NCBI RefSeq assembly: GCF_900102425.1
Contig: NZ_FNBT01000005.1
Span: 1 to 64,000, forward strand
Source: Blastococcus aurantiacus
Lineage (GTDB): Bacteria > Actinomycetota > Actinomycetes > Mycobacteriales > Geodermatophilaceae
Direction: 5' to 3'
DNA length: 64,000 nucleotides
The notes beneath the pieces are model-generated. The model was not told the DNA's origin, made no database searches, and saw nothing but the letters and a program-made list of their open reading frames with translations. Shown here one piece after another: positions 1 to 64,000 of the stretch. Every line of letters begins with the position of its first letter. Position 1 is the first letter of the stretch. The position numbers and the translations under genes were made by a program.

Positions 1-95
1 GCCGATCGCGACGCAGTGCCGATCGCGACGCAGTGCCGATCGCGACGCAGTGCCGATCGCGACGCAGTGCCGATCGCGACGCAGTGCCGATCGCG
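1..95. repeat. 17-bp tandem repeat array, truncated by the window edge
   Basis: The unit GCCGATCGCGACGCAGT repeats perfectly about 5.6 times, with copies starting at 1, 18, 35, 52, 69 and 86. The last partial copy ends at 95, directly against the stop codon of the minus-strand gene that ends at 96. The period is not a multiple of three and there are no spacers, so this is a minisatellite rather than a CRISPR array or coding repeat. The unit contains the palindrome CGATCG. The array probably continues to the left of the window. Confidence 0.97.
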
Positions 96-653
96 CTAGG
101 AGCTCAAGTCCATGTTGCCGAGGATCAGGCGCCGCGCCTTGACCGTCACGCGGATGACCACGCTGTTCCAGTCCGGGTCCTGTACAGGCGCGAGCAGCCG
201 GTCGGTCTCCACGGTGACGCGGGTGATCAGCCGGTCGTCCTGCAGCAGCGTGTACAGCGGATCGTCCGCACTCGTCGGCCGCGCACCCTCCGGCACCTGC
301 TGCGCGTGCGCAGGCGCACTGAGTGCATCCAGCAACGTCTTCAGCCGGTTGTCGATGTCACCCCGGACGATCGGCCCGGCCGCCGACTCGGGGCGCAGGA
401 GGAGCAAGTCGAGCTCTGCGGTCAGGTGCAGGTTGTCGTGGACCAAGGCCCCGTAGAACTGTCCGCTCCGCTCGACCAGGACGGAGATCTCCGTGGTTCC
501 CGCGGGCTTTAGGAGGTCGTGCCGATCGCGCAGCGGCTCGTGCTGCCACAGCTCCACCAACTGCGGGTGCAGTGCATCGCGGATCGCTTGCAGCGACCGT
601 GCATTGCGTTTGCTGCCGGGCAGCGGCCCGTCGTAGGTGAGCGTGAATCGCAC
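96..653 (-). CDS. RusA-fold-like resolvase candidate (hypothetical protein)
   Basis: This 185-residue protein has no strong hallmark at first glance. Its centre reads GDIDNRLKTLLDAL and is followed about 25 residues later by LLQDDRLITRVTVETDR. That D-x-DN...K..LDAL...DD pattern resembles the acidic catalytic motif of RusA-type Holliday junction resolvases, in which two aspartates lie in one loop and a third about 20 residues on. The length is somewhat above the usual RusA size of 120-140 residues. The GTG start at 653 lacks an obvious Shine-Dalgarno site. The stop touches the 17-bp tandem repeat. RusA function is inferred from motif spacing only; a structural match would be needed to settle it. 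It lies at the edge of the accessory region. Confidence 0.5.
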   Translation of the reverse strand: MRFTLTYDGPLPGSKRNARSLQAIRDALHPQLVELWQHEPLRDRHDLLKPAGTTEISVLVERSGQFYGALVHDNLHLTAELDLLLLRPESAAGPIVRGDIDNRLKTLLDALSAPAHAQQVPEGARPTSADDPLYTLLQDDRLITRVTVETDRLLAPVQDPDWNSVVIRVTVKARRLILGNMDLSS

Positions 654-734
654 GGCTGGACACTACGGAGCAACAGCTCCATGACAGGCCAGTACTCAGT
701 CTCCACCAGCGGCTTGGTGGCGTCACGAACATGG

Positions 735-848
735 CCAGCGACACCGCGAAGGCTGCATGCAGCCAGGTGCGGCGCCGCACCTGGCCCGCCGTCCGGGGAC
801 GTTGGAGCCCCAGACCGGGGGCAATCTGTGGCACGCAGGATCACCGGC
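735..848 (+). repeat. Direct repeat copy 1: leader and truncated start of a recombinase-like gene
   Basis: These 114 bp match 2546-2660 in the same orientation at roughly 80% identity by eye, ending in the identical stretch CTGTGGCACGCAGGATCACC. In the second copy this is the leader and first codons of the recombinase-like gene. Here the equivalent GTG at 828 opens a peptide that starts MARRITG but stops at 852-854. The copy is therefore a broken remnant of a second gene of the same kind. The 267-bp gap from 654 to 920 holds nothing else I can identify. Confidence 0.85.
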
Positions 849-920
849 TGTTGATTGGTGTCCCTGACGGCCTCGACTGACCGCTGATCTCAGATCCGCT
901 TGACACCGTGCCGGGAGTGG

Positions 921-1346
921 TCAGCCGCCCGATTCCGTGGCGTAGCGGGCTGCCGCCCGCAGCGCCCGCTCTGGGTCGGCGACGGCCACCAGCTCCGGCA
1001 CTTCGCCGGACAGCAGGCTGGACGGTTGCGTCAGCCACGTCCAGGCCGTCCAGTCGCCGGCGCCGGCGCCGAGAAGCCGCTCGAGCAACGGACGCAGCTC
1101 CGAGCGCACCTCACCGGCGTCGGTGAGCTGGAACGCCGGAACTTCCAACGACCCGTCCGGAAAGGTGCACGCGAGGAGTGAACGCTCTCGGCGCCGCGCG
1201 GCCACCCAGCCGGCGGTGGCGTTGAGGCCGCTATCGCCTCGGCGGATCGCGAGCTGCGCCAGCGTCAGCCCGTCGGCTGAGAGGCGTGCACGGAAGGCGG
1301 CCAGCCGCTCGACCTGCGGCTCCGTCGGACTGGTTCCGTTCACCAT
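921..1346 (-). CDS. Xre/MbcA/ParS-type toxin-binding domain protein (orphan antitoxin candidate)
   Basis: About 141 residues from the ATG at 1346; the frame stays open further upstream, but the conserved part starts near here. The N-terminal half (LAQLAIRRGDSGLNATAGWV) looks like a short helix-turn-helix-like or linker region. The C-terminal half has the order VPAFQL, ELRPLLERLL, W.AWTWLTQPSSLLSG, PELVAVADPERALRAA. This is the usual arrangement of the MbcA/ParS/Xre antitoxin toxin-binding domain (DUF2384-like). Known family members neutralise RES-domain NAD-degrading toxins encoded beside them. No RES-like gene is visible next door, so this is either an orphan or paired with something unrecognised. 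The next gene downstream on this strand is the RusA-like protein. Confidence 0.6.
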   Translation of the reverse strand: MVNGTSPTEPQVERLAAFRARLSADGLTLAQLAIRRGDSGLNATAGWVAARRRERSLLACTFPDGSLEVPAFQLTDAGEVRSELRPLLERLLGAGAGDWTAWTWLTQPSSLLSGEVPELVAVADPERALRAAARYATESGG

Positions 1347-1526
1347 GCGCAAGCTACGGCCAAGCACCGACGATCCGCCATGGCCGGCATGACGGGCATG
1401 CCGCACCCTCATTTCCGCCTTCAGACGCCAACTCGCGGCCGAGAACGTCGGCGCGTCGAGTCTCTGGGCTGTGGCAAATCGAGCGAGCGGACATGCTGGC
1501 CGGTGCTGCTGGGCTGGCAACGACAC

Positions 1527-2438
1527 CTAGTCGTTGGCTCGGGACAGGCGGAGGAATGACCGGCCGGAGTTCGCGTCCTCGACGACGACTGCCTCAAGGT
1601 CCCCGGCGCCGGCTCCGTTGTAGCGAGCTGCCACGGCCCGGTTCCCCTCGAAGGTGGTCCCGGTGACCGTGCCCTCGAAGCCGAACCTCTCGAACTGTGC
1701 TGCGTAGGCGGCGACCACCTGGTCGGCATCGGCCCCGTCGTCGAGGGCCACCACGACGCCGTACCCGCCGCTCAGGCTCCACGAGTGGGCCGGCGGTCCG
1801 ACGACGCGTCCGCCCGGTTCGAGGATCGCGACTGCCCCGCCGGTGTCGAAGGCATCCGTGGGCGCCGCCACCGGCTCGCCGGCCTCCGGTCCCTCCCACT
1901 CGTCGATCGACGGAGGCGCCGGTGGGAGGTCTGTCTCGAAGCTGACGGAACCCGATGGGACGTCGTAGGCCCGGCTCTGCCGACGGACGAGCACATGACT
2001 GAAGCCGGCGCCCTGGAAGGTGCCCCACTGAAGGTTGAACTCGTAGCTGCCGGACCCGTCGTCCCGCACCGTGAGCGCCTGGCACTGGAGCACGCTCTCG
2101 TGGAGGACGCCGCAGGCAGCGGATTCCGGGCTGAAGGAGCGCAGGGCGAAGCCGGACTCCTCGGCCTGTGCCACCAAGTCTTTCAGGACCGCGACGGGGT
2201 CCTCGCCGGTGATGACAAGGACTGCGTCCCAGGTCTCCTCCTGAGAGCCGGGCCAGCCGTTCTGCGCGCCGGGGAAGACCGCCCCGAGCAGCTCCGCTCC
2301 TTCCGGGACCTCAAGCACGGAGTCCATGCGGGACCCCGCCGCCTCCCGATCCGGACCGCTCCCGCTGCACCCCGCCGCGGCCACCAGCAAAGCCGTGCAG
2401 ATGACGGATGAGCGAACCCACGACCCCCGGACCAGCAT
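1527..2438 (-). CDS. Hypothetical secreted lipoprotein
   Basis: From the ATG at 2438 the protein has 303 residues. It starts with a basic segment and hydrophobic stretch leading to the lipobox AAAGC, so it should be lipidated on that cysteine and anchored outside the membrane. The mature part is acidic and rich in Gly, Ala and Val, with two internal cysteines near the centre. Two segments (EDPVAVLKDLVAQAEESGF and DADQVVAAYAAQFERFGF) have a similar helix-strand look, suggesting two repeats of one small alpha/beta domain. I do not recognise the family. The frame is open upstream to 2981, but that extension lacks a signal peptide and overlaps the leader of the recombinase-like gene on the other strand. 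It lies between the two 115-bp direct repeats. Confidence 0.7.
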   Translation of the reverse strand: MLVRGSWVRSSVICTALLVAAAGCSGSGPDREAAGSRMDSVLEVPEGAELLGAVFPGAQNGWPGSQEETWDAVLVITGEDPVAVLKDLVAQAEESGFALRSFSPESAACGVLHESVLQCQALTVRDDGSGSYEFNLQWGTFQGAGFSHVLVRRQSRAYDVPSGSVSFETDLPPAPPSIDEWEGPEAGEPVAAPTDAFDTGGAVAILEPGGRVVGPPAHSWSLSGGYGVVVALDDGADADQVVAAYAAQFERFGFEGTVTGTTFEGNRAVAARYNGAGAGDLEAVVVEDANSGRSFLRLSRAND

Positions 2439-2545
2439 CGCGCCATAGTGCCCGAAGTGGATCACTGCGGTCATCCGCATGGACTCGATCGTGCGCTGCA
2501 GCAATCGGTGGGCACACGTTCTTGTCTCCCCCCAGTCACAGGGGA

Positions 2546-2660
2546 GCAACGACACCTGCGAAGGCGAATGCAGCAAGGTGTGGTGCCAGCACCCTGCCGG
2601 CCGTCCGGGGACGTTCGAGCCCCGGTCCGGAGGCGATCTGTGGCACGCAGGATCACCGGC
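2546..2660 (+). repeat. Direct repeat copy 2: leader and start of the recombinase-like gene
   Basis: This is the intact partner of the copy at 735-848. It contains a short hairpin (CCGGGG at 2605-2610 pairing with CCCCGG at 2620-2625), then the Shine-Dalgarno GGAGG at 2629-2633 and the GTG start at 2640. After ATCACCGGC (ending at 2660) the two copies diverge abruptly. The copies bracket the antitoxin-like and lipoprotein genes. Confidence 0.85.
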
Positions 2661-3587
2661 CTCCCGAACGGCCAGCACCTGGCTGTTCTGGATCCGGCCG
2701 GCAAGCTGGACGACGAACTGGCCCGCGCGGTCGCGCACTGGCACACCGCCGGTACGCACACCGATGGCTCGCTGGCACGGCTGCTGGAGAACACCGCTGC
2801 CTTCACGCGGCGACTGAACGCGCAGGGCGTCGCGTCCTACACCGGAGTGTCCCCGGCACACGCCGCAGCGTTCCTGTCGGCCCACACCCGGCACGGGGCG
2901 GTACCTGAGCTGGCGACCCGGCACGCACGCCGAACCGCACTGCGCACGCTTTTCCGCACACTGCGCGCACTGGGTCTGCACGACTCAGATCCCACGCTCG
3001 ACCTGGTTCTTCCGCCGCGTGGCCAGCTGGCCGCACGGCCCCTAACCGACGACGAGGTCGGGCTGTGCCGGGCCAGCGCGCAGATGGGCGCCGGGGCGCG
3101 GTCGCAGATGCGGGCAGTGGCGTGGGCGCTGGGCGAGGCCACCGCACTGTCCAGCGAGGTCACGATGGTCCGCATCCGGGATCTCGACGACCCGCACCAG
3201 CCCAGCGCCGTGCTGCTCCCGGGCACACGCGATCTCGACGATCGGCCGGGTGTCCTGTCGGCCTGGGGTCGGCGAGTGCTGCACCGGCGGGTCGCCACCC
3301 TGCTGGAGAACGGCGCGACCAGAGACACGCTGCTGTGCTACTCCGGATCGGAACCGCCGGGTGGCTCGAAGGCGCAGGCCGCCGCGTGCAACGCACTGCG
3401 CAACGTGCTGGCCGCCGCTGGCCTCGGCGCCGAGCCGGACGTACGCCCGGCCTCGCTGAGGCACTGGGCCGGCCGGCGCCTCCACGACCGGGGCGCCCGG
3501 ATCGAACAGGTCGCCCGAGTCCTCGGGCACCGCAGCCTGGACATCACCGCCGCACACATCGGCCTGGACTGGCGAGGCACCCGATGA
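2640..3587 (+). CDS. Degenerate tyrosine-recombinase-like protein (cassette 1)
   Basis: The start is GTG 2640, because GGAGG lies 6 bases upstream; upstream in-frame codons overlap the lipoprotein gene on the other strand. The product has 315 residues. Residues 20-125 form a helical part like the core-binding domain of phage-type integrases. The C-terminal part follows tyrosine recombinase order: GEATALSSEV (box I, near residue 166), SLRHWAGRRL (272-281, keeping R274 and H275), then VLGHRSLDITAAHIG. H297 is the conserved LGH histidine, and the nucleophile would be expected nine residues later, but residue 306 is histidine. The box I arginine is also replaced by serine or leucine. It is probably a DNA-binding, non-cleaving relative. 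The stop overlaps the next start by 4 bp (ATGA), so the two are likely co-translated. Family assignment is by motif reading only. Confidence 0.75.
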   Translation: MARRITGLPNGQHLAVLDPAGKLDDELARAVAHWHTAGTHTDGSLARLLENTAAFTRRLNAQGVASYTGVSPAHAAAFLSAHTRHGAVPELATRHARRTALRTLFRTLRALGLHDSDPTLDLVLPPRGQLAARPLTDDEVGLCRASAQMGAGARSQMRAVAWALGEATALSSEVTMVRIRDLDDPHQPSAVLLPGTRDLDDRPGVLSAWGRRVLHRRVATLLENGATRDTLLCYSGSEPPGGSKAQAAACNALRNVLAAAGLGAEPDVRPASLRHWAGRRLHDRGARIEQVARVLGHRSLDITAAHIGLDWRGTR

Positions 3588-5044
3588 GCCGGCGCAGGGC
3601 TCGCAGCACCGGGCTGACGACGATCGAGCAGGTGCGGGCGGTCTTCCGGCTGCCGGCCCTATACCAGCTCGGCGCCCTGGTCGAGCGCCGACCGGTGGGC
3701 CGGCCCGCGGAGTTCCCGCCGTACCTACTCCTGGGCTACGGGGTGCTGGCCCGGGTGTTCCGCTCCGGCGCCCGCGTGGAGATCGAACTGGCGCAGCCGG
3801 CGACGTGGTCGGTGATCGTGCAGAGCGTCGAGCAGATGCGCCGGCAGCGGCCGGACCTGGAGATCGCCGCACCGCCGCGGCAGGCGCCGGGCTGGGACGC
3901 CTACCGGTACGCCCGCAACCGGCGGTTCACAGCCGAGGACGTCCTCGAGGAGCTGTGTGAGGAGTTCACCGAGCTCGCCGTCGCGCAGGCCCAGGAAGCA
4001 GGGCTGCTGCGCCCGGACGGCCCCGGATCGCTGTGCCACCCGGACCGCAGCCGCGTCGTCTACGGTGACGGGACCGTCGTCTCGCCCATGTACCGCCCGC
4101 CGGCCGCCAAGCGCGTCAAAGACGACGACGGCGTCGCCCACACCGTCTACCTCGACGCTGCGGGCAACCCGATCGACGCCCCGCGGAAGCGGTACGACCC
4201 GGACAGCGCCGAGCACCACGGCCACACCGGCCCGGTGCACGGGCAGAACTTCGTCGGCCTCTACGTGCGCGGCGACGGCCCGCACCAGCGGATCGTGCTG
4301 GCCGTCGACCGGGTTCCTCGCCCCGGCGCGGAAGCCGAGACTGCGGTCGAACTGCTGAAGCAGCTGCATGCAGTCGCCGGCGCCGGGATCCAGGCCGTCG
4401 TCTACGACGGCGCTCTGCGCGGCAAGCACATCGACGACCTGATGAGCACCTGCGGCGTGGTGGTCATCAACAAGGTGCACTCCACCTCCCGCTCCCCCGG
4501 CCGGCGCCGCACCACCCCGGCTGAGGGCCACCCCCGCTGGTACGCCCTGGGCACCTGGGAGCACGACACCGAACGCGGGCAGTGCACGCACACCCTGGCC
4601 GCCGTCGACGGTGCGGTCAGCGAAGTCGGCCTCGATGCCGAGGGCGGCCCGGTGGTGCTCGCCCGCCTGCTGCGGCGACAGGTGAAGCGGCCGAAGCGCA
4701 AGAACGGGCGCTACCACTTCACCGCCGGCTACACCGTCCCCTGCCCGGACGGGGAGTTCCTCGCCTGGATCAGCCCGCACCCGCAGCACCCCGGGGACGT
4801 CGGCCGCCCCGACGCGATCCGGTTGATCGCCGAGGGCGAGCCGGACTTCGACGTCTACACGCTGCGCAGCGACAGCGAGAGCCACAACAGCGGCTTCAAG
4901 CGCACGCTCCTGGTCGACCGCGCCCAGAGCCTCGGCGGCCGCCGCCAGCTCCTCGACTTCCTCAGCTACGGGCTGCTCACCAACGCCATCACCGCCCACC
5001 ACGCCGCAGCCGCGGCCGTGGTGCCCCTGCGCCGCGCCGCCTGA
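3584..5044 (+). CDS. DDE-transposase-like protein (cassette 1)
   Basis: This 486-residue protein starts at the ATG inside the ATGA overlap with the recombinase-like gene. A transposase catalytic triad is readable: D162 in VVYGDGTVV, D275 in QAVVYDGALRGKHIDDLM, and E432 in LRSDSESHNSGFKRTLLVDR. This matches the spacing and context of IS4/IS1182-like DDE enzymes, with the glutamate followed by a basic helix and then a conserved RRQLLDFLSYGLLTN segment. A variable insertion lies between D2 and E (about residues 295-420). The N-terminus (EQVRAVFRLPALYQLG, RPVGRPAEFPPYLLL) resembles the DNA-binding part of such proteins. It shares these blocks in order with the protein at 6983-8728, so the two are distant paralogues. 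I could not place it in a named IS family. Confidence 0.75.
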   Translation: MSRRRARSTGLTTIEQVRAVFRLPALYQLGALVERRPVGRPAEFPPYLLLGYGVLARVFRSGARVEIELAQPATWSVIVQSVEQMRRQRPDLEIAAPPRQAPGWDAYRYARNRRFTAEDVLEELCEEFTELAVAQAQEAGLLRPDGPGSLCHPDRSRVVYGDGTVVSPMYRPPAAKRVKDDDGVAHTVYLDAAGNPIDAPRKRYDPDSAEHHGHTGPVHGQNFVGLYVRGDGPHQRIVLAVDRVPRPGAEAETAVELLKQLHAVAGAGIQAVVYDGALRGKHIDDLMSTCGVVVINKVHSTSRSPGRRRTTPAEGHPRWYALGTWEHDTERGQCTHTLAAVDGAVSEVGLDAEGGPVVLARLLRRQVKRPKRKNGRYHFTAGYTVPCPDGEFLAWISPHPQHPGDVGRPDAIRLIAEGEPDFDVYTLRSDSESHNSGFKRTLLVDRAQSLGGRRQLLDFLSYGLLTNAITAHHAAAAAVVPLRRAA

Positions 5045-5072
5045 GCGACCGGCCCACTGGAAGGACGTGCTC

Positions 5073-5429
5073 ATGTCCGCCCACGCCCCCCGCACCGCCG
5101 AGCAGGTCCTCGATCTGCCTGACGCCAGCGTCCTGCAGCTGCTCGCTGCCCGGCTCTCCTCCACCGCCGCCGACACCGTCCACGGCCTGCACCAGCGCCC
5201 TGGCGTCGTCACCGCGGCCGCGCTAACCCGGGTCCGCTACCTGCTCCTCCTGCTCGCCTTCGACACCAGCCCGTTCGCCTGCCCGGCCTGCAGCACCGAC
5301 CTCGACGCCGCCTTGCACTGCGCCGCCGAGCACGGCGCACTGGCCGCACGAGCCCAGAACCAGGCCGACCGGGCCGCCCGCCGGCTCGCCGACCTCATCA
5401 CCACCGGCACCACCAGCCGCTGGGACTGA
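5073..5429 (+). CDS. Small CxxC protein of cassette 1
   Basis: The 118-residue product starts at ATG 5073, with GGAAGG about 8 bases upstream (5059-5064); an in-frame GTG at 5067 is less well placed. The start is 28 bases after the DDE gene stop, so the two are probably one transcript. The N-terminal two thirds are helical (VLDLPDASVLQLLAARL, then a leucine-rich segment RYLLLLLAF). The C-terminal part has CPACSTDLDAALHCAAEH, a C-x2-C-x9-C-x4-H arrangement that could bind zinc, followed by an Ala/Arg-rich helix. I do not recognise the family. Position suggests an accessory factor for the recombinase-like and DDE proteins. The small protein in cassette 2 holds a similar place but keeps only one CxxC pair. 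Confidence 0.65.
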   Translation: MSAHAPRTAEQVLDLPDASVLQLLAARLSSTAADTVHGLHQRPGVVTAAALTRVRYLLLLLAFDTSPFACPACSTDLDAALHCAAEHGALAARAQNQADRAARRLADLITTGTTSRWD

Positions 5430-5443
5430 CCAGTGAGCGAGAT

Positions 5444-5482
5444 GCCGGCCGGTGAAGGCGGTGCTCGTGCTTCCCGGCCGGC
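5444..5482 (+). terminator. Hairpin after cassette 1
   Basis: GCCGGCCGG at 5444-5452 pairs perfectly with CCGGCCGGC at 5474-5482 around a 21-base loop. It begins 14 bases after the stop of the small CxxC gene, so it may end the cassette 1 transcript. There is no T-run. It could equally be an element end. Confidence 0.4.
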
Positions 5483-5520
5483 GGGCTGAACCTGTCCTCG
5501 GCTCACGTAAGGATGGCCCC

Positions 5521-6348
5521 GTGGCCGACATCGCCGACGTGAGCACCAGTGCCTCCCTCGACCGCGTCGACCGCTTACTGCGGCACTGGGAAAGGGCCCA
5601 GCAGGACGACGTCGCACTCCGCATCCGGGGACACGTAGAACCGGCCCACGGACTCGCCCTGTGGGGCTTGACGTGCCACGTGTACGAGCAGACCCGCCTG
5701 GTCCGCCCCCTCATCGAGTCCCACGGTGGCATCGAGCTCGCGCCGATGATCCGGTCGTTGTACGAGAACGCACTGATGGCCCAGTGGCTCGTTCAGCGGG
5801 GCCCCAAGGCGCTGCCCGGCTTCCTGAAGGTGGGAGCGCGTCAGCGGTTCTACCTCGCGAAGACCATGCACGAGGCCAGCTGGACGGGCATGACTGACGA
5901 GATCGTGCAGCGTCTCGAGAACGGCATCCCAGAGGAGGGTGAGTTGGCGGCACAGGCCAAGCACTTCGAGAAGATCCTCGGCGACTTCGGGAGCGGTCGT
6001 CTGATGTACGCGGTCTACCGGTATCTGTCCGGCCTCTCCCACCCCGGAATCACGCTGGTCGACGCCTACGCCCACATGGACGCTGCGGGCAACGTGAGCC
6101 TGCGGCGCGAGGCGGAGGTGCATGACGCCGGCACGTGGGCCTGGACGACCGTGTGGGCCCTCGTGTGGTCTCGGGGTGCACTGGACTCCCTCACCGACGC
6201 CAGTCCCGCGCGGCACTTCCTCAAGGGCATGGCGCGCGAAGCGGGCATGCCCGGCTACACCCTCAAGTTGACCAAGGAAGCCGCGGCCAAGGCGTACGCG
6301 GATCGGTATGAGGCCGGACGACCACGTCGGCGCACGGCCAAAGACTGA
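5521..6348 (+). CDS. DUF5677-like helical protein, possible cargo gene
   Basis: The GTG at 5521 is preceded by AAGGA at 5508-5512 and gives 275 residues; the longer in-frame start at 5452 lacks a ribosome site and would lie over the hairpin. The protein is predicted mostly helical. The stretch IELAPMIRSLYENALMAQWLV and the following YLSGLSHPGITLVDAYAHMD resemble DUF5677-type proteins, which have a conserved R-x-x-x-E helix and a later S..H motif. Their function is not established. It is transcribed in the same direction as both flanking cassettes and sits exactly between them, so it may be cargo or a retained host gene. No enzymatic motif is visible. The C-terminus is basic (RPRRRTAKD). Confidence 0.6.
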   Translation: MADIADVSTSASLDRVDRLLRHWERAQQDDVALRIRGHVEPAHGLALWGLTCHVYEQTRLVRPLIESHGGIELAPMIRSLYENALMAQWLVQRGPKALPGFLKVGARQRFYLAKTMHEASWTGMTDEIVQRLENGIPEEGELAAQAKHFEKILGDFGSGRLMYAVYRYLSGLSHPGITLVDAYAHMDAAGNVSLRREAEVHDAGTWAWTTVWALVWSRGALDSLTDASPARHFLKGMAREAGMPGYTLKLTKEAAAKAYADRYEAGRPRRRTAKD

Positions 6349-6518
6349 CTCACAGCCCATCACCGGCGGGCTGGGACACCACCCGGTATGGGTTCACCTC
6401 CGCACCGCACGCCGCCTTGTGCCCCCGTGGAGCGCCCCAACGGTGCAGCGCGAGCGGAGATCCGCTCCGCGCAGCCCGGCACTCCTGCCGGTCCCTGCGC
6501 CGTCCAACGGAGGCACCC

Positions 6519-6845
6519 ATGATCCACCCGCAGCTCGACTCCCCCAACCGGCTGCGTCGCCATCAGCTGCTCGCCCACCGCGAAGAGCTCGCCACAGCCG
6601 CGATCGAACACCTCGGCCACGACCTGCCCGGCGCCGACGTCCTCTTCCGCGCCATCCACCTCGTCGAGCAGCTGATCAGCGCCGAGTACCCCGACACCTG
6701 GCAAGCGCACTACCCCGACTGGATCAGCCGCGACGCCGACCGGCTGCACAACGCCGACACACCTCGCACCGACACCTGCCGGATCTGCCGCACCGCGGCC
6801 CGGGCGGTCGTCCGCACTGATCTCGCACCGCCCACCGCGGCCTGA
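6519..6845 (+). CDS. Small CxxC protein of cassette 2
   Basis: The ATG at 6519 follows GGAGG (6509-6513) by 5 bases and gives 108 residues. The sequence starts MIHPQLDSPNRLRRHQLLAH and continues as an amphipathic helical segment (LFRAIHLVEQLISAEYPDTWQAH), then DADRLHNADTPRTDTCRICRTAARAVV with one C-x2-C pair. In position it mirrors the small gene of cassette 1, but the sequences are not obviously alignable beyond the CxxC. The gene is followed by a strong hairpin and then by the DDE gene. The 170 bases upstream (6349-6518) contain no further gene. Function is unknown; a DNA- or protein-binding partner of the DDE protein is a guess from context. Confidence 0.6.
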   Translation: MIHPQLDSPNRLRRHQLLAHREELATAAIEHLGHDLPGADVLFRAIHLVEQLISAEYPDTWQAHYPDWISRDADRLHNADTPRTDTCRICRTAARAVVRTDLAPPTAA

Positions 6846-6862
6846 CCGCACCACCCCGACCT

Positions 6863-6894
6863 CGACGAGCCCCGGCACACGCCGGGGCTCGTCG
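6863..6894 (+). terminator. 14-bp perfect hairpin between the small gene and the DDE gene
   Basis: CGACGAGCCCCGGC (6863-6876) pairs perfectly with GCCGGGGCTCGTCG (6881-6894) around the loop ACAC. It begins 17 bases after the stop of the small CxxC gene. It would act as a strong terminator or attenuator, making expression of the downstream DDE gene depend on read-through or on a promoter in 6895-6982. Confidence 0.75.
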
Positions 6895-6929
6895 CCCATG
6901 CACCACCGCGGGCGACTGCGCACCCCCAA

Positions 6930-6975
6930 GTCCTTCGGACCGTCCGCCGACGTCTCACCCCGACGTCCGAAGGAC
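6930..6975 (+). promoter_or_regulatory. Inverted repeat covering the ribosome site of the DDE gene
   Basis: GTCCTTCGGAC (6930-6940) and GTCCGAAGGAC (6965-6975) are perfect 11-bp inverted repeats with a 24-base loop. The right arm contains the Shine-Dalgarno AAGGA of the ATG at 6983, so a folded transcript would hide it. The arms could also be a protein-binding site, since a related CCTTCGGA core recurs upstream of the recombinase-like gene at 8793-8807. Confidence 0.7.
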
Positions 6976-6982
6976 CACCCCG

Positions 6983-8728
6983 ATGCACCGCCACTCGCAG
7001 CGCACGGCCGCCGGCTACCAGGCGCAGTTCACCGCGAACAGCCTCGCCACCCGGTTCCTGATCGACGACCGACCCGCGCTCACTGACCTGCCACTGGCCG
7101 GCCCACGCCGCAAGAAGGAGGGCCGCGGCGGCGCCACCGCCAACCTGGTCGTCTTCCGCACGATCATCCGGAGCCCGCTGCTGCCGGCGTTCACCGCCGC
7201 GCTGCCCCAGGCCCGTGGCGGCCGACCCACTCCACTGTCCGACCTGTACTGGGTGTTCTACGGCTGCGCGATGCGCGAGCTGGCCAGCAACGAGCTGCTC
7301 GACCAGGAGCTGCCGCAGGTCTGGACCGAGATCCGCAAGGAGTTCTGGTTCGAGCACGGCATCCTGCTGCCCGACGCTTCGCCCAGCGGCAAGATTGCCG
7401 GTGGCAGCTACAGCTACCGCAAGTGGCGCACCCGGCGCATCCTCGCCCCCGAGAAGAAGCCCAGCCCGCTGCCGGACCTCGTCGGCCGGCTCACCGACAT
7501 CTCCATCCCGCTCGCCCTCGCAGTACGCACCGCCGAGGGCGGCAACGTCCCGCGGGCCCTCATCGACCCCGCGGTGTGGGACATCGTCGCCATCGACGGC
7601 ACCGTCCTCAACGCCCCCTCCGACGTCCGCGAGGAGGAGATCGTCAACGACAACGGCGAGGTCGTCCTGCGGGTCACCGGCAGCCGCGCCAAGAAGGGCA
7701 AGCCGCGCGTGCACCACGACGTGACCGACGCCAGCGGCAAGGAGCACGGCGCCCAGAAGGGCCTGTACAACGTCGTCGCCACCACGAAGGGCCTCGACAC
7801 CTACACCCGGGTCGTGCTGGGCCTGGACATCGGCTACCCCCGCGAGGGCGAGGACCCCGTCGCCATGCGCGTCCTCCGAGCCCTGTACCGCCGCGCAGGC
7901 CACCGCTTCCCGGTGCTGACCATCGACGGCATCGGCAAGCCCGGCATGTACCAAGACCTGATGGCCGAGTCCGGCATCTACGTCGTGAACTCCCAGAACG
8001 CCCGCCAGCGGGCGAAGAAGGAGTCGGAGGCCGACCCGGCCAACTCACACCTCACGGGCACCACCATCCGGCGCTACGGAGTCAAGAAGGACCAGGTCAA
8101 GCTCAGCTACGACACCCCGCTGGGCGCGGCCGACCACGACATCGACGGCGTGGCGCACCAGCACCACCTGATGGCAGACGACGGTGCTGTGTACGAGACC
8201 GACCGCCCGCACACCCGGGGCAGCCGCGTCCGCAAGCTCGGCATGCTCGAGCCGAGCAGCGTCGAGCGGCGCCGCGACTCCGACGGCAGGTACTACCTGC
8301 TGCTCACCCTCACCCGCAGCTGCTCACACGGCGGGAAGTTCACCACCACGCTCGAGCTGCGGTGGACAAAGCCAGGCAGAGATGGACGGGTGCAGTGGCG
8401 GTCGATGGTCGCCAACGTGCGGGTCATCCCCGAGGCGCTGGTCGACAAGTACGCCCTCACCTTCGGCAAGCGCAACCAAATCGAGAGCTTCTTCTTCTGG
8501 CTGGAGAAGCGCTTCTACGTCAAGGACCGGCACGCCAGCTGGGGCCGGGAGGCCCAGCTGCTCGACCTCGTCTTCGCCGCGCTCCTGCACAACACCGAGA
8601 CGTGGGCGCACCTGGCCTACCGACACCCCCAGGCAGCCGCCGACCTCGCGCGCACCCTCGCCCAGCTCCCCGACCACCCGGTCCCGCAGGCCGACGACAC
8701 GAACCTCGACAGCGAGGTCGCCGCCTGA
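6983..8728 (+). CDS. DDE-transposase-like protein (cassette 2)
   Basis: The ATG at 6983 follows AAGGA by 8 bases; the product has 581 residues. The triad is D205 in IVAIDGTVLNAP, D315 in FPVLTIDGIGKPGMYQDLM and E501 in GKRNQIESFFFWLEKR. The glutamate block continues into REAQLLDLVFAALLHN, matching the RRQLLDFLSYGLLTN block of the cassette 1 protein. The stretch between D2 and E is long (about 185 residues) and holds a histidine- and arginine-rich segment followed by predicted beta strands. The N-terminus has a basic patch (RRKKEGRGG, 42-50) suited to DNA contact. Most mobile DDE enzymes are 300-450 residues, so this one is large. It lies between a small CxxC gene and a recombinase-like gene. 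Family by motif only; no IS name assigned. Confidence 0.75.
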   Translation: MHRHSQRTAAGYQAQFTANSLATRFLIDDRPALTDLPLAGPRRKKEGRGGATANLVVFRTIIRSPLLPAFTAALPQARGGRPTPLSDLYWVFYGCAMRELASNELLDQELPQVWTEIRKEFWFEHGILLPDASPSGKIAGGSYSYRKWRTRRILAPEKKPSPLPDLVGRLTDISIPLALAVRTAEGGNVPRALIDPAVWDIVAIDGTVLNAPSDVREEEIVNDNGEVVLRVTGSRAKKGKPRVHHDVTDASGKEHGAQKGLYNVVATTKGLDTYTRVVLGLDIGYPREGEDPVAMRVLRALYRRAGHRFPVLTIDGIGKPGMYQDLMAESGIYVVNSQNARQRAKKESEADPANSHLTGTTIRRYGVKKDQVKLSYDTPLGAADHDIDGVAHQHHLMADDGAVYETDRPHTRGSRVRKLGMLEPSSVERRRDSDGRYYLLLTLTRSCSHGGKFTTTLELRWTKPGRDGRVQWRSMVANVRVIPEALVDKYALTFGKRNQIESFFFWLEKRFYVKDRHASWGREAQLLDLVFAALLHNTETWAHLAYRHPQAAADLARTLAQLPDHPVPQADDTNLDSEVAA

Positions 8729-8754
8729 CAACAGGGTGACTGACCAGCACCCAG

Positions 8755-8807
8755 GGGCTCCGAACGGTGACCCGCGTCCACCCAGACGCGCCTCACCTTC
8801 GGAGCCC
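8755..8807 (+). promoter_or_regulatory. Inverted repeat covering the ribosome site of the cassette 2 recombinase-like gene
   Basis: GGGCTCCGAA (8755-8764) pairs with TTCGGAGCCC (8798-8807); the stem extends inward by GGTGA/TCACC with one unpaired base. The Shine-Dalgarno GGAG lies in the right arm, 5 bases before the GTG start at 8810. The layout copies that of the inverted repeat before the DDE gene, suggesting shared translational or protein-mediated control. Confidence 0.7.
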
Positions 8808-8809
8808 TC

Positions 8810-9877
8810 GTGCGTGCCCAGACCGCTGCCCCCTACGACTACAGCCGCATCCTGCGCCGCACCGACCCGGCCAGCTCGCCGCTGTCCCTCCCCATTGCTG
8901 ACCAGACGGTCGACGTGGCCGCCGAGATGACCGGTGACCTCACCGCGACACTGCCCGCCATCGCTGCCATCTGGCAGCAGGTCAGCCCCGACGCCGACAC
9001 CACCGGCCAGATGCTCCGCGTCCTCACCGCCTTCACAGCCAGCGCGATCGCCGCCGGCGCGACCACGTGGCACGACGTGGCCGTCGACGACATCGCCTCG
9101 TTCATCCACGCCCCCGGTCCCAGCGCCGGAGATGTGTGCCGGCTGCGCAAGAACGCTGTCCACGGCGCGTACCTCGCGCTGTACGACGCGGGCCTGTTCG
9201 ACGACGTCAGCCCCGCTGCAGGCGTCGACCCCGTCCCGGAGCAGGTTCGCAACGACGACCGCGGCCCGATCCGCACCGCCACCCACGACGAGATGCTGAT
9301 CCTGCGGCTGGCCACCCGCCTGGCCGTCTCCTCCCGTGCCGCGCACCTGTCCGCCGCAGCCGTCGCCATCTGCTCGGCGTCGGCAACCACCACCGAGGCG
9401 CCGCAGGTGCTGTGGGGGCACGCGGGCCTGACCGGCGACGTCCCGCAGCTCACCCTCGCCGGCAGCCCGAGCGCCACCAACGACGACGAGGCACGCATCG
9501 ACGCCCGCATCGTCACCCTCGACCGCTGGGAGGCCGAAGCCCTCACCGACTGGCACACCGAGGTATCGGCGAAGGACAAGCCCGGCAAGACCTCGCGGGC
9601 CGCCTCTGCGACCTCGGTCCTCTACACGGGCGCGCAGGCCCTCGACAGCAACAGCGCGCACGCGGCCGTTGACCAGCAAGTCCGCAAGGCGTTCACGATC
9701 GCCGACCTCGGCCGCGAACTCGGGCTCTCCGCCGGGTCACTCCGACTCTGGGCCGCCGCCCGCCACGTCACGGAGTTCGCCACCCTCATCACCGGTGCCA
9801 ACATCACCGGCATCGACCCGTTCACCCTGCACCGGCGGGTCACCCGCAGCGGCGCACCGGGACCGGGCAGCAGCTGA
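8810..9877 (+). CDS. Highly degenerate recombinase-like protein (cassette 2)
   Basis: The GTG at 8810 gives 355 residues and lies 81 bases after the DDE gene. Residues 60-140 form a helical segment with a WHDVAVDDIASFIH block like the core-binding domain of integrases, then RLRKNAVHGAYLALYDAGL. A central region (ILRLATRLAVSSRAAHLSAAAVA, near 163-186) parallels the box I region of the cassette 1 protein. Near 305-320, GLSAGSLRLWAAARHV parallels its PASLRHWAGRRL block and keeps the arginine (R312), but the following histidine, the LGH motif and any tyrosine nucleophile are missing. It is therefore unlikely to cut DNA by itself. Assignment rests on position, length and weak pattern similarity; it could be only a fold relative or an unrelated DNA-binding protein. 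Confidence 0.55.
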   Translation: MRAQTAAPYDYSRILRRTDPASSPLSLPIADQTVDVAAEMTGDLTATLPAIAAIWQQVSPDADTTGQMLRVLTAFTASAIAAGATTWHDVAVDDIASFIHAPGPSAGDVCRLRKNAVHGAYLALYDAGLFDDVSPAAGVDPVPEQVRNDDRGPIRTATHDEMLILRLATRLAVSSRAAHLSAAAVAICSASATTTEAPQVLWGHAGLTGDVPQLTLAGSPSATNDDEARIDARIVTLDRWEAEALTDWHTEVSAKDKPGKTSRAASATSVLYTGAQALDSNSAHAAVDQQVRKAFTIADLGRELGLSAGSLRLWAAARHVTEFATLITGANITGIDPFTLHRRVTRSGAPGPGSS

Positions 9878-9931
9878 CCCTCCATCTCCCTCAAGACCAT
9901 CCGGAGAGGCCCCCCACCTACCCTCGCAGGC

Positions 9932-10375
9932 ATGACCAGTTCCCCGGCCGGGGGCAACGCCGGCGATGCCGCCCGCCGCTTTCGGACGGCACTCGAGACG
10001 GCAGAGAGCCCGCGGCTACTCGGGCTCAGGTCGTTCCCGAAAGCAGCGTGCGGCGACGCCAGCCGGCTGCTGGCCCAGTACCTACGCGATCGCGGCTTCG
10101 GAGAGTGGACCATCGTGACCGCTTGGCGCGACGGCATGTCGCGCACGCACGCATGGCTGGAGCAGGACGGCTGGCTCATCGACATCACAGCTGACCAGTT
10201 CGAGGACGTCTCGGAGCCGGTCATCGCGACTCGGCGCTCCGACTGGCACGACGGCTGGGAGGTGCGACAGCCCAGCACCCACAGTGGCGGCCTGGCCCAC
10301 TACGACTCCACGTGTGGAGCTGACGAGGACTACGACCGGCTGAGCCGCCTCGCTGACCAACTCGAGGCTGCGTGA
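9932..10375 (+). CDS. Small cysteine-peptidase/transglutaminase-like protein
   Basis: The 147-residue product starts at ATG 9932. Three spaced motifs suggest a papain/transglutaminase-like triad: a cysteine followed by a helix in KAACGDASRLLAQYLRDRGF, a histidine in SRTHAWLEQDGWLIDIT, and the aspartate of IDITADQF. This C, H, D order and spacing are typical of small transglutaminase-like cysteine peptidases. No signal peptide is seen, so it is cytosolic. It follows the recombinase-like gene by 54 bp on the same strand and could be cargo of that cassette. The substrate is unknown. The enzyme class is inferred from motif order only. Confidence 0.6.
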   Translation: MTSSPAGGNAGDAARRFRTALETAESPRLLGLRSFPKAACGDASRLLAQYLRDRGFGEWTIVTAWRDGMSRTHAWLEQDGWLIDITADQFEDVSEPVIATRRSDWHDGWEVRQPSTHSGGLAHYDSTCGADEDYDRLSRLADQLEAA

Positions 10376-10400
10376 GCACCCCCCGCGAAGGCCGGCGCGG

Positions 10401-10814
10401 TCAGCTTGTACGGCGCGCTCGGACTCCCCACTCCATGCACTCCTTCTTCTGGTCCTCCCAGAAGCGTGTTGCCGTCACCTGGTCCGCAGCCGAAACCCGA
10501 TCCTTCAGTGGGTCGACAAGACCGTTGACCTTGAAGTAGCCACCGCCCGGCCAGCTCTGCCGAGGTCCGGCGACATGAACGACCAGGGAGTCCAACGGCG
10601 GGAGCCCGCGCTGGATGCACCGGTCGTGGATGGCCTTCATGAAGTCGGTGACGAGCTGGGACTCTGCGCCTTGATGGAGCTGCTGTGGCTCTGGAAGGCC
10701 GGCGGCCGCGAACACTGCTGAGTAGCGAATCGTCTGACCGCGGTCCTTCGCCCGCTCGATGATCGCGTCGATGCCAGCGTCGACCTGTTCTTCGTTGAAC
10801 GTGTGGCGCGCCAC
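10401..10814 (-). CDS. Hypothetical protein, accessory region
   Basis: I use the GTG at 10814 (product MARHTFNEEQ..., 137 residues) because the only good Shine-Dalgarno, GGGAG, abuts the ATG at 10820 but lies 6 bases from this GTG. The protein has an N-terminal helical part (FNEEQVDAGIDAIIERAKDR) and a middle segment YSAVFAAAGLPEPQQLHQG that looks like a small DNA-binding or protein-binding helix pair. The C-terminal part (SLVVHVAGPRQSWPGGGYFKVNG) ends in a tryptophan-rich helix, FWEDQKKECMEWG. I do not recognise the family. It is convergent with the cysteine-peptidase-like gene, 25 bp apart. The 318 bp between it and the stop of lysG at 11133 hold no supportable gene. Confidence 0.6.
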   Translation of the reverse strand: MARHTFNEEQVDAGIDAIIERAKDRGQTIRYSAVFAAAGLPEPQQLHQGAESQLVTDFMKAIHDRCIQRGLPPLDSLVVHVAGPRQSWPGGGYFKVNGLVDPLKDRVSAADQVTATRFWEDQKKECMEWGVRARRTS

Positions 10815-11132
10815 CCGCATCTCCCTGAAGGCCAACACTCTCGCTCCACATCTGGAGCCGTCGTCACGGAGCCTGGAAGTAAAGCAGGCGGGCACCCCAA
10901 CCTGTCCGAGCACCGCTCACCCGCTTCCAGCGCGACGCGCTCATGACTACTGCTAGATCTCGAAGCAGGCGTTCCACGGGGCGCTGACCTGCGCTCCAGG
11001 ATCGGCCACATGGCGTCCCGAGACGGCGCAGGCCCTCAAGCAGCGGCGGACACGAAAGCGCAGGTCACCGGAGTTGTTCCCATACCCCACGTCGGCGGAA
11101 CACGAGAACCAGGTGCGGGCCCAGGATAGGGA

Positions 11133-12014
11133 CTAGCCGGCCGGGGCGAGCTCCCGGTGGGCCGCGGTCAGGACGGCGTCGCGCACCCGGTCCAGCGTGG
11201 CTGAGCGCAGCCTCCACTGCTGCCAGTGCAGCGCGACGTCCTCGACGGCCGGCGGGTCGAACGCGACCAGGTCCGCCGTCGTCGCCCGCCGCTGCAGGTC
11301 CGGGACCATCCCCCACCCGAGCCCGAGGCCGACGGCGGTCACGAATTCCGCCGACGCCGGGACGTGGTGCGCCGGCGGGGCGACCTCCCCCACCCGAGCC
11401 CGCAGGTAGCGGTGCTGGAGGTCGTCGTCGCGGTCGAAGACGACCACCGGGGCCCGGGCGAGCGCCTCGCGGGCCGCGCCGTCGGGAAACCAGCGCCGGA
11501 CGAAGCCCGGGGACGCCATCGGCCGGTAGCGCATGGTCCCCAGCGGCGTGGAGGTGCAGCCCGCCACCGGAGCCGCCTCGGCCGTCACCGCGGCCATGAC
11601 CGTGCCGGCGCGCAGCAGGGCACTGGTGTTCACCTGGTCCTCCCGGTGCAGGTCCACGCAGACGTCACCGGCGAGCGGAGCCAGGGCGGGCAGCACCCAG
11701 GTGGCCATCGAGTCGGCGTTGACCGCGATCGGCAGGGTCGGCGTCCGATCCGGTTCGTCGTCGCCGAGCTCCCGGGCGACCTCTGCGGCGAGCAGCTCGA
11801 TCTGCCGCGCGAGACCCAGCACCGCCCGTCCGGAGTCCGTGACCTGCACCGGCTTGCTCCGCACCAGCAGGATGCGGCCGGTCGCCACCTCGAGCGCACG
11901 GAGCCGCTGGCTGACCGCCGACGGCGTGATGTGCAGTGCGCGTGCGGCGGCCTCGAGGGTCCCTCCACGCACCGTCGCGTCGAGCGCACGGAGCTGCGCC
12001 AGATCCAGGTCCAT
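11133..12014 (-). CDS. lysG: LysR-family regulator LysG/ArgP
   Basis: The 293-residue protein begins MDLDLAQLRALDATVRGGTL and has the LysR helix-turn-helix at about 15-60 (ALHITPSAVSQRLRALE). A ligand-binding domain fills residues 90-285. The ITPSAVSQRL recognition helix and the divergent LysE exporter identify it as the LysG/ArgP type, which senses lysine, arginine or histidine and activates the exporter. Start ATG 12014 lies 70 bases from the exporter start. It marks the right border of the accessory region: genes from here on look like ordinary chromosomal genes. Confidence 0.9.
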   Translation of the reverse strand: MDLDLAQLRALDATVRGGTLEAAARALHITPSAVSQRLRALEVATGRILLVRSKPVQVTDSGRAVLGLARQIELLAAEVARELGDDEPDRTPTLPIAVNADSMATWVLPALAPLAGDVCVDLHREDQVNTSALLRAGTVMAAVTAEAAPVAGCTSTPLGTMRYRPMASPGFVRRWFPDGAAREALARAPVVVFDRDDDLQHRYLRARVGEVAPPAHHVPASAEFVTAVGLGLGWGMVPDLQRRATTADLVAFDPPAVEDVALHWQQWRLRSATLDRVRDAVLTAAHRELAPAG

Positions 12015-12084
12015 GAAGCGACGCTAATGCAGCTGTAGAATCCTGAGCTGGACCAGGGCCCGCCCGATTCCTACCGTTCCGCCC
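12015..12084 (+). promoter_or_regulatory. Divergent lysG-lysE promoter/operator region
   Basis: The 70-bp region between the divergent starts contains CAGCT (12030-12034) and AGCTG (12046-12050) as an inverted repeat flanking TAGAAT (12036-12041), which is one mismatch from the TATAAT -10 consensus for the + strand. LysR regulators commonly bind such interrupted palindromes between themselves and their target. The precise site is inferred. Confidence 0.5.
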
Positions 12085-12717
12085 GTGCTCGCCGGTCCCG
12101 CTCTGGTCGCCCTCGCGTCGGGCTTCGCGCTCGGCCTCGGTCTCATCGTCGCCATCGGCGCGCAGAACGCCTTCGTCCTCCGGCAGGGGCTCCGCCTGGA
12201 GCACGTGGCGCCGGTGGTCGTGGTGTGCGCGCTGTCCGACGTCGCGTTGATCGCCGCCGGGGTCCTGGGCGCCGGTGCCGCGGTCTCCCGGGCGCCGCTG
12301 CTCATCCCCGTCGTGTGCTTCGCCGGTGCGGCCTTCCTCCTCGGCTACGGGGCGCTGGCCGGCCGGCGCGCCCTGCGGCCGGGGGTGCTGGTGACCGAGG
12401 CCGGCGGGGCCGGCGCCGGTCTGGCGGCGGCCGTCGCCACGTGCCTGGCGCTCACCTGGCTCAACCCGCACGTCTACCTGGACACCGTCGTCCTGCTGGG
12501 CTCGATGGCTTCCACGTACGGAGAGCACCGGTGGCAGTTCGGCGTCGGAGCGTGCGTGGGCAGCGTGCTGTGGTTCTCCGCGCTCGGCTATGGCGCACGC
12601 CTGCTGCGGCCGGTCTTCGCCCGGCCGGCGGCCTGGCGAGTGCTCGACGCCGTCATCGCCGTCGTCATGACGGCGCTGGCCGTCTCGCTCGTCGTCCGGG
12701 GGCTGGACGCCCGCTGA
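12085..12717 (+). CDS. lysE: LysE/ArgO-family basic amino acid exporter
   Basis: The GTG at 12085 gives 210 residues with about six hydrophobic segments. The family signature region GLIVAIGAQNAFVLRQGLR sits at about 18-36, and the conserved LTWLNPHVYLDTVVLLGS block near 125-142 matches LysE/ArgO proteins. It should sit in the cytoplasmic membrane and export L-lysine and/or L-arginine when intracellular levels rise. Expression is likely activated by the divergent LysG protein. Substrate choice cannot be read from the sequence. It is convergent with the GNAT gene, separated by 3 bp. Confidence 0.92.
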   Translation: MLAGPALVALASGFALGLGLIVAIGAQNAFVLRQGLRLEHVAPVVVVCALSDVALIAAGVLGAGAAVSRAPLLIPVVCFAGAAFLLGYGALAGRRALRPGVLVTEAGGAGAGLAAAVATCLALTWLNPHVYLDTVVLLGSMASTYGEHRWQFGVGACVGSVLWFSALGYGARLLRPVFARPAAWRVLDAVIAVVMTALAVSLVVRGLDAR

Positions 12718-12720
12718 CCG

Positions 12721-13179
12721 TCAGGGCCACCGGTAGCGCACGTCGGGCTCGCGTTCCTGGTTGCCGGCCCCGTCGGTGCGCTCGACGGCGACGAACCCGT
12801 GCCGCTCGTAGAAGCGCCGGGCCGGTCCGTTGACCTGGAACGTCCACAGCTGCAGCCCGGAGGGCTCGCGCTGCTGGGCGAGCGCGACGAAGCGGTCGCC
12901 GATCCCCTGCCCGCGCGCGTCCGGGTCGAGGTAGAGCTGGTCGATCCACCCCGGGGACAGGGCGAGGACACCGACGACGTCACCGGCGGTCTCGGCCACC
13001 CAGGTGCCGGCGCGGACCACCAGCTCCTCGCGCACCCAGCGGCGCACCTCGTCGTCCGGGTGCGCGCGCCGGACCGTCGGGAGGGCGGCGTCGAACGAGC
13101 GCAGCCACACCTCGGCGACGGCCGCGCCATCGTCCGCCCGGGCCGGGCGGAGCACCACCGGATCGGCCACGGCGGCCAC
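12721..13179 (-). CDS. GNAT-family N-acetyltransferase
   Basis: The 152-residue protein shows the GNAT order: an N-terminal strand VVLRPARADDGAAVAEVW, then the acetyl-CoA binding motif A block QLYLDPDARGQGIGDRFVAL (R/Q-x-x-G-x-G/A) around residues 84-103, and the C-terminal FYERHGF motif near 125-131. It transfers an acetyl group from acetyl-CoA to an amine. The substrate cannot be deduced; stand-alone enzymes like this act on small molecules or protein N-termini. Confidence 0.88.
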   Translation of the reverse strand: MAAVADPVVLRPARADDGAAVAEVWLRSFDAALPTVRRAHPDDEVRRWVREELVVRAGTWVAETAGDVVGVLALSPGWIDQLYLDPDARGQGIGDRFVALAQQREPSGLQLWTFQVNGPARRFYERHGFVAVERTDGAGNQEREPDVRYRWP

Positions 13180-13227
13180 GCTGCCAGGCCGGGCCGGGCC
13201 GCACGACCGGTTTACCGGCCGGCGCGC

Positions 13228-13905
13228 TCAGGCGGCGCCGGTCCCCGCTGCCGGGAGGTCGCGCACGTGGTCGGCGGGGTTGCTGCTGAGCGACGGGCCG
13301 TCGGCCAGCCAGCGCGCGAAGCCGGTCCCGTCCCGGCGCTCCAGCTCGTCGAGGATCGCCTCCCGGCGGTCGACCACCGACCTGCGCAGGCCGGGCCCGA
13401 TGCGGGCCTCCAGCAGGGCCGCGGTGCGCAGCCACTCCTCACCGAGAGCCCGCGCGCTCAGCCCGCCGACCGAGGGCCGCGGCAGCACCGGCCCCTCCAG
13501 CCGGACCGGGCGCGGTGGCACCGAGGGGGACGGCCGCGGAGCCGGCCGGACCGCGGAACGGGACCGTGCACCGGCGCGGCGGAGGTGCAGGCCGACGGCG
13601 ACGGCCGCGACGACGACGGTCACGAGCAGGGTCACCACCGCGCCCGCCACCGCGGCCAGCCCGGCGAGCAGCAGGAGCACGCCGGCGGTCCACCCCGCCA
13701 CCCGTCCGCCGGTGTCGAGGGCCCGGCCCCGTCCACCGCCGGGCATCTCGGACGCCATGCCCGCGGAGACGGCGCCCACGACCGCCGCGGTGACGAGCAC
13801 GGTGACCAGCCCCGGGCCCCGGAGCGCCAGGGCGCCGACCACCGCCAGCGCGGCCGCGGCGAGGAGGGCGAGGAACTGAGCTGACCGGACGAGCGGAACG
13901 GGCAC
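13228..13905 (-). CDS. Membrane protein, tandem paralogue B
   Basis: The GTG at 13905, with GGAGG 7 bases upstream, gives 225 residues. About four hydrophobic segments occupy residues 5-110, followed by a cytosolic tail. The tail contains LGEEWLRTAALLEARIGP, then AILDELERRDGTGFARWLADG and NPADHVRDL. The same blocks occur in the neighbour at 14051-14755, so the two are tandem duplicates. The tail motif resembles what is seen in short [15 protein letters not shown] membrane proteins of unknown role. The real gene begins well inside a much longer open frame that runs upstream without coding character. Function unknown. Confidence 0.75.
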   Translation of the reverse strand: MPVPLVRSAQFLALLAAAALAVVGALALRGPGLVTVLVTAAVVGAVSAGMASEMPGGGRGRALDTGGRVAGWTAGVLLLLAGLAAVAGAVVTLLVTVVVAAVAVGLHLRRAGARSRSAVRPAPRPSPSVPPRPVRLEGPVLPRPSVGGLSARALGEEWLRTAALLEARIGPGLRRSVVDRREAILDELERRDGTGFARWLADGPSLSSNPADHVRDLPAAGTGAA

Positions 13906-14050
13906 GGACGGCCTCCGGGAGACGGCAGGGGACGACCCGGGCGGCCTGCCGGGCGCCCGGTGCGGCCGCACTACCCCTGGATCGCGAACCATGCACGCGT
14001 CCCCGGTGTGTCGCGCTTGGACCGGCGCGCCCCGCCGGACGCGCCGTCGG

Positions 14051-14755
14051 TCAGCCGGCGCCGCCGCCGGACCGGGGCTCCTCGCGCAGGAACTCCGCCG
14101 GGTTGCTGCCTCGATCCGTCCCGTGCGCCAACCAGCGCGCGAACCCCTCCGGATCGCGCCGCTCCAGCTCGTCGAGGACCGACGCCCTGCGCGCTGCGAC
14201 CGCCTCACGGGTGAGCGGCTCCGGTGCGGCGTCCAGGAGTGCCGTCGTGCGCAGCCACTCCTCGCCGAGCGACCGGCTGCTGAGGATGCGGACCGGCGGG
14301 AGGACCGTCCTCGCGCTGACGGCCCCTCCGATGCGGAACGTCGGAGCCGCGGGGTGCAGCGGGGAGAGGACGACAGGGCTCTCCGGCTCGTCCGGCAGCG
14401 GCGCTCCGGCCCGTGCGGCGCGGCTCGGGTCGGACCGGCGGAGCACCACGGCGGCCGCGGCGAGCAGCGCACCGGCGAGCAGGGTCGCCGCCGTCCCGAC
14501 GAGCAGCGCGGCACCGCAGACGACCAGCAGCCCACCGGCGGTCCGTGCCGCCGCCCCCGCCCCCGCGACCAGGGCCACCTCGCCCACCCGTGACTCCTCC
14601 CAGGCCGCTCCTGCCCAGGCAGCACCCACCAGGGCGGTGGCGACCGCCAGGCCGAAGACCGCCGAGCCGTCCAGGCCGAGCCCGCCGACGACCGCCAGCA
14701 CGGCCGCGAACGGTGCAGCGAGAACCAGTGCGGGCCGTCCGGGGAGACCGGGCAC
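14051..14755 (-). CDS. Membrane protein, tandem paralogue A
   Basis: This 234-residue protein has hydrophobic segments at about 9-25, 30-50, 60-85 and 86-105, then a tail that includes LGEEWLRTTALLDAAPEP, SVLDELERRDPEGFARWLAHG and NPAEFLREEP. These align with the gene at 13228-13905. The two lie head-to-tail on the minus strand, 145 bp apart. Conservation is strongest in the soluble tail rather than in the membrane part, which suggests the tail carries the function, perhaps docking a partner. No catalytic motif is visible. It is divergent from the FetB-like permease gene. Confidence 0.75.
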   Translation of the reverse strand: MPGLPGRPALVLAAPFAAVLAVVGGLGLDGSAVFGLAVATALVGAAWAGAAWEESRVGEVALVAGAGAAARTAGGLLVVCGAALLVGTAATLLAGALLAAAAVVLRRSDPSRAARAGAPLPDEPESPVVLSPLHPAAPTFRIGGAVSARTVLPPVRILSSRSLGEEWLRTTALLDAAPEPLTREAVAARRASVLDELERRDPEGFARWLAHGTDRGSNPAEFLREEPRSGGGAG

Positions 14756-14834
14756 GGGCGTCCTCCTGCTGGGCTCGGGCGACGTCGACGGCCGGCCGCC
14801 TGGCCGTCCGCGTCACCCGCCAGTATTCACGTCC

Positions 14835-15611
14835 GTGGGCTCCTCCGTCGTCGACCCGGATCTCCGGCTGGCCCTCGTCCTGCTCGCCCTCACCGCGCTC
14901 GCCGCAGCGGCCGGCCGGTTCTCCGGTCTCGGCGAGCAGCGCCCGGTCCTGGTCGCCGCGGTCCGGGCCACGGTGCAGCTGGCCGTCGTCTCCGCGGTGC
15001 TGCTCGCCGTGGTCGAGTCGCTGCTGCTCTCCGCGGCCTTCGTCCTCCTCATGACCGCCATCGCGTCGGTCACCGCGGCCGGACGGGTCAGCGGCCGGAC
15101 GCTGCGCGCCCCCGGTGCCCGCGACCGGCTGCTGGCGACCGCGCTGCCGATCACCGTCGGTGCCGCACCGGTCGTCCTGCTGGTGCTGGCCAGCGGGACG
15201 GTCCCCTTCCGGGGTGAGGCGGTCATCCCGATCGCCGGCATCCTCATCGGGGGCGCCATGACGGCGACCTCGCTGGCCGGACGGCGGCTGCACGAGGAGC
15301 TGGACTCCCGGCGCGGCGAGGTGGAGGCCGCGCTGGCCCTCGGGCTGCTCCCCCGCGACGCCGTCCTGTTCGTGCTCCGGCCCGCGGCGACCTCCGCCCT
15401 GATCCCGCCCCTGGACCAGACGCGCACCGTCGGTCTGGTGACCCTGCCCGGCGCCTTCGTCGGCGTGCTCCTGGGCGGCGGGACCCCGCTCGAGGCCGGC
15501 GCCGCCCAGCTGCTGGTGCTCCTGGGGCTCCTGGCCACCGAGATGCTGGCGGTCTGGGCCGTCACTGAACTCGTCGGGCGCGGGGCATTGCTGGAGGACG
15601 TCCCGCGTTGA
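14835..15611 (+). CDS. FetB/UPF0014-family ABC transporter permease
   Basis: The GTG at 14835 gives 258 residues with about six to seven membrane segments. Features of the FetB (UPF0014) family are visible: VRATVQLAVVSAVL near the N-terminus, PIAGILIGGAMTATSLAGRRL near 140, the EVEAALALGL stretch where the partner ATPase would dock, and QTRTVGLVTLPGAFVGVLLGG in the C-terminal half. FetA/FetB of E. coli is linked to iron export and peroxide tolerance. No FetA-type ATPase is next to it here, which is unusual because the two normally form an operon. It may use an ATPase encoded elsewhere. Confidence 0.85.
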   Translation: MGSSVVDPDLRLALVLLALTALAAAAGRFSGLGEQRPVLVAAVRATVQLAVVSAVLLAVVESLLLSAAFVLLMTAIASVTAAGRVSGRTLRAPGARDRLLATALPITVGAAPVVLLVLASGTVPFRGEAVIPIAGILIGGAMTATSLAGRRLHEELDSRRGEVEAALALGLLPRDAVLFVLRPAATSALIPPLDQTRTVGLVTLPGAFVGVLLGGGTPLEAGAAQLLVLLGLLATEMLAVWAVTELVGRGALLEDVPR

Positions 15612-15717
15612 GCCGTCCAGACATCTCACAGAGATCCTCCAGCCGGGCGCCAGTGCGCGGCAGGACAGTGGGACCGTCGCGCCGGCCGGATGGCCGCGCG
15701 GAGGGAGGAGAGGACCA

Positions 15718-17169
15718 GTGAGCGAAACCGGATCGCCGGGTCACACCGGACCGGTCGGGCCCGCGGAGGGCTCCGGCCAGCAGCCGGGAGGCCCCGACCG
15801 CACGCCGACCGCTCCGCAGCCGTCCTACGGGCAGCCGAGCACCAACCAGCCCTACGGGCCTCCGGCCGGGCAGCAGCCCTACAGCGGGACGCCGTACGGA
15901 CAGCCCTACGGCCGGTCCCCCTACGCGCCGCCCCCGCCCGGATCCCCGCCTCCCGGGCAGCCCTACTGGGGCCCGCCACGCATGCCGACCACCCCCGTCC
16001 CGAACCCCTCCGGCGGGCTGCCGCCCGGCGCCGCGCCGGCCGATCCGGGCGCGTTCGCCGCGCCGGCCCGCCGCAGCGGCCGGCTCAGGACGGGGCTGGC
16101 CGGGCTCGTCGCCGGCGCGCTCATCGGCGGTGCCGCCGGCGCGGGCGTCGCCACCCTGGACGACGACGGCGGCCGGTCGGGCTCCTCGCCGGTCGCCGCG
16201 CAGAGCGTGGTCATCGAGAACCCCGAGTCGGCGACGACGGCCACCGCGGCCGCCGCCAAGGCCGCGCCGAGCGTGGTCACCGTCTACGTGACCAGCCGGT
16301 CCAGCGCGGGCAGCGGCTCCGGCGTCGTCCTCACCGAGGACGGCTACGTGCTCACCAACAACCACGTGGTCGCCGGCGAGGACGGCAACGCCGGGACGGT
16401 CCAGGTCCGCACGGCCGACGGCACGCTGTACGACGCCGAGGTGGTGGGCACCGACCCGTCCGCCGACATCGCCGTGGTCAAGCTCGCGGACGCCTCGAAC
16501 CTCACCCCGGCCACCTTCGCCGACTCCGACGACGTCCAGGTCGGCGACGTCGCGGTCGCCATCGGTGCTCCACTGGGCCTGTCCAACACCGTCACCGACG
16601 GCATCATCAGCGCCACCGGGCGGGCCGTGCAGACCGGTTCCTCGCAGGACGAGGCGACCGTCATCGACGCCATCCAGACCGACGCGGCGATCAACCCGGG
16701 CAACTCCGGCGGCGCCCTGGTCAACGGCGCCGGCGAGGTGATCGGCATCAACACCGCGATCGCGACGGTCGCGTCGGGCAGCTTCGGCGGCGAGGCGCAG
16801 AGCGGCAACATCGGCGTCGGCTTCGCGATCCCGAGCAACACCGCCAAGCGGATCGGCGACGAGATCCGGGAGACGGGCAAGGCGAGCCGCGCCTTCCTGG
16901 GCGTCAGCTCCCGCACCGCCGCCCAGGGCCAGAACACCGAGGTCGGCACGGGCGCGGAGGTCGTCTCGGTGGAGCCCGACAGCGCCGCCGAGGACGCCGG
17001 CCTCGCGGTGGACGACGTCGTCGTCGCGGTGGGCGACCGACCGATCACCACCTCCACCGAGCTGACCGCCGCGGTGCGCAGCGAGGCCCCGGGCGCGACG
17101 ATCGAGCTCACCGTCCGGCGGGGCGGCGACGAGCGCACGGTCGAGGTCACCCTCGGTTCCACCGGCTGA
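15718..17169 (+). CDS. HtrA/DegP-family membrane-anchored serine protease with PDZ domain
   Basis: The GTG at 15718 follows a strong GGAGGAGAGGA site. Of 483 residues, the first 120 are a Pro/Gly/Tyr/Gln-rich cytosolic tail (repeated QPYG). A membrane segment follows at about 125-147. The trypsin-like domain has the triad H216 (TNNHVV), D250 (ADIAVVKL) and S330 (NPGNSGGAL). A PDZ domain occupies about 390-480 (FLGVSSR, then VEPDSAAEDAGL). This is the [15 protein letters not shown] PepD/HtrA layout, acting outside the membrane on misfolded envelope proteins. Such genes are often under envelope-stress control, but no regulator is adjacent. The DUF445 gene starts 44 bp downstream. Confidence 0.95.
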   Translation: MSETGSPGHTGPVGPAEGSGQQPGGPDRTPTAPQPSYGQPSTNQPYGPPAGQQPYSGTPYGQPYGRSPYAPPPPGSPPPGQPYWGPPRMPTTPVPNPSGGLPPGAAPADPGAFAAPARRSGRLRTGLAGLVAGALIGGAAGAGVATLDDDGGRSGSSPVAAQSVVIENPESATTATAAAAKAAPSVVTVYVTSRSSAGSGSGVVLTEDGYVLTNNHVVAGEDGNAGTVQVRTADGTLYDAEVVGTDPSADIAVVKLADASNLTPATFADSDDVQVGDVAVAIGAPLGLSNTVTDGIISATGRAVQTGSSQDEATVIDAIQTDAAINPGNSGGALVNGAGEVIGINTAIATVASGSFGGEAQSGNIGVGFAIPSNTAKRIGDEIRETGKASRAFLGVSSRTAAQGQNTEVGTGAEVVSVEPDSAAEDAGLAVDDVVVAVGDRPITTSTELTAAVRSEAPGATIELTVRRGGDERTVEVTLGSTG

Positions 17170-17213
17170 CGCCCAGGCGGGAAGGGCGGGCGAGGGTCCC
17201 TAGGCTCGGCGAC

Positions 17214-18494
17214 GTGCCGGAACCTCGACCGTCCCTCCCGCTGGTCGGCTCGCTCGACGACCCGCAGCGGGCCCGCGACCTGGCCCGGATGAAGCGGCTG
17301 GCCACCGGGCTCTTCCTGCTCGCGGCGGCCGTCTTCGTCGTCTGCGTGCTGCTCGGGCCCGAGCGCGGCGCCTGGGTCGGGTACGTCCGGGCCACCGCGG
17401 AGGCGTCCATGGTGGGCGCCCTGGCCGACTGGTTCGCCGTCACCGCCCTCTTCCGGCACCCCCTGGGGCTGCCGATCCCGCACACCGCGATCATCCCGCG
17501 CAAGAAGGACCAGATCGGCGAGAGCCTGGGCACCTTCGTCCAGGAGAACTTCCTGACCCGCGCGGTGGTCGAGGAGAAGCTCGGCACCATCGACGTCCCC
17601 GGCCGGCTCGGCGCCTTCCTGGCCTCACCGGGCCGGGCCGAGCGCCTCTCCGGGGACGCCGCCGCGGCCCTGAGCGCGGTCACCGAGCTGCTCCGCGACG
17701 AGGACCTCGAGCCCGCCGTCGCCGCGCTGGTGCAGCGCAAGCTGCACGACACCCCCGCCGCACCGGCCCTGGCCCGGGTCCTGGAGCTCGTCGTCGACGG
17801 CGACCGGCACCAGGAGGTGCTCTCGGCGGCGATGCGGCTGCTGTCCCGGTTCCTCGAGGAGAACCGGCTGGTCTTCCGCGCCCAGCTCGGCGACGCCTCC
17901 CCCGCCTGGGTGCCCGACTGGGTCGACGACCGGGTGTTCGACCGCGCGTTCGCCGGCATCCAGCGGTTCTTCGACGAGGTGGGTGCCGACCCCCGGCACG
18001 AGCTGCGCCGGTCCTACGACGTCCGCCTGCGGGCCTACGTCGAGGCGCTGCGCACCGACCCGGGGACGGCGACCCGTGTCGAGGCCCTCAAGAAGGAGCT
18101 GCTCGAGCACCCCGCGGTGCGCACCTGGTCGGGGTCGCTGTGGTCGAACGCGAAGACCGCCGTCCTCACCGCCGCCGCCGACCCCGGATCGGAGCTGCGC
18201 GCCCGGGTCACCGAGCTGGTCCTGCACGGTGCCCGGCTCCTGGAGTCCGACCCGACCGTGCGCGAGCTGGTGCAGCGGCACTCGCGCACGATCGCCGGTT
18301 ACCTGGTGGAACGGTTCTCCGGCGACCTCGCCGACCTGGTGAGCAGCACGGTCGCCCGGTGGGACACCGACGAGACCAGCCGCCGGATCGAGCTGCAGGT
18401 CGGCCGCGACCTCCAGTGGATCCGCGTCAACGGCACCGTCGTCGGCGGGCTGGCGGGCCTGGTCATCTACACCGTGGCCCAGCTGATCGGCTGA
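17214..18494 (+). CDS. DUF445-family membrane protein
   Basis: The GTG at 17214 gives 426 residues. The N-terminal part has one long membrane segment (about 30-50), followed by the family signature GYVRATAEASMVGALADWFAVTALFRHPLG and IPHTAIIPRKKDQIGESLG. A long helical domain occupies about 90-400, and a second membrane helix ends the protein (GGLAGLVIYTVAQLIG). This is the layout of the YjiN-like DUF445 family, whose role is unknown. It starts 44 bp after the HtrA gene and probably shares its transcript, hinting at an envelope role. Confidence 0.88.
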   Translation: MPEPRPSLPLVGSLDDPQRARDLARMKRLATGLFLLAAAVFVVCVLLGPERGAWVGYVRATAEASMVGALADWFAVTALFRHPLGLPIPHTAIIPRKKDQIGESLGTFVQENFLTRAVVEEKLGTIDVPGRLGAFLASPGRAERLSGDAAAALSAVTELLRDEDLEPAVAALVQRKLHDTPAAPALARVLELVVDGDRHQEVLSAAMRLLSRFLEENRLVFRAQLGDASPAWVPDWVDDRVFDRAFAGIQRFFDEVGADPRHELRRSYDVRLRAYVEALRTDPGTATRVEALKKELLEHPAVRTWSGSLWSNAKTAVLTAAADPGSELRARVTELVLHGARLLESDPTVRELVQRHSRTIAGYLVERFSGDLADLVSSTVARWDTDETSRRIELQVGRDLQWIRVNGTVVGGLAGLVIYTVAQLIG

Positions 18495-18506
18495 ACGCGG
18501 CGGCCC

Positions 18507-18938
18507 TCAAGGCGTCTGGATGTAGTCGACGAGCTGGCGGCGCTCCTCCTCCAGCTCGTCGAGCCGCGCCTTGACGACGTCGCCGATCGAGACGATGCCG
18601 ACCAGCGCGCCGTCGGCGACGACGGGGACGTGCCGCACGCGGTGGTCGGTCATCGTCCGCGCGAGGGCCTCCACGTTGGCGTCCGGCGGGCAGACGTGCA
18701 CGTCCGCGGTCATCACGCTGGACACGGGGGCGGCGAGCAGGTCGGCGCCGCGCGCGTGCAGGCCGCGGGCGACGTCCCGCTCGGAGACGATGCCGTCGAC
18801 CCGGCGGCCGTCGGAGGAGACGACCAGCGCACCGATGCCCTTCGCCGCCAGCAGCGCGAGGGCGGACCGGACGCTGGCCGACCCGTCCACGGTGGCCACC
18901 TCGGGATCCTTGTGGCGGAGCAGTTGGCTGATCTGCAC
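18507..18938 (-). CDS. Two-CBS-domain protein
   Basis: The GTG at 18938, with GAGGAGG 5 bases upstream, gives 143 residues. Two tandem CBS domains are readable: VATVDGSASVRSALALLAAKGIGALVV with DGIVSERDVARGL (about 14-60), and MTADVHVCPPDANVEALARTM with HVPVVADGALVGIVSIGDVVKARL (about 75-125). Such stand-alone proteins bind adenine nucleotides and act as energy or redox sensors; the partner is unknown. It is convergent with the DUF445 gene, 12 bp apart. Confidence 0.9.
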   Translation of the reverse strand: MQISQLLRHKDPEVATVDGSASVRSALALLAAKGIGALVVSSDGRRVDGIVSERDVARGLHARGADLLAAPVSSVMTADVHVCPPDANVEALARTMTDHRVRHVPVVADGALVGIVSIGDVVKARLDELEEERRQLVDYIQTP

Positions 18939-19003
18939 GAGGTCCTCCTCGGGGCGGTGGCCGGGAGTGTGCTCCTCCTTACGCCCCGAGGGCAATGCCC
19001 CGC

Positions 19004-19963
19004 TCAGCGGCGTGCGGCCGCCGCGGCGTAGAGGGCGATGCCGGCGGCGACGCTGACGTTGAGGGACTCGGTGTCGCGGTCGATGGGGATGCGCACCACG
19101 ATGTCGCACTTCTCCCGGACCAGCCGCGACAGGCCGGTGCCCTCGGCGCCCACGACCAGCGCCACCGGGTCGGCGAAGCCGTCGTACTCGTGCAGGTCGA
19201 CGTCGCCGTCGCCGGCCAGGCCCACGGTCTGCAGCCCGGCGTCCTGGTAGGACCCCAGCGTGCGGGCCAGGTTGACCGCGCGGGCCACCGGGATCCGGGC
19301 CGCTGCTCCGGCGCTGGTGCGCCAGGCCGATGCCGTCATGCCGACGGCGCGGCGCTGGGGGACGACGACGCCGTGGGCGTCGAAGGCGGCCGCGGAGCGC
19401 ACCACGGCACCGAGGTTGCGCGGATCGGTCACGCCGTCGAGCGCGACCAGCAGCGGCGGGCGCCCGGAGTTGCGGGCCAGGTCGATCAGGTCGTCCGGGT
19501 GCGCGTAGTCGTAGGGCGGCACCTGCAGGCCGATGCCTTGGTGCAGGGCCCCCTGGGACATCCGGTCGAACTCGGCCTTGCCCACCTCGAGCAGCGGCAG
19601 CCCTCGGTCGGCGGCCAGGCCCAGCGCCTCGGTGATCCGCTCGTCGGTGGCCCGGGCGGTGTCGCCGGTGACGACGTACAGCGCCGTCGCGGGGATCCGC
19701 GCGCGCAGCGCCTCCACCACCGGGTTGCGGCCGAGCAGGAGCTCGGGTGCCTCCTCGGCGCGCTGGCGGGCGCGGGTCCGCTCGGCGCGCTGCCGCTCCG
19801 CGGCCTGCGCCTTGCGCTGGGCGGGGTGGCCGTAGCGCTCGGCGGCGGGCGGGGTCGCCCCGCGGCCGGCCAGCGACCGGCGGTTCTTGCCGCCGGTGCC
19901 GGCCGAGGCCGTCTTCTTGCCTGCGCCGGTCGTGCGGCCGCGGCGCTGGCTGTTGCCGGCCAT
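19004..19963 (-). CDS. rlmB: 23S rRNA 2'-O-methyltransferase RlmB (TrmH family)
   Basis: The ATG at 19963 gives 319 residues and overlaps the cysS stop by one base (TGATG). The first 65 residues are a Lys/Arg/Gln-rich low-complexity tail. The substrate-binding domain follows ([22 protein letters not shown], 75-96). The SPOUT knot carries the three motifs: [29 protein letters not shown] and the final [12 protein letters not shown]. RlmB methylates the 2'-O of a guanosine in 23S rRNA domain V (G2251 in E. coli). The cysS-rlmB pairing is common in actinobacteria and firmicutes. Confidence 0.93.
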
Positions 19964-21363
19964 CAGCGGGTCAGCTCCCATCGGGGTCCGTGCGGGGTGT
20001 CCTCGACGGAGACGCCGAGGGTGGTGAGCTGGTCGCGGATCGCGTCGGCGGCGGCGAAGTCCTTGCGCGCCCGGGCGGCCTGGCGCTGCTCGAGCGCGAG
20101 CGCCACCAGTCCGTCGGTCGCCTGCGCGAGCCGTTCGTCGGAGCCGGAGGCCCACTGCGGGTCGAGCGGGTCCAGCCCGAGGACGCCGAGCATGGCGCGG
20201 ACCGAGCCGAGCGTGCCTGCGACGGCGCGGTCGTTCCCGTCCGCCAGGGCGGTGTTGCCTTCGCGCACCATCTCGTGGATCGCGGCAACGGCGGCGGGCG
20301 TGCCGAGGTCGTCGTCCAGTGCGTTGGTGAAGTCCGCACAGAGCACGGCGGCACCCGCGTCGGGACCCACCCGATCGGCTGCGCGCTTCACGAACGACTC
20401 GATCCGCCGGTACCCGGCGGCCGCCTCGTCGAGCGCGGCGTCGGTGAACTCGATCATCGACCGGTAGTGGGGGGCCACGAGGTAGTAGCGCAGCTCGACC
20501 GGGCGGACGCGCTGCACGACCTCGTCGACCAGCGCGGTGTTGCCCAGCGACTTGCTCATCTTCTCGCCGCCGAGGGTGACCCAGCCGTTGTGCATCCAGT
20601 AGCGGGCGAAGCCGTCGCCGGCAGCGCAGGACTGGGCCAGCTCGTTCTCGTGGTGCGGGAAGCGCAGGTCCAGACCGCCGCCGTGGATGTCGAACTCGGA
20701 CCCCAGGTACTTGCCGACCATCGCGGAGCACTCGAGGTGCCAGCCCGGGCGGCCGCGACCCCAGGGCGTGTCCCACGACGCGGTCTCGGGCTCGCCCTGC
20801 TTGTGCCCCTTCCACAGCGCGAAGTCGCGGGGGTCGCGCTTGCGGTCGTCGGTGTCGGTGTCGCCCGCGGACTGCAGGTCGTCGAGCCGCTGGCCGGTGA
20901 GCGCCCCGTACTCGGGGAAGGAACGGACGTCGAAGTAGACGTCGCCGTCCACGGCGTAGGCGTGCCCGGCGTCGATCAGCCGCTGCATCAGCACGATCAT
21001 CTCGGGGATGTGCCCGGTGGCCCGCGGCTCGTACGTGGGGGGCAGGACGCCCAGGACGGCCAGTGCCCGGGTGGCGGCGAGCTCGTTGTCGTACGCCCAG
21101 GCCCACCACGGGACGCCGTGCTCGGCCGACTTGGCGAGGATCTTGTCGTCGATGTCGGTGACGTTCCGGACGTAGGTGACGTCGAGCCCGCCCTGCATCA
21201 GCCACCGTCGCAGCACGTCGAAGGCGAGCGCGGCGCGGATGTGGCCGATGTGCGGGCGGCCCTGCACGGTGAGACCGCAGACGTAGACGGACGCCTCACC
21301 GGCACGCAGGGGCGTGAAGTCGCGGACCGCACGGGCGGCCGTGTCGTACAGGCGGAGGCTCAC
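19963..21363 (-). CDS. cysS: Cysteinyl-tRNA synthetase
   Basis: The 466-residue class I synthetase shows the HIGH-type motif [17 protein letters not shown] near residues 37-52 and the KMSKS motif in [11 protein letters not shown] near 262. The zinc-binding cysteine in the N-terminal VYVCGLT and the HLECSAM segment near 210 match CysRS. It charges tRNA-Cys in the cytosol. The C-terminal SYFGER-like helical domain is present. It starts 10 bp after ispF ends and overlaps rlmB, so ispD-ispF-cysS-rlmB is likely one transcript, perhaps with carD. Confidence 0.96.
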
Positions 21364-21373
21364 TGCTGGGAGT

Positions 21374-21895
21374 CTACGGAGTGCGAGGAGCCGCTTCCGC
21401 CTGCGGAGAGCCCGTCTCCCCCGTCCGGACCACCAGCGCGGTGGCGATCGCGGCCCGGCCCTCCCCGCGGCCGGTCAGGCCCAGCCCGTCGGTGGTGGTG
21501 GCGGTGACGCTCACCGGGGCGCCCAGCGCGGCCGACAGCACCGCCTCGGCCTCGGCCCGGCGCGGTCCGACCTTGGGGCTGTTGCCGATCAGCTGCACCG
21601 ACGCGTTGCCGACCTGCCAGCCTGCGGCGGCCAGCACGTCGCGGACGTGTGCGAGGACGTCGGCGCCCCGGGCGCCGGCCCAGCGCGGGTCGTCCGTGCC
21701 GAGCAGCCCGCCGATGTCACCCAGCCCGGCCGCGGAGAGGACGGCGTCGGTCAGCGCGTGCGCGACGACGTCGCCGTCGGAGTGCCCGGCGCAGCCGTCG
21801 ACCCCCGGCCACTCGAGTCCGGCGAGCCAGCAGGTGCGGCCGGCCTGGACGGGGTGGACGTCGGTGCCGGTGCCGACGCGGGGCAGGGCGCTCAC
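21374..21895 (-). CDS. ispF: 2-C-methyl-D-erythritol 2,4-cyclodiphosphate synthase
   Basis: I place the start at the GTG at 21895, inside a GTGA overlap with the ispD stop; a GTG 3 bases earlier is equally in frame. The product has 173 residues. The metal-binding D-x-H of the family is TGTDVHPV. The [25 protein letters not shown] block matches the active-site signature, and [18 protein letters not shown] closes the fold. IspF makes the cyclic diphosphate in the non-mevalonate isoprenoid pathway and works as a trimer. Adjacent ispD supplies the preceding steps. The tail after VVRTGE is short and Ala/Pro-rich. Confidence 0.96.
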
Positions 21896-22578
21896 CACAC
21901 GGGCTCCCGGGCGTCACCGGCACGCAGGACGAGCTCGGCCAGGGTGAGGTCGTGGGCGACGGTGACCTTCGCGCACAGGTCGTCGCCGGCCACGGTGGCC
22001 ACCGGCACGCCCGCCCTGCGCACGACCGCGGCGTCGTCGGTGAGCTCGGCGTCGGCCTCGAGCCCGGCGTAGGCCGCCTCGAGCGTCGCGCGGTCGAAGC
22101 CCTGCGGGGTCTGGACCCTGCGCAGCGGGGCGCGCGGCACGGTGTCGGTGACCAGGCCGTCGGCGTCGACCAGCACCGTGGTGTCGACGACGGGAAGGAC
22201 CGGGACCACCGCGGGAGCGCCGGCGGCGAGCGCGTCCAGCACCCGCGCGATGACCGCGGGCGGGGTCAGCGGGCGCGCGGCGTCGTGCACCAGCACCGCG
22301 GTGGCCGCCGGGCCCACCGCGGCCAGGCCCGCGCGCACGGAGGCGGTGCGGGTGGCGCCGCCGTCCACGACGACGACCCCGGCGGGCAGCGCGGCCTCGA
22401 ACTCGGCTCGCTGCGCAGGCGGCACCACGACCACCACCTCGGCGACGCCGCCGTCGAGCAGGGCGTCGACCGCCCGGCACACCAGCGGGCGGCCCGCGAG
22501 GGGCACCAGCGCCTTCGGCAGATCGGCCCCCAGACGCGAACCACTCCCGGCCGCTGCGACGATCGCTGCAGCGTGCAC
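21892..22578 (-). CDS. ispD: 2-C-methyl-D-erythritol 4-phosphate cytidylyltransferase
   Basis: This 228-residue protein starts at GTG 22578. The nucleotide-binding loop [29 protein letters not shown] is the IspD signature. The other motifs are [10 protein letters not shown] near 97 and [20 protein letters not shown] near 148. It couples CTP to methylerythritol phosphate. The stop codon overlaps the start of ispF, which catalyses a later step, so the two are translationally coupled. carD starts 41 bp upstream of this gene on the same strand, the classic [15 protein letters not shown] carD-ispD-ispF order. Confidence 0.96.
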
Positions 22579-22619
22579 GGGAGTGGTCCGGATGTCTCGA
22601 GCGCTCAGGGCGGCCCTGT

Positions 22620-23102
22620 TCAGCTGGCGAGGACCTCGTCGAGCAGGATCTCGGCCTTGTCCTCGTTGGTGCCCTCGGCGAGCGCGAGCTCGCTGACGAG
22701 GATCTGCCGGGCCTTGGAGAGCATGCGCTTCTCCCCCGCCGACAGGCCACGGTCCTTGTCCCGGCGCCAGAGGTCGCGGACGACCTCGGCCACCTTGTTC
22801 ACGTCACCCGAGGCCAGCTTCTCGAGGTTGGCCTTGTAGCGGCGCGACCAGTTGGTCGGCTCCTCGGTGTGCGGGGCGCGGAGCACCTCGAACACCTTGT
22901 TGAGGCCTTCCTGGCCCACGACGTCGCGAACACCGACGATCTCTGCGTTGTCCGCGGGGACGCGGACGGTGAGGTCGCCCTGGGCGACCTTGAGCACGAG
23001 GTATGCCTTCTCGACGCCCTTGATGGTGCGCTGCTCGATCGCCTCGATCAGTGCGGCACCGTGATGCGGATAGACGACGGTCTCGCCGACAGTGAAGCCC
23101 AT
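22620..23102 (-). CDS. carD: CarD-family RNA polymerase-binding regulator
   Basis: The 160-residue protein begins [20 protein letters not shown], the Tudor-like RNA polymerase beta-binding domain of CarD (about 1-60). The C-terminal helical DNA-binding domain follows, with a conserved tryptophan in [18 protein letters not shown]. In mycobacteria CarD stabilises the RNA polymerase open complex, especially at rRNA promoters, and is essential. The ATG has an upstream GAAAGGGG-type site. Co-location with ispD-ispF-cysS-rlmB is as in Mycobacterium. It is divergent from the UbiA-family gene, with 124 bp between starts. Confidence 0.95.
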
Positions 23103-23226
23103 GTGAATGTGACCCCTTTCGCTGTTCCCAGACTACCACGGCAGACTGACCCACCGGACCCGGCCGGTGTCGCAAAGGCGCAGGTCAGAAGGCAGGTCCG
23201 TCCTCCGGCGAGGGGTTGACACAGGC

Positions 23227-24081
23227 ATGGCTGATGTGCGTGCACGGGGCCCGCGGGCGGGTCTCGGGCCGGCCCTGGCGCGCGCCACGCACCCCGGCCC
23301 GGCGGTCGCGGTGACCCTCGTCGGGACGCTGCTGGCGGTCGCGGCGGGCACCGGCCCCGGCCGCACCGCACTCGTCTGCGCGGCTGTATTCGCAGGTCAG
23401 CTGTCCATCGGGTGGAGCAACGACTGGCTGGACGCCGATCGGGACCGCGCCGTCGCGCGGGCGGACAAGCCCGTGGTGCAGGGTGCGGTCGAGCCCCGGC
23501 TGCTGCGCACCGCGGCGCTCTCGAGCCTCGTCGCCGCCGTCGTCCTCTCGCTGCTCCTCGGGGTGGTGCCCGGGCTGCTGCTACTGGTCCTGGTGGCCAG
23601 CGGATGGGCCTACAACGGCGGCCTGAAGCGCACCGCGGCCTCCGGATTGCCCTACGTGACCGGTTTCGGGGCGCTGCCGGCCGGCGTGGTCGCCGCGGCA
23701 CCGGGCACGCCCGCGGCACCGTGGTGGCTGGTCGCCGCCGGGGGCGCCCTGGGCGCGGCGGCCCACCTGGCCAACGTCGCGCCGGACATCGAGGACGACC
23801 TGGCGACGGGGGTCCGCGGTCTGCCGCACCGCCTCGGCCCGGTCCCCTCGGCCATCACCTGCGCGGTGCTCCTGCTGGGCGCCTCCCTCGTGCTGGTCCT
23901 CGGCCCGGACGGGCCGCCGACCCCCGCGGGGTGGGCCGGGCTCGTCGTCGCGGTCCCCGCCGCCGTCGTCGCCGCGCTGGCCGGCACCTCCCGCGCCCGC
24001 CGGCTGGCCTTCCCCGCCGTGATGCTGCTGACCGTGCTCGACGTCGTCCTGCTGCTCACGGGCGGCGCCGGCCTCACCTGA
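23227..24081 (+). CDS. UbiA-family prenyltransferase
   Basis: The ATG at 23227 gives 284 residues; a GTG at 23236 is also possible. Seven to nine membrane segments are apparent. The first aspartate motif is WSNDWLDADRDRAVARADKP (N-D-x-x-D-x-x-x-D) near residues 60-79. The second is DIEDDLATGVRGLPHRLG near 192. These bind the magnesium diphosphate of an isoprenoid donor. The acceptor is unknown; related proteins make menaquinone, heme O, or arabinan precursors. It lacks the full sequence character of MenA or CtaB. It is convergent with the photolyase gene (17 bp). Confidence 0.9.
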   Translation: MADVRARGPRAGLGPALARATHPGPAVAVTLVGTLLAVAAGTGPGRTALVCAAVFAGQLSIGWSNDWLDADRDRAVARADKPVVQGAVEPRLLRTAALSSLVAAVVLSLLLGVVPGLLLLVLVASGWAYNGGLKRTAASGLPYVTGFGALPAGVVAAAPGTPAAPWWLVAAGGALGAAAHLANVAPDIEDDLATGVRGLPHRLGPVPSAITCAVLLLGASLVLVLGPDGPPTPAGWAGLVVAVPAAVVAALAGTSRARRLAFPAVMLLTVLDVVLLLTGGAGLT

Positions 24082-24098
24082 AAGAGGACGTCACGCGG

Positions 24099-25670
24099 TC
24101 AGGGCGGGTCGGTGCCGCGCAACTGCTCCTGCTCGACCACCGCGGGCAGGTCCTTCAGCCGGTCGAGCCCCTGGAGCGGCCGGCGCATGCGGTGGTTGGC
24201 GGCCAGCCGCTCACGGGTGCGGTCGAGGAAGCTCCAGTACCCCGCGGTGTAGGGGCAGGCGTCGTCCCCGAGCCGCTTGCGCGGGTCGTACCGGCAGCCG
24301 CCGCAGTAGTCGCTCATCCGGTCGATGTAGGCGCCGCCCGAGGCGTAGGGCTTGGTGGCCAGCACCCCGCCGTCGGCGTGCTGGCTCATGCCGACGACGT
24401 TGGCGACCATGACCCACTCGTAGCCGTCGACGAAGCTCTCGTGGAACCAGTCGGTCATCGCCGAGGGGTCGATGCCGCGCTGCAGCGCGTAGTTCCCCAG
24501 CACCATCAGCCGCGGGATGTGGTGCACCCAGCCGTCGCGGCGGAGGTCACCGAGGACGTCGGACAGGCAGGCGGCGTCCACCGCGCCGGCGTCGAGGTCG
24601 GTCAGCCACCCGGGCACCTCGGCGTGCGCAGCGAGGTGGTTGCGCCTGCGGAAGTCCCGGCCCAGGTGCCAGTACATGTGCCAGATGTAGTCGCGCCAGC
24701 CCATCACCTGCCGGACGAAGCCCTCGACGCTGTTGAGCGGCAGCAGGTCTCCGGCCGCCGCGCGGTCCCGGGCGCTCTGCTCCGTCGCGACGACCACCTC
24801 GAGCGGATCGAGCAGACCGAGGTTGAGCGCCGGCGAGAGCAGCGAGTGGGCCAGCCAGCGGTCGCCGGCCAGCATCGCGTCCTCGTGCGGGCCGAAGGCG
24901 CCGAGGCGGTGCTCGAGAAAGTCCTCCAGCCGGTGCAACGCCTCCGCCCGGGTCGCCGGGAACAGCCGCGGACCGTCGTCGCCGACGAAGGAGACCAGTC
25001 CCTCGGCCTCCCACCGGTCGAGGTCCGCGCGCACCCCGGCGTCGGTCTCGTCCTCCTCGGGCCACCACGGCTCGGGCACGCCGATCCGGCCGTCGACAGG
25101 TGCGGGCTCCCGGTTCTCCTCGTCCAGGTTCCACCGCCCGCCCACCGGTTCGGCGCCGTTCATGAGGACGTCGTGCCGCCGACGGGAGTCCCGGTAGAAG
25201 TCCTCCATGAGCAGGCGGCGCCTCCCCCTGCCGTCGGCCCACGAGGCGAACTCCTCCTGGGTGGTCACGAAGCCGCGCGCGGCCAGCACCTCGACACCCG
25301 GACGGCGCAGGACCAGGTCGCGGCTGCCCCAGGACGTCGGCGCGCAGACGCTCAGCGGCTCGCGGACCAGGTCGAGCGCCTCGGCGTAGGTGCCGACCTG
25401 GTGGAACTCGGCCTGCTCGCCCAGCTCGGCGGCGCGGTGCCGGAGGGCGGAGAGGACCAGGTGCGCCTTCTGGCGGTGGAAGCGACGGCGGGCGAAGACG
25501 GCTCTGGACTCGATCAGCAGCACCGGCTGGTCGGGCCGGTCGAGGAAGTGCGGGCCCAACTGGTCGGCGAAGCACCACCGGCGCGTTCCCGGCGCGCGGT
25601 CCGGGAACTCCGCGAGTGCGGGGTCGGGTCGTGGACCCGCCCCGGCCGCGCTCGACGCCACCGACCTCAC
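24099..25670 (-). CDS. Fe-S cluster photolyase (PhrB/cryptochrome-like, (6-4) type)
   Basis: This 523-residue protein belongs to the deoxyribodipyrimidine photolyase-related family. The N-terminal domain begins WCFADQLGPHFLD and includes the arginine-rich RRRFHRQKAHLVLSALRH. The FAD domain includes GWRDYIWHMYWHLGRDFRRRN and WVHHIPRLMVLGNYAL. The C-terminal DYCGGCRYDPRKRLGDDACP carries three closely spaced cysteines that, with AACLSD further upstream, would ligate the [4Fe-4S] cluster of PhrB-type enzymes. Those enzymes repair (6-4) UV photoproducts with blue light. It fits a sun-exposed soil or rock organism. Substrate specificity is inferred from the family. Confidence 0.93.
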   Translation of the reverse strand: MRSVASSAAGAGPRPDPALAEFPDRAPGTRRWCFADQLGPHFLDRPDQPVLLIESRAVFARRRFHRQKAHLVLSALRHRAAELGEQAEFHQVGTYAEALDLVREPLSVCAPTSWGSRDLVLRRPGVEVLAARGFVTTQEEFASWADGRGRRRLLMEDFYRDSRRRHDVLMNGAEPVGGRWNLDEENREPAPVDGRIGVPEPWWPEEDETDAGVRADLDRWEAEGLVSFVGDDGPRLFPATRAEALHRLEDFLEHRLGAFGPHEDAMLAGDRWLAHSLLSPALNLGLLDPLEVVVATEQSARDRAAAGDLLPLNSVEGFVRQVMGWRDYIWHMYWHLGRDFRRRNHLAAHAEVPGWLTDLDAGAVDAACLSDVLGDLRRDGWVHHIPRLMVLGNYALQRGIDPSAMTDWFHESFVDGYEWVMVANVVGMSQHADGGVLATKPYASGGAYIDRMSDYCGGCRYDPRKRLGDDACPYTAGYWSFLDRTRERLAANHRMRRPLQGLDRLKDLPAVVEQEQLRGTDPP

Positions 25671-25767
25671 CTCCCGGCGAACATCGTGGGGTGACCGATA
25701 CCCTGGACGCGACTCGGTCCCGATCCCCCGGAACCGCTACCCCGAACCTGTGTGGAGGTCGACGGCC

Positions 25768-26412
25768 GTGACCCGCGCTCTGCGCGCCGCCATCGTGGGC
25801 GTTGCTCTGTTCTCCCCCGTCGCCCTCTCCGCGTGCAGCGCCGGCCAGGTGACGCAGACCGCCACGCAGGAGCGGGACAAGGTCGGGGCCATGGCCCAGG
25901 TGGGCGACATCACCCTGCGCCAGGTCGAGCTCGCCTACCCGCGCGGCGGGAGCTACGACGCGGGCGACGACGCCGAGCTCACCATGGCCATCGTGAACAC
26001 CGGCGAGGAGGCGGACACCCTCGTCTCCGTCGAGGGCGAGGGCTTCTCCTCCGCCGAGATCACCGGCTCCTCGGCCGAGGTCAACACCGCCGGCGCCCCC
26101 GCCGGCAGCACCCCGGTGGCGACCGCCGACGAGATCGAGATCGCCCCGGACACCACCGTCTTCGTCGGCTCCGGCGACCTCTCGGTGACCCTGACCGGCC
26201 TGGACGACGGCCTCACCGTCGGGCAGCACATCCCCCTCGTGCTCACTTTCGAGAACGCCGGCGAGGTCGAGATCTCCGCCACGGTGTCCACGCCGTCCCG
26301 CGAGGAGGAGCGCGGCGAGGGCTTCGACTTCCACCACTCGGAGGAAGAGGGCGGAGAGGGCTCGGAGGACATCGCGCGCGAGCGGGAGTCCGAGGTCGGC
26401 GACGAGGACTGA
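25768..26412 (+). CDS. LpqE-like secreted lipoprotein
   Basis: The GTG at 25768 follows GGAGG by 9 bases and gives 214 residues. A signal peptide ends in the lipobox LSAC at about residue 22. The mature part is a beta-rich domain (VGDITLRQVELAYPRGG, LTMAIVNTGEEADTLVSVEG, IPLVLTFENAGEVEISATV) like the PCu(A)C copper-chaperone fold, but no methionine/histidine copper site is obvious. The tail is very acidic and rich in Glu and His. In Mycobacterium, LpqE occupies the same place next to radA and carD, which supports the name. Function is unproven. Confidence 0.75.
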   Translation: MTRALRAAIVGVALFSPVALSACSAGQVTQTATQERDKVGAMAQVGDITLRQVELAYPRGGSYDAGDDAELTMAIVNTGEEADTLVSVEGEGFSSAEITGSSAEVNTAGAPAGSTPVATADEIEIAPDTTVFVGSGDLSVTLTGLDDGLTVGQHIPLVLTFENAGEVEISATVSTPSREEERGEGFDFHHSEEEGGEGSEDIARERESEVGDED

Positions 26413-26521
26413 GGAAGGACCACCCCTCCCCGCACGCCTCGCACGCTCGGCGCGGGTCGCTGAAGGGCGGCCGTCGCCGCACGTCCCGGAACTTGTCGGT
26501 GGCCGGGGTTAGCGTCGCGGC

Positions 26522-27886
26522 GTGCCGCCCGCTGGAGTGAAGTCCGCCCGTCCCGCCCACCGCTGCACCGAGTGCGGCTACGCCTCGGCCAAGTGGGTCG
26601 GGCGCTGCCCCGAGTGCCAGGCCTGGGGCACCATCGCCGAGATCGGCTCGACCGGCCCCGGTCTGCGCGCCGTCTCTGCAGGTCCCGTCACCGCCCCTGC
26701 CCGCCCGATCGCCGAGGTGGAGCTGGCCGGCGCCCGCGCGGTGCCCACCGGCATCGGTGAGTTCGACCGGGTGCTCGGCGGCGGGCTGGTGCCCGGTGCC
26801 GTGCTGCTGGTGGCCGGCGAGCCGGGCGTGGGGAAGTCCACCCTGCTGCTCGAGGTGGCGCACCGCGTGGCGGCGAACAACGGGCCGGCGCTGGTGGTCT
26901 CCGGCGAGGAGTCGGCCGGTCAGGTCCGGCTGCGGGCCGAACGCATCGGCGCGCTGCACGAGCGGCTCTACCTCGCCGCCGAGACGGAGCTGTCGGCCGT
27001 GCTGTCCCACGTCGAGCAGGTGAACCCCACGCTGCTGGTCCTCGACAGCGTCCAGACGGTGCGCTCCCCGGGCGACGGCACGGACGGCGGCGCGACGCAG
27101 GTGCGAGCGGTGGCCAGCGCGCTGACCGCCGTGGCCAAGAGCCGTGGCATGACCACGATCCTGGTCGGTCACGTCACCAAGGACGGCGCCATCGCAGGGC
27201 CCCGCACCCTCGAGCACCTCGTCGACGTGGTCATCTCCTTCGACGGCGAGCGCCACTCCACCCTCCGGCTGGTCCGCGCCACGAAGAACCGCTTCGGCCC
27301 CGCCGACGAGATCGGCTGCTTCGAGATCGGCGACAACGGCGTCGTCGGCGTCCCCGACCCCTCGGCGCTGTTCGTGTCCCGCCGCGCCGCCCCGGTGCCG
27401 GGCAGCTGCGTCACGGTCACGATGGAGGGCAGCCGCGCCCTGCTGGCGGAGGTTCAGGCGCTGGTCGCGAGCTCGTCCGGAGGCGGCTCCCCGCGCCGGG
27501 CGGTGAGCGGTCTCGACGGCCAGCGGGTGGCGATGGTCAACGCCGTCGTCGAGCGGCGCGGCGGGGTGAAGCTCGCCGACGCCGACGTGTTCGCGGCCTC
27601 GGTCGGAGGCGTCCGCATCGCCGAGCCCGCGGCGGACCTCGCCCTGGCGCTGGCCATTGCCTCGGCCGCGCACGACCGCGCGCTCCCGGCCGGGATGATC
27701 GCCCTGGGCGAGGTCGGGCTGTCCGGCGAAATCCGCCGGGTGGGCGGCACCGGCCGGCGGCTGGCGGAGGCCGCACGGCAGGGCTACAAGGTCGCGCTCG
27801 TGCCCGAGGACGCCGGCCCGCCGCCGCCCGGGATGCGCCTGGTGGAGGTGCCCGACCTCGGCTCGGCCTTCCAGCGACTCTTCTGA
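26522..27886 (+). CDS. radA: DNA repair protein RadA
   Basis: The 454-residue protein starts at GTG 26522. It has the four-cysteine zinc finger (C15, C18, C29, C32), the Walker A GEPGVGKST at 99-107, and the RadA-specific KNRFG motif at 255-259. A Lon-protease-like C-terminal domain (VNAVVERRGGVKLADADVF onward) follows from about residue 340. RadA is a hexameric branch-migration helicase in homologous recombination. disA follows 108 bp downstream on the same strand; in several bacteria RadA and DisA are coupled, with RadA restraining DisA activity. Confidence 0.97.
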   Translation: MPPAGVKSARPAHRCTECGYASAKWVGRCPECQAWGTIAEIGSTGPGLRAVSAGPVTAPARPIAEVELAGARAVPTGIGEFDRVLGGGLVPGAVLLVAGEPGVGKSTLLLEVAHRVAANNGPALVVSGEESAGQVRLRAERIGALHERLYLAAETELSAVLSHVEQVNPTLLVLDSVQTVRSPGDGTDGGATQVRAVASALTAVAKSRGMTTILVGHVTKDGAIAGPRTLEHLVDVVISFDGERHSTLRLVRATKNRFGPADEIGCFEIGDNGVVGVPDPSALFVSRRAAPVPGSCVTVTMEGSRALLAEVQALVASSSGGGSPRRAVSGLDGQRVAMVNAVVERRGGVKLADADVFAASVGGVRIAEPAADLALALAIASAAHDRALPAGMIALGEVGLSGEIRRVGGTGRRLAEAARQGYKVALVPEDAGPPPPGMRLVEVPDLGSAFQRLF

Positions 27887-27994
27887 TCCCGTCTGGTTCC
27901 GCATCTGCCATGCTGGCCGACAGCCGGACCACGGTGCCCCGGGGAGCGGACACGTAGACTCGGCATCCGTACCACTCGACCGTCAGGAGCGCTC

Positions 27995-29080
27995 GTGCCC
28001 GCCGTTGAGGACCCCGAGGTCGCCTTGCGCGAACTCCTCGGCCGGATCGCTCCGGGTACCGCGCTGCGCGACGGTCTGGAGCGGATCCTGGCCGGGCGCA
28101 CCGGGGCGCTGATCGTCCTCGGCTACGACCGCGTGGTCGAGGGGCTGTGCACCGGCGGGTTCGCGCTGGACGTCGCCCTGTCGGCCACCCGCCTCCGCGA
28201 GCTGGCCAAGATGGACGGCGCGGTCATCGTCTCCTACGACGGCACCCGGATCGTGCGCGCCGGCGTGCACCTGATGCCCGACCCGACCGTCCCCACCGAG
28301 GAGTCGGGCACCCGGCACCGCACCGCCGAGCGGGTCGCCATCCAGACCGGCTTCCCGGTGATTTCGGTCAGCCAGTCGATGCACATCATCAGCGTCTACG
28401 TGGCCGGTCGCCGCTACACCCTCGAGCACCCGACCACGATCCTGGCCCGCGCCAACCAAGCGCTCGCGGCGCTGGAGCGCTACAAGCTGCGGCTGGACGA
28501 GGTGGCCAGCACGCTCTCGGCGCTGGAGATCGAGGACCTGGTCACGGTGCGCGACGCGATGAGCGTCAGCCAGCGCCTGGAGATGGTCCGCCGCATCGCC
28601 GACGAGATCGAGGGCTTCGTCGTCGAGCTCGGCACCGACGGCCGCCTGCTCGCCCTGCAGCTGGACGAGATGCTGGCCGGTGTCGAGGAGGACCGCGGCC
28701 TGCTCGTCCGCGACTACCTGCCCGACGGCGGCCGGCGGGTGCGCACCATCGACCAGGTGCTCACCGACCTGCGCGCGCTGACCGCGACCGAGCTGCTCGA
28801 CCTGTCGGCGGTGGCCCGCTGCTACGGGCTGCCCACGTCGCCCGACGCGCTCGACTCCCCGGTCAGCCCGCGCGGGTACCGGCTGCTCAACCGGGTCCCC
28901 CGGCTGCCGTCCGGGATCATCGACCGGCTGGTCGACCACTTCGGCGGCCTGCAAAAGTTGCTGGCGGCCACCATCGAGGACCTGCTGGCCGTCGAGGGCG
29001 TGGGCGAGGCCCGCGCCCGCGGCATCCGCGAGGGGCTCAGCCGCCTCGCCGAGACCTCGATCCTCGACCGCTACAGCTGA
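27995..29080 (+). CDS. disA: DNA integrity scanning protein, c-di-AMP synthase DisA
   Basis: The 361-residue protein starts at GTG 27995, preceded by CAGGAGC. The diadenylate cyclase domain has the catalytic DGA at 74-76 ([10 protein letters not shown]) and RHR at 107-109 ([11 protein letters not shown]). A helical linker spans about 150-290. The C-terminal helix-hairpin-helix DNA-binding domain is seen in [21 protein letters not shown]. DisA makes c-di-AMP and binds branched DNA, slowing synthesis at lesions. TAGACT at 27955-27960 is a plausible -10 element. It follows radA on the same strand. Confidence 0.97.
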
Positions 29081-29274
29081 TCCGCCGGCGCGCCGAGGAC
29101 GCCGCGCACCACGTCCAGCCAGGTGCCGCCCACGCCGAGCAGCCGCCCGAGCACGAACCCGAGGAGCACGGCCGCGGACCAGGCGGCGATGGCCACGTCG
29201 GACCACCGGCGAGCCCGCACGGCCGCCGGGTCGCCCGACACGCCCGGTACCGACCAGGCCCGGCGGAGGAACAC
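29071..29274 (-). CDS. Small membrane protein, start unclear or frameshifted
   Basis: An open frame overlapping the last 10 bp of disA encodes a short two-helix membrane protein; the C-terminal half is [33 protein letters not shown]. The only standard start (GTG 29274) falls inside the first hydrophobic segment. Upstream the frame continues as LATPGAGVLLLAAVAGLLAP without a start codon before a stop at 29392-29394. A good ATG at 29395 opens in another frame (MSAESAGAGPQRG). A single frame change near 29340 would join them into about 105 residues. It is either a frameshifted gene or one with a non-standard start. The 29275-29458 stretch holds nothing else. Confidence 0.4.
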
Positions 29275-29458
29275 CGGGGCCAGCAGGCCTGCGACGGCGG
29301 CGAGCAGCAGGACCCCTGCGCCCGGCGTCGCCAGCCGGGGACGCCGCGCACAGTGGTCCCCGCTGCGGGCCCGCGCCCGCCGATTCGGCGCTCATGTCGG
29401 CGCGACCCTGACCGCAGCCGGCGGCGCCGTGCGGGCGCGCGCGGGCCGGCTCCGCCGA

Positions 29459-30175
29459 TCAGGTGAGGGTGAGCGGCGCGTCCGGAGAGCTCTTGGTGTC
29501 CAGTCGCCCGCGCACGGCGTAGTCGCCGCGAGGCGGCGGTGTCCGCTCGGCGGCGCACCCCGGCGTGCTGCTGAGCCCACCCCAGGTCACCGGGAAGACG
29601 ACGACCTCGCCGGGCGCCAGGGTGCGCACGTCGGCGCCGGACTCCGGGAAGCAGTCGTTGCTGCCCCACACCCGGGCGCCGCCGCCGTCGAGCAGGATCA
29701 GCTCCTGCAGGCCCTTGTCCAGGTCGCGCACGCACGGCACGGCCGAAGCGTTGGTCACCACCAGCTCGAACACCGGCTTGCTGCCCACGACGGCGGAGCC
29801 GGGCGTGCGCACCTCGATCGCCAGCATGTCGTCGGTGCACGGTCCGCCGGGCGCCGGCTCGGGCGGTGCTGCCGGGGCCGGCGTCTGCGCCGCGGCGCTC
29901 TCCGCGGCTGCCGCCATCTCCTGCGCGGCCGGCGGCGGCACGGGAGTCCGCACCGCGCTCAGCGACGGCACCACCTGCGCCAGGGCCGGTGTGCGCGGCG
30001 CGGCTCCGGCGCGCTCCGCCACGGCCCCGTCCGCGCTGTCCGTGCCGCCGCGGAACAGCAGCACGGTCCCCCAGGCGCCGGCGCCCAGGACGGCGAGGAG
30101 CACCGCCAGCACGACCAGCCGGCGGCGCCAGTAGACGCGGGCCCGCAGCGGTCCGACCGGGTGCAGCACGGGCAC
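29459..30175 (-). CDS. Membrane-anchored protein with beta-sandwich domain
   Basis: The GTG at 30175 gives 238 residues; a GTG 6 bases downstream is also possible. One N-terminal membrane helix (LVVLAVLLAVLGAGAWGTVLLF) is followed by a Pro/Ala-rich linker. Next is a domain of about 130 residues with paired cysteines (GPCTDDMLAIEV, NASAVPCVRDLD, SNDCFPESG, TPGCAAERT), suggesting two disulfides outside the membrane. The pattern resembles DUF4232-like beta-sandwich domains. It is divergent from mutY, with about 70 bp between the starts. No function can be assigned. Confidence 0.7.
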   Translation of the reverse strand: MPVLHPVGPLRARVYWRRRLVVLAVLLAVLGAGAWGTVLLFRGGTDSADGAVAERAGAAPRTPALAQVVPSLSAVRTPVPPPAAQEMAAAAESAAAQTPAPAAPPEPAPGGPCTDDMLAIEVRTPGSAVVGSKPVFELVVTNASAVPCVRDLDKGLQELILLDGGGARVWGSNDCFPESGADVRTLAPGEVVVFPVTWGGLSSTPGCAAERTPPPRGDYAVRGRLDTKSSPDAPLTLT

Positions 30176-30245
30176 GACGCTAGCCCCGGCCCCCGTGGAG
30201 CCCGACCCGGCACGCCGCTCCCCCGGGACGGCACACTGGACCCTC

Positions 30246-31148
30246 GTGACCAGCCTTCCCACCAGTCCCGCGCAGGCGCCGGGACCGGGCACCGGCGACG
30301 TGATCGTCGACTGGTTCGCGACCGCCGCCCGTGACCTCCCCTGGCGCCGTCCGCGTGTGGACGCCTGGGCGGTGCTGGTCAGCGAGGTGATGCTGCAGCA
30401 GACGCCCGTGGCCCGCGTGGAGCCGGTCTGGCGCGACTGGCTGGCCCGCTGGCCCACGCCGTCGTCACTCGCCGCCGCCACCCCCGCGGAGGTGATCCGC
30501 GCCTGGGGCAAACTCGGCTACCCCCGCCGCGCGCTGCGGCTCCGGGACGCGGCCACCGCGATCGCGGAGCGGCACGGCGACGTCGTTCCCGCCTCCGTGC
30601 CCGAGCTGGAGGCGCTGCCGGGCATCGGGACCTACACCGCCCGGGCGGTGGCGTGCTTCGGCTACGGCCAGCGGCAGCCCGTCGTCGACACCAACGTCCG
30701 GCGGGTGGTCGCCCGGCTCGTCCACGGTCGCGCGGAGGGCGGGAACGCCCGCGCCTCGGACCTCGCCGACATCGCGGCGCTGACCCCGGAGGACGACGAC
30801 CGGGCGGTCCGGTTCTCCGTCGCGATCATGGAGCTGGGAGCGCTGGTGTGCGTGGCGGGCACGCCGCGGTGCGGCGCCTGCCCGGTGCGCGACCGGTGCG
30901 CCTGGCGGCTGGCCGGGTCCCCGGCGCACGCCGGGCCGGCCCGGCGGGTGCAGAAGTTCGCCGGCACGGACCGGCAGGTGCGCGGGCGGCTGCTCGACGT
31001 CCTCCGCGCGGCGCACGAGCCGGTGGACGCCGCCGCCCTCGAGCCGGCCTGGGACGACGCCGTGCAGCGGTCCCGCTGCCTGGACTCGCTCCTGACCGAC
31101 GGGCTGGTCGAGCAGACCGAGGACGGTCTCTTCCGCCTGCCGGCCTGA
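30246..31148 (+). CDS. mutY: A/G-specific adenine glycosylase MutY
   Basis: The GTG at 30246 gives 300 residues. The catalytic glutamate is E47 in VLVSEVMLQQT and the catalytic aspartate D148 in VVDTNVRR. The helix-hairpin-helix is LPGIGTYTARAV. The [4Fe-4S] ligands are C202, C209, C212 and C218 (C-x6-C-x2-C-x5-C). It removes adenine opposite 8-oxoguanine. The E. coli enzyme has about 350 residues with a NUDIX-like C-terminal lesion-recognition domain; here only about 80 residues follow the cluster, so that domain is short or absent, as in other [15 protein letters not shown] forms. Its position near disA and clpC follows Mycobacterium. Confidence 0.94.
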   Translation: MTSLPTSPAQAPGPGTGDVIVDWFATAARDLPWRRPRVDAWAVLVSEVMLQQTPVARVEPVWRDWLARWPTPSSLAAATPAEVIRAWGKLGYPRRALRLRDAATAIAERHGDVVPASVPELEALPGIGTYTARAVACFGYGQRQPVVDTNVRRVVARLVHGRAEGGNARASDLADIAALTPEDDDRAVRFSVAIMELGALVCVAGTPRCGACPVRDRCAWRLAGSPAHAGPARRVQKFAGTDRQVRGRLLDVLRAAHEPVDAAALEPAWDDAVQRSRCLDSLLTDGLVEQTEDGLFRLPA

Positions 31149-31153
31149 ACGGC

Positions 31154-31191
31154 GAAGGGCCGCCCCCACCTCGCGGTGGGAGCGGCCCTTC
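31154..31191. terminator. Bidirectional terminator between mutY and clpC
   Basis: GAAGGGCCGC (31154-31163) pairs with GCGGCCCTTC (31182-31191), extended by CCCACC/GGTGGG with small bulges. It lies just after the mutY stop and just before the clpC stop on the other strand, so it can end both convergent transcripts. Confidence 0.85.
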
Positions 31192-31206
31192 GTGGTCGTG
31201 CAGGCG

Positions 31207-33744
<2,538 letters not shown>

Positions 33745-33985
33745 CTGCTGTTTCTCCTTCGACCGGCTGGTCCGGCACTGTCCCTCCCTGGTCTGGGGAA
33801 GGAGCACCCGACATCCGTCGGCGCTGGGGGCACCGGTCATTCCACTGTAGTCGCGAACCACGCCGCCCCGTCGGTGTCCGACGGGCGCGGTGGATGGCTG
33901 TCCGGTCCAACGGGTGCCCGCCCTGCGCTGTTCCGCCGCCGTTACGCCGTCAGCGGACGTCGGCGTGCCGCCCCGGGGACGACGA

Positions 33986-34015
33986 AGGCCCGGCCCCCCG
34001 AGGGGGAGCCGGGCC
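33986..34015 (-). terminator. GC-rich hairpin downstream of lsr2
   Basis: AGGCCCGGC and GCCGGGCCT, joined through a CCCC/GGGG inner stem with a short loop, form a very stable hairpin. It lies about 80-110 bp after the lsr2 stop on the minus strand and upstream of the clpC promoter, so it probably insulates clpC from lsr2. The region 33861-34097 holds only this and the repeat at 34038-34092. Confidence 0.75.
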
Positions 34016-34037
34016 TGGTGACCGTCTGGGACGGCCG

Positions 34038-34092
34038 CCTCGCAGGGTCCCGGCGCGAGCGGAGCGAGTGCCGGGGGGCGAGGGGGTCCTTC
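34038..34092 (-). repeat. Nested-hairpin intergenic repeat, copy 1 (after lsr2)
   Basis: This is one of three related elements. The outer stem is CCTCGC (34038-34043) with GCGAGG (34078-34083); the inner stem is CCCGGC (34049-34054) with GCCGGG (34070-34075). It ends in GGGGGTCCTTCTA just before the lsr2 stop codon. Other copies lie at 42486-42538 and 55647-55702. A terminator or RNA-processing role is inferred. Confidence 0.75.
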
Positions 34093-34097
34093 TACTT

Positions 34098-34445
34098 TCA
34101 GTGGGCGCCTTCGTAGGCCTCGACGACGCTGGCCGGGATGCGGCCGCGGTCGCTGACCTGGTGGCCGTTCTTGCGGGCCCAGTCGCGGATAGCGCCGGCC
34201 TGCTCGCGGTCCATGCGGCCGCCCGTGGCGCGGGAGCGGCCCCCACCGGAGGCGCCGCGGCTACCGCGACCCACCTTGCGCGCGGCCGAGACGTAGCGCG
34301 CGAACGTGTCGCGCAGTTCCTTGGCGTTCTTGTCCGCGAGATCGATCTCGTACGACGTGCCGTCGAGCGAGAAGCTCACGGTCTCGTCGGCGGGGAGGTT
34401 CTCGTCGAGGTCGTCACTGAGGATGACCTGTACCTTGCGCGCCAT
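34098..34445 (-). CDS. lsr2: Nucleoid-associated silencer Lsr2
   Basis: The ATG at 34445 gives 115 residues. The N-terminal dimerisation domain starts [20 protein letters not shown] and includes the typical [15 protein letters not shown]. After a Gly/Arg/Ser-rich linker, the C-terminal DNA-binding domain has the pattern [26 protein letters not shown] with the AT-hook-like RGR. Lsr2 is the [15 protein letters not shown] H-NS analogue and silences AT-rich foreign DNA. It could repress the lower-GC accessory genes at the left of this window; that link is inference. A nested-hairpin repeat abuts its stop. Confidence 0.97.
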
Positions 34446-34597
34446 TCCGTTCCTCACTTCTGTTTTCCCAGCCCCGTGATCGGATGGGTGCGTCACCGTC
34501 GGCGACGAAGCCATTACATCACATCGCAGGACCATTCGCCGCTACAAATGCACAGCGGGCTCGAAAGGGGGGCCTACAGGAACGCGCGTTCTCGGAA

Positions 34598-36136
34598 TTA
34601 GGACGGAGAGAGCGGTCGGACGAGTGGGAACAGGATGGTCTCGCGAATGCCCAGTCCGGTGAGGGTCATCATGAGTCGGTCCATACCCATGCCCATACCG
34701 CCGGTGGGCGGCATTCCGTACTCGAGCGCCTCGAGGAAGTCCTCGTCCAGCGCCATGGCCTCGGGATCGCCGGCGGCGGCGAGGACGGCCTGGGCGGTGA
34801 AGCGCTCGCGCTGGACCACCGGGTCGACCAGCTCGGAGTAGGCGGTCGCCCGCTCGATCCCCCCGATGTACAGGTCCCACTTCTCCGCCAGGCCCGGAGT
34901 CGACCGGTGGGCCCGGGTGAGCGGCGAGGTGTCCACCGGGTAGTCGATGACGAACGTCGGGGCCTGGAGGGAGTCCTGCACCAGTGCCTCGAAGATCTCC
35001 TCGACCACCTTGCCGGGCAGCCAGTGGGGGTCGACGCCGACGTCGTGCCGCTCCGCGACGGCGCGCAGCGCGTCGATCGGCGTCTCCGGGGTGATCTCCT
35101 CGCCGACGGCCTCGGACACCGCGGTGTACAGCGGGACCTGCGGCCACTCCCCCGACAGGTCGACCTCGGTGCCGTCGTGGTGCCGGGCGGTGTGGTCGCC
35201 GAACAGGGCGACCGAGGCGTCCTGGATCAGCTCGCGGGTGACCGTGGCCATCTCCTGGTAGTCGGCGTAGGCCTGGTACGCCTCCAGCATCGCGAACTCC
35301 GGCGAGTGCGAGCTGTCCGCGCCCTCGTTGCGGAAGTTCCGGTTGATCTCGAACACCCGGTCCAGGCCGCCGACGATGCACCGCTTCAGGAACAGCTCGG
35401 GCGCGATGCGCAGGTACAGGTCGAGGTCGAAGGCGTTCATGTGGGTGCGGAACGGCCGGGCCGCCGCACCCCCGTGCACGGTCTGCAGCATCGGCGTCTC
35501 GACCTCGAGGTAGCCGCGCGCGGTGAGCCCGGCCCTGAGCGACGACATGACGGTGGCCCGCTGGCGCACCGTGCGGCGGGCCTCGTCGCGCACGATGAGG
35601 TCCACGTAGCGACGGCGGACCCGCAGCTCCTCGCTCATCGGCTTGTGCGCGACCGGCAGCGGGCGCAGCGCCTTGGCGGTCAGCTGCCAGGAGTCGGCGA
35701 AGACCGACAGCTCGCCGCGACGCGACGTCCCCACCTCACCGGTGACCAGCACGTGGTCCCCGAGGTCGACGTCGGCCTTCCACGCCGCCAGGGACTCCTC
35801 GCCGACGCGGTCGCGGGAGAGCATCACCTGCAGCTCGGCGTCGCCCTCGCGCAGCGTCGCGAAGCAGAGCTTGCCGGTGTTGCGGAAGAAGATGACCCGC
35901 CCGGTGACGCCGACCTGCTCGCCGGTCATCGAGTCGGGCTCGAGGTCGGGGTGGGCGGCGCGGACCGCGGCCAACGTCGTCGTCCGCGGGACGGTGACCG
36001 GGTAGGGGTCGATCCCGGACTCACGGAGGCGGTCGAGCTTGGCCCGGCGGACCCGCATCTGCTCGGGCAGCTCGTCGACGCCGCCGTCCGTTTCGTCGGG
36101 CAGGCCGTCGGAGGGGCCGTTCGGTCCGTCGTTCAC
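34598..36136 (-). CDS. lysS: Lysyl-tRNA synthetase, class II
   Basis: The 512-residue protein starts at GTG 36136. The N-terminal OB-fold anticodon domain spans about 30-180 ([21 protein letters not shown]). Motif 2 is visible in [21 protein letters not shown]. Motif 3 is [14 protein letters not shown] near the C-terminus. It is full length with both domains and should charge tRNA-Lys. It lies 66 bp downstream of coaX on the same strand and may be read from the pantothenate operon. In Mycobacterium lysS also sits between lsr2 and coaX. Confidence 0.96.
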
Positions 36137-36202
36137 GGGGTCCGAGCCTACGGGGAGGCCGTCGGGGGGGGCGGGTGGGCGGGGATCGACCCCGGCAGGG
36201 AG

Positions 36203-36991
36203 CTACCGGGTGTGCTGCCGTTCGAAGGCGAGGCGCAGCCCGTGGACGGTCAGGTCCGGCTCCCGCTCGGAGATCGTCCGGCAGCTGTCGGCCATCAGCG
36301 GGGCCAGCCCCCCGGTGGCGACGACGACCGGCGCGGTGCCGAACTGGGCGACGAGCTCGGCGGCGATGCGGCCGACGAGGCCGTCGACCAGGCCGGCGAA
36401 GCCGAGCACCAGACCGGACTGCAGCGCGGCCACGGTGTTCTTGCCGATGGCGTGCGCGGGGACGGCGAGCTCCACCGAGCGGAGCTGCGCCGCACGGGAG
36501 GCCAGCGCGTCGTGGCTGACCTCCACCCCCGGGGCGAGCGCACCGCCCAGGAACTGACCGTCGGGGCCCACGGCGTCGACGTTGGTCGACGTGCCGAAGT
36601 CGACCACCACCACCGGGCGGCCCGAGCCGTCGGGCCGCCGTCCGAACATCTCGTGCGCGGCGAGTGCGGTGACCACGCGGTCGGCGCCGACCTCGCGGGG
36701 GTTGTCGACGTGCAGGGGAACGCCGGTGCGCACGCCCGGTCCGATGAGGACGACCGGCACCTCGAGGGAGTCCAGCAGCTGGCGCAGTGCCGGCAGCAGC
36801 GCCGGCACGGCGGAGCAGACGGCCACGCCGGTGACCGTCGTGTCCCGGAGCAGGCCGCGCCAGAGCATGCGGAGCTCGTCGGCGGTCGCCCTGGGTGCGG
36901 TGGTGACCCGCCAGCAGTCCAGGCGCCGCGGGCCGTCGAAGGTGGCGAGAACGGTCTGGCTGTTGCCGACGTCGACCGTCAGCAGGGTCAC
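36203..36991 (-). CDS. coaX: Type III pantothenate kinase
   Basis: The GTG at 36991 lies inside a GTGA overlap with the panD stop; the product has 262 residues. It begins [18 protein letters not shown], the phosphate-binding D-x-GN-S motif of CoaX. A second motif [16 protein letters not shown] and the third [10 protein letters not shown] belong to the ASKHA fold. It phosphorylates pantothenate, the first step to coenzyme A, directly after the pantothenate-making enzymes in the same operon. Type III enzymes are not feedback-inhibited by CoA in known cases. Confidence 0.95.
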
Positions 36992-37413
36992 CGGACGGGC
37001 ACGCCGAGGTCGCTGCGCCGCTGGTCGGTCGCGCCGGGCACGGGGGCCGAGGGGTCGCCGCCGAGCTCCACGATCCGGTTGTCGGCGTCCACGTGCACGA
37101 CCGTCGGGATGTAGCTCTTGGCCTCGGTCTCGTCCATGAGGCCGTAGCTGATCAGGATGACCATGTCGCCGGGGTGCACCAGGTGCGCGGCCGCGCCGTT
37201 GATGCCGATGACGCCGGTGCCGCGCTCGCCGGGGATGACGTAGGTCTCCAGCCGGGCGCCGTTGGTGATGTCGACGATCGCGACCTGCTCGCCGGGGAGC
37301 AGGTCGGCGGCGTCGAGGAGATCCTCGTCGACGGTCACGGAGCCCACGTAGTGCAGGTCGGCCTGGGTGACCGTCGCGCGGTGGATCTTGGACTTGAGCA
37401 TCATGCGCATCAT
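36988..37413 (-). CDS. panD: Aspartate 1-decarboxylase precursor
   Basis: The 141-residue protein starts [23 protein letters not shown] 37413 overlaps the panC stop. The self-cleavage site is YVGSV, with G24-S25, where processing yields the pyruvoyl group on the larger chain. The rest matches PanD ([21 protein letters not shown]). It makes beta-alanine for pantothenate. Overlaps on both sides (panC and coaX) suggest translational coupling. The C-terminal tail beyond IVEL is low-complexity and charged, as in mycobacteria. Confidence 0.96.
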
Positions 37414-38258
37414 CGGGTCTCTCCCAGGGTGACGTCGGCGTTGTCGAGGAGCCGGGTGCTGCCGGCGCGGACGGCGACCAGCAGGCGGGCGGGTCCGGCG
37501 GCGGGCGGCGGCCCCAGATCGGTATCGGTGAGTTCGAGGTAGTCCTGGAGCAGGTCGGGGCGGCCGTCCAGGACGGCGCGGGCCGCGGCCAGCACGGCGT
37601 CGGCCCCCTGCGGACCGGCCGCCGCACCGGCGCGCAGCGCGGCCGAGATGGTGGCGGCCGCGGCCCGCTGCTGCGGGTCGAGGTAGCGGTTGCGGCTGGA
37701 CAGGGCCAGGCCGTCGTCCTCCCGGACCGTGGGGACGCCCACCACCTCGACGGGGAGCGCCAGCTCCCGCGCCAGGGCACGGACCAGGGTGAGCTGCTGG
37801 TAGTCCTTCTCGCCGAAGTAGGCGAGGTCCGGCCGCACCAGCCCGAACAGCTTGGCCACGACGGTCAGCACGCCGGCGAAGTGGCCGGGGCGCACCGCGC
37901 CCTCGAGCACCGAGCCGAGCGGTCCGGGCTCGACGGTGACGCCCACCGCGCCGGGTGGGTAGACCTCCTCGACCGGCGGGTGGAAGACCACGTCGGCACC
38001 CTCCTCGGCCACCGCGGCGAGGTCGGCGTCCCAGGTGCGCGGGTAGCGGTCGAAGTCCTCGCCGGGGCCGAACTGGGTCGGATTCACGAAGACGGAGACG
38101 ACGACGGTGGCCGCGCGCTCGCGAGCGGCGCGGACCAGTGTCCGGTGGCCCTCGTGCAGCGCGCCCATGGTCGGCACCAGCGCGACCGGCCCGGGCAGGT
38201 CGGCGAGGAGCTTGCGGAGGTCGGCGACCGTTTCAGCGACGACGGGGCCGCCGGTCAC
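37410..38258 (-). CDS. panC: Pantothenate synthetase
   Basis: The GTG at 38258 is part of a GTGA overlap with the upstream DUF2520 gene; 282 residues. The ATP-binding HxGH motif appears in [15 protein letters not shown], and further active-site stretches are [30 protein letters not shown] and [13 protein letters not shown]. It joins pantoate and beta-alanine in the cytosol, acting as a dimer. panB is not in the window. Confidence 0.97.
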
Positions 38259-39199
38259 CGCGAGCCCGCCTCGTCGTGGCTGGTGGCGAGCAGGTCGAGC
38301 AGCGGAGCGCCCTCGTGCCGCTTGAGCCGCCCGGCGGCCAGGGCGCGCTCGGTCGTCCGGCGGGCCATCGCGACGTAGGCGGCGACCGATTCCGGCGCCC
38401 GCTCGGCGAGCGTCTCGAGATGACGGCCGACCGTGCCGACGTCGCCCCGGCTCACCGGCCCGGTGAGGCCGCGGTCGCCGCGGCGCAGGCCGTTGTCCAG
38501 GGCGGCGGTCAGCAGCGGGGCGAGGATCCGGCCCGGCTCCGCGACGCCGGCGGTGCGGAGCAGGTCCGCAGCCTCGGCGACGAGGGTGACCAGGTGGTTG
38601 GCGCCGGTGACCAGCGCTGCGTGGTACAGCGTCCGGTCGGCCTCGGCGACGAAGAAGGGCTCGCCGCCCATCTCCAGGACCAGGGTCTCCGCGACCGGCC
38701 GGTACGCGCGGTGGCTGGTCACCCCGAAGGGGCATCCGATCAGCCGGTCGGCGTCCTCGGCCGCGCCGGTAAAGGTCATGGCCGGGTGCAGCGCGAGCGG
38801 CAGGACACCGGCCCGCTCGGCCGGCGCCAGCACGGCCAGGCCGTGCGCACCGGAGGTGTGGAAGGCCAGCTGGCCGGCCCGCCAGGCGCCGGTCTCGGCG
38901 AGGCCCGCGACCAGCCCGGAGAGCGTGTCGTCCGGGACGGCGAGCACCACGAGGTCCGCCGCGGCGACGACCTGGTCGGCGGGCAGCAGGGGAACGCCGG
39001 GCAGCAGGCGGGCCGCGCGCTCGGCGGAGGCCGTGGAGAGGCCGGAGGCGGCGACGACGTCGTGACCTGCGGCGGAGAGCGCGGCGCCGATGACGGCACC
39101 GACGCGGCCGGCGCCGATGATCCCCACGCGCAGGCGCGCGGGCGCATCGGCCGCTGCGGGGAGTCCGGCAGCGCGGACGGTCCTGCGGACAGCAGGCAT
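38255..39199 (-). CDS. Rossmann-like and DUF2520 domain protein of the pantothenate operon
   Basis: The 314-residue protein has a Rossmann dinucleotide motif [22 protein letters not shown] (about 25-46), then [13 protein letters not shown], and the DUF2520 helical domain with HPAMTFTG near 140 and [19 protein letters not shown] near 190. The fold resembles ketopantoate reductase-like and 6-phosphogluconate-type oxidoreductases. It is the first gene of the operon with panC, panD and coaX, as in Mycobacterium. A role as an alternative ketopantoate reductase is an attractive inference but not shown. The 276 bp upstream (39200-39475) holds only promoter space for this gene and the divergent SDR. 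Confidence 0.88.
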
Positions 39200-39475
39200 C
39201 GGGGCACCTCTCGTTCCAGTCCCGAGCGGGTACCGGACGTCGGTTCACGGTTCCCTGGTCGGGAACCGGGTCGTGCTGGTCGTGCGGGCGGTGCGACGTG
39301 TCCCTGCTGCAACCGTGGTGTGTCGCGCAGGGGAACGTCGCAGGCGAGTGTGGAACTCCCCCGTCCGCCGTGCAACGCGCGAGGGGTGTGGCATGCCTCA
39401 CCCGAGGTGGGTTCCGGCCGGGAGAGGGCCGCCCCTAACGTGACCGCGAACACCCCTACATCGACTGGAGACGGC

Positions 39476-40225
39476 GTGGACAGCTTCGAGGGACGGACCG
39501 CACTGGTGACCGGCGGCAGCCGTGGGATCGGTCTCGGCATCGCCGAGAGCCTGGTGAAGCGGGGGGCCAAGGTCGTGCTGACGGCGCGGAAGCCCGAGGC
39601 GCTCGCCGAGGCGGTGGAGTCGCTGGGCGGCTCCGACGTCGCGGTCGCGGTGGCGGGCAACGCCGGCGACGCCGAGCACCGCGCCACGGCGGTGCGCACC
39701 GCCGTGGAGACCTTCGGCAGCCTGGACATGCTGGTCGGCAACGTGGGCATCAACCCGGTCTACGGCCCGATGATGGACCTCGACCTCGGCGCCTTCCGCA
39801 AGATCCTCGACACGAACGTGGTGTCGGCCCTGGACCTGGTCCAGCAGGCCTGGCGGGCGTGGATGTCCGAGCACGGCGGCTCGGTGCTCTTCGTGGCCTC
39901 GGTGGCCGGCCTGCGGTCGTCGCCGATGATCGGCGGCTACGGCGTGAGCAAGGCGGCCCTCATCAACCTGACCACGCAGCTCGCGGTGGAGATGGGCCCG
40001 AAGGTCCGGGTCAACGCCGTGGCCCCCGCCGTCGTGAAGACCCGCTTCGCCGAGGCGCTGTACGAGGGCCGCGAGGAGGAGGTCGCCGCCGGCTACCCGG
40101 TGGGCCGGCTCGGCGTCCCGGAGGACATCGGCGAGGCCGCGGCCTACCTGCTGGGCGACGGCGCCGGCTGGGTCACCGGCCAGACACTGGTCCTCGACGG
40201 CGGTTCCGGCTCGCGCGGCCGCTAG
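39476..40225 (+). CDS. Short-chain dehydrogenase/reductase, FabG-like
   Basis: The GTG at 39476 gives 249 residues. The cofactor motif TGGSRGIGLGIAESL (about 12-26), the NVGIN stretch that replaces the usual NNAG, the catalytic serine in VASVAG and the Y-x-x-x-K in GGYGVSKAAL are in the right order. VRVNAVAPAVVKT and the C-terminal GQTLVLDGG complete the pattern of a classical SDR. It should use NAD(P)H on a small ketone or alcohol; the substrate is unknown. It diverges from the pantothenate operon with 276 bp between starts; TAACGT at 39436-39441 could be its -10. Confidence 0.92.
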   Translation: MDSFEGRTALVTGGSRGIGLGIAESLVKRGAKVVLTARKPEALAEAVESLGGSDVAVAVAGNAGDAEHRATAVRTAVETFGSLDMLVGNVGINPVYGPMMDLDLGAFRKILDTNVVSALDLVQQAWRAWMSEHGGSVLFVASVAGLRSSPMIGGYGVSKAALINLTTQLAVEMGPKVRVNAVAPAVVKTRFAEALYEGREEEVAAGYPVGRLGVPEDIGEAAAYLLGDGAGWVTGQTLVLDGGSGSRGR

Positions 40226-40250
40226 TCCCCGACCGCCGGGTCCCGCCCGC

Positions 40251-41771
40251 CTACTCCCGGCCGAGGACGCGGGAGAGCACGTCGTCGGCGTCGTCGTCGT
40301 CCCGGTAGCGCCGGCGCCGGCGGCCGCCAGTCGCCGGGCTCACCCCGTTCTCGGCCAGGATCTCCGCCAGCCGGTTGCCGCTGCCCGGGGACGTCGTCGG
40401 CCCGGCGGCGGGCACCGGGGGCTGGACGACCGGTGCCGCTGGTGCGACGGCGGACGCTGACGGTTCCGGCATCGCGACGCGGTAGCCGCCACGGTCCTCG
40501 ATCCGTCTGCGGGGCGTCGGGCTCGGCCGCTCCGCCGTCCGCGCCTCCGCCTCGGGCACCGGGGGCAGCTCCACGTCGTCCCCGCGCCGCCGCCGCGGTG
40601 TGGGCTGCGGGGGCGTCGGGGACGGCTGCCAGGCGGGTGATTCGGCCGGGGTGTCGAGCAGCTCGCGGGCGACCAGCCAGTCCAACGGGGAGGGCGGCGG
40701 GTCGACAGGAGGCGGCGGCTCGACCGGAGCCGGCGGCGGCGGCGGTTCCGCGTGCGCCGCCTGCGGCAGCAGCGGGAAGGACATCGTCGACGGAGCGGCG
40801 GCGACCGGGTCCACCGGCGCGGACCGCGCGGGAGCAGGGCTCGGCGGCGCGCCGGCCGCCGAGGGAGGCGGCCCCAGGCGCGAGGGCTGCGGCCCCGCGA
40901 ACGTCGTCGTGGGGGGTGCCGGCGGGGTCCACGCCGCGGCGGTGTGTGTCTCGCGGGGGCGCGGCTCGGAAGGCGGGCGGACGTCGGTCCGCTCCACCCG
41001 CACCTGCTCGACGTGACGGGTCTCGCGGGGCTCGTCCAGACGCACGGCCGGCCAGCCGCCGGTCAGCTCGCGCGGTGTCTCCTCGTTCCAGACGGCGTCC
41101 AGCGTGCGGGTGGGCTCCCCCGGCAGCCGGCTGGCCTGGGTGCGCATGACGATCCGCTCGATCAGCATCTCCGACGACAGCTGCTCGGTCAGCTCCGCGC
41201 GCAGGCGGCCCATGTCGTCGCGCAGCTCGTGCAGCTGGCCCAGTTCCTGCCGCAGCGAGCCCAACGCCAGGATGTCGTCGCGCATCGCGGCAACGCGGGC
41301 CACCTCGTCGCGCAGGGCGGCGAGCCCCGCGATCTCCGAGCCCAGGGCCGCCACGCCCGCCACCTGGTCGCGCAGGTCCGCGAGCGCCGTGAGCTCGGAG
41401 CGGAGGGCGTCGAGCTCCTCGCGCATCCCCTGCTCGGACTCCCGGCGGAGTTCGTTCTCCAGCTCCAGCTCGTACTCGCGCCGGGCGGCCACCTCGAGGT
41501 CGAGCTCGTGCTCGTAGGCGCGGCGCAGCTGCGCCTCGCGGGCCGCGGCCGCCGCGCGATCACCACCGCGACGGCCGGCGGCGAAGGTCGCGAGGACGAA
41601 GGCCCAGGCCACGGCGACGACGGCGATGCGCAGGTACTGCGGGTTGTCGGTGAGGAAGACCGCCAGGGTGGCGCCGGCCGCCAGCAGGAAGCCCGCCCCC
41701 GCCATCAGGGAGCGCCGGCCGGGGACGTCGGGGCCGCCGGTGGCGACGTCGTCGTCCGGGCGGCGGGGCAT
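40251..41771 (-). CDS. DUF6779-like membrane protein with coiled coil and proline-rich tail
   Basis: The ATG at 41771 gives 506 residues. Two membrane helices occupy about 20-65. A long coiled coil spans about 70-205 and contains near-repeats of the form LRDQVAGVAALGSEIAGLAAL. The remaining 290 residues are Pro/Ala/Arg-rich and probably disordered, closing with an acidic-arginine tail RRRRRYRDDDDADDVLSRVL. The family resembles the conserved [15 protein letters not shown] DUF6779 proteins, which sit near the panC locus in many genomes. An envelope or division scaffolding role is possible but unproven. Confidence 0.75.
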   Translation of the reverse strand: MPRRPDDDVATGGPDVPGRRSLMAGAGFLLAAGATLAVFLTDNPQYLRIAVVAVAWAFVLATFAAGRRGGDRAAAAAREAQLRRAYEHELDLEVAARREYELELENELRRESEQGMREELDALRSELTALADLRDQVAGVAALGSEIAGLAALRDEVARVAAMRDDILALGSLRQELGQLHELRDDMGRLRAELTEQLSSEMLIERIVMRTQASRLPGEPTRTLDAVWNEETPRELTGGWPAVRLDEPRETRHVEQVRVERTDVRPPSEPRPRETHTAAAWTPPAPPTTTFAGPQPSRLGPPPSAAGAPPSPAPARSAPVDPVAAAPSTMSFPLLPQAAHAEPPPPPAPVEPPPPVDPPPSPLDWLVARELLDTPAESPAWQPSPTPPQPTPRRRRGDDVELPPVPEAEARTAERPSPTPRRRIEDRGGYRVAMPEPSASAVAPAAPVVQPPVPAAGPTTSPGSGNRLAEILAENGVSPATGGRRRRRYRDDDDADDVLSRVLGRE

Positions 41772-41861
41772 GCACCTAGCGTAGCGGCGCGCGACCCTCC
41801 GTCCCACTCTCCGTCAGTGGTCCGGTCATGACTCGTGGCGCGCGGCTGCCACAGTGGGCCG

Positions 41862-42470
41862 GTGACCCTGACGCTGCTGGACTGGCGCCGCCGCACCGCC
41901 GCGCTGTACTCCGCCGCCCGCGCGGCGGCCGACCCCGAGGCGGGCTGGCGGACGTGGCGGGACGGGCGGGACGAGCTGTTCGCCGGCCATCCCGACTCCC
42001 CGCTGGACGCCGCCAGACGGGAGACGTTCGACGGGCTGCCGTTCCTGCCCTACGACCCGGCACTGCGGTTCGAGCCCGCGCTGGAGCCGGCCGGGACCGC
42101 CCGGCTGGAGGTCCCCACCGCCGCCGACGGGAACGTCCCGCTGGAGCGGATCGGCGCGGTGACCCTGCCGCGACTGGGCCGGCTCGACGTGTGGTGGGTC
42201 GCCCTGTACGGCGGCGGCGTCTTCGTGCCCCTGCGCGACGGCACGGCCGGGCAGGGGACCTACGGCGGTGGCCGCTACCTGCTCGACACCGTCAAGGGCG
42301 CCGACCTCGGCAGCGCGAACGGACGGCTGGTGGTCGACCTCAACTTCGCCTACCACCCGTCCTGCGCCTACGACCCGCGCTGGTCGTGCCCGCTGGCACC
42401 CGAGGGGAATCGGATCGAGGCGCCGGTCGCCGCCGGGGAGCAGTTGCCCCCCGGCGGCTGGTACTCGTGA
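41862..42470 (+). CDS. DUF1684-family protein
   Basis: The GTG at 41862 gives 202 residues. It starts LTLLDWRRRTAALYSAARAA and has the DUF1684 blocks: DELFAGHPDSPLDAARRETFDGLPFLPYDPALRF (about 43-76), and the C-terminal LVVDLNFAYHPSCAYDPRWSCPLAP, followed by EGNRIEAPVAAGE. These cytosolic beta-rich proteins are widespread but have no defined function. It is divergent from the DUF6779-like gene and convergent with the osmoprotectant-binding protein gene. Confidence 0.88.
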   Translation: MTLTLLDWRRRTAALYSAARAAADPEAGWRTWRDGRDELFAGHPDSPLDAARRETFDGLPFLPYDPALRFEPALEPAGTARLEVPTAADGNVPLERIGAVTLPRLGRLDVWWVALYGGGVFVPLRDGTAGQGTYGGGRYLLDTVKGADLGSANGRLVVDLNFAYHPSCAYDPRWSCPLAPEGNRIEAPVAAGEQLPPGGWYS

Positions 42471-42485
42471 CGTACTGGAACGGCT

Positions 42486-42538
42486 CCCGTGCAGGGCCCC
42501 GCCGCGAGCCTGCGAGCGGTGGGGGGCACGGGGGTCCT
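42486..42538. repeat. Nested-hairpin intergenic repeat, copy 2
   Basis: The outer stem is CCCGTGC (42486-42492) with GCACGGG (42526-42532); the inner stem is CCCCGCCGC (42497-42505) with GCGGTGGGG (42516-42524), one G-T pair in otherwise perfect pairing. GGGGGTCCTC then leads into the stop of the binding-protein gene. It lies between two convergent genes and can serve as terminator for both. Confidence 0.8.
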
Positions 42539-42539
42539 C

Positions 42540-43547
42540 TTACTGAGCGAGGGCGCCGTCGGAGCTGAAGACCAGGCCGATGGACACCTCGCCCTGCGTG
42601 ATGGCCGCCTTGGTCAGCGGGCCGCCCTCGTCGTACTCCTGGAAGGAGTCGAACTCCAGGCCGTAGGTCTCCTCGAGGCCGAGCTGGCACTGCGGGCGGG
42701 TCGGGCACTCGCCGGGCCCACCGAGGCTCAGCGAGCCGTCACCGCACGCGTCGGCGAGCTCCGAGAGGGTCGTGACCCCCAGCTCGTCGGCGAACTCCTG
42801 CGTGACCGCGAAGGCGTTCTGGTCGGCGGCCTCGGCCGGCTCCCCGAAGACCAGCCCGGCCTGTTCGGCCAGCGGGGTGAGCTCCTCGAGCGTGGCGTCG
42901 ACGTCGCCGGAGGCCACCCCCTCGGCGTCGGCACCGTTGAGCTGCCGGTTGATGATGTCGGTGACCGTGGCCAGGTACTCGGGGAAGGCCTGGATCTCGC
43001 CGCGCTGGAGGGCGGGCAGGTACAGCTCCCGGTTGCCGACGGTCTGCACCGAGGCGTCGAACCCGGCCGCGTCGAGGACGTCGGCGTAGATCGTGGCCAG
43101 GATCTGGGACTCGGTGAACCCGGCCGCACCCACCACGACGGCGCCGCTGCCGCCGGTAGCACCGGAGCCCAGGTCCTGCTCCTCGACGTAGCCCGCAGCG
43201 ACCTCCTCGACCGCCTGGCGCTCGACGTCGACGGCGGCGTTCATCTCGATGAGGTCCTCGGTGGTGAGCACCGCGGAGACCGCGTTCAGCGTCTCCAGCA
43301 GCGCCGGGTTGGCCGCGGCGGCCGCCGCGTTCACCGCCGGGATGATGTTGTCCGCGTTCTGCAGCTGCTGGTCGTCCTCGAGGACGACCAGCTGGTCACC
43401 GGCGACGGGGGCGCACGCCTCGCCCGACGCCTGGTTGCTGCCGCCCTCGTCGCCCCCACCGGTGCCGGAGGAGCCGGACTCCCCGCATGCCGCCGTCACC
43501 AGGGCGGTGAGGGCCAGGGGGAGGATGTACCGGGTACGCGCGCGCAT
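42540..43547 (-). CDS. Osmoprotectant ABC transporter binding protein, apparently circularly permuted
   Basis: The ATG at 43547 gives a 335-residue lipoprotein (lipobox AAC, lipidated at C21). In OpuCC/OsmF-type proteins the order is: start (FTE...IL), middle, TDGR loop, then LVVLEDD and the helical end. Here the end comes first: DQLVVLEDDQQLQNADNIIP (51-70) and LTTEDLIEMNAAVDVERQAVEEVAAGY (95-120). The usual start, VVVGAAGFTESQILATIYAD (137-156), follows. The protein finishes at GEVSIGLVFSSDGALAQ, exactly where LVVLEDD would normally continue. Family known: binds glycine betaine, choline or carnitine outside the membrane. Permutation is read directly; effect on ligand is unknown. Confidence 0.88.
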   Translation of the reverse strand: MRARTRYILPLALTALVTAACGESGSSGTGGGDEGGSNQASGEACAPVAGDQLVVLEDDQQLQNADNIIPAVNAAAAAANPALLETLNAVSAVLTTEDLIEMNAAVDVERQAVEEVAAGYVEEQDLGSGATGGSGAVVVGAAGFTESQILATIYADVLDAAGFDASVQTVGNRELYLPALQRGEIQAFPEYLATVTDIINRQLNGADAEGVASGDVDATLEELTPLAEQAGLVFGEPAEAADQNAFAVTQEFADELGVTTLSELADACGDGSLSLGGPGECPTRPQCQLGLEETYGLEFDSFQEYDEGGPLTKAAITQGEVSIGLVFSSDGALAQ

Positions 43548-43689
43548 GCTTGCCCGCCTTCTGTGTCCCGTGGCCCCGTCTTGGACCACGCGTGTCTGGC
43601 GGGAGGACTCCCGCGCTCCCCATCGAACTCGGCAGGTCGGTGGGGCGCAATGCATTTCGGGGCCCGTTAGCGAGACGTGACCCCGTGGG

Positions 43690-44418
43690 TCAGAGCGGGA
43701 CGCCCGCCGCCGTGGGCTCGGGCACCGGGGAGTTCCTCCGGGCGGTGAGGAAGGGCAGCCGCTTCTCCCCCGGGGTGAGCGCCCAGGACACGGCCACGAG
43801 GAGCAGCTCGGTGAGCACGGCGAGGGCGGCGACCAGGATCGCCCCGGCGACGACGGCGCCGTAGTCCTGCTGGCGGAAGCCGAGCGTGATGATCCGGCCG
43901 AGCCCTCCGCCGGCCACCAGCGCGGCGAGCGTGGCCGTGGCGACCACCTGCACCGCCGCCGTCCGCACGCCGGTCATCAGCAGCGGCATGGCCAGCGGCA
44001 GCTCCACCCGCGTGGCCACCTGCCGCTCGGAGAAGCCCATGGCCCGGGCGGCCTCGACGACGTCCCGGTCCACGCCGCGGAACCCGACGTAGGTGTTGGT
44101 CAGCATCGGGGGGACGGCGAAGACGGCCAGCGCGATCGTCGTCGCCGTCGGCCCGAAGCCGATCGGGGTGACGGCGAAGACGGTGAGCAGCGCCAGCGTC
44201 GGCACGGCGCGCGAGACGTTCGACAGCGCCACCGTGAAGCCACCGCCCCGGCCGGTGTGCCCGAGCAGCATGCCCACCGGCACCGCCACCACCAGGGCGG
44301 CCAGCACCGCGAGGGCGGAGATCCGCAGGTGCTCGACGAGCAGGTCGAGGATGCCGTCCCGCTTCGTCCAGTTGAACGGGTCGTTGAGGTAGCGGATCGC
44401 GTCGCCGAACCGGTTCAC
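43690..44418 (-). CDS. Osmoprotectant ABC transporter permease (second)
   Basis: The GTG at 44418 overlaps the stop of the other permease gene (GTGA). The 242-residue product has about five or six membrane helices and the inner-membrane ABC permease signature FRGVDRDVVEAARAMGFSERQVATRVELPLAMPLL, the EAA loop that contacts the ATPase. It resembles OpuCB/OpuCD and OsmW/Y proteins. A 142-bp gap separates it from the binding-protein gene, with no extra gene in it. Confidence 0.92.
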   Translation of the reverse strand: MNRFGDAIRYLNDPFNWTKRDGILDLLVEHLRISALAVLAALVVAVPVGMLLGHTGRGGGFTVALSNVSRAVPTLALLTVFAVTPIGFGPTATTIALAVFAVPPMLTNTYVGFRGVDRDVVEAARAMGFSERQVATRVELPLAMPLLMTGVRTAAVQVVATATLAALVAGGGLGRIITLGFRQQDYGAVVAGAILVAALAVLTELLLVAVSWALTPGEKRLPFLTARRNSPVPEPTAAGVPL

Positions 44419-45113
44419 GCCCGCACCCCCCGCGCCCACGGGGTCAGCAGCCGCTCGGCCCCCGCGAGGAGGAGGTCGGCGAGCAGCGCCAGCAGGACGC
44501 AGCCCAGCGCCCCGGTGACGATCTGCGCCCGGTAGAAGTTCGCGGCGAACCCGCCGGTGATGAGCTGGCCCAGCCCGCCGTGGCCGACGATCACGCCCAC
44601 GGTGACCAGGGCGACGGTCGACACGGTGGCGACGCGGATGCCGGCGATGAACGCCGGCAGGGACAGCGGCAGGTCGACCTGCCAGAACAACCGCGTCGGG
44701 CCGTAGCCCATCCCGCGAGCGGCCTCGCGGACGTCGTCGGGCACCGCCTGCAGGCCGGCGAGGAAGTTCCGCACCAGGATCACCAGCGAGTAGAGCACCA
44801 GGCCGATCAGCACCGTCGTCGTCGTCAGGCCGGTGACCGGTGCGACGAAGGCGAACATGGCCAGGGACGGGATCGTGTAGATGAGGGTGGAGGTCACCAG
44901 GACCGGGCCGGCCAGCCACCGGCTGCGGCGCGCCAGCACGGCCAGCGGCAGGGCGATCAGCGCACCGAGGACGACGGCGGCCACCGTCAACCGGACGTGC
45001 TCGCCGAGGAGGCGCAGGATGGACTCACGGTTGTCGATCACGTAGGAAAGGTCGAACCACGGGTTCGGGGCTGCGTCGACCGCCAGCACCGCACCGTCCA
45101 CCGCGTTCAGCAT
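44415..45113 (-). CDS. Osmoprotectant ABC transporter permease (first)
   Basis: The ATG at 45113 gives 232 residues with six probable membrane helices. The EAA loop reads PDDVREAARGMGYGPTRLFWQVDLPLSLPAFIAGIR, and VTVGVIVGHGGLGQLITGG is typical of glycine betaine permeases. Only 26 bp separate its start from the divergent ATPase gene start, which leaves almost no room for two standard promoters; either one transcript begins inside the opposite gene or a start has been set too far upstream. Confidence 0.92.
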   Translation of the reverse strand: MLNAVDGAVLAVDAAPNPWFDLSYVIDNRESILRLLGEHVRLTVAAVVLGALIALPLAVLARRSRWLAGPVLVTSTLIYTIPSLAMFAFVAPVTGLTTTTVLIGLVLYSLVILVRNFLAGLQAVPDDVREAARGMGYGPTRLFWQVDLPLSLPAFIAGIRVATVSTVALVTVGVIVGHGGLGQLITGGFAANFYRAQIVTGALGCVLLALLADLLLAGAERLLTPWARGVRA

Positions 45114-45139
45114 CGAGCGCGCACCAGGGAGGCCACGTC

Positions 45140-46327
45140 GTGGACGCTACTGCTCCGAACCCGCCGCTCGCACCGTCCGGAGGCGCGCAGGAGATCCGGC
45201 TCGAGGGCCTCAGCAAGGTCTACGCCGACGGCACCGTCGGCGTCGCCGAGCTCGACCTCACCTTCGCGGCGGGCGAGCTGACCGTCCTGGTCGGGCCGTC
45301 CGGCTGCGGCAAGACGACGACCATGAAGATGATCAACCGCATCATCGAGCCGACCACCGGGCGGATCATGATCGGCGGCGAGGACGTGACCGGGGTCGAC
45401 GCGGTCAAGCTGCGCCGCCGGATCGGCTACGTGATCCAGAACGTCGGGCTCTTCCCGCACCAGACCATCCGGGCCAACATCGGCACGGTGCCGCGGCTGC
45501 TGGGCTGGGACCGGTCGCGCACCCGTGACCGGGTCGAGGAGCTGCTCGCCCTCGTCGGTCTCGATCCCGCCGTCCACGCCGACCGCTACCCCCACCAGCT
45601 CTCCGGGGGCCAGCGGCAGCGCGCCGGGGTCGCCCGGGCCCTGGCCGCCGATCCTCCGGTCCTGCTCATGGACGAGCCCTTCTCCGCTGTCGACCCGGTC
45701 GTCCGCGAGCGGCTGCAGTCGGAGTTCCTCCGCCTCCAGGAGCAGGTGCGCAAGACGATCGTCTTCGTCACCCACGACATCGAGGAGGCCGTGCGGCTCG
45801 GCGATCGCATCGCCGTCATGAGCACCGGCGGCCGGGTCGAGCAGTTCGCCTCCCCCGCCGACCTCCTCGGCCGGCCGGCCAACCCCTTCGTCGCCGACTT
45901 CGTGGGCGCCGACCGGGGGCTCAAGCGGCTGGCCGTCACCGGCGTCGACGCCGCCGACCTCGAGCACCCGCCGGTGGTGCACGTGGAGGACGGACTGGCC
46001 GACGCCCGCAGCGCGATGCAGCTCTCCGGCGCGCGCTGGGCCGTGGTGCTCGACGACGACGAGGCCCTGCACGGCTGGCTGTCGGTGGAGCGGGCCGCCG
46101 GCGCCGGGACGGTCGGGTCCGCGGCCAGGCGCATGGAGGCCTGGGTGCCATCGGACGCGAGCCTCAAGAGCGCGTTCGCCACGATGCTGCAGCACGAGGC
46201 CGGCTGGGTCGCGGTGCTCGACGGCGACCGGTTCCTCGGGGTGCTGACCCCGGAGTCGCTGCACGCCGCCCTCCGCCGGTCGGTGGAGGGCACCGTGCCG
46301 GAGACGGCGGGCGCCTCGCTGGTCTAG
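45140..46327 (+). CDS. Osmoprotectant ABC transporter ATP-binding protein (OpuCA/ProV-like)
   Basis: The GTG at 45140 follows GGGAGG; 395 residues. The Walker A is GPSGCGKTT near 54, the Q-loop lies in YVIQNVGLFPHQT, the ABC signature is LSGGQRQR and the Walker B VLLMDEPFSAVDP. Residues about 275-385 hold two weak CBS repeats, such as WVPSDASLKSAFATMLQHEAGWVAVLDGDRFLGVL; CBS modules in OpuA-type ATPases sense ionic strength. It is divergent from the two permeases, whereas these genes normally run in one operon. It is convergent with the DHFR-like gene, whose stop overlaps by 4 bp. Confidence 0.93.
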   Translation: MDATAPNPPLAPSGGAQEIRLEGLSKVYADGTVGVAELDLTFAAGELTVLVGPSGCGKTTTMKMINRIIEPTTGRIMIGGEDVTGVDAVKLRRRIGYVIQNVGLFPHQTIRANIGTVPRLLGWDRSRTRDRVEELLALVGLDPAVHADRYPHQLSGGQRQRAGVARALAADPPVLLMDEPFSAVDPVVRERLQSEFLRLQEQVRKTIVFVTHDIEEAVRLGDRIAVMSTGGRVEQFASPADLLGRPANPFVADFVGADRGLKRLAVTGVDAADLEHPPVVHVEDGLADARSAMQLSGARWAVVLDDDEALHGWLSVERAAGAGTVGSAARRMEAWVPSDASLKSAFATMLQHEAGWVAVLDGDRFLGVLTPESLHAALRRSVEGTVPETAGASLV

Positions 46328-46881
46328 CCCGCCACGCGGTCCTCCAGGAGCGGACCGGCCACCCGGTAGCGCGCGTTCACGAAGGCGCCGCTGCGCCCGG
46401 TCTCCACCAGCTCGAGGTCCAGCCGCCGTGGCAGCAGCGGGCGGCCGGCGCCGAGCGTCACCGGGGCCACCGAGACGACGACCTCGTCGAGCAGGTCGGC
46501 TTGCGCGAACTGCCCGGCCAGGTCCCCGCCGCCGACCACCCAGAGGTCCTTGCCCCCGGCGGCCGCGGTCATCGCCTCGTGCACGGCGCGCACGTTCCCC
46601 GATGCGAAGCGGATGTCCGCGCCGTCGACGGGGGTCAGCGCGCGACTGGTCATCACCCAGGACGGCATCGCGTAGGGCCACGACTCCCCGGACCGGGCCA
46701 GGTGCGCGCGCACCCACTCGTACGTCGTCGACCCCATGACGGTCGCCCCGACACCGGACAGGAACGCGTCGAAGCCGAAGGAGCCGCCCTCGCCGCCCTT
46801 CTGGCGGAGCAGCCAGTCCAGCGAGTCGTCGGGATCGGCGATGAAGCCGTCGAGCGTGGTGGCCGTGTAGTAGGTCAGCAC
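46324..46881 (-). CDS. Dihydrofolate reductase-family protein (RibD C-terminal-like)
   Basis: The GTG at 46881 gives 185 residues. It starts MLTYYTATTLDGFIADPDDS, the typical opening of the DHFR/RibD-C fold, followed by TVMGSTTYEW and the NADPH-binding KDLWVVGGGDLAGQFAQADLLDE. The family includes riboflavin reductases and many uncharacterised NADPH-dependent reductases; it is not a standard folA. It overlaps the end of the AraC/DinB-like gene upstream by 7 bp, so the two are co-transcribed. Confidence 0.88.
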   Translation of the reverse strand: MLTYYTATTLDGFIADPDDSLDWLLRQKGGEGGSFGFDAFLSGVGATVMGSTTYEWVRAHLARSGESWPYAMPSWVMTSRALTPVDGADIRFASGNVRAVHEAMTAAAGGKDLWVVGGGDLAGQFAQADLLDEVVVSVAPVTLGAGRPLLPRRLDLELVETGRSGAFVNARYRVAGPLLEDRVAG

Positions 46882-47801
46882 GGGGGTCCTCCTCGGGTCT
46901 CGCCGCGCCGCGCGCGGAGCCAGTCGATGGGGTCGCCGGTGTCCACCTCGCGGCCGGTCGCCCGGAGCAGGTGGCGGGCCAGGTGCCGGCGGTGGGCGGA
47001 GTAGGTCAGCACGTGGGCGACCACGCTGCTGAGCACGAAGCTCTCCGGCGGCTCGCACAGCGCGTCGATCAACCGGTCGTCCCAGCCGCCCCGGCGGTCG
47101 ATGTCCCGGACGGCGGCCAGCCAGCGCGGGGCCACCTCGTCGTGGCGCTCCAGCAACCGGGCCGGGCCGGGGTCGTCGTCCCGCGTCGGCACGTCCCGTC
47201 CCTCGATCGAGGCCAGCCAGATCTCCAGCGTGTGGACCAGGTGGTCCAGCACGGCCTGGAGCGACTCCTCGGGTCCGTCCCAAGGCAGGACCACGAGCCC
47301 GGGCAGGAGCGACGCCCGGAACTGCTCGGCGGTCAGCCCCTTCGCCGCCTCGAGCAGGTACCGGGTGTCGTCCAGGTGGTGGGCGACCAGCTGCTCGGTC
47401 AGCGGATCCATGACGTGCTCCGTGCTGTGCACCCAGAGCGACATCGGCGGGTGGAAGTGGATCCCGTTGGGGGCCGGCAGCCAGTGCCCGGTCGTGGCGT
47501 CGACCGTGCTCGGGGCCCGCCCGTAGGCGCGGGTGAAGGCGCGGCTGAAGCCCTCGAGGGACTCGTAGCCCGCCGCCCAGGCGACGTCGGTGACGCTGCT
47601 GCCCTGCCGCAGCTGCCACGCAGCGCGCTCGAGCATCACCCGTCGTCGCATGGCGACGGGTGCCTCGCCGGCGTGGCGGGAGAGCAGCCGGCTGAAGTGG
47701 TGGGGCGAGGCGTACGCGTCGCCGGCCATCTCCTCCAGGGTGCGGTTGTCCTCGTCGAGGACCGCGTCCAGGAGCTCGCGCAGCCGATCCCGTCCGGTCA
47801 T
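46875..47801 (-). CDS. AraC-type HTH regulator fused to a DinB-like domain
   Basis: The 308-residue protein begins with an AraC DNA-binding domain (about 10-100): MAGDAYASPHHFSRLLSRHAGEAP, then the second helix-turn-helix with VAWAAGYESLEGFSRAFTRAYG. The C-terminal part (about 130-300) is helical with WLHSTE-like and DHLVHTLEIWLASIEGRD segments, plus HVLTYSAHRRHLARHLL, a His-containing pattern of DinB-like four-helix domains. The AraC-DinB fusion suggests a regulator with a metal- or thiol-linked sensor. It overlaps the DHFR-like gene it probably controls together with itself. Confidence 0.85.
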   Translation of the reverse strand: MTGRDRLRELLDAVLDEDNRTLEEMAGDAYASPHHFSRLLSRHAGEAPVAMRRRVMLERAAWQLRQGSSVTDVAWAAGYESLEGFSRAFTRAYGRAPSTVDATTGHWLPAPNGIHFHPPMSLWVHSTEHVMDPLTEQLVAHHLDDTRYLLEAAKGLTAEQFRASLLPGLVVLPWDGPEESLQAVLDHLVHTLEIWLASIEGRDVPTRDDDPGPARLLERHDEVAPRWLAAVRDIDRRGGWDDRLIDALCEPPESFVLSSVVAHVLTYSAHRRHLARHLLRATGREVDTGDPIDWLRARRGETRGGPPC

Positions 47802-47868
47802 GCGGCCAGTCTGATGCGCCGGGACCCGACGGAGCTTGACCGTTCTTGCTCGTCTCCCGGGCGGTCGC

Positions 47869-48384
47869 CTAGGCCGCGACGCCCCCGGACGGCTGGTCCT
47901 CGTCCGGGGGGACGCGGCAGACCGACTCGAGCCAGAGCGCGGCGGCCACGAGGCCGAGCGAGCAGACGACGCCGATCACCGCCGTGACCGTGTCGCTGCC
48001 GGCGGCCTGCACCCGGTCGGCGGCCGGCCCGACGTGCACCAGGACCCCGGTCCAGGTGCCGGCGAACACCGCGCCGACGTAGGCGCTGGCCTGGGCGAGC
48101 ACCGCCAGCCGCGCGACGAGCAGCGGCTCGACCAGGCGCACCGGCCGGGCCGCGGCCTCCCCCGCCCGGGGCGCACGTCCCGCGCGGGCCGCACGCTGGT
48201 CGGCCAGCCGGCCCCGCAGGGTGCGCGCGGCGAGCGCCTCGGCGACGGCCAGCAGCGCGAGCGGCGCCGGCAGCCACCAGTCCAGCGAGGGAAGCTCGCC
48301 GTACCAGGACCGCACGAGCAGCCAGGCGGCCACGGCCAGCCCCGCGGCGAGGACGACGAGGTCGCGACGGCGCACCGGGGTCAT
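47869..48384 (-). CDS. DUF3180-family membrane protein
   Basis: The ATG at 48384 gives 171 residues. Four membrane helices appear: LVVLAAGLAVAAWLLVRSWY, WWLPAPLALLAVAEALAA, LLVARLAVLAQASAYVGAVFAG and TAVIGVVCSLGLVAAALWL. The pairing of a short cytosolic basic loop and the AxxxGxxxxG helix is typical of DUF3180, found just after folK in many actinobacteria. It begins 4 bp after the folK stop, so it belongs to the folate operon. Function unknown. Confidence 0.88.
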   Translation of the reverse strand: MTPVRRRDLVVLAAGLAVAAWLLVRSWYGELPSLDWWLPAPLALLAVAEALAARTLRGRLADQRAARAGRAPRAGEAAARPVRLVEPLLVARLAVLAQASAYVGAVFAGTWTGVLVHVGPAADRVQAAGSDTVTAVIGVVCSLGLVAAALWLESVCRVPPDEDQPSGGVAA

Positions 48385-48388
48385 CGGG

Positions 48389-48892
48389 TCACGCCACCGG
48401 GATCCACGGCACGACGGCGGCGACCTCGGCAAGGTCCAGGGCCGCGACGAGGGCCCCGACCGGCCCGTGCCCGGGGAGCTCCGCGGCGGCGTCGACGGCC
48501 AGCCACGGCACCAGCACGAAGGCCCGCTCGTGCGCCCGCGGATGGGGCAGCGTCAGCTCCGGATCGGCGGAGACCACGGGCTGGCCGTCGGCAGCGGTGA
48601 CGGTCACGACGTCGACGTCGAGGGTCCGCGCTCCCCAGCGGACCTCGCGGGTGCGCCCGGCGTCCTGTTCCAGCTCGTGCGCCCTGGCCAGCCAGCCGCG
48701 GGCGTCGTGGTCGCCGTCCAGCACGGCGACGGCGTTCAGGTACGGCGGCTGCTCCACCGGTCCCCAGGGCGGGGTCTCGTACAGGCCGGAGTGCGCGAGC
48801 GCGCCGTCGGCGGCCAGCGCGTCGAGGGCGGCGCGCAGGGTGGCGGCCCGGTCGCCGAGGTTGGCGCCCAGCGAGAGGACGACGCGGGTCAT
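48389..48892 (-). CDS. folK: 7,8-dihydro-6-hydroxymethylpterin pyrophosphokinase
   Basis: The 167-residue protein starts MTRVVLSLGANLGDRAATLR. The HPPK signature is WGARTLDVDVVTV (usually R-x-x-D-x-D), and LPHPRAHERAFVLVPWL closes the active site. It pyrophosphorylates the pterin for dihydropteroate synthase. It overlaps folB by 4 bp. Substrate comes from FolB and product goes to FolP, both upstream in the operon. Confidence 0.96.
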   Translation of the reverse strand: MTRVVLSLGANLGDRAATLRAALDALAADGALAHSGLYETPPWGPVEQPPYLNAVAVLDGDHDARGWLARAHELEQDAGRTREVRWGARTLDVDVVTVTAADGQPVVSADPELTLPHPRAHERAFVLVPWLAVDAAAELPGHGPVGALVAALDLAEVAAVVPWIPVA

Positions 48893-49269
48893 GCGCGTTC
48901 GCGCCGGATGCTCACGGTGACGTCGTCGAAGGGCACCCCGAGCTCGGCCTGCGGCTTGTGCACGGTGATCTCGACGGCCTCGACCAGCGGATCGGCCAGG
49001 CAGACGTCGGCCAGCCGCTGGCAGAGGGTCTCCAGCAGGTCGACCGGCTCGCCGCCCAGGACGTCGTGCAGCCGGTGGGCCAGCTCGGCGTAGTTCACCG
49101 TCAGCGCGAGGTCGTCACCGGCCGCGGCCGGCGCGGTGTCCAGCTCGAGGACGGCGTCGACGGTGAAGAGCTGGCCGCGCTCGCGCTCGAAGGCGTAGAC
49201 GCCGTGGTGTGCGTGGGCCCGCACCCCGCGCAACGCGATGCGGTCGGGTACCCGGCGGGGCTCAGCCAC
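48889..49269 (-). CDS. folB: Dihydroneopterin aldolase
   Basis: The GTG at 49269 overlaps the end of folP by 8 bp; 126 residues. IALRGVRAHAHHGVYAFERERGQLFTVDAVLEL is the FolB opening with the catalytic region, NYAELAHRLHDVL follows, and ETLCQRLADVCLADPLVEAVEITVHKPQ gives the later strands with the conserved lysine of VHKPQA. It makes 6-hydroxymethyl-dihydropterin. It probably forms an octamer as in the family. Confidence 0.95.
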   Translation of the reverse strand: MAEPRRVPDRIALRGVRAHAHHGVYAFERERGQLFTVDAVLELDTAPAAAGDDLALTVNYAELAHRLHDVLGGEPVDLLETLCQRLADVCLADPLVEAVEITVHKPQAELGVPFDDVTVSIRRERA

Positions 49270-50113
49270 GACGCGCCCCCCGCACCGCGCGGACGGCGTC
49301 CAGCGTGCGCAGCGCGTCGACCGACGCGGCGGCGTCGTGCACCCGCACCCCCCAGGCACCGGCCTGGGCGGCCAGCACCGTCGTCGCGAGCGTGGCGGCG
49401 TCGCGCTCCTCGGCCGGCCGCGGGACGCCGTCGGCGCCGGCGAGCAGTCGCCCCAGGAAGGTCTTGCGGGAGGCGCCCACCAGCACCGGCAGGCCCAGCG
49501 CGGTCAGCCGCTCGAGCCCGGCCAGCAGCGCCCAGTTGTGCTCGGCGCGCTTGGCGAACCCCAGACCGGGGTCCAGGACGAGCTGCTCGGGGGCCACCCC
49601 GGCGGCGACGACGTCCTCCACGCGGGCGGTGAGCTCGGCGCAGACCTCGGTGACCACGTCGCCGTACTGGGCGGCGGCGTACATCTCGCGGCTGTGGCCC
49701 CGCCAGTGCATGAGCACCCAGGGCACGCCGGCCTCGGCGACGAGGTCGGCCATGTTCTTGTCCGCCAGCCCGCCGCTGACGTCGTTGACCAGCTCGGCGC
49801 CGGCCTCCAGCGCCGCCTCGGCGACCTCGGCTCGCGTGGTGTCCACGCTGGTGCGCACCCCGGCGGCTGCCAGCTCGCGGATGACCGGGACCACCCGGGT
49901 GCACTCCTCGCCGGCGTCGACGCGGTCTGCACCGGGCCGGGTGGATTCGCCGCCGACGTCGACGTAGTCCGCGCCGGCCGCGTGCATCGCCAGGCCGTGC
50001 GCGATCGCCGTCGCCGGGTCGGAGAAGCAGCCGCCGTCGGAGAACGAGTCGGGCGTGACGTTGAGGACGCCCATCACCACGCAGTGGGCCGGCCGCGGGA
50101 GGGCGGTGCTCAC
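49262..50113 (-). CDS. folP: Dihydropteroate synthase
   Basis: The 283-residue TIM-barrel enzyme starts at GTG 50113. The pterin and phosphate loops are MGVLNVTPDSFSDGG and VDVGGESTRPGADRVD. Later motifs are LVNDVSGGLADKNM, VLDPGLGFAKRAEHN, VGASRKTFLGRLL and the C-terminal VRVHDAAASVDAL. It is the sulfonamide target, joining p-aminobenzoate to the pterin. The residue pattern of the loops is normal. It lies 7 bp after folE. Confidence 0.96.
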   Translation of the reverse strand: MSTALPRPAHCVVMGVLNVTPDSFSDGGCFSDPATAIAHGLAMHAAGADYVDVGGESTRPGADRVDAGEECTRVVPVIRELAAAGVRTSVDTTRAEVAEAALEAGAELVNDVSGGLADKNMADLVAEAGVPWVLMHWRGHSREMYAAAQYGDVVTEVCAELTARVEDVVAAGVAPEQLVLDPGLGFAKRAEHNWALLAGLERLTALGLPVLVGASRKTFLGRLLAGADGVPRPAEERDAATLATTVLAAQAGAWGVRVHDAAASVDALRTLDAVRAVRGARRG

Positions 50114-50120
50114 CGCTCCG

Positions 50121-50738
50121 TCACCTGCCGAGGACGAGGCTCATCGCCTCGCTGCGGGTGGCGGGGTTCTCCCGGAAGATCCCCCGCACCGCGGAGGTGA
50201 CCGTGGTCGTGCCGGGCTTGCGGATCCCGCGCATGGCCATGCACAGGTGCTCGGCCTGGATCACCACGATCACGCCCTGCGGCTTCAGGACGTCGTTGAG
50301 CGCATCGGCGATCTGGCGGGTCAGCCGCTCCTGCACCTGCGGACGGCGGGCGTAGACCTCGACCAGGCGGGCCACCTTCGACAGCCCGGTCACCCGGCCG
50401 TCGGCGCCCGGGATGTACCCCACGTGCGCGACCCCGTGGAAGGGCACCAGGTGGTGCTCGCAGGTCGAGTACATCGCGATGTCCTTGACCAGCACGAGCT
50501 CGTCGTGGTTCTCGTCGAACGTCGTCGCCAGGATCTCGTACGGGTCCTGCCAGAGCCCGGCGAAGGTCTCTGCGTAGGCGCGGGCCACCCGCGCCGGGGT
50601 CTCCTGCAGACCCGGGCGGTCGGGGTCCTCCCCCACGGCGAGCAGCAGCTCCCGGACGGCCGCCTCCGCGCGGGCGGGGTCTATCCGGTCGAACGCGGGC
50701 TCGACGCGGTCCTCCGACTCGATCGGGATCTCGCTCAT
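50121..50738 (-). CDS. folE: GTP cyclohydrolase I
   Basis: The ATG at 50738 gives 205 residues. The zinc and catalytic residues are in [16 protein letters not shown] and [19 protein letters not shown]; the signature [31 protein letters not shown] is complete. It opens folate synthesis from GTP as a decamer. Its start lies 25 bp after the ftsH stop; the ftsH-folE-folP-folB-folK-DUF3180 order is conserved in actinobacteria. Confidence 0.97.
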
Positions 50739-50763
50739 GCGGGCCTCCCGACCGCCACCGGGC

Positions 50764-52737
50764 TCACCGCTGGACCGGTGCGCCGACGTCCCCGACCGGC
50801 GTCGGGTCGGCACCGGCCGATCCGTTCTGGCCGGCCCGCTCCGAGGGCGTGAGGACCGGCGGCTGGTCCGACGGCGTGCGCTTGCCGAAGCCGTTGTACG
50901 GCGCCAGGGAGGGACGCTTGGTGACCGGCGCGCAGATCCGCGCCATGTCCTCCTTGGACAGCGTCTCCTTCTCCATCAACTCGAGGACCAGCTGGTCCAG
51001 GACGTGCCGGTACTCGACCAGGATCTCCCAGGCCTCGTCGTGGGCGGCCTCGATCAGGGCGCGGATCTCCGCGTCGATGTCGGCGGCCACGGCCTCGGAG
51101 TAGTCGGGCCGGGAGCCCATGTCGCGGCCCAGGAACGGCTCGGCGTCGGTGCTGCCGTACTTCACCGCACCGAGCTTGGCGCTCATCCCGTACTGGGTGA
51201 CCATCGCCCGGGCCATGGAGGTGGCCTTCTCGATGTCGTTGCCCGCACCCGTGGTCGGCTCGTGGAAGACCAGCTCCTCGGCCGCGCGCCCACCGAGGGC
51301 GTAGGCGAGGGTGTCGATCATCTCGGAGCGGGTCTGGGTGTACTTGTCCTCGGTCGGCAGCACGAGCGTGTGCCCGAGCGACCGGCCACGCGGCAGGATC
51401 GTCACCTTGTGCACCGGGTCGAGGTTCGGCAGCGCGTGCGCCACGAGAGCGTGCCCGCCCTCGTGGTAGGCGGTCACCTTCTTCTCCTTCTCGCTCATCG
51501 CCCGCGTCTTGCGCTCGGGGCCGGCGATGACCCGGTCGATCGCCTCCTCGAGCACGGCGTCGGTGATCAGCGAGCCGTTGTTGCGCGCGGTGAGCAGGGC
51601 GCCCTCGTTGAGCACGTTCGCCAGATCCGCGCCGGTGAAGCCGGGGGTGCGGCGGGCGACGGTCTCCAGGTCGACGTCGGGTGCGAGCGGCTTGCCCTTG
51701 GCGTGCACCGAGAGGATCGCCTTGCGGCCGAGGAGGTCGGGCCGGTCGACGGCGATCTGCCGGTCGAAGCGGCCGGGGCGCAGCAGCGCCGGGTCGAGGA
51801 TGTCGGGCCGGTTCGTCGCGGCGATCATGATGACGCCGCCCTTGACGTCGAAGCCGTCCATCTCGACCAGCATCTGGTTGAGGGTCTGCTCGCGCTCGTC
51901 GTGGCCGCCGCCCATGCCGGCGCCGCGGTGCCGGCCGACGGCGTCGATCTCGTCGACGAAGATGATCGCCGGGGCGTTCTCCTTGGCCTGGTTGAACAGG
52001 TCGCGGACCCGGCTGGCACCCACACCGACGAACATCTCGACGAAGTCCGAGCCGGAGATCGAGAAGAACGGGACGCCGGCCTCGCCGGCCACGGCGCGGG
52101 CCAGCAGCGTCTTGCCGGTCCCGGGCGGGCCGAACAGCAGCACGCCCTTGGGGATCTTGGCGCCGACGGCCTGGAACTTGACCGGGTTCTGCAGGAAGTC
52201 CTTGATCTCGTGCAGTTCCTCGATCGCCTCGTCCGCGCCGGCGACGTCGGCGAACGTCGTCTTCGGGGTGTCCTTGGTGACCTGCTTGGCCTTGGACTTG
52301 CCGAAGGCCATGACTCCGCGGCCGCCGCCCTGCATGGAGTTGAACAGCCAGAACAGCAGCAGCAGCAGGATGAGGAACGGGAGGAAGCTCACCAGGAGGC
52401 TGACCAGCAGGCTGTCCTGGGTGACGTTGGTGTCGAAGTCCTCGGTGTCGTTCTCGCGCAGCAGGTCGACGATGTCGTCCTCGACCGCGAGCGGGTAGGA
52501 GGCCTGCACCTCGGAGCTGTCGTCGACCTCGTCGCGCAGGACGAGATCGAGCGTCTGCTCCTTGGTGTTGAGCGTCGCCGACTCGACGTTGCCGCCCTCG
52601 ATCTGCGTCAGCGCCGTGGCGGTGGAGACCTCCTGGAGGTTGCCGCCGCCGCGGAACAGGGAGGAGAGCGTGAGGGCCAGGAGGACGACGATGACGACCC
52701 AGAACCACACGGAGCGGTAGAACTTCTTACGTTCCAT
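50764..52737 (-). CDS. ftsH: ATP-dependent zinc metalloprotease FtsH
   Basis: The ATG at 52737 gives 657 residues. Membrane helices lie at about 8-28 and 110-133, with the loop outside. The AAA+ domain has Walker A GPPGTGKT at 203-210, Walker B FVDEID at 260-265 and the SRH around 305-325. The zinc site is HEGGH at 425-429. The last 50 residues are a proline-rich tail. It degrades membrane proteins and unstable regulators. There are 186 bp between it and hpt, without another gene. Confidence 0.97.
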
Positions 52738-52923
52738 ACACCGATGCCGGGCACCGGCGGAGCCGGTCTGCCCGTCGACCCTCCTGATCGTCCGGTGACA
52801 CTGCCTGCGACCCGGGCAGGGCCCCCGGCGCTCTACGCAGCGTCGTCGGACCCGACGGTACACCGGGGCACCTGTGGATCCCCTGGGCTTCCGCCCTGAC
52901 GAGTGGCGCCCGGAGGGCGACCG

Positions 52924-53508
52924 CTACTGGTACACCTCGGGCTTGAGCGTGGCGATGTAGGGGAGGTCGCGGTAGCGCTCGGCGTAGTCGAGGCCGTAGC
53001 CGACGACGAACTCGTTCGGGATGTCGAAGCCGATGTACTTCACGGGCACCTCGACCTTGACCGCGTCGGGCTTGCGCAGCAGGGCGCACACCTCGAGCGA
53101 GGCCGGCTGGCGGCCGCCGAGGTTCTTCAGCAGCCAGGACAGGGTCAGGCCGGAGTCGATGATGTCCTCGAGCACCAGCACGTGCTTGTCGGTGATGTCG
53201 CGGTCGAGGTCCTTGAGGATGCGGACGACACCGGAGGAGCTGGTCGCCGAGCCGTAGGACGAGACGGCCATGAACTCCATCTGCGTCGGGAGCTGCAGCG
53301 CCCGGGCGAAGTCGCTCATGAACAGCACCGCGCCCTTGAGGACGCCGACCAGCAGTACTTCCTTGCCCGCGTAGTCGCTGGCGATCTGGGCGGCCAGCTC
53401 ACCGATCTTGGCCTGGATCTGCTCCTCGCTCAGGAGCACGTGGTCGATGTCGGGTCCGTAGCCGTGGTCAGGGCCCAGTGCCCCGGAACTGGTCGCAGAC
53501 TCGCTCAC
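52924..53508 (-). CDS. hpt: Hypoxanthine phosphoribosyltransferase
   Basis: The 194-residue protein has the PRPP-binding loop [18 protein letters not shown] (around 105-122) and an early flexible loop in [20 protein letters not shown]. The C-terminal nucleobase contact region is [20 protein letters not shown]. It salvages hypoxanthine and guanine. It starts within the 3' end of tilS (41-bp overlap); a start slightly downstream would reduce the overlap. tilS-hpt-ftsH is a common gene trio. Confidence 0.95.
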
Positions 53509-54526
53509 GCGTCGGGCTCCTCGCGGTCGTGTGGTGCAGGGGAGGGCCGCCGCCGTCGCGCACGGGCACCAGCTTCAGGGTGCCAGACGCCCGGACGACG
53601 CCCGCGCCGCCGGGTAGGTCCACGCGGCCCTGCCCGCGCCAGCGCACCAGCAGCGCGTCGACGGCGTCCAGGTGCACCGCCTGCAGGTCGGGGATCCCGG
53701 CGTCGCGCAGCCATCCGCGCAGGACCCTCGTCCTCAGCGCGGCGGGGAGCTCGGCGACCGGGGCCACCGGCAGGCCGTCGTCGCAGCTCAGCGCGGCGAG
53801 CCGGCCGGTGGCGAGGTCGTCGAGGGCGTCGAGGTCGGCGCGCAGCAGGGCGGCCGTGCGGGCCAGCGCGGGCGCCACTCCCCCGCCGAGCACCTGCTCG
53901 AGCAGCGGCAGCACCTCGGTGCGCAGCCGCACCCGCGTGTAGGCGGGGTCGTCGTTCCAGGGGTCGTCCCAGACGGGGAGTCCCTGAGCGGCGCAGGCGG
54001 CGCGCGTGGTCGCCCGCCGGACGCCCAGCAGGGGCCGCCACCAGTCGGTGCTCCCGGTCCGCCGGTGCTCGACCATGCCGGCCACCGATCGCGGTCCCGA
54101 CCCGCGGCCGAGGCCGAGCAGCACCGTCTCGGCCTGGTCGTCGAGGGTGTGCCCGAGGACCATCCGCGCCCCGCGCCCGGCGGCGGCGCCGGAGAGGGCG
54201 GCGTACCGCGCTGCGCGGGCCGCGCCCTCGGGTCCGCCGTCGGCACCGACGACCGCCTGGACGACGAGCACCGGCGCGAGCCCGAGGTCGCGCAGCAGCG
54301 CCGCCGTCCGCTCGGCCTGCTCCGGCGACCCCGGCTGCAGCCCGTGGTCCACCGTGACGGCTCCGGCCCGGACCCCCGCCCGCGGTGCCTCGAAGGCGAC
54401 CGCTGCGGCGAGCGCGAGGGAGTCCGCTCCCCCGCTGCAGGCCACCAGCACCGGCCGGTCGTCCCCGGTCAGGCCCGGCCGCACGGCGCTGCGGACCTGC
54501 GCGACCGCCGGATCGGGACCGGCCAC
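53468..54526 (-). CDS. tilS: tRNA(Ile)-lysidine synthase
   Basis: The GTG at 54526 is 2 bp after the stop of the zinc-protease gene; the product has 352 residues. The PP-loop SGGADS sits at 31-36, and [11 protein letters not shown] and ARYAAL with [13 protein letters not shown] are typical of TilS. The C-terminal part is a short substrate-binding domain. It converts cytidine 34 of the minor tRNA-Ile to lysidine so that AUA is read correctly. Length fits the short [15 protein letters not shown] type. Confidence 0.94.
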
Positions 54527-54528
54527 GC

Positions 54529-55611
54529 TCAGGCGGGGACGGCCGGCCGGCCGAGCACCCGCTCGACCCAGCGCTCCGGGGCGGTGAGCTCCTCGATGAG
54601 CGGCAGGTTCTCCGGCTTCGCCCACACCTGGTTGAAGCCGTCCATGCCGGCGCGGTCGATCACCCCGCCGACGAACACCCGGCCGTCGGCGTACTGCTTC
54701 ATCTTCTGCTCCAGCCCGAGGAGGCGGCGCATGACGCGGTCGATCGGCCCGCGGCCCTTGCGGCGCTGGGCGAACCGCTTGCGCAGGGTGCGCACCGACG
54801 GCACGACGTCCGGCCCGACGCCGTCCATCACGTACTCGGCGTGCCCCTCGACCAGGCTCATCACCGCGGTCACCCGGTCCAGCACCTCCCGCTGGCGGGG
54901 GTCCTTGATCAGCGCCATGAGGCCCTCGGACCCGTCGTCGTCCCCGCGCACGGCACCGGCGACGCTGCGGAGCACGTCCTGCAGCCGCTCGCGCAGGACG
55001 TCGGCGGTCAGGTCGGTGGCCTCGACGAATTCGGCAATCTGGGCCTCGAGGTAGGGCCGCAGCCAGGGCACGGCGGTGAACTGGAGCTGGTGGGTGACCT
55101 CGTGCAGGCACACCCAGAGCCGGAAGTCCGACGGGTCGACGCCCAGCTTCTGCTCGGTGGCGACGATGTTCGGGGCGACCAGCAGCAGGCGCCCGCCGGT
55201 GCCGAAGACCTCGTACTGGCCGAGGACGCGGGAGCTGAGGAACGCCAGGACGCCGCCGGCCTGGACGCCGGTCGCGCGGGAGCCGATGGCCGTGGCCAGC
55301 GCGCCCGGCCGGCTGCCGGTCCGCTCGGCGAGTGCGTCGACGAGGGGGTCGAGCAGCGCGGCCATCCCGCGTGCGTTGGCGTCGACCCAGCCCGGGCGGT
55401 CGACGACGGCGACCTCCGGGACCGGCCCACCGGGGACGGCGGTCATCCCGGTGAGCTCCTCGACGTGCGCGACGGCGATGGCCGCGGCCTCGTGCAGCTC
55501 GCGCACCACGGCGGCGGCGTCCTCCCGGGTGGTCTGCGGGCCGGGGCCGGCGAGCCGGCGGGCGGTGCGGCCGGCGAGGTCCCAGTCGACCATCGAGGAG
55601 GCGCTGCTCAT
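54529..55611 (-). CDS. Zinc-dependent metalloprotease family protein (DUF2342 type)
   Basis: The ATG at 55611 gives 360 residues. The zinc motif HEVTH appears in [20 protein letters not shown] near 165, with a candidate third ligand glutamate in [13 protein letters not shown] about 90 residues on. Other conserved blocks are [20 protein letters not shown] and [16 protein letters not shown]. The family, sometimes labelled as coenzyme F420-associated, is conserved beside tilS and dacB in actinobacteria (Rv3626c position). Peptidase activity is assumed rather than shown. Confidence 0.88.
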
Positions 55612-55646
55612 CGCCTCACCGTACCCGCGGCAGCCGGGGCCGCCGG

Positions 55647-55702
55647 CCCCGTCCGAAGGCTCGCCGCGAGGCTGCGAGTGGTGAGAGGGACGGGGTCCTT
55701 CT
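55647..55702 (-). repeat. Nested-hairpin intergenic repeat, copy 3
   Basis: The outer stem is CCCCGTCC (55647-55654) with GGACGGGG (55688-55695). The inner stem is CTCGCCGC (55660-55667) with GTGGTGAG (55678-55685), two G-T pairs included. GGGGTCCTTCTGTC leads to the stop of dacB. Outer-stem sequence differs from the other copies but pairing is preserved. Confidence 0.8.
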
Positions 55703-55703
55703 G

Positions 55704-57125
55704 TCAGGAGCAGCCGCAGGCGGCGAGGGCGGCGGCGACGCCGTCGAGCGCGGCCTCGGCGCTGGCCTCGCTGCCGGACTCGTCGGCGATGACGGCGAAG
55801 GCCAGCAGCCGGCCGTCGGCGGTCACCGCGGTGCCGGAGAGGGCGTGCACGCCCAGGAGCGTCCCGGTCTTGGCCCGGACCACACCGGGGGCGGTGTCGG
55901 CGTCCCCGCGGTCGAACAGGGTGCCGTCGTAGCCGGCCACCGGGAGGCCGGAGAGCAGCGCGGAGGCGCCCTGGAGGGAGCCGTCCGCCGCCCCGGCCAC
56001 GATCTCGGTGAGCACGCCGGCGGGCACCTGGTCCAGCCGGGACAGGCCGCTGCCGTCGGCGAGCGTGACGCCGCTGGTGTCCACGCCGGCGTCGGCCAGC
56101 GCACCGACGACCGCCTCCCCCGCGCCCTCGAAGGAGGCCGGCAGGTCGCGGCTGAGCGCCACCTGGCGGGCCAGCGCCTCGGCGAGGACGTTGTCCGACA
56201 TCGACAGCGCCTGCTCCACCAGCCGGGCGATCGGCGCCGACCGGACCTCGGCCAGCTTCTCCGCCCCCTCGGGCGCCTCGCCGAGGACCACGGTCGCGCC
56301 GGGCGCCCCGAGGGCGTCGGCGAGGGCCACGCCGGCGTCGATGCCGGGCTGGCCGCTGCGGGCCTGCGAGCGGGAGCTCACGCGGGCGCCGTCCACGGCC
56401 GTGGCGGTGACCGGGGCGGCGTAGCTCGACGGCGCGTCGGCCGGTCCCCATCCCTGGGCGGTCAGGGGGCCGGTGAACAGCGAGCTGTCCACGACCACGC
56501 GGGTGACCGTGGTTCCGGGGAGAGCGGCGACGACCTGCGCGGCGAGGTCGGCCACGGTGGGGGCGCCGGGATAGGTCTGCGACGGCGAGGTGCGCGACAA
56601 CGTGGGGTCGCCGCCCCCGACGAGGACGACCTCGCCGGGCGCGCTGCCGGCCACGACCGTGGTCGCCAGGGTCTGCGCGGGGTCCAGCGCGGTGAGCGCG
56701 GCCGCCGCGGTGAGGAGCTTGGCCGTGGACGCCGGGACCGCCGGGGAGTCGGCGTCCTGGTCGAGCAGCACCTCGCCGGTCTCGACGTCGACGACCTCCG
56801 CGGACACCCCGGACCCGAGGCCAGGGGCCCGCAGCAGCGGGGCCAGGGCGGCGGCCAGCGCGTCGGGGTCGGGTGCGGGGGCCGCAGAATCGAGCGAGGC
56901 GAGGACGGGGGTGGCGTCGCCGAGGTCGGGCAGGACCGCGTCAGGGACGGTGACCGTCTCCGCCGACGCCGTGTCGTCGTCGCCGTCGCCGAGTCCTCCG
57001 GCGAGGGCGACGCCGCCTCCGACGAGCACGAGAACCAGGGCGATGGCTGCCAATGCGATGCGCCGACGAAAACGTCCGGTCTTGGCTGTGACGATCGTCG
57101 AACCGCTCGACGCGATGGTGCCCAC
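55704..57125 (-). CDS. dacB: D-alanyl-D-alanine carboxypeptidase/endopeptidase, PBP4 type
   Basis: The GTG at 57125 gives 473 residues. A membrane anchor or signal segment lies at about 23-42. The penicillin-binding serine motif SxxK is S133-T-A-K136 ([15 protein letters not shown]), the SxN motif is [14 protein letters not shown], and KTG is in [16 protein letters not shown]. The large insertion between the first motifs is as in PBP4/DacB. It trims peptidoglycan peptides outside the membrane. It is divergent from ppa with 51 bp between starts. A nested-hairpin repeat abuts the stop. Confidence 0.94.
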
Positions 57126-57176
57126 CCCCCAAAAGGTGACCTCCGCCGAACACGCGGGGCCACCATGGGCCAGACT

Positions 57177-57674
57177 ATGCGCGTGCAGTTCGACGTGACG
57201 GTAGAAATCCCGAAGGGCCAGCGAAACAAGTACGAGCTGGACCATGCCACTGGACGCATCCGCCTGGACCGGATGCTGTTCACCTCAACCCGCTACCCGG
57301 CGGACTACGGCTACATCGAGAACACCTTGGGACAGGACGGCGACCCGCTGGATGCCCTGGTGCTGCTCGAGGAGCCGACGTTCCCCGGATGCCTGATCAC
57401 CGTCCGGGCCATCGGCATGTTCCGGATGACCGACGAGGCGGGTGGGGACGACAAGGTCCTCACCGTGCCGGCGACGGACCCGCGCCAGTCGCACCTCCGG
57501 GACCTCACCGACGTGTCGGAGTTCGACCGCCTGGAGATCCAGCACTTCTTCGAGACCTACAAGGACCTCGAGCCGGGCAAGTCGGTCGAGGGCGCCAACT
57601 GGGTCGGCCGCGAAGAGGCCGAGGCGGAGATCGTCGCCTCGCTGCAGCGCGCCAAGGACCAGAACTACCACTGA
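57177..57674 (+). CDS. ppa: Inorganic pyrophosphatase
   Basis: The ATG at 57177 gives 165 residues; a GTG two codons later is also plausible. It is a family I enzyme: [42 protein letters not shown] with the D-x-D-P-x-D metal motif, and [21 protein letters not shown]. It hydrolyses pyrophosphate released by biosynthesis, as a hexamer. It lies opposite dacB, as in Mycobacterium. Confidence 0.97.
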
Positions 57675-57712
57675 CCCCTGTCCCCGGCCCCTTTCGGGTC
57701 CCCGAGCGCACC

Positions 57713-57748
57713 GACGGCGGCTCACCTCTTCCGAGGTGGGCCGCCGTC
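57713..57748 (+). terminator. Terminator after ppa
   Basis: GACGGCGGC (57713-57721) pairs with GCCGCCGTC (57740-57748), extended by CACCTC/GAGGTG, around a TTCC loop. It starts 38 bp after the ppa stop. Confidence 0.85.
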
Positions 57749-57807
57749 AGCGTTCCCGGAGCCGTGGGACGCCCGGGTCGACGGCTCGGGACGAGGCCCG
57801 GAACGAC

Positions 57808-57841
57808 GCAGCGGGCCCGTCCCGGAAGACGGACCCGCTGC
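57808..57841 (-). terminator. Terminator of tRNA-Thr
   Basis: GCAGCGGG-C-CCGTC pairs with GACGG-A-CCCGCTGC around CCGGAA, with one internal mismatch. It lies about 10 bp past the 3' end of the minus-strand tRNA gene. Confidence 0.75.
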
Positions 57842-57851
57842 GGTGAGGAGA

Positions 57852-57923
57852 GCCGCCTGTCGGAATCGAACCGACGACCTTCTCATTACGAGTGAGATGC
57901 TCTACCGACTGAGCTAAGGCGGC
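57852..57923 (-). tRNA. tRNA-Thr, anticodon CGT
   Basis: Read on the minus strand, the 72-nt sequence folds as a full cloverleaf: acceptor GCCGCCT with AGGCGGC, D-arm GCTC...GAGC, anticodon stem TCTCA/TGAGA with loop CTCGTAA, T-arm GTCGG-TTCGATT-CCGAC. The anticodon CGT reads ACG, threonine. CCA is not encoded. A terminator follows. Confidence 0.96.
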
Positions 57924-57992
57924 GGACGTGCCCGCACAGAGTACGGCACCGCCGTAGCCGTCCGGCGCAGGGGCGGGTGGGCGGAAAGGTCC

Positions 57993-59168
57993 TCAGGCGG
58001 GCAGTCGCAGCGCCACGGTCAGCGCCTCCAGCGCGATCTGCGGCTTCACGTTCTGCTCCAGCGCCGTCCGGCAGTCGAGTATCGCGTCGATCCGCCGCAG
58101 CGCCCCCTCGGCACCCAGCCGGCGGGCCAGCTCGACGGCGTCGGCCCGGCGGTCGGGGTGGTTGAGCGGCAGCTCCCCCTCGGGCGCCGAGGCGATCACC
58201 ATCGCGTCGCGGTAGAGCCCCGCGAGGTCGACCAGCGCGCGGTCCAGGGAGTCCCGGCCGATGCGGGTGGCCCGCGACTTCTGCCGGCGCTCCAGCTCCT
58301 TGAGCTGCCCGGCGCTCCCCCGGCTCGCCGCCACGACCCCAGGGCCTCGGGCGCCGACGCCCAGGCTGTTCTTCAGCGCGTCCGTCTCGGCGCCGTCGAG
58401 GACCTCGGTGGCGGCCTCGGTCTCCTCCTTCGCCGAGCCCACCAGGTCGTCCGCGGCGTCCATGCAGGCCGCCAGCGACACCAGCCGCAGCGGGACGTCG
58501 AGCACCGCCTTGCGCGCCAGCCGCGCCTCCTCGTCCCGCGCCAGCCGGCGGGCACGGCCCACGTGACCACCCGACGCGGCGGCCGACCAGGCGGCCAGTG
58601 CCGGGTCGACGCCGTCGCGCGCCAGCACGTCGGCGATGGCGGTGACCGTCGGCGTCCGCAGCGCGACGACCCGGCAGCGCGAGCGGATGGTGACCGGGAC
58701 GTCGTCGGGGTGCAGGCTCGGCGCGCACAGCATCACGACGGTGCGCGGCGGGGGCTCCTCGATCATCTTGAGCACCGCGTTGGAGGCGGACTCGCTCATC
58801 CGGTCGGCGTCCTCGACGATGATCATCTGCCAGCGGCCCTGGGACGGCGACCGGCCGGCCACCCGGACCAGTTCGCGCGCCTCGTTCACGCCGATCGAGA
58901 GCCCGTCCGGGACGATGACCTTGACGTCGGCGTGCGTCCCCGCGAGCACCGTCCGGCAGGCGTGGCAGGTGCCGTCGCCGCCCTCGGGGCACTGCAGCGC
59001 GGCCGCGAACGCGCGGGCGGCGACCGAGCGCCCCGAGCCGGGTGGTCCGGTGAACAGCCAGGCGTGCGTCATCGCGGCCGGGTCGTCGATCGCCGCGCGC
59101 AGCTCCTGCACCACCGCGGGCTGGCCGATGACCCGCGCCCACACCCCCTCGTCCGCCGCGACGCTCAT
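57993..59168 (-). CDS. holB: DNA polymerase III subunit delta'
   Basis: The ATG at 59168 overlaps the tmk stop (ATGA); 391 residues. The P-loop is GPPGSGRS at 41-48, where arginine stands in place of the catalytic lysine, as expected for the ATPase-inactive delta' type. A zinc knot with C60, C68 and C71 follows (QCPEGGDGTCHACRTVL). Later motifs are IIVEDADRMSESASNAVLKMIEEPP and IRSRCRVV. It is part of the clamp loader. The tmk-holB order is common. The C-terminal domain is longer than in E. coli. Confidence 0.93.
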   Translation of the reverse strand: MSVAADEGVWARVIGQPAVVQELRAAIDDPAAMTHAWLFTGPPGSGRSVAARAFAAALQCPEGGDGTCHACRTVLAGTHADVKVIVPDGLSIGVNEARELVRVAGRSPSQGRWQMIIVEDADRMSESASNAVLKMIEEPPPRTVVMLCAPSLHPDDVPVTIRSRCRVVALRTPTVTAIADVLARDGVDPALAAWSAAASGGHVGRARRLARDEEARLARKAVLDVPLRLVSLAACMDAADDLVGSAKEETEAATEVLDGAETDALKNSLGVGARGPGVVAASRGSAGQLKELERRQKSRATRIGRDSLDRALVDLAGLYRDAMVIASAPEGELPLNHPDRRADAVELARRLGAEGALRRIDAILDCRTALEQNVKPQIALEALTVALRLPA

Positions 59169-61552
59169 GGGTGCAGCTGGGGGGTCGCGCCGGTCTGGGC
59201 GTGCGGATGCCGCTGCACCGGCGCCGACGGCTCCGCGGGCCGGCCGGGCTGCTGCGGCAGCGTCTGCAGCGGGAGACCGGAGAGCAGGTCGGTGACCCTC
59301 ACCCGGATGGCCGCGGCGAGCTCGTCGGCCCCGCGCGTGGCGTCGAGCACGAGGTAGCGGTCGGGATCGCTCTCGGCGAGCGCGCGGAACGTCTGCCGCA
59401 CCCGCTGGTGGAACTCCAGGGACTCGGACTCCATCCGGTCGGCGACCGACCGCCCCCGGGCACGGGCCAGCCCGGTCTCCGGCGGCAGGTCCAGCAGGAT
59501 GGTCAGGTCGGGCTCCAGACCGCCGGTGGCCCACCGGGAGAGCATCCGGACGTCGTCGAGCGGGATCGTCCGGCCCGCGCCCTGGTAGGCCAGCGAGCTG
59601 TCCACGAAGCGGTCGGTGATCACCACCTCGCCGGAGTCGAGCGCCGGCCGCAGGACGTCGTGCACGTGCTGGGCGCGGTCGGCGGCGTACAGCAGCGCCT
59701 CGGAACGCGGCGAGATGGCCGTGTGCGCCCGGTCCAGGAGGATCGTCCGGATGCCCGCACCCGAGGGAGTCGCGCCCGGCTCGAACGTCGTACGGGCCAC
59801 CAGGCCCTCGTTGGTCAGCCACTCCTGCAGCCGCTTCACCTGGGTGGACTTGCCGGCGCCCTCGCCGCCCTCGAAGGCGATGAAGACGCCACCGCCGGCC
59901 AGCCGCCGGCGGGCCGTGGTGTCGCGACGCAGGGCGGTGACGACGTCGGCCAGCAGGGGGACGGGCCGGCCGTCGTCCATCTGCCGGTAGGCCAGCACGC
60001 CGACGCCCACGGCCAGCAACCCGGCTGCCAGCAGCATGATCCGCTCGCCGGTGACCGGGACGGTGAGAACGCCGAGGTCGACCGAGTGCCGCCCGATGAG
60101 GCCCACCCCGAACGGCACGACCGCCAGCGACAGGATCAGCGCCGCCCGCACCAGCGACTGCACGATCGCGAAGGTGCGGCCGCGCACCTCGTCCTGCACC
60201 TCGGTGCCCAGCAGCGTGAAGCCGGCCAGGTAGGCGATGCCCGCGAAGAACCCCATGAGGACGACCAGCAGCAACGCGACCCAGAGGGTGAACGTCCACG
60301 CCATCAGCACGACCATGATCCCGGCGCCGACGATGGCGATGCCGAAGATGCGCTCGCGGGCGAGGTCGTGGGCCACGCTGGGCCCCAGGGCGATCCCCAG
60401 GCCCAGCCCGATGAACACGGCGCCGAACAGCAGCCCGTAGGCGGCCTCGCCGCCCCCGAGCGCGTTCGCGTAGGCCTGGCCGGTCGCGATGATCACGCCG
60501 GCGGCCATGAAGGCCCCGGTGATGCCCACGACCAGCCCGCGGACGAGCGGGGTGTGGCCGGCGAAGGAGAAGCCGTGCCGCAACGAACCGAGGAAGCTCT
60601 CCGGCTCGCCGCTGGTCCCCGCCGCCCGCCGGCCGCTGATCGAGGGCAGCCGCCAGATCACGATCGCGGCGACGAGGAAGGTCAGGGCGTTCACGTAGAG
60701 CGCGAGGTCGACCTGGTCGACGGCCGGGAGCGCCTTCTGCAGGCTGCTGCCGGTCGAGTTCAGGGCGGCGAACACGATCGCGGCCAGCACGGGCGTCAGC
60801 CCGTAGGTGGTGACCAGGGAGAGCTGGTTGGCCGGCTCCAACTGGTCCTTGCGCAGCATGTTGGGGACGGCGGCGTCCTTGGCCGGGATCCAGAACATGC
60901 TGAGCGCCTCGATGAGGAACTGGGCGACGAACAGCCAGACCAGGTTGTCGACCAGGGGGATCGAGGCGAAGAAGCCGAACCGCAGGACGTCGGTGACGAC
61001 CATCGTCTTGCGCCGGTCGAACCGGTCGGCGAAGGCGCCGGCGAGCGGGCCCAGCACGATCGTGGGCAGCAGGCGGAACAGCAGGACCGCTCCGAGGGCG
61101 AAGTTCGAGGCCGCGAACCCGTCGACCAGCGACGTCGCGGTCGCGGTGATCGCCAGCAGGCCCAGCCAGTCGCCGAAGCTGGACAGCGACATCGACAGCC
61201 ACAGCCTGCGGAAGTCGCGCACCCGCAGCACGGCCCGCAGCTTGGCGACCAGGCCCACCGACGCCATCCCGTCCGTCGGCGGGACGTCGCCGTCGCGCTC
61301 GGTGCCGGCGCCGTTCGGCGAGGGACCGGGCCGGTCGGCGTCGACCTCACCGAGCGGGACCGCCGCCTCCGCGGGCACCGGCGTGTTCGCCGACGGCAGC
61401 CCGTCGGGCGGCGGCGCGGTCCGCTCGTCCGGCGTCGCCGGCTCCTCGCGCGGCGACACCGGAGGCGTCGGGTCGGACTGGATCTCGGCTCCCGGGGTCG
61501 TGGGAAGGGGGGACGGAGGCCGGCCCCCCAGCGGGCTCACGGTACCGGCCAC
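59165..61552 (-). CDS. tmk: MFS-type membrane domain fused to thymidylate kinase
   Basis: This 795-residue protein has a Pro/Ala/Asp-rich tail (1-95), about twelve membrane helices of MFS type (110-525, with ADRFDRRKTMVV as the loop 2-3 motif) and a thymidylate kinase domain from about 555. The kinase has the P-loop EGGEGAGKST at 561-570, the DRFVDSSLAYQGAGR motif at 647 onward, and a LID with REG-like arginines (RARGRSVADRMESE). Normal Tmk is about 210 residues, so two thirds is additional. It makes dTDP; the membrane part resembles MFS permeases and may carry a nucleoside or simply anchor the kinase. It overlaps holB. Confidence 0.93.
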   Translation of the reverse strand: MAGTVSPLGGRPPSPLPTTPGAEIQSDPTPPVSPREEPATPDERTAPPPDGLPSANTPVPAEAAVPLGEVDADRPGPSPNGAGTERDGDVPPTDGMASVGLVAKLRAVLRVRDFRRLWLSMSLSSFGDWLGLLAITATATSLVDGFAASNFALGAVLLFRLLPTIVLGPLAGAFADRFDRRKTMVVTDVLRFGFFASIPLVDNLVWLFVAQFLIEALSMFWIPAKDAAVPNMLRKDQLEPANQLSLVTTYGLTPVLAAIVFAALNSTGSSLQKALPAVDQVDLALYVNALTFLVAAIVIWRLPSISGRRAAGTSGEPESFLGSLRHGFSFAGHTPLVRGLVVGITGAFMAAGVIIATGQAYANALGGGEAAYGLLFGAVFIGLGLGIALGPSVAHDLARERIFGIAIVGAGIMVVLMAWTFTLWVALLLVVLMGFFAGIAYLAGFTLLGTEVQDEVRGRTFAIVQSLVRAALILSLAVVPFGVGLIGRHSVDLGVLTVPVTGERIMLLAAGLLAVGVGVLAYRQMDDGRPVPLLADVVTALRRDTTARRRLAGGGVFIAFEGGEGAGKSTQVKRLQEWLTNEGLVARTTFEPGATPSGAGIRTILLDRAHTAISPRSEALLYAADRAQHVHDVLRPALDSGEVVITDRFVDSSLAYQGAGRTIPLDDVRMLSRWATGGLEPDLTILLDLPPETGLARARGRSVADRMESESLEFHQRVRQTFRALAESDPDRYLVLDATRGADELAAAIRVRVTDLLSGLPLQTLPQQPGRPAEPSAPVQRHPHAQTGATPQLHP

Positions 61553-61645
61553 CGCCGACGATCCGGACCGGTTTCCACCCGGAGAGCTCCCTGTTGCCTC
61601 TGCGTCGGATCGGGTCCACCCGCCGGAGGGCTAGGGTTCCCCAGA

Positions 61646-62449
61646 GTGGGGAGCAGCGGGCGGGCCGGCGCCTGGGACCCCGCCCGTTACCTGCGGTTCG
61701 CCGGCGAGCGCGCCCGCCCCTTCGTCGACCTGGTGGAGCGGATCGACGTCACCGCGCCCCGCACGGTGGTCGACCTCGGGTGCGGGGACGGCTCGACCAC
61801 GACGCTGCTGGCCGACCGCTGGCCGGCGGCCCGCGTCACGGGCGTCGACTCCTCTCCCGAGATGCTCGCCGCGGCGCCGTCCCGGCCGGGGCTGGAGTTC
61901 CTGCTCGGCGACGTGCGGGACTGGCTCCCGCGGGAGCCGGTCGACGTGCTCGTCTCCAATGCCGTGCTGCACTGGGTGCCCGGCCACGACGTGCTGCTGA
62001 GCCGCTGGGCGGAGCAGCTGGCACCCGGCGGGGTACTGGCCGTGCAGGTCCCCGGCAACTTCCGGGCGCCGACCCACGCCCTGCTGGCCGAGCTGTGCCG
62101 GTCCCCGGCCTGGGCGGAGCGGCTGGGCGACCTGGCGCCCTCGCCGTCGGCCGTCCTCGAGCCGGCCGGCTACCTCGAGGTGCTCACCGGCGCCGGTCTG
62201 TCCGCCGACGTCTGGGAGACCACCTACCTGCACGTGCTCTCCGGGGAGGACCCGGTGTTGGGGTGGGTGCGCAGCACCGCGCTGCGGCCGGTGCTCGCCC
62301 GACTGGACGAGGCGGCCGCGGCGGCGTTCACCGGGCAGTACGCCGCCGCGCTGCGCACGGCCTACCCGCGGCGCCCCGACGGCAGCACCGTGCTCCCCTT
62401 CCGACGGGTGTTCGCCGTCGGCTCCCGCGCGGGCCTCAACCGGGCGTGA
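61646..62449 (+). CDS. Trans-aconitate 2-methyltransferase-like protein
   Basis: The GTG at 61646 gives 267 residues. The SAM-binding motif I is VVDLGCGDGSTTTLLADRW near 38-56, followed by GVDSSPEMLAAA, FLLGDVRDWLP and VLVSNAVLHWVPGHDVLLSRWAEQLAPGG. The start WDPARYLRFAGERARPFVDL is typical of the Tam family. It would methylate trans-aconitate or a related carboxylate. It is divergent from tmk and overlaps the next gene's 3' end by 14 bp on the other strand. Confidence 0.85.
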   Translation: MGSSGRAGAWDPARYLRFAGERARPFVDLVERIDVTAPRTVVDLGCGDGSTTTLLADRWPAARVTGVDSSPEMLAAAPSRPGLEFLLGDVRDWLPREPVDVLVSNAVLHWVPGHDVLLSRWAEQLAPGGVLAVQVPGNFRAPTHALLAELCRSPAWAERLGDLAPSPSAVLEPAGYLEVLTGAGLSADVWETTYLHVLSGEDPVLGWVRSTALRPVLARLDEAAAAAFTGQYAAALRTAYPRRPDGSTVLPFRRVFAVGSRAGLNRA

Positions 62450-63200
62450 GGCGGTAGGCCGTCGTCCGGTAGGGCAGGTCGAGGACGTCGCGGCCCCGGG
62501 TGTCCGGATGGTCCGCGAGGAGGGCGCGGACCCCGTCGAGGAAGGCCCCGCGGGTGACCTCGTCCATGACCGCCACGTAGCTGCGCGTGGCGACACCCCC
62601 CACCACGTCCTCCGGGGACACCCGCTGGGCGATGCCCGACTCCACGACCGCCACGTCGGCGCGCAGAGCCGCGGCGAACGCGTCGACGACCGCCGCGTCC
62701 GCCGGATGGCCGCGCTCCTCACCGGCCAGGACCTCACCGAGTGCCGCCACCCACGGGACGCTCTCGTCGCGGCCGTTCCAGACCAGACCCAGCACCCCGC
62801 CGGGACGCAGCACGCGGCGGAACTCGCGGGCGGCCGGTAGGACGTCGAACCAGTGGGCGGCCTGTCCGGCGACGACGGCGTCGACCGCGGCATCGGCGAG
62901 CGGCACCGACTCCGCGGTGCCGGCCAGGGCAGGCACCCCGGGCCGCCGGGCCGTCAGCTGGGCGAGCATCTCCGGGGAGGGGTCGACCGCGACGACTTCG
63001 TGGCCGGCAGCGAGCACCACCTCGGTGAGGAGTCCGGTGCCCGCCCCGACGTCCAGCACCTGCCGCGGTCCTCCTCCCCGGCCGAGGAGGTGGGCCACGG
63101 CGTCGGACGGGTAGCTCGGGCGTTGGGCCGCGTAGCCGGCCGCGACCGACCCGAACGAACGCCCCGGCGACCGCGCGCCGCCGTCGTCCGGGCCGGCCAC
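62436..63200 (-). CDS. Class I SAM-dependent methyltransferase
   Basis: The 254-residue protein starts at GTG 63200, 3 bp after the topA stop. Motif I is VLDVGAGTGLLTEVVLAAGH near 48-67, with VAVDPSPEMLAQL, AVVAGQAAHWFD and LRPGGVLGLVWNG in order. The family is the broad ubiE/biotin-synthesis-like class (for example BioC or TAM-like); the substrate is unknown. It is co-directional with topA and may be read from its transcript. Confidence 0.88.
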   Translation of the reverse strand: MAGPDDGGARSPGRSFGSVAAGYAAQRPSYPSDAVAHLLGRGGGPRQVLDVGAGTGLLTEVVLAAGHEVVAVDPSPEMLAQLTARRPGVPALAGTAESVPLADAAVDAVVAGQAAHWFDVLPAAREFRRVLRPGGVLGLVWNGRDESVPWVAALGEVLAGEERGHPADAAVVDAFAAALRADVAVVESGIAQRVSPEDVVGGVATRSYVAVMDEVTRGAFLDGVRALLADHPDTRGRDVLDLPYRTTAYRLTPG

Positions 63201-63203
63201 GGG

Positions 63204-64000
63204 TCAGACCGTGGCGACCGGGTCGGCGGCCTTCTTGGCAGCCGTCTTCTTGGCGGTGGCCTTCTTCGCCGGAGCCTTCTTGGCCGTCGTCTTCTTCGCG
63301 GCCTTCTTCTTCTTGGCCGGACCGGCGGCGCGACGGTCGGCGAGCAGCTCGGCGGCACGCTCGATGGTGATCGTCTCGACGTCGTCGCCCTTGCGCAGGC
63401 TGGCGTTGGTCTCGCCGTCGGTCACGTAGGGCCCGAACCGGCCCTCGCGGACCGTGATCACGCCCTCGGTGACCGGGTCCGGGCCGAGCTCCTTGAGCGG
63501 CGCCTTGGCCGCTGCGCGCCCCCGCTGCTTGGGCTGGGCGAAGATCGCCAGTGCCTCGTCGAGGGTGATCGTGAACAGCTTCTCCTCGCCCTCCACGGAG
63601 CGGGAGTCGGTGCCCTTCTTGATGTAGGGCCCGTAGCGGCCGTTGAGCGCCTGGATCTCCTCGCCGTCGGGCGCGGTGCCCACGGTGCGGGGCAGGGTCA
63701 GCAGCTTGAGCGCGTCATCGATGGTCACCGTCTCCACCGACATGGACGAGAGCAGGCTCGCCGTCCGCGGGGCCTCCTTGCTGCCCTCGGGGACGACGGT
63801 GGTGACGTAGGGGCCGTAGCGGCCGGCCTTGACGACGACGGGCAGCCCGGACTCCGGGTCGGTGCCGAGCTCCCGGTCGCCCGACGGCGCCGCGAGCAGC
63901 TCGCGCACCTTCTCCTCGGTGAGCTCGTCGGGCGCCAGGTCCTCGGGGATGCTGACCCGGGCGCCGTCCTCGCCGGCCTGGAGGTAGGGGCCGTAACGGC
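63204..64000 (-). CDS. topA: DNA topoisomerase I, C-terminal part (runs off the window)
   Basis: Only the 3' end is inside the window; the frame is open to position 64000. The visible region has repeated C-terminal TopA domains of the type SGLPVVVKAGRYGPYVT, ALNGRYGPYIKKGTD and VREGRFGPYVTDGETN, the [15 protein letters not shown] topoisomerase I C-terminal repeats that bind DNA. The end is a lysine/alanine-rich tail with KKAA and AKKT repeats, which in [13 protein letters not shown] and streptomycete enzymes gives processive relaxation. The catalytic tyrosine domain would lie to the right of the window. Confidence 0.96.
   Translation of the reverse strand, partial: RYGPYLQAGEDGARVSIPEDLAPDELTEEKVRELLAAPSGDRELGTDPESGLPVVVKAGRYGPYVTTVVPEGSKEAPRTASLLSSMSVETVTIDDALKLLTLPRTVGTAPDGEEIQALNGRYGPYIKKGTDSRSVEGEEKLFTITLDEALAIFAQPKQRGRAAAKAPLKELGPDPVTEGVITVREGRFGPYVTDGETNASLRKGDDVETITIERAAELLADRRAAGPAKKKKAAKKTTAKKAPAKKATAKKTAAKKAADPVATV

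Follow-up and report, generated by a model that had tools for sequence, protein, structure and literature searches.

The window, a 64,000-nt stretch of a Blastococcus aurantiacus contig, appears from sequence comparison to contain the greater part of a mobile element that measures at least 15.3 kb. We consider it likely that this is a DDE transposon that homes to tRNA genes, with a cleavage-dead tyrosine-recombinase relative (YR) probably serving as target selector and with no Tn7 proteins detected. The proposed mobility and target are read from the element ends, the target-site duplication, sites lacking the element, copies on both plasmid and chromosome, and a fixed position relative to tRNA genes. 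The element is apparently undescribed: no earlier account of the YR-DDE pair was found in the open-licence papers searched, including the accessible text of PMC7105574 and PMC5322544.

The core of the element consists of six ORFs, all on the + strand and in mirrored order, as the first-pass annotation had reported (for some of them, longer upstream start choices are listed). These are YR1 (2640..3587), a tyrosine-recombinase-like protein without the catalytic Tyr, His II, and Arg I and the proposed target selector; the transposase DDE1 (3584..5044; D162, D275, E432), which overlaps YR1 by 4 nt; the small cysteine proteins CX1 (5067..5429) and CX2 (6519..6845), with no detectable relationship to each other (E 0.11); the transposase DDE2 (6983..8728; D205, D315, E501); and YR2 (8810..9877), a second, more degenerate tyrosine-recombinase-like protein. 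None of the six matched PADLOC at E 0.01. The genes had been described as two separate cassettes. However, the same six genes recur in the same order in G021 and in Geodermatophilus telluris; thus, to judge from gene order, the two cassettes are one unit inside one mobile element, and the arrangement exceeds what chance would give. The window's genome (G000) has one copy of the unit. The DUF5677-like gene within it (5521..6348, + strand; PF18928, E 6.9e-6, just under the Pfam cut-off) was rejected as a core part, since G021 and G. telluris lack it at that position, and is listed as cargo.

The element reaches past 2640-9877 on both sides. Positions 1..95 belong to the element and form the last part of a 17-bp tandem array (GCCGATCGCGACGCAGT); contig C18 begins at this point, and in the same genome contig C13 terminates in this repeat as well. 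Next to it, also inside the element, lies a RusA-like protein (96..653, - strand; weak Pfam match, E 0.02), 91% identical to the neighbor of YR1 in G021. A 72-bp direct repeat on the + strand comprises the YR1 upstream region and first codons; its two copies (777..848 and 2589..2660) are 89% identical. Copy 1 forms the left border of a 1.8-kb stretch that is not found at this place in G021. Two cargo genes, both on the - strand, lie in this stretch: 921..1526, with a relative between YR2 and DDE2 in locus L019 (36% over 70 aa), and 1527..2450, without a Pfam match at E 0.1. Two hypothetical genes (9932..10375, + strand, and 10401..10913, - strand) separate YR2 from the right end.

The right end is at about 11,086 in the window, and the left end is found on contig C13 at the 5' end of tRNA-Thr(TGT). 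The right end (11074..11086, + strand) reads TTGTTCCCAT, an inverted repeat of ATGGGAACAA at the left end, plus ACC. It is followed by the target-site duplication CCACGTCGGCGG (11087..11098, + strand), common to the left border, the first 10 nt of which lie in tRNA-Thr(TGT). C13 has tRNA-Thr(TGT) and then GGGACATGGGAACAAG, and the window has TTGTTCCCATACC and then CCACGTCGGCGG, the same 12 nt straddling the tRNA-Thr 5' end. Elements of the same layout are present in G021 (about 15.3 kb) and G. telluris (about 11.3 kb). In the copied bases, G000 shows T where G021 and G. telluris show C, in each case as in the tRNA of that genome. More than one placement of the left border is possible in the tRNA-Thr copies: both borders have a stretch in common, which measures 12 nt in G000, 11 nt in G. 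telluris, and 20 nt in G021. A comparison with sites lacking the element had been suggested, and nine relatives (G001, G002, G005, G006, G010, G011, G017, G019, and G022) do have the same tRNA-Thr locus without the unit. DDE1 relatives were sought in these nine genomes; none was detected in eight, and the one in G005 is on another contig. Several of the nine sites carry other DNA beside the tRNA, and the right-flank gene lies within about 100-250 bp only in G017 and G002.

Recent movement is clearest in related elements. On plasmid pMK12478, a copy of 44,135 bp extends between GGGACCTGACG and AAAGACGTCCC, with CGTCCCACC on both flanks as a perfect 9-bp duplication; an inner candidate for its left end, AACGTGCAC, was superseded by this outer end and the duplication. 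Contig C1 (6.1 Mb) of G1067 contains 43 kb of the same element at 99.99% identity, and this copy stops 3 nt before tRNA-Arg(CCT); its flank reads 10 bp, not 9. In G966, three copies stand in tandem at spacings of 12,239 and 28,291 bp, and each right end is followed by CCGCCCTCG, which consists of 2 nt and the first 7 nt of tRNA-Arg.

DDE1 and DDE2 are homologs whose alignment (516 columns, 27% identity, E 2e-21) places D162/D275/E432 opposite D205/D315/E501, in line with the intact triads noted earlier. Across the family, the triad is kept wherever it is aligned (37/37, 39/39, and 38/38). Among 11 DDE members, Pfam matches at E 0.01 were confined to DDE_Tnp_1 (PF01609), in two of them. Similarity to IS1182 and other DDE_Tnp_1 transposases is weak: at E 0.01 the IS1182 model NCBIfam NF033551 also matches 2 of 11 members (best E 0.00062), and DDE1 scores 16.8 bits (E 0.0025), far below the cut-off of 270 bits. 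As to an RNase H-like fold, the DDE profile gave no credible match in PDB, and an AlphaFold model from four input sequences was poor (mean pLDDT 36).

YR1 and YR2 are weakly alike (25% identity, E 1e-4). By profile similarity, YR is a cleavage-dead relative of the tyrosine recombinases: the YR profile matches the active enzymes XerA, XerH, and Gp33 (PDB 5hxy, 5jjv, and 5vfz) at E 1.3e-4 to 0.015, and Phage_integrase is matched at E 0.01 by 4 of 12 members. Unlike in these enzymes, the catalytic Tyr and His II are missing from all 37 YR proteins; Arg I is present in 2 and Arg II in 16. The AlphaFold model of YR was likewise poor (mean pLDDT 46, four input sequences), and a Foldseek search with it placed tyrosine-recombinase entries at ranks 1-7, none reaching E 0.001. 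The ends, the duplication, and these residue counts support part of the first-pass annotation, namely an apparently undescribed mobile element with conserved ends that joins a DDE enzyme to a cleavage-dead recombinase.

By sequence relationship, the window element is a member of a wider family of YR-DDE pairs. Loci were taken from 7 of 7 other genomes in the first search and, with long matches preferred, from 17 of 35 and 14 of 26 in wider searches, and the counts given refer to these loci; the tree includes 34 of 40 pairs, short sequences being left out. No relatives were found in phages and viral contigs at the limits used. The proteins go by generic names in the records examined ("hypothetical protein", "integrase", "site-specific integrase"), so that the family can easily be overlooked. 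Distances among the YR proteins correlate with those among the DDE proteins (r = 0.96, n = 39, matched by 0 of 2000 permutations; r = 0.92 with all 40 pairs), where the n = 39 figure, like the triad and catalytic-residue counts, leaves out one broken sequence. This correlation may reflect shared ancestry. A conserved linkage of three gene families had also been proposed; it does not hold as a rule, the general linkage being that of YR with DDE. Among the 34 clustered sequences, CX1 was found in only 3 and CX2 in only 4, and no other gene family is common to more than 5.

The association with tRNA genes extends through this family. In 33 loci, a same-strand tRNA lies at most 350 nt downstream of 8 of 21 intact YR-DDE pairs, versus 2 of 405 other genes; with 15 further loci, 14 of 36 intact pairs have a same-strand downstream tRNA. 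The 22 pairs without a tRNA directly downstream include six of the two-pair type, five plasmid copies or pairs identical to one, one near a contig end, two older tandem copies, and one degraded pair with a tRNA 1.4 kb further on; seven (L087, L094, L138, L139, L140, L143, and L148) are unexplained. When DDE ends were examined, a same-strand tRNA followed 13 of 35, and the DNA before these 13 tRNAs resembles one terminus, with TTTC in 12 and, in 11, CCC immediately next to the tRNA. Among two-pair elements that do not belong to the window's group, a tRNA target in G130 is only suggestive. The nearest downstream tRNA-Lys gene was rejected as the target of the G016 and G004 two-pair elements because its upstream region is common to G000, G001, and G021 and hence native. 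Two candidate left ends in mycobacteria were also discarded, namely the similarity edge at about -5150 and a 52-nt block common to L139 and L141, which was taken as the end of another insertion sequence.

A likely mechanism is as follows. The intact DDE transposase would insert the element at the first nucleotide of a tRNA, or about 3 nt or less upstream of it, by a staggered cut (9 bp where exactly readable) that spans the first bases of the tRNA. The resulting duplication would rebuild the tRNA 5' end, and so the tRNA gene would survive. We infer that the dead YR, by binding the target tRNA gene, recruits the DDE enzyme there; by analogy, the dead YR is probably what selects the target. In the window lineage, two diverged YR-DDE pairs might share the work, perhaps one per end, and the other genes in the element would be cargo. 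Somewhat better than evenly, we favor the broader reading of a new class in Actinomycetota, in which a dead YR, rather than TnsC/TnsD or a CRISPR module, steers an unclassified DDE transposase to tRNA 5' ends. Here, lineages would be set to different tRNAs, plasmids would provide a second niche, and the derived window lineage would be a heteromeric two-pair machine.

Tn7 has TGT ends and a 5-bp duplication. The elements described here have GGGAC/GTCCC ends and a duplication of 9 bp, both in pMK12478 and between the G966 tandem copies. It is extremely improbable that they are Tn7-like transposons with unusual proteins, although homing without gene damage, plasmid copies, large cargo, and an inactivated tyrosine-recombinase partner like that of Tn6022 would all suit such an origin. 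The expected proteins were also unmatched in those scanned. A TnsC-type ATPase or TniQ had no Pfam match in nine window genes, four left-arm genes on C13, four cargo genes of G021 and G. telluris, or the scanned accessory genes from Streptomyces and others, and neither is named among the features of pMK12478, whose gene table is incomplete; TnsB-type (rve) DDE transposases were matched by none of 11 DDE members at E 0.01. A close parallel is the Tn7-like Tn6022, which, as far as the available sections of its description go, also combines a DDE transposon and a fixed chromosomal site with an inactivated tyrosine-recombinase relative, TnsF, as target selector, the removal of which impaired insertion at comM (PMC10293859). 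The initial statement that no known transposon family combines a DDE enzyme with a dead YR has to be qualified in view of TnsF. By the same sections, TnsF has zinc fingers and the partners TniQ, TnsC, and TnsAB (PMC10293859), whereas in the elements described here the YR and DDE genes overlap or adjoin, TnsC and TniQ are undetected, and the targets are tRNA 5' ends. Tn6022 also bears on another, possible but less favored explanation, that the DDE enzyme itself recognizes the tRNA and the dead YR holds the ends together, binds them, or regulates expression. The selector role of YR is itself inferred, and divergence of YR and DDE in step fits complex partners either way; what speaks against DDE recognition is analogy, the inactivated TnsF being the selector in the parts of PMC10293859 available.

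Two further explanations leave the YR-DDE genes without a present role in movement. They could be passengers on an ordinary genomic island carried to tRNA genes by an unrelated tyrosine integrase. Islands commonly use tRNA genes, and outside the element pMK12478 carries further genes with tyrosine-type recombinase annotations. Nevertheless, we find this very unlikely: the element joins the tRNA at its 5' end rather than in its 3' half, the ends are inverted and flanked by a 9-bp duplication, the terminus lies at a similar distance after the DDE gene in distant members, the YR proteins lack the nucleophile, and at most 5 of the 34 clustered sequences share any one other gene family. A domesticated, immobile locus that keeps old transposon parts, e.g., for defence or gene regulation, would explain why the window's genome has a single unit and why three species have it at one and the same tRNA-Thr locus. 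It is made very unlikely by the intact triads and readable ends, by the match of the copied bases to the tRNA of the respective genome, and by the clear recent movement of relatives.

Homing to tRNA genes by a DDE transposon has other parallels, described here from the accessible portions of the respective papers. Tn7-like elements, including CASTs, at tRNA attachment sites share tRNA homing, cargo, and plasmid spread, but their target is set by TnsD/TniQ or a guide RNA and their transposase set is different (PMC11406308). Dada transposons of fish and the protist Perkinsus likewise are DDE elements with tRNA-gene targets; in contrast, they are eukaryotic, insert inside the tRNA gene, and make 6- to 7-bp duplications, and those portions mention no dead YR partner (PMC8869645).

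If the dead YR is the selector, then the disarming of an integrase has given rise to DDE homing more than once, with TnsF of Tn6022 and with the family described here, which has a different transposase and no detected ATPase. The licensing of a transposase by its selector could then be studied in a simpler system, and the two proteins would be a candidate means of bringing tens of kilobases into a fixed, harmless actinobacterial site. The YR-DDE element also offers a mechanism by which gene clusters may move between conjugative plasmids and tRNA sites.

The six ORFs described by the first-pass annotation are present at the positions given (within 2640-9877 of the window) and encode two tyrosine-recombinase-like proteins (YR1 and YR2), two DDE transposases (DDE1 and DDE2), and two small cysteine proteins (CX1 and CX2). 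They had been described as two separate cassettes, but instead form one unit: the same order, YR1-DDE1-CX1-CX2-DDE2-YR2, is observed in Geodermatophilus telluris (locus L017) and in G021, a genome of the same genus (L018), both lacking the DUF5677 gene that lies between CX1 and CX2 in the window copy. DDE1 and DDE2 are homologous along their full length (27%, E 2e-21), with matching triads; pairwise comparison of CX1 with CX2 detected no relationship. YR1 weakly matches Phage_integrase (E 1.4e-5, just under the Pfam cut-off) and NF001399 (E 1.7e-7, far under the model's cut-off). The window copy also contains a two-gene, 1.8-kb stretch at the YR1 start, missing from G021 and bordered by a 72-bp direct repeat (777-848 and 2589-2660), suggesting that cargo may have been gained here through recombination or insertion.

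The pairing of YR and DDE genes recurs. In 48 loci, with the count limited to DDE genes that cover 390 or more profile positions, a YR gene (in some cases degraded) is located at most 1.5 kb upstream of 36 DDE genes and downstream of six; for three, of which one sits at the end of a contig, no YR was seen on the same strand. Many upstream pairs, including that of the window, overlap by 4 nt. YR distances correlate with those of the partner DDE proteins (r 0.96 for 39 pairs, 0/2000 permutations; r 0.92 for 40 pairs), and common ancestry could be the source of part of this correlation. In an alignment to XerA of 37 of the 40 YR sequences, three shorter than 271 residues being excluded, the nucleophilic Tyr and His II are missing from all 37, Arg I from 35, and Arg II from 21. 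In the DDE proteins, by contrast, all three triad residues are conserved in every sequence aligned at these positions (37/37, 39/39, and 38/38). The YR profile has matches among tyrosine recombinases of solved structure. The predicted structure models were of too low quality for use, including that of YR, for which Foldseek ranks 1-7 are tyrosine-recombinase entries, all short of E 0.001.

Among 146 related genomes, eight, the window's own included, have DDE1 relatives. An 11-member DDE profile has matches, some of them fragments, in 20 of 396 phylum-sampled and 18 of 394 class-sampled genomes, each count including the window's genome. The genus of G700 is taken as Mycobacterium because the loci of this genome match an M. 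kansasii plasmid; 26 of its 248 genomes match, fragments included. Plasmid matches number six (five from Mycobacterium, one from Streptomyces), and phages yielded no relatives at E 1e-5. Of the other genomes matched in these searches, loci were fetched for 7/7 from the related set, 17/35 from the phylum and class samples, and 14/26 from the G700 genus. In the midpoint-rooted DDE tree, built from 34 of 40 pairs and containing several long branches, genomes with two diverged YR-DDE pairs, as in the window, form a DDE2 clade of six and a DDE1 clade of eight, separate from 20 rows of single-pair elements.

Three mycobacterial plasmid copies of the single-pair type stop sharply at the same right end, ...AAAGACGTCCC, in some cases with one base changed. 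In seven loci (L092, L137, L141, L142, L144, L146, and L151) the right end lies 2-3 nt before tRNA-Arg(CCT), L151 having a terminus of its own. Five mycobacterial copies (L138, L139, L140, L143, and L148) have no tRNA at the right end; four of them end in the AAAGACGTCCC type, and L148 ends differently. For elements that are more distant or of the two-pair type, a same-strand tRNA follows 13 of 35 DDE ends: tRNA-Arg(CCT) in L088, L089, L090 (1.4 kb off), L095, L097, L104, and L106, tRNA-Lys in L025, L098 (560 nt off), and L102, tRNA-Gly in L024 and L093, and tRNA-Ala in L101, with L098, L101, and L104 being fragments. The DNA before these tRNAs contains TTTC in 12 of 13 cases (TTTTC in nine), and in 11 the tRNA is immediately preceded by CCC. 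Across 33 loci, a same-strand tRNA occurs within 350 nt downstream of 8/21 intact YR-DDE pairs versus 2/405 other genes, and no opposite-strand tRNA lies as close to these pairs. Addition of 15 mycobacterial loci gives a tRNA beside 14 of 36 intact pairs. The counts are partly non-independent: L092 hardly differs from L137, and the elements of L091 and L146 resemble each other closely. The six pairs in the reverse, DDE-YR order all lack such a tRNA. Loci L092 and L137 are near-identical as far as the middle of tRNA-Arg and divergent beyond, as if unrelated islands used the 3' half of this gene and YR-DDE elements its 5' end.

For the window element, the empty-site comparison proposed by the first-pass annotation identified tRNA-Thr(TGT) at the site: in nine relatives the tRNA is present and the unit is missing, several having other DNA there. 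The tRNA is intact in the window's genome, G021, and G. telluris, and ATGGGAACAA begins 5 nt past its 5' end. In all three, TTGTTCCCAT occurs ~11 to 15 kb off, followed 3 nt later by a copy of the first 10 nt of tRNA-Thr; copy and tRNA agree (CACGTCGGC in the window's genome, CACGCCGGC in the other two). The border is not unique: its two sides have 12 nt in common in the window's genome, 11 nt in G. telluris, and 20 nt in G021, whose bases just past the tRNA are, in addition, similar to the native upstream sequence. The left end in the window's genome is on contig C13, which terminates in the same 17-bp array that opens the window's contig. If the two contigs join at this array, as G021 suggests, the element comprises at least 4.24 + 11.09 kb. 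The tandem array is internal to the element (window 1-95, the end of C13, and L018, with 41 near-matches in G021), which explains the broken assembly. Here the tRNA stands at the end distant from YR2; its place in single-pair elements is after the DDE gene, and the layout is thus different. Close to the tRNA-Thr site, G011 retains a 178-bp YR2-like remnant (L176:7133-7303), and the search of related genomes found no DDE1 relative in it. For two-pair elements elsewhere, the downstream tRNA-Lys, considered as a target in G016 and G004, was ruled out, the upstream region being native. In G130, motifs similar to those at other ends, TTGTTCCCA and CCCATAC, stand before tRNA-Lys, and a search of the region for a second, exact copy of the tRNA's first 9 nt found none.

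In plasmid pMK12478, 44,135 bp lie between GGGACCTGACG and AAAGACGTCCC, with CGTCCCACC outside both borders. Of this element, 43 kb recurs at 99.99% identity in G1067 (contig C1, 6.1 Mb). There the right end adjoins tRNA-Arg, and the left end is 90 kb away, beyond a 44-kb stretch missing from the plasmid; the flank reads as 10 bp, not 9. Another arrangement is found in G966 (C1, ~922,220-962,750), where three elements stand in tandem before a single tRNA-Arg(CCT), with CCGCCCTCG after each right end. We read this array as probable accretion, in which newcomers would enter at the tRNA and displace older copies; alternatively, it could have arisen by local duplication, because two copies are identical across the final 1.85 kb.

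Cargo varies from copy to copy: the window has RusA-like and DUF5677-like genes and genes without assigned function, G021 a DEAD-type helicase, G. telluris an exonuclease-BRCT protein, and pMK12478 metabolic and MCE genes. Ubiquitin-like E1-E2/ThiF genes occur near YR-DDE pairs in L020 (10598-12556), with strong PADLOC E1-E2 matches, and in L022 (1889-3781), whose gene clusters with that of L020. In the mycobacterial elements of L084, L085, L086, L091, and L092, a divergent small-gene block recurs; in L086 it encodes a pair of HTH-like proteins, one DUF6932 protein, and an uncharacterised protein that weakly matches PADLOC PDC-M63B.

Comparison of the copies shows movement, the ends, the duplication, the position at the 5' end of tRNA genes, and recurrent pairing. 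In Tn6022, removing TnsF, an inactivated relative of tyrosine recombinases, impaired insertion into comM (PMC10293859); by analogy, the YR protein may act as a target selector. The elements are not assigned to the Tn7-like group, since no TnsC, TniQ, or rve-type match was found among the proteins scanned. Nevertheless, their way of working looks similar to that of Tn7-like elements, some of which are reported to use tRNA genes (PMC11406308).
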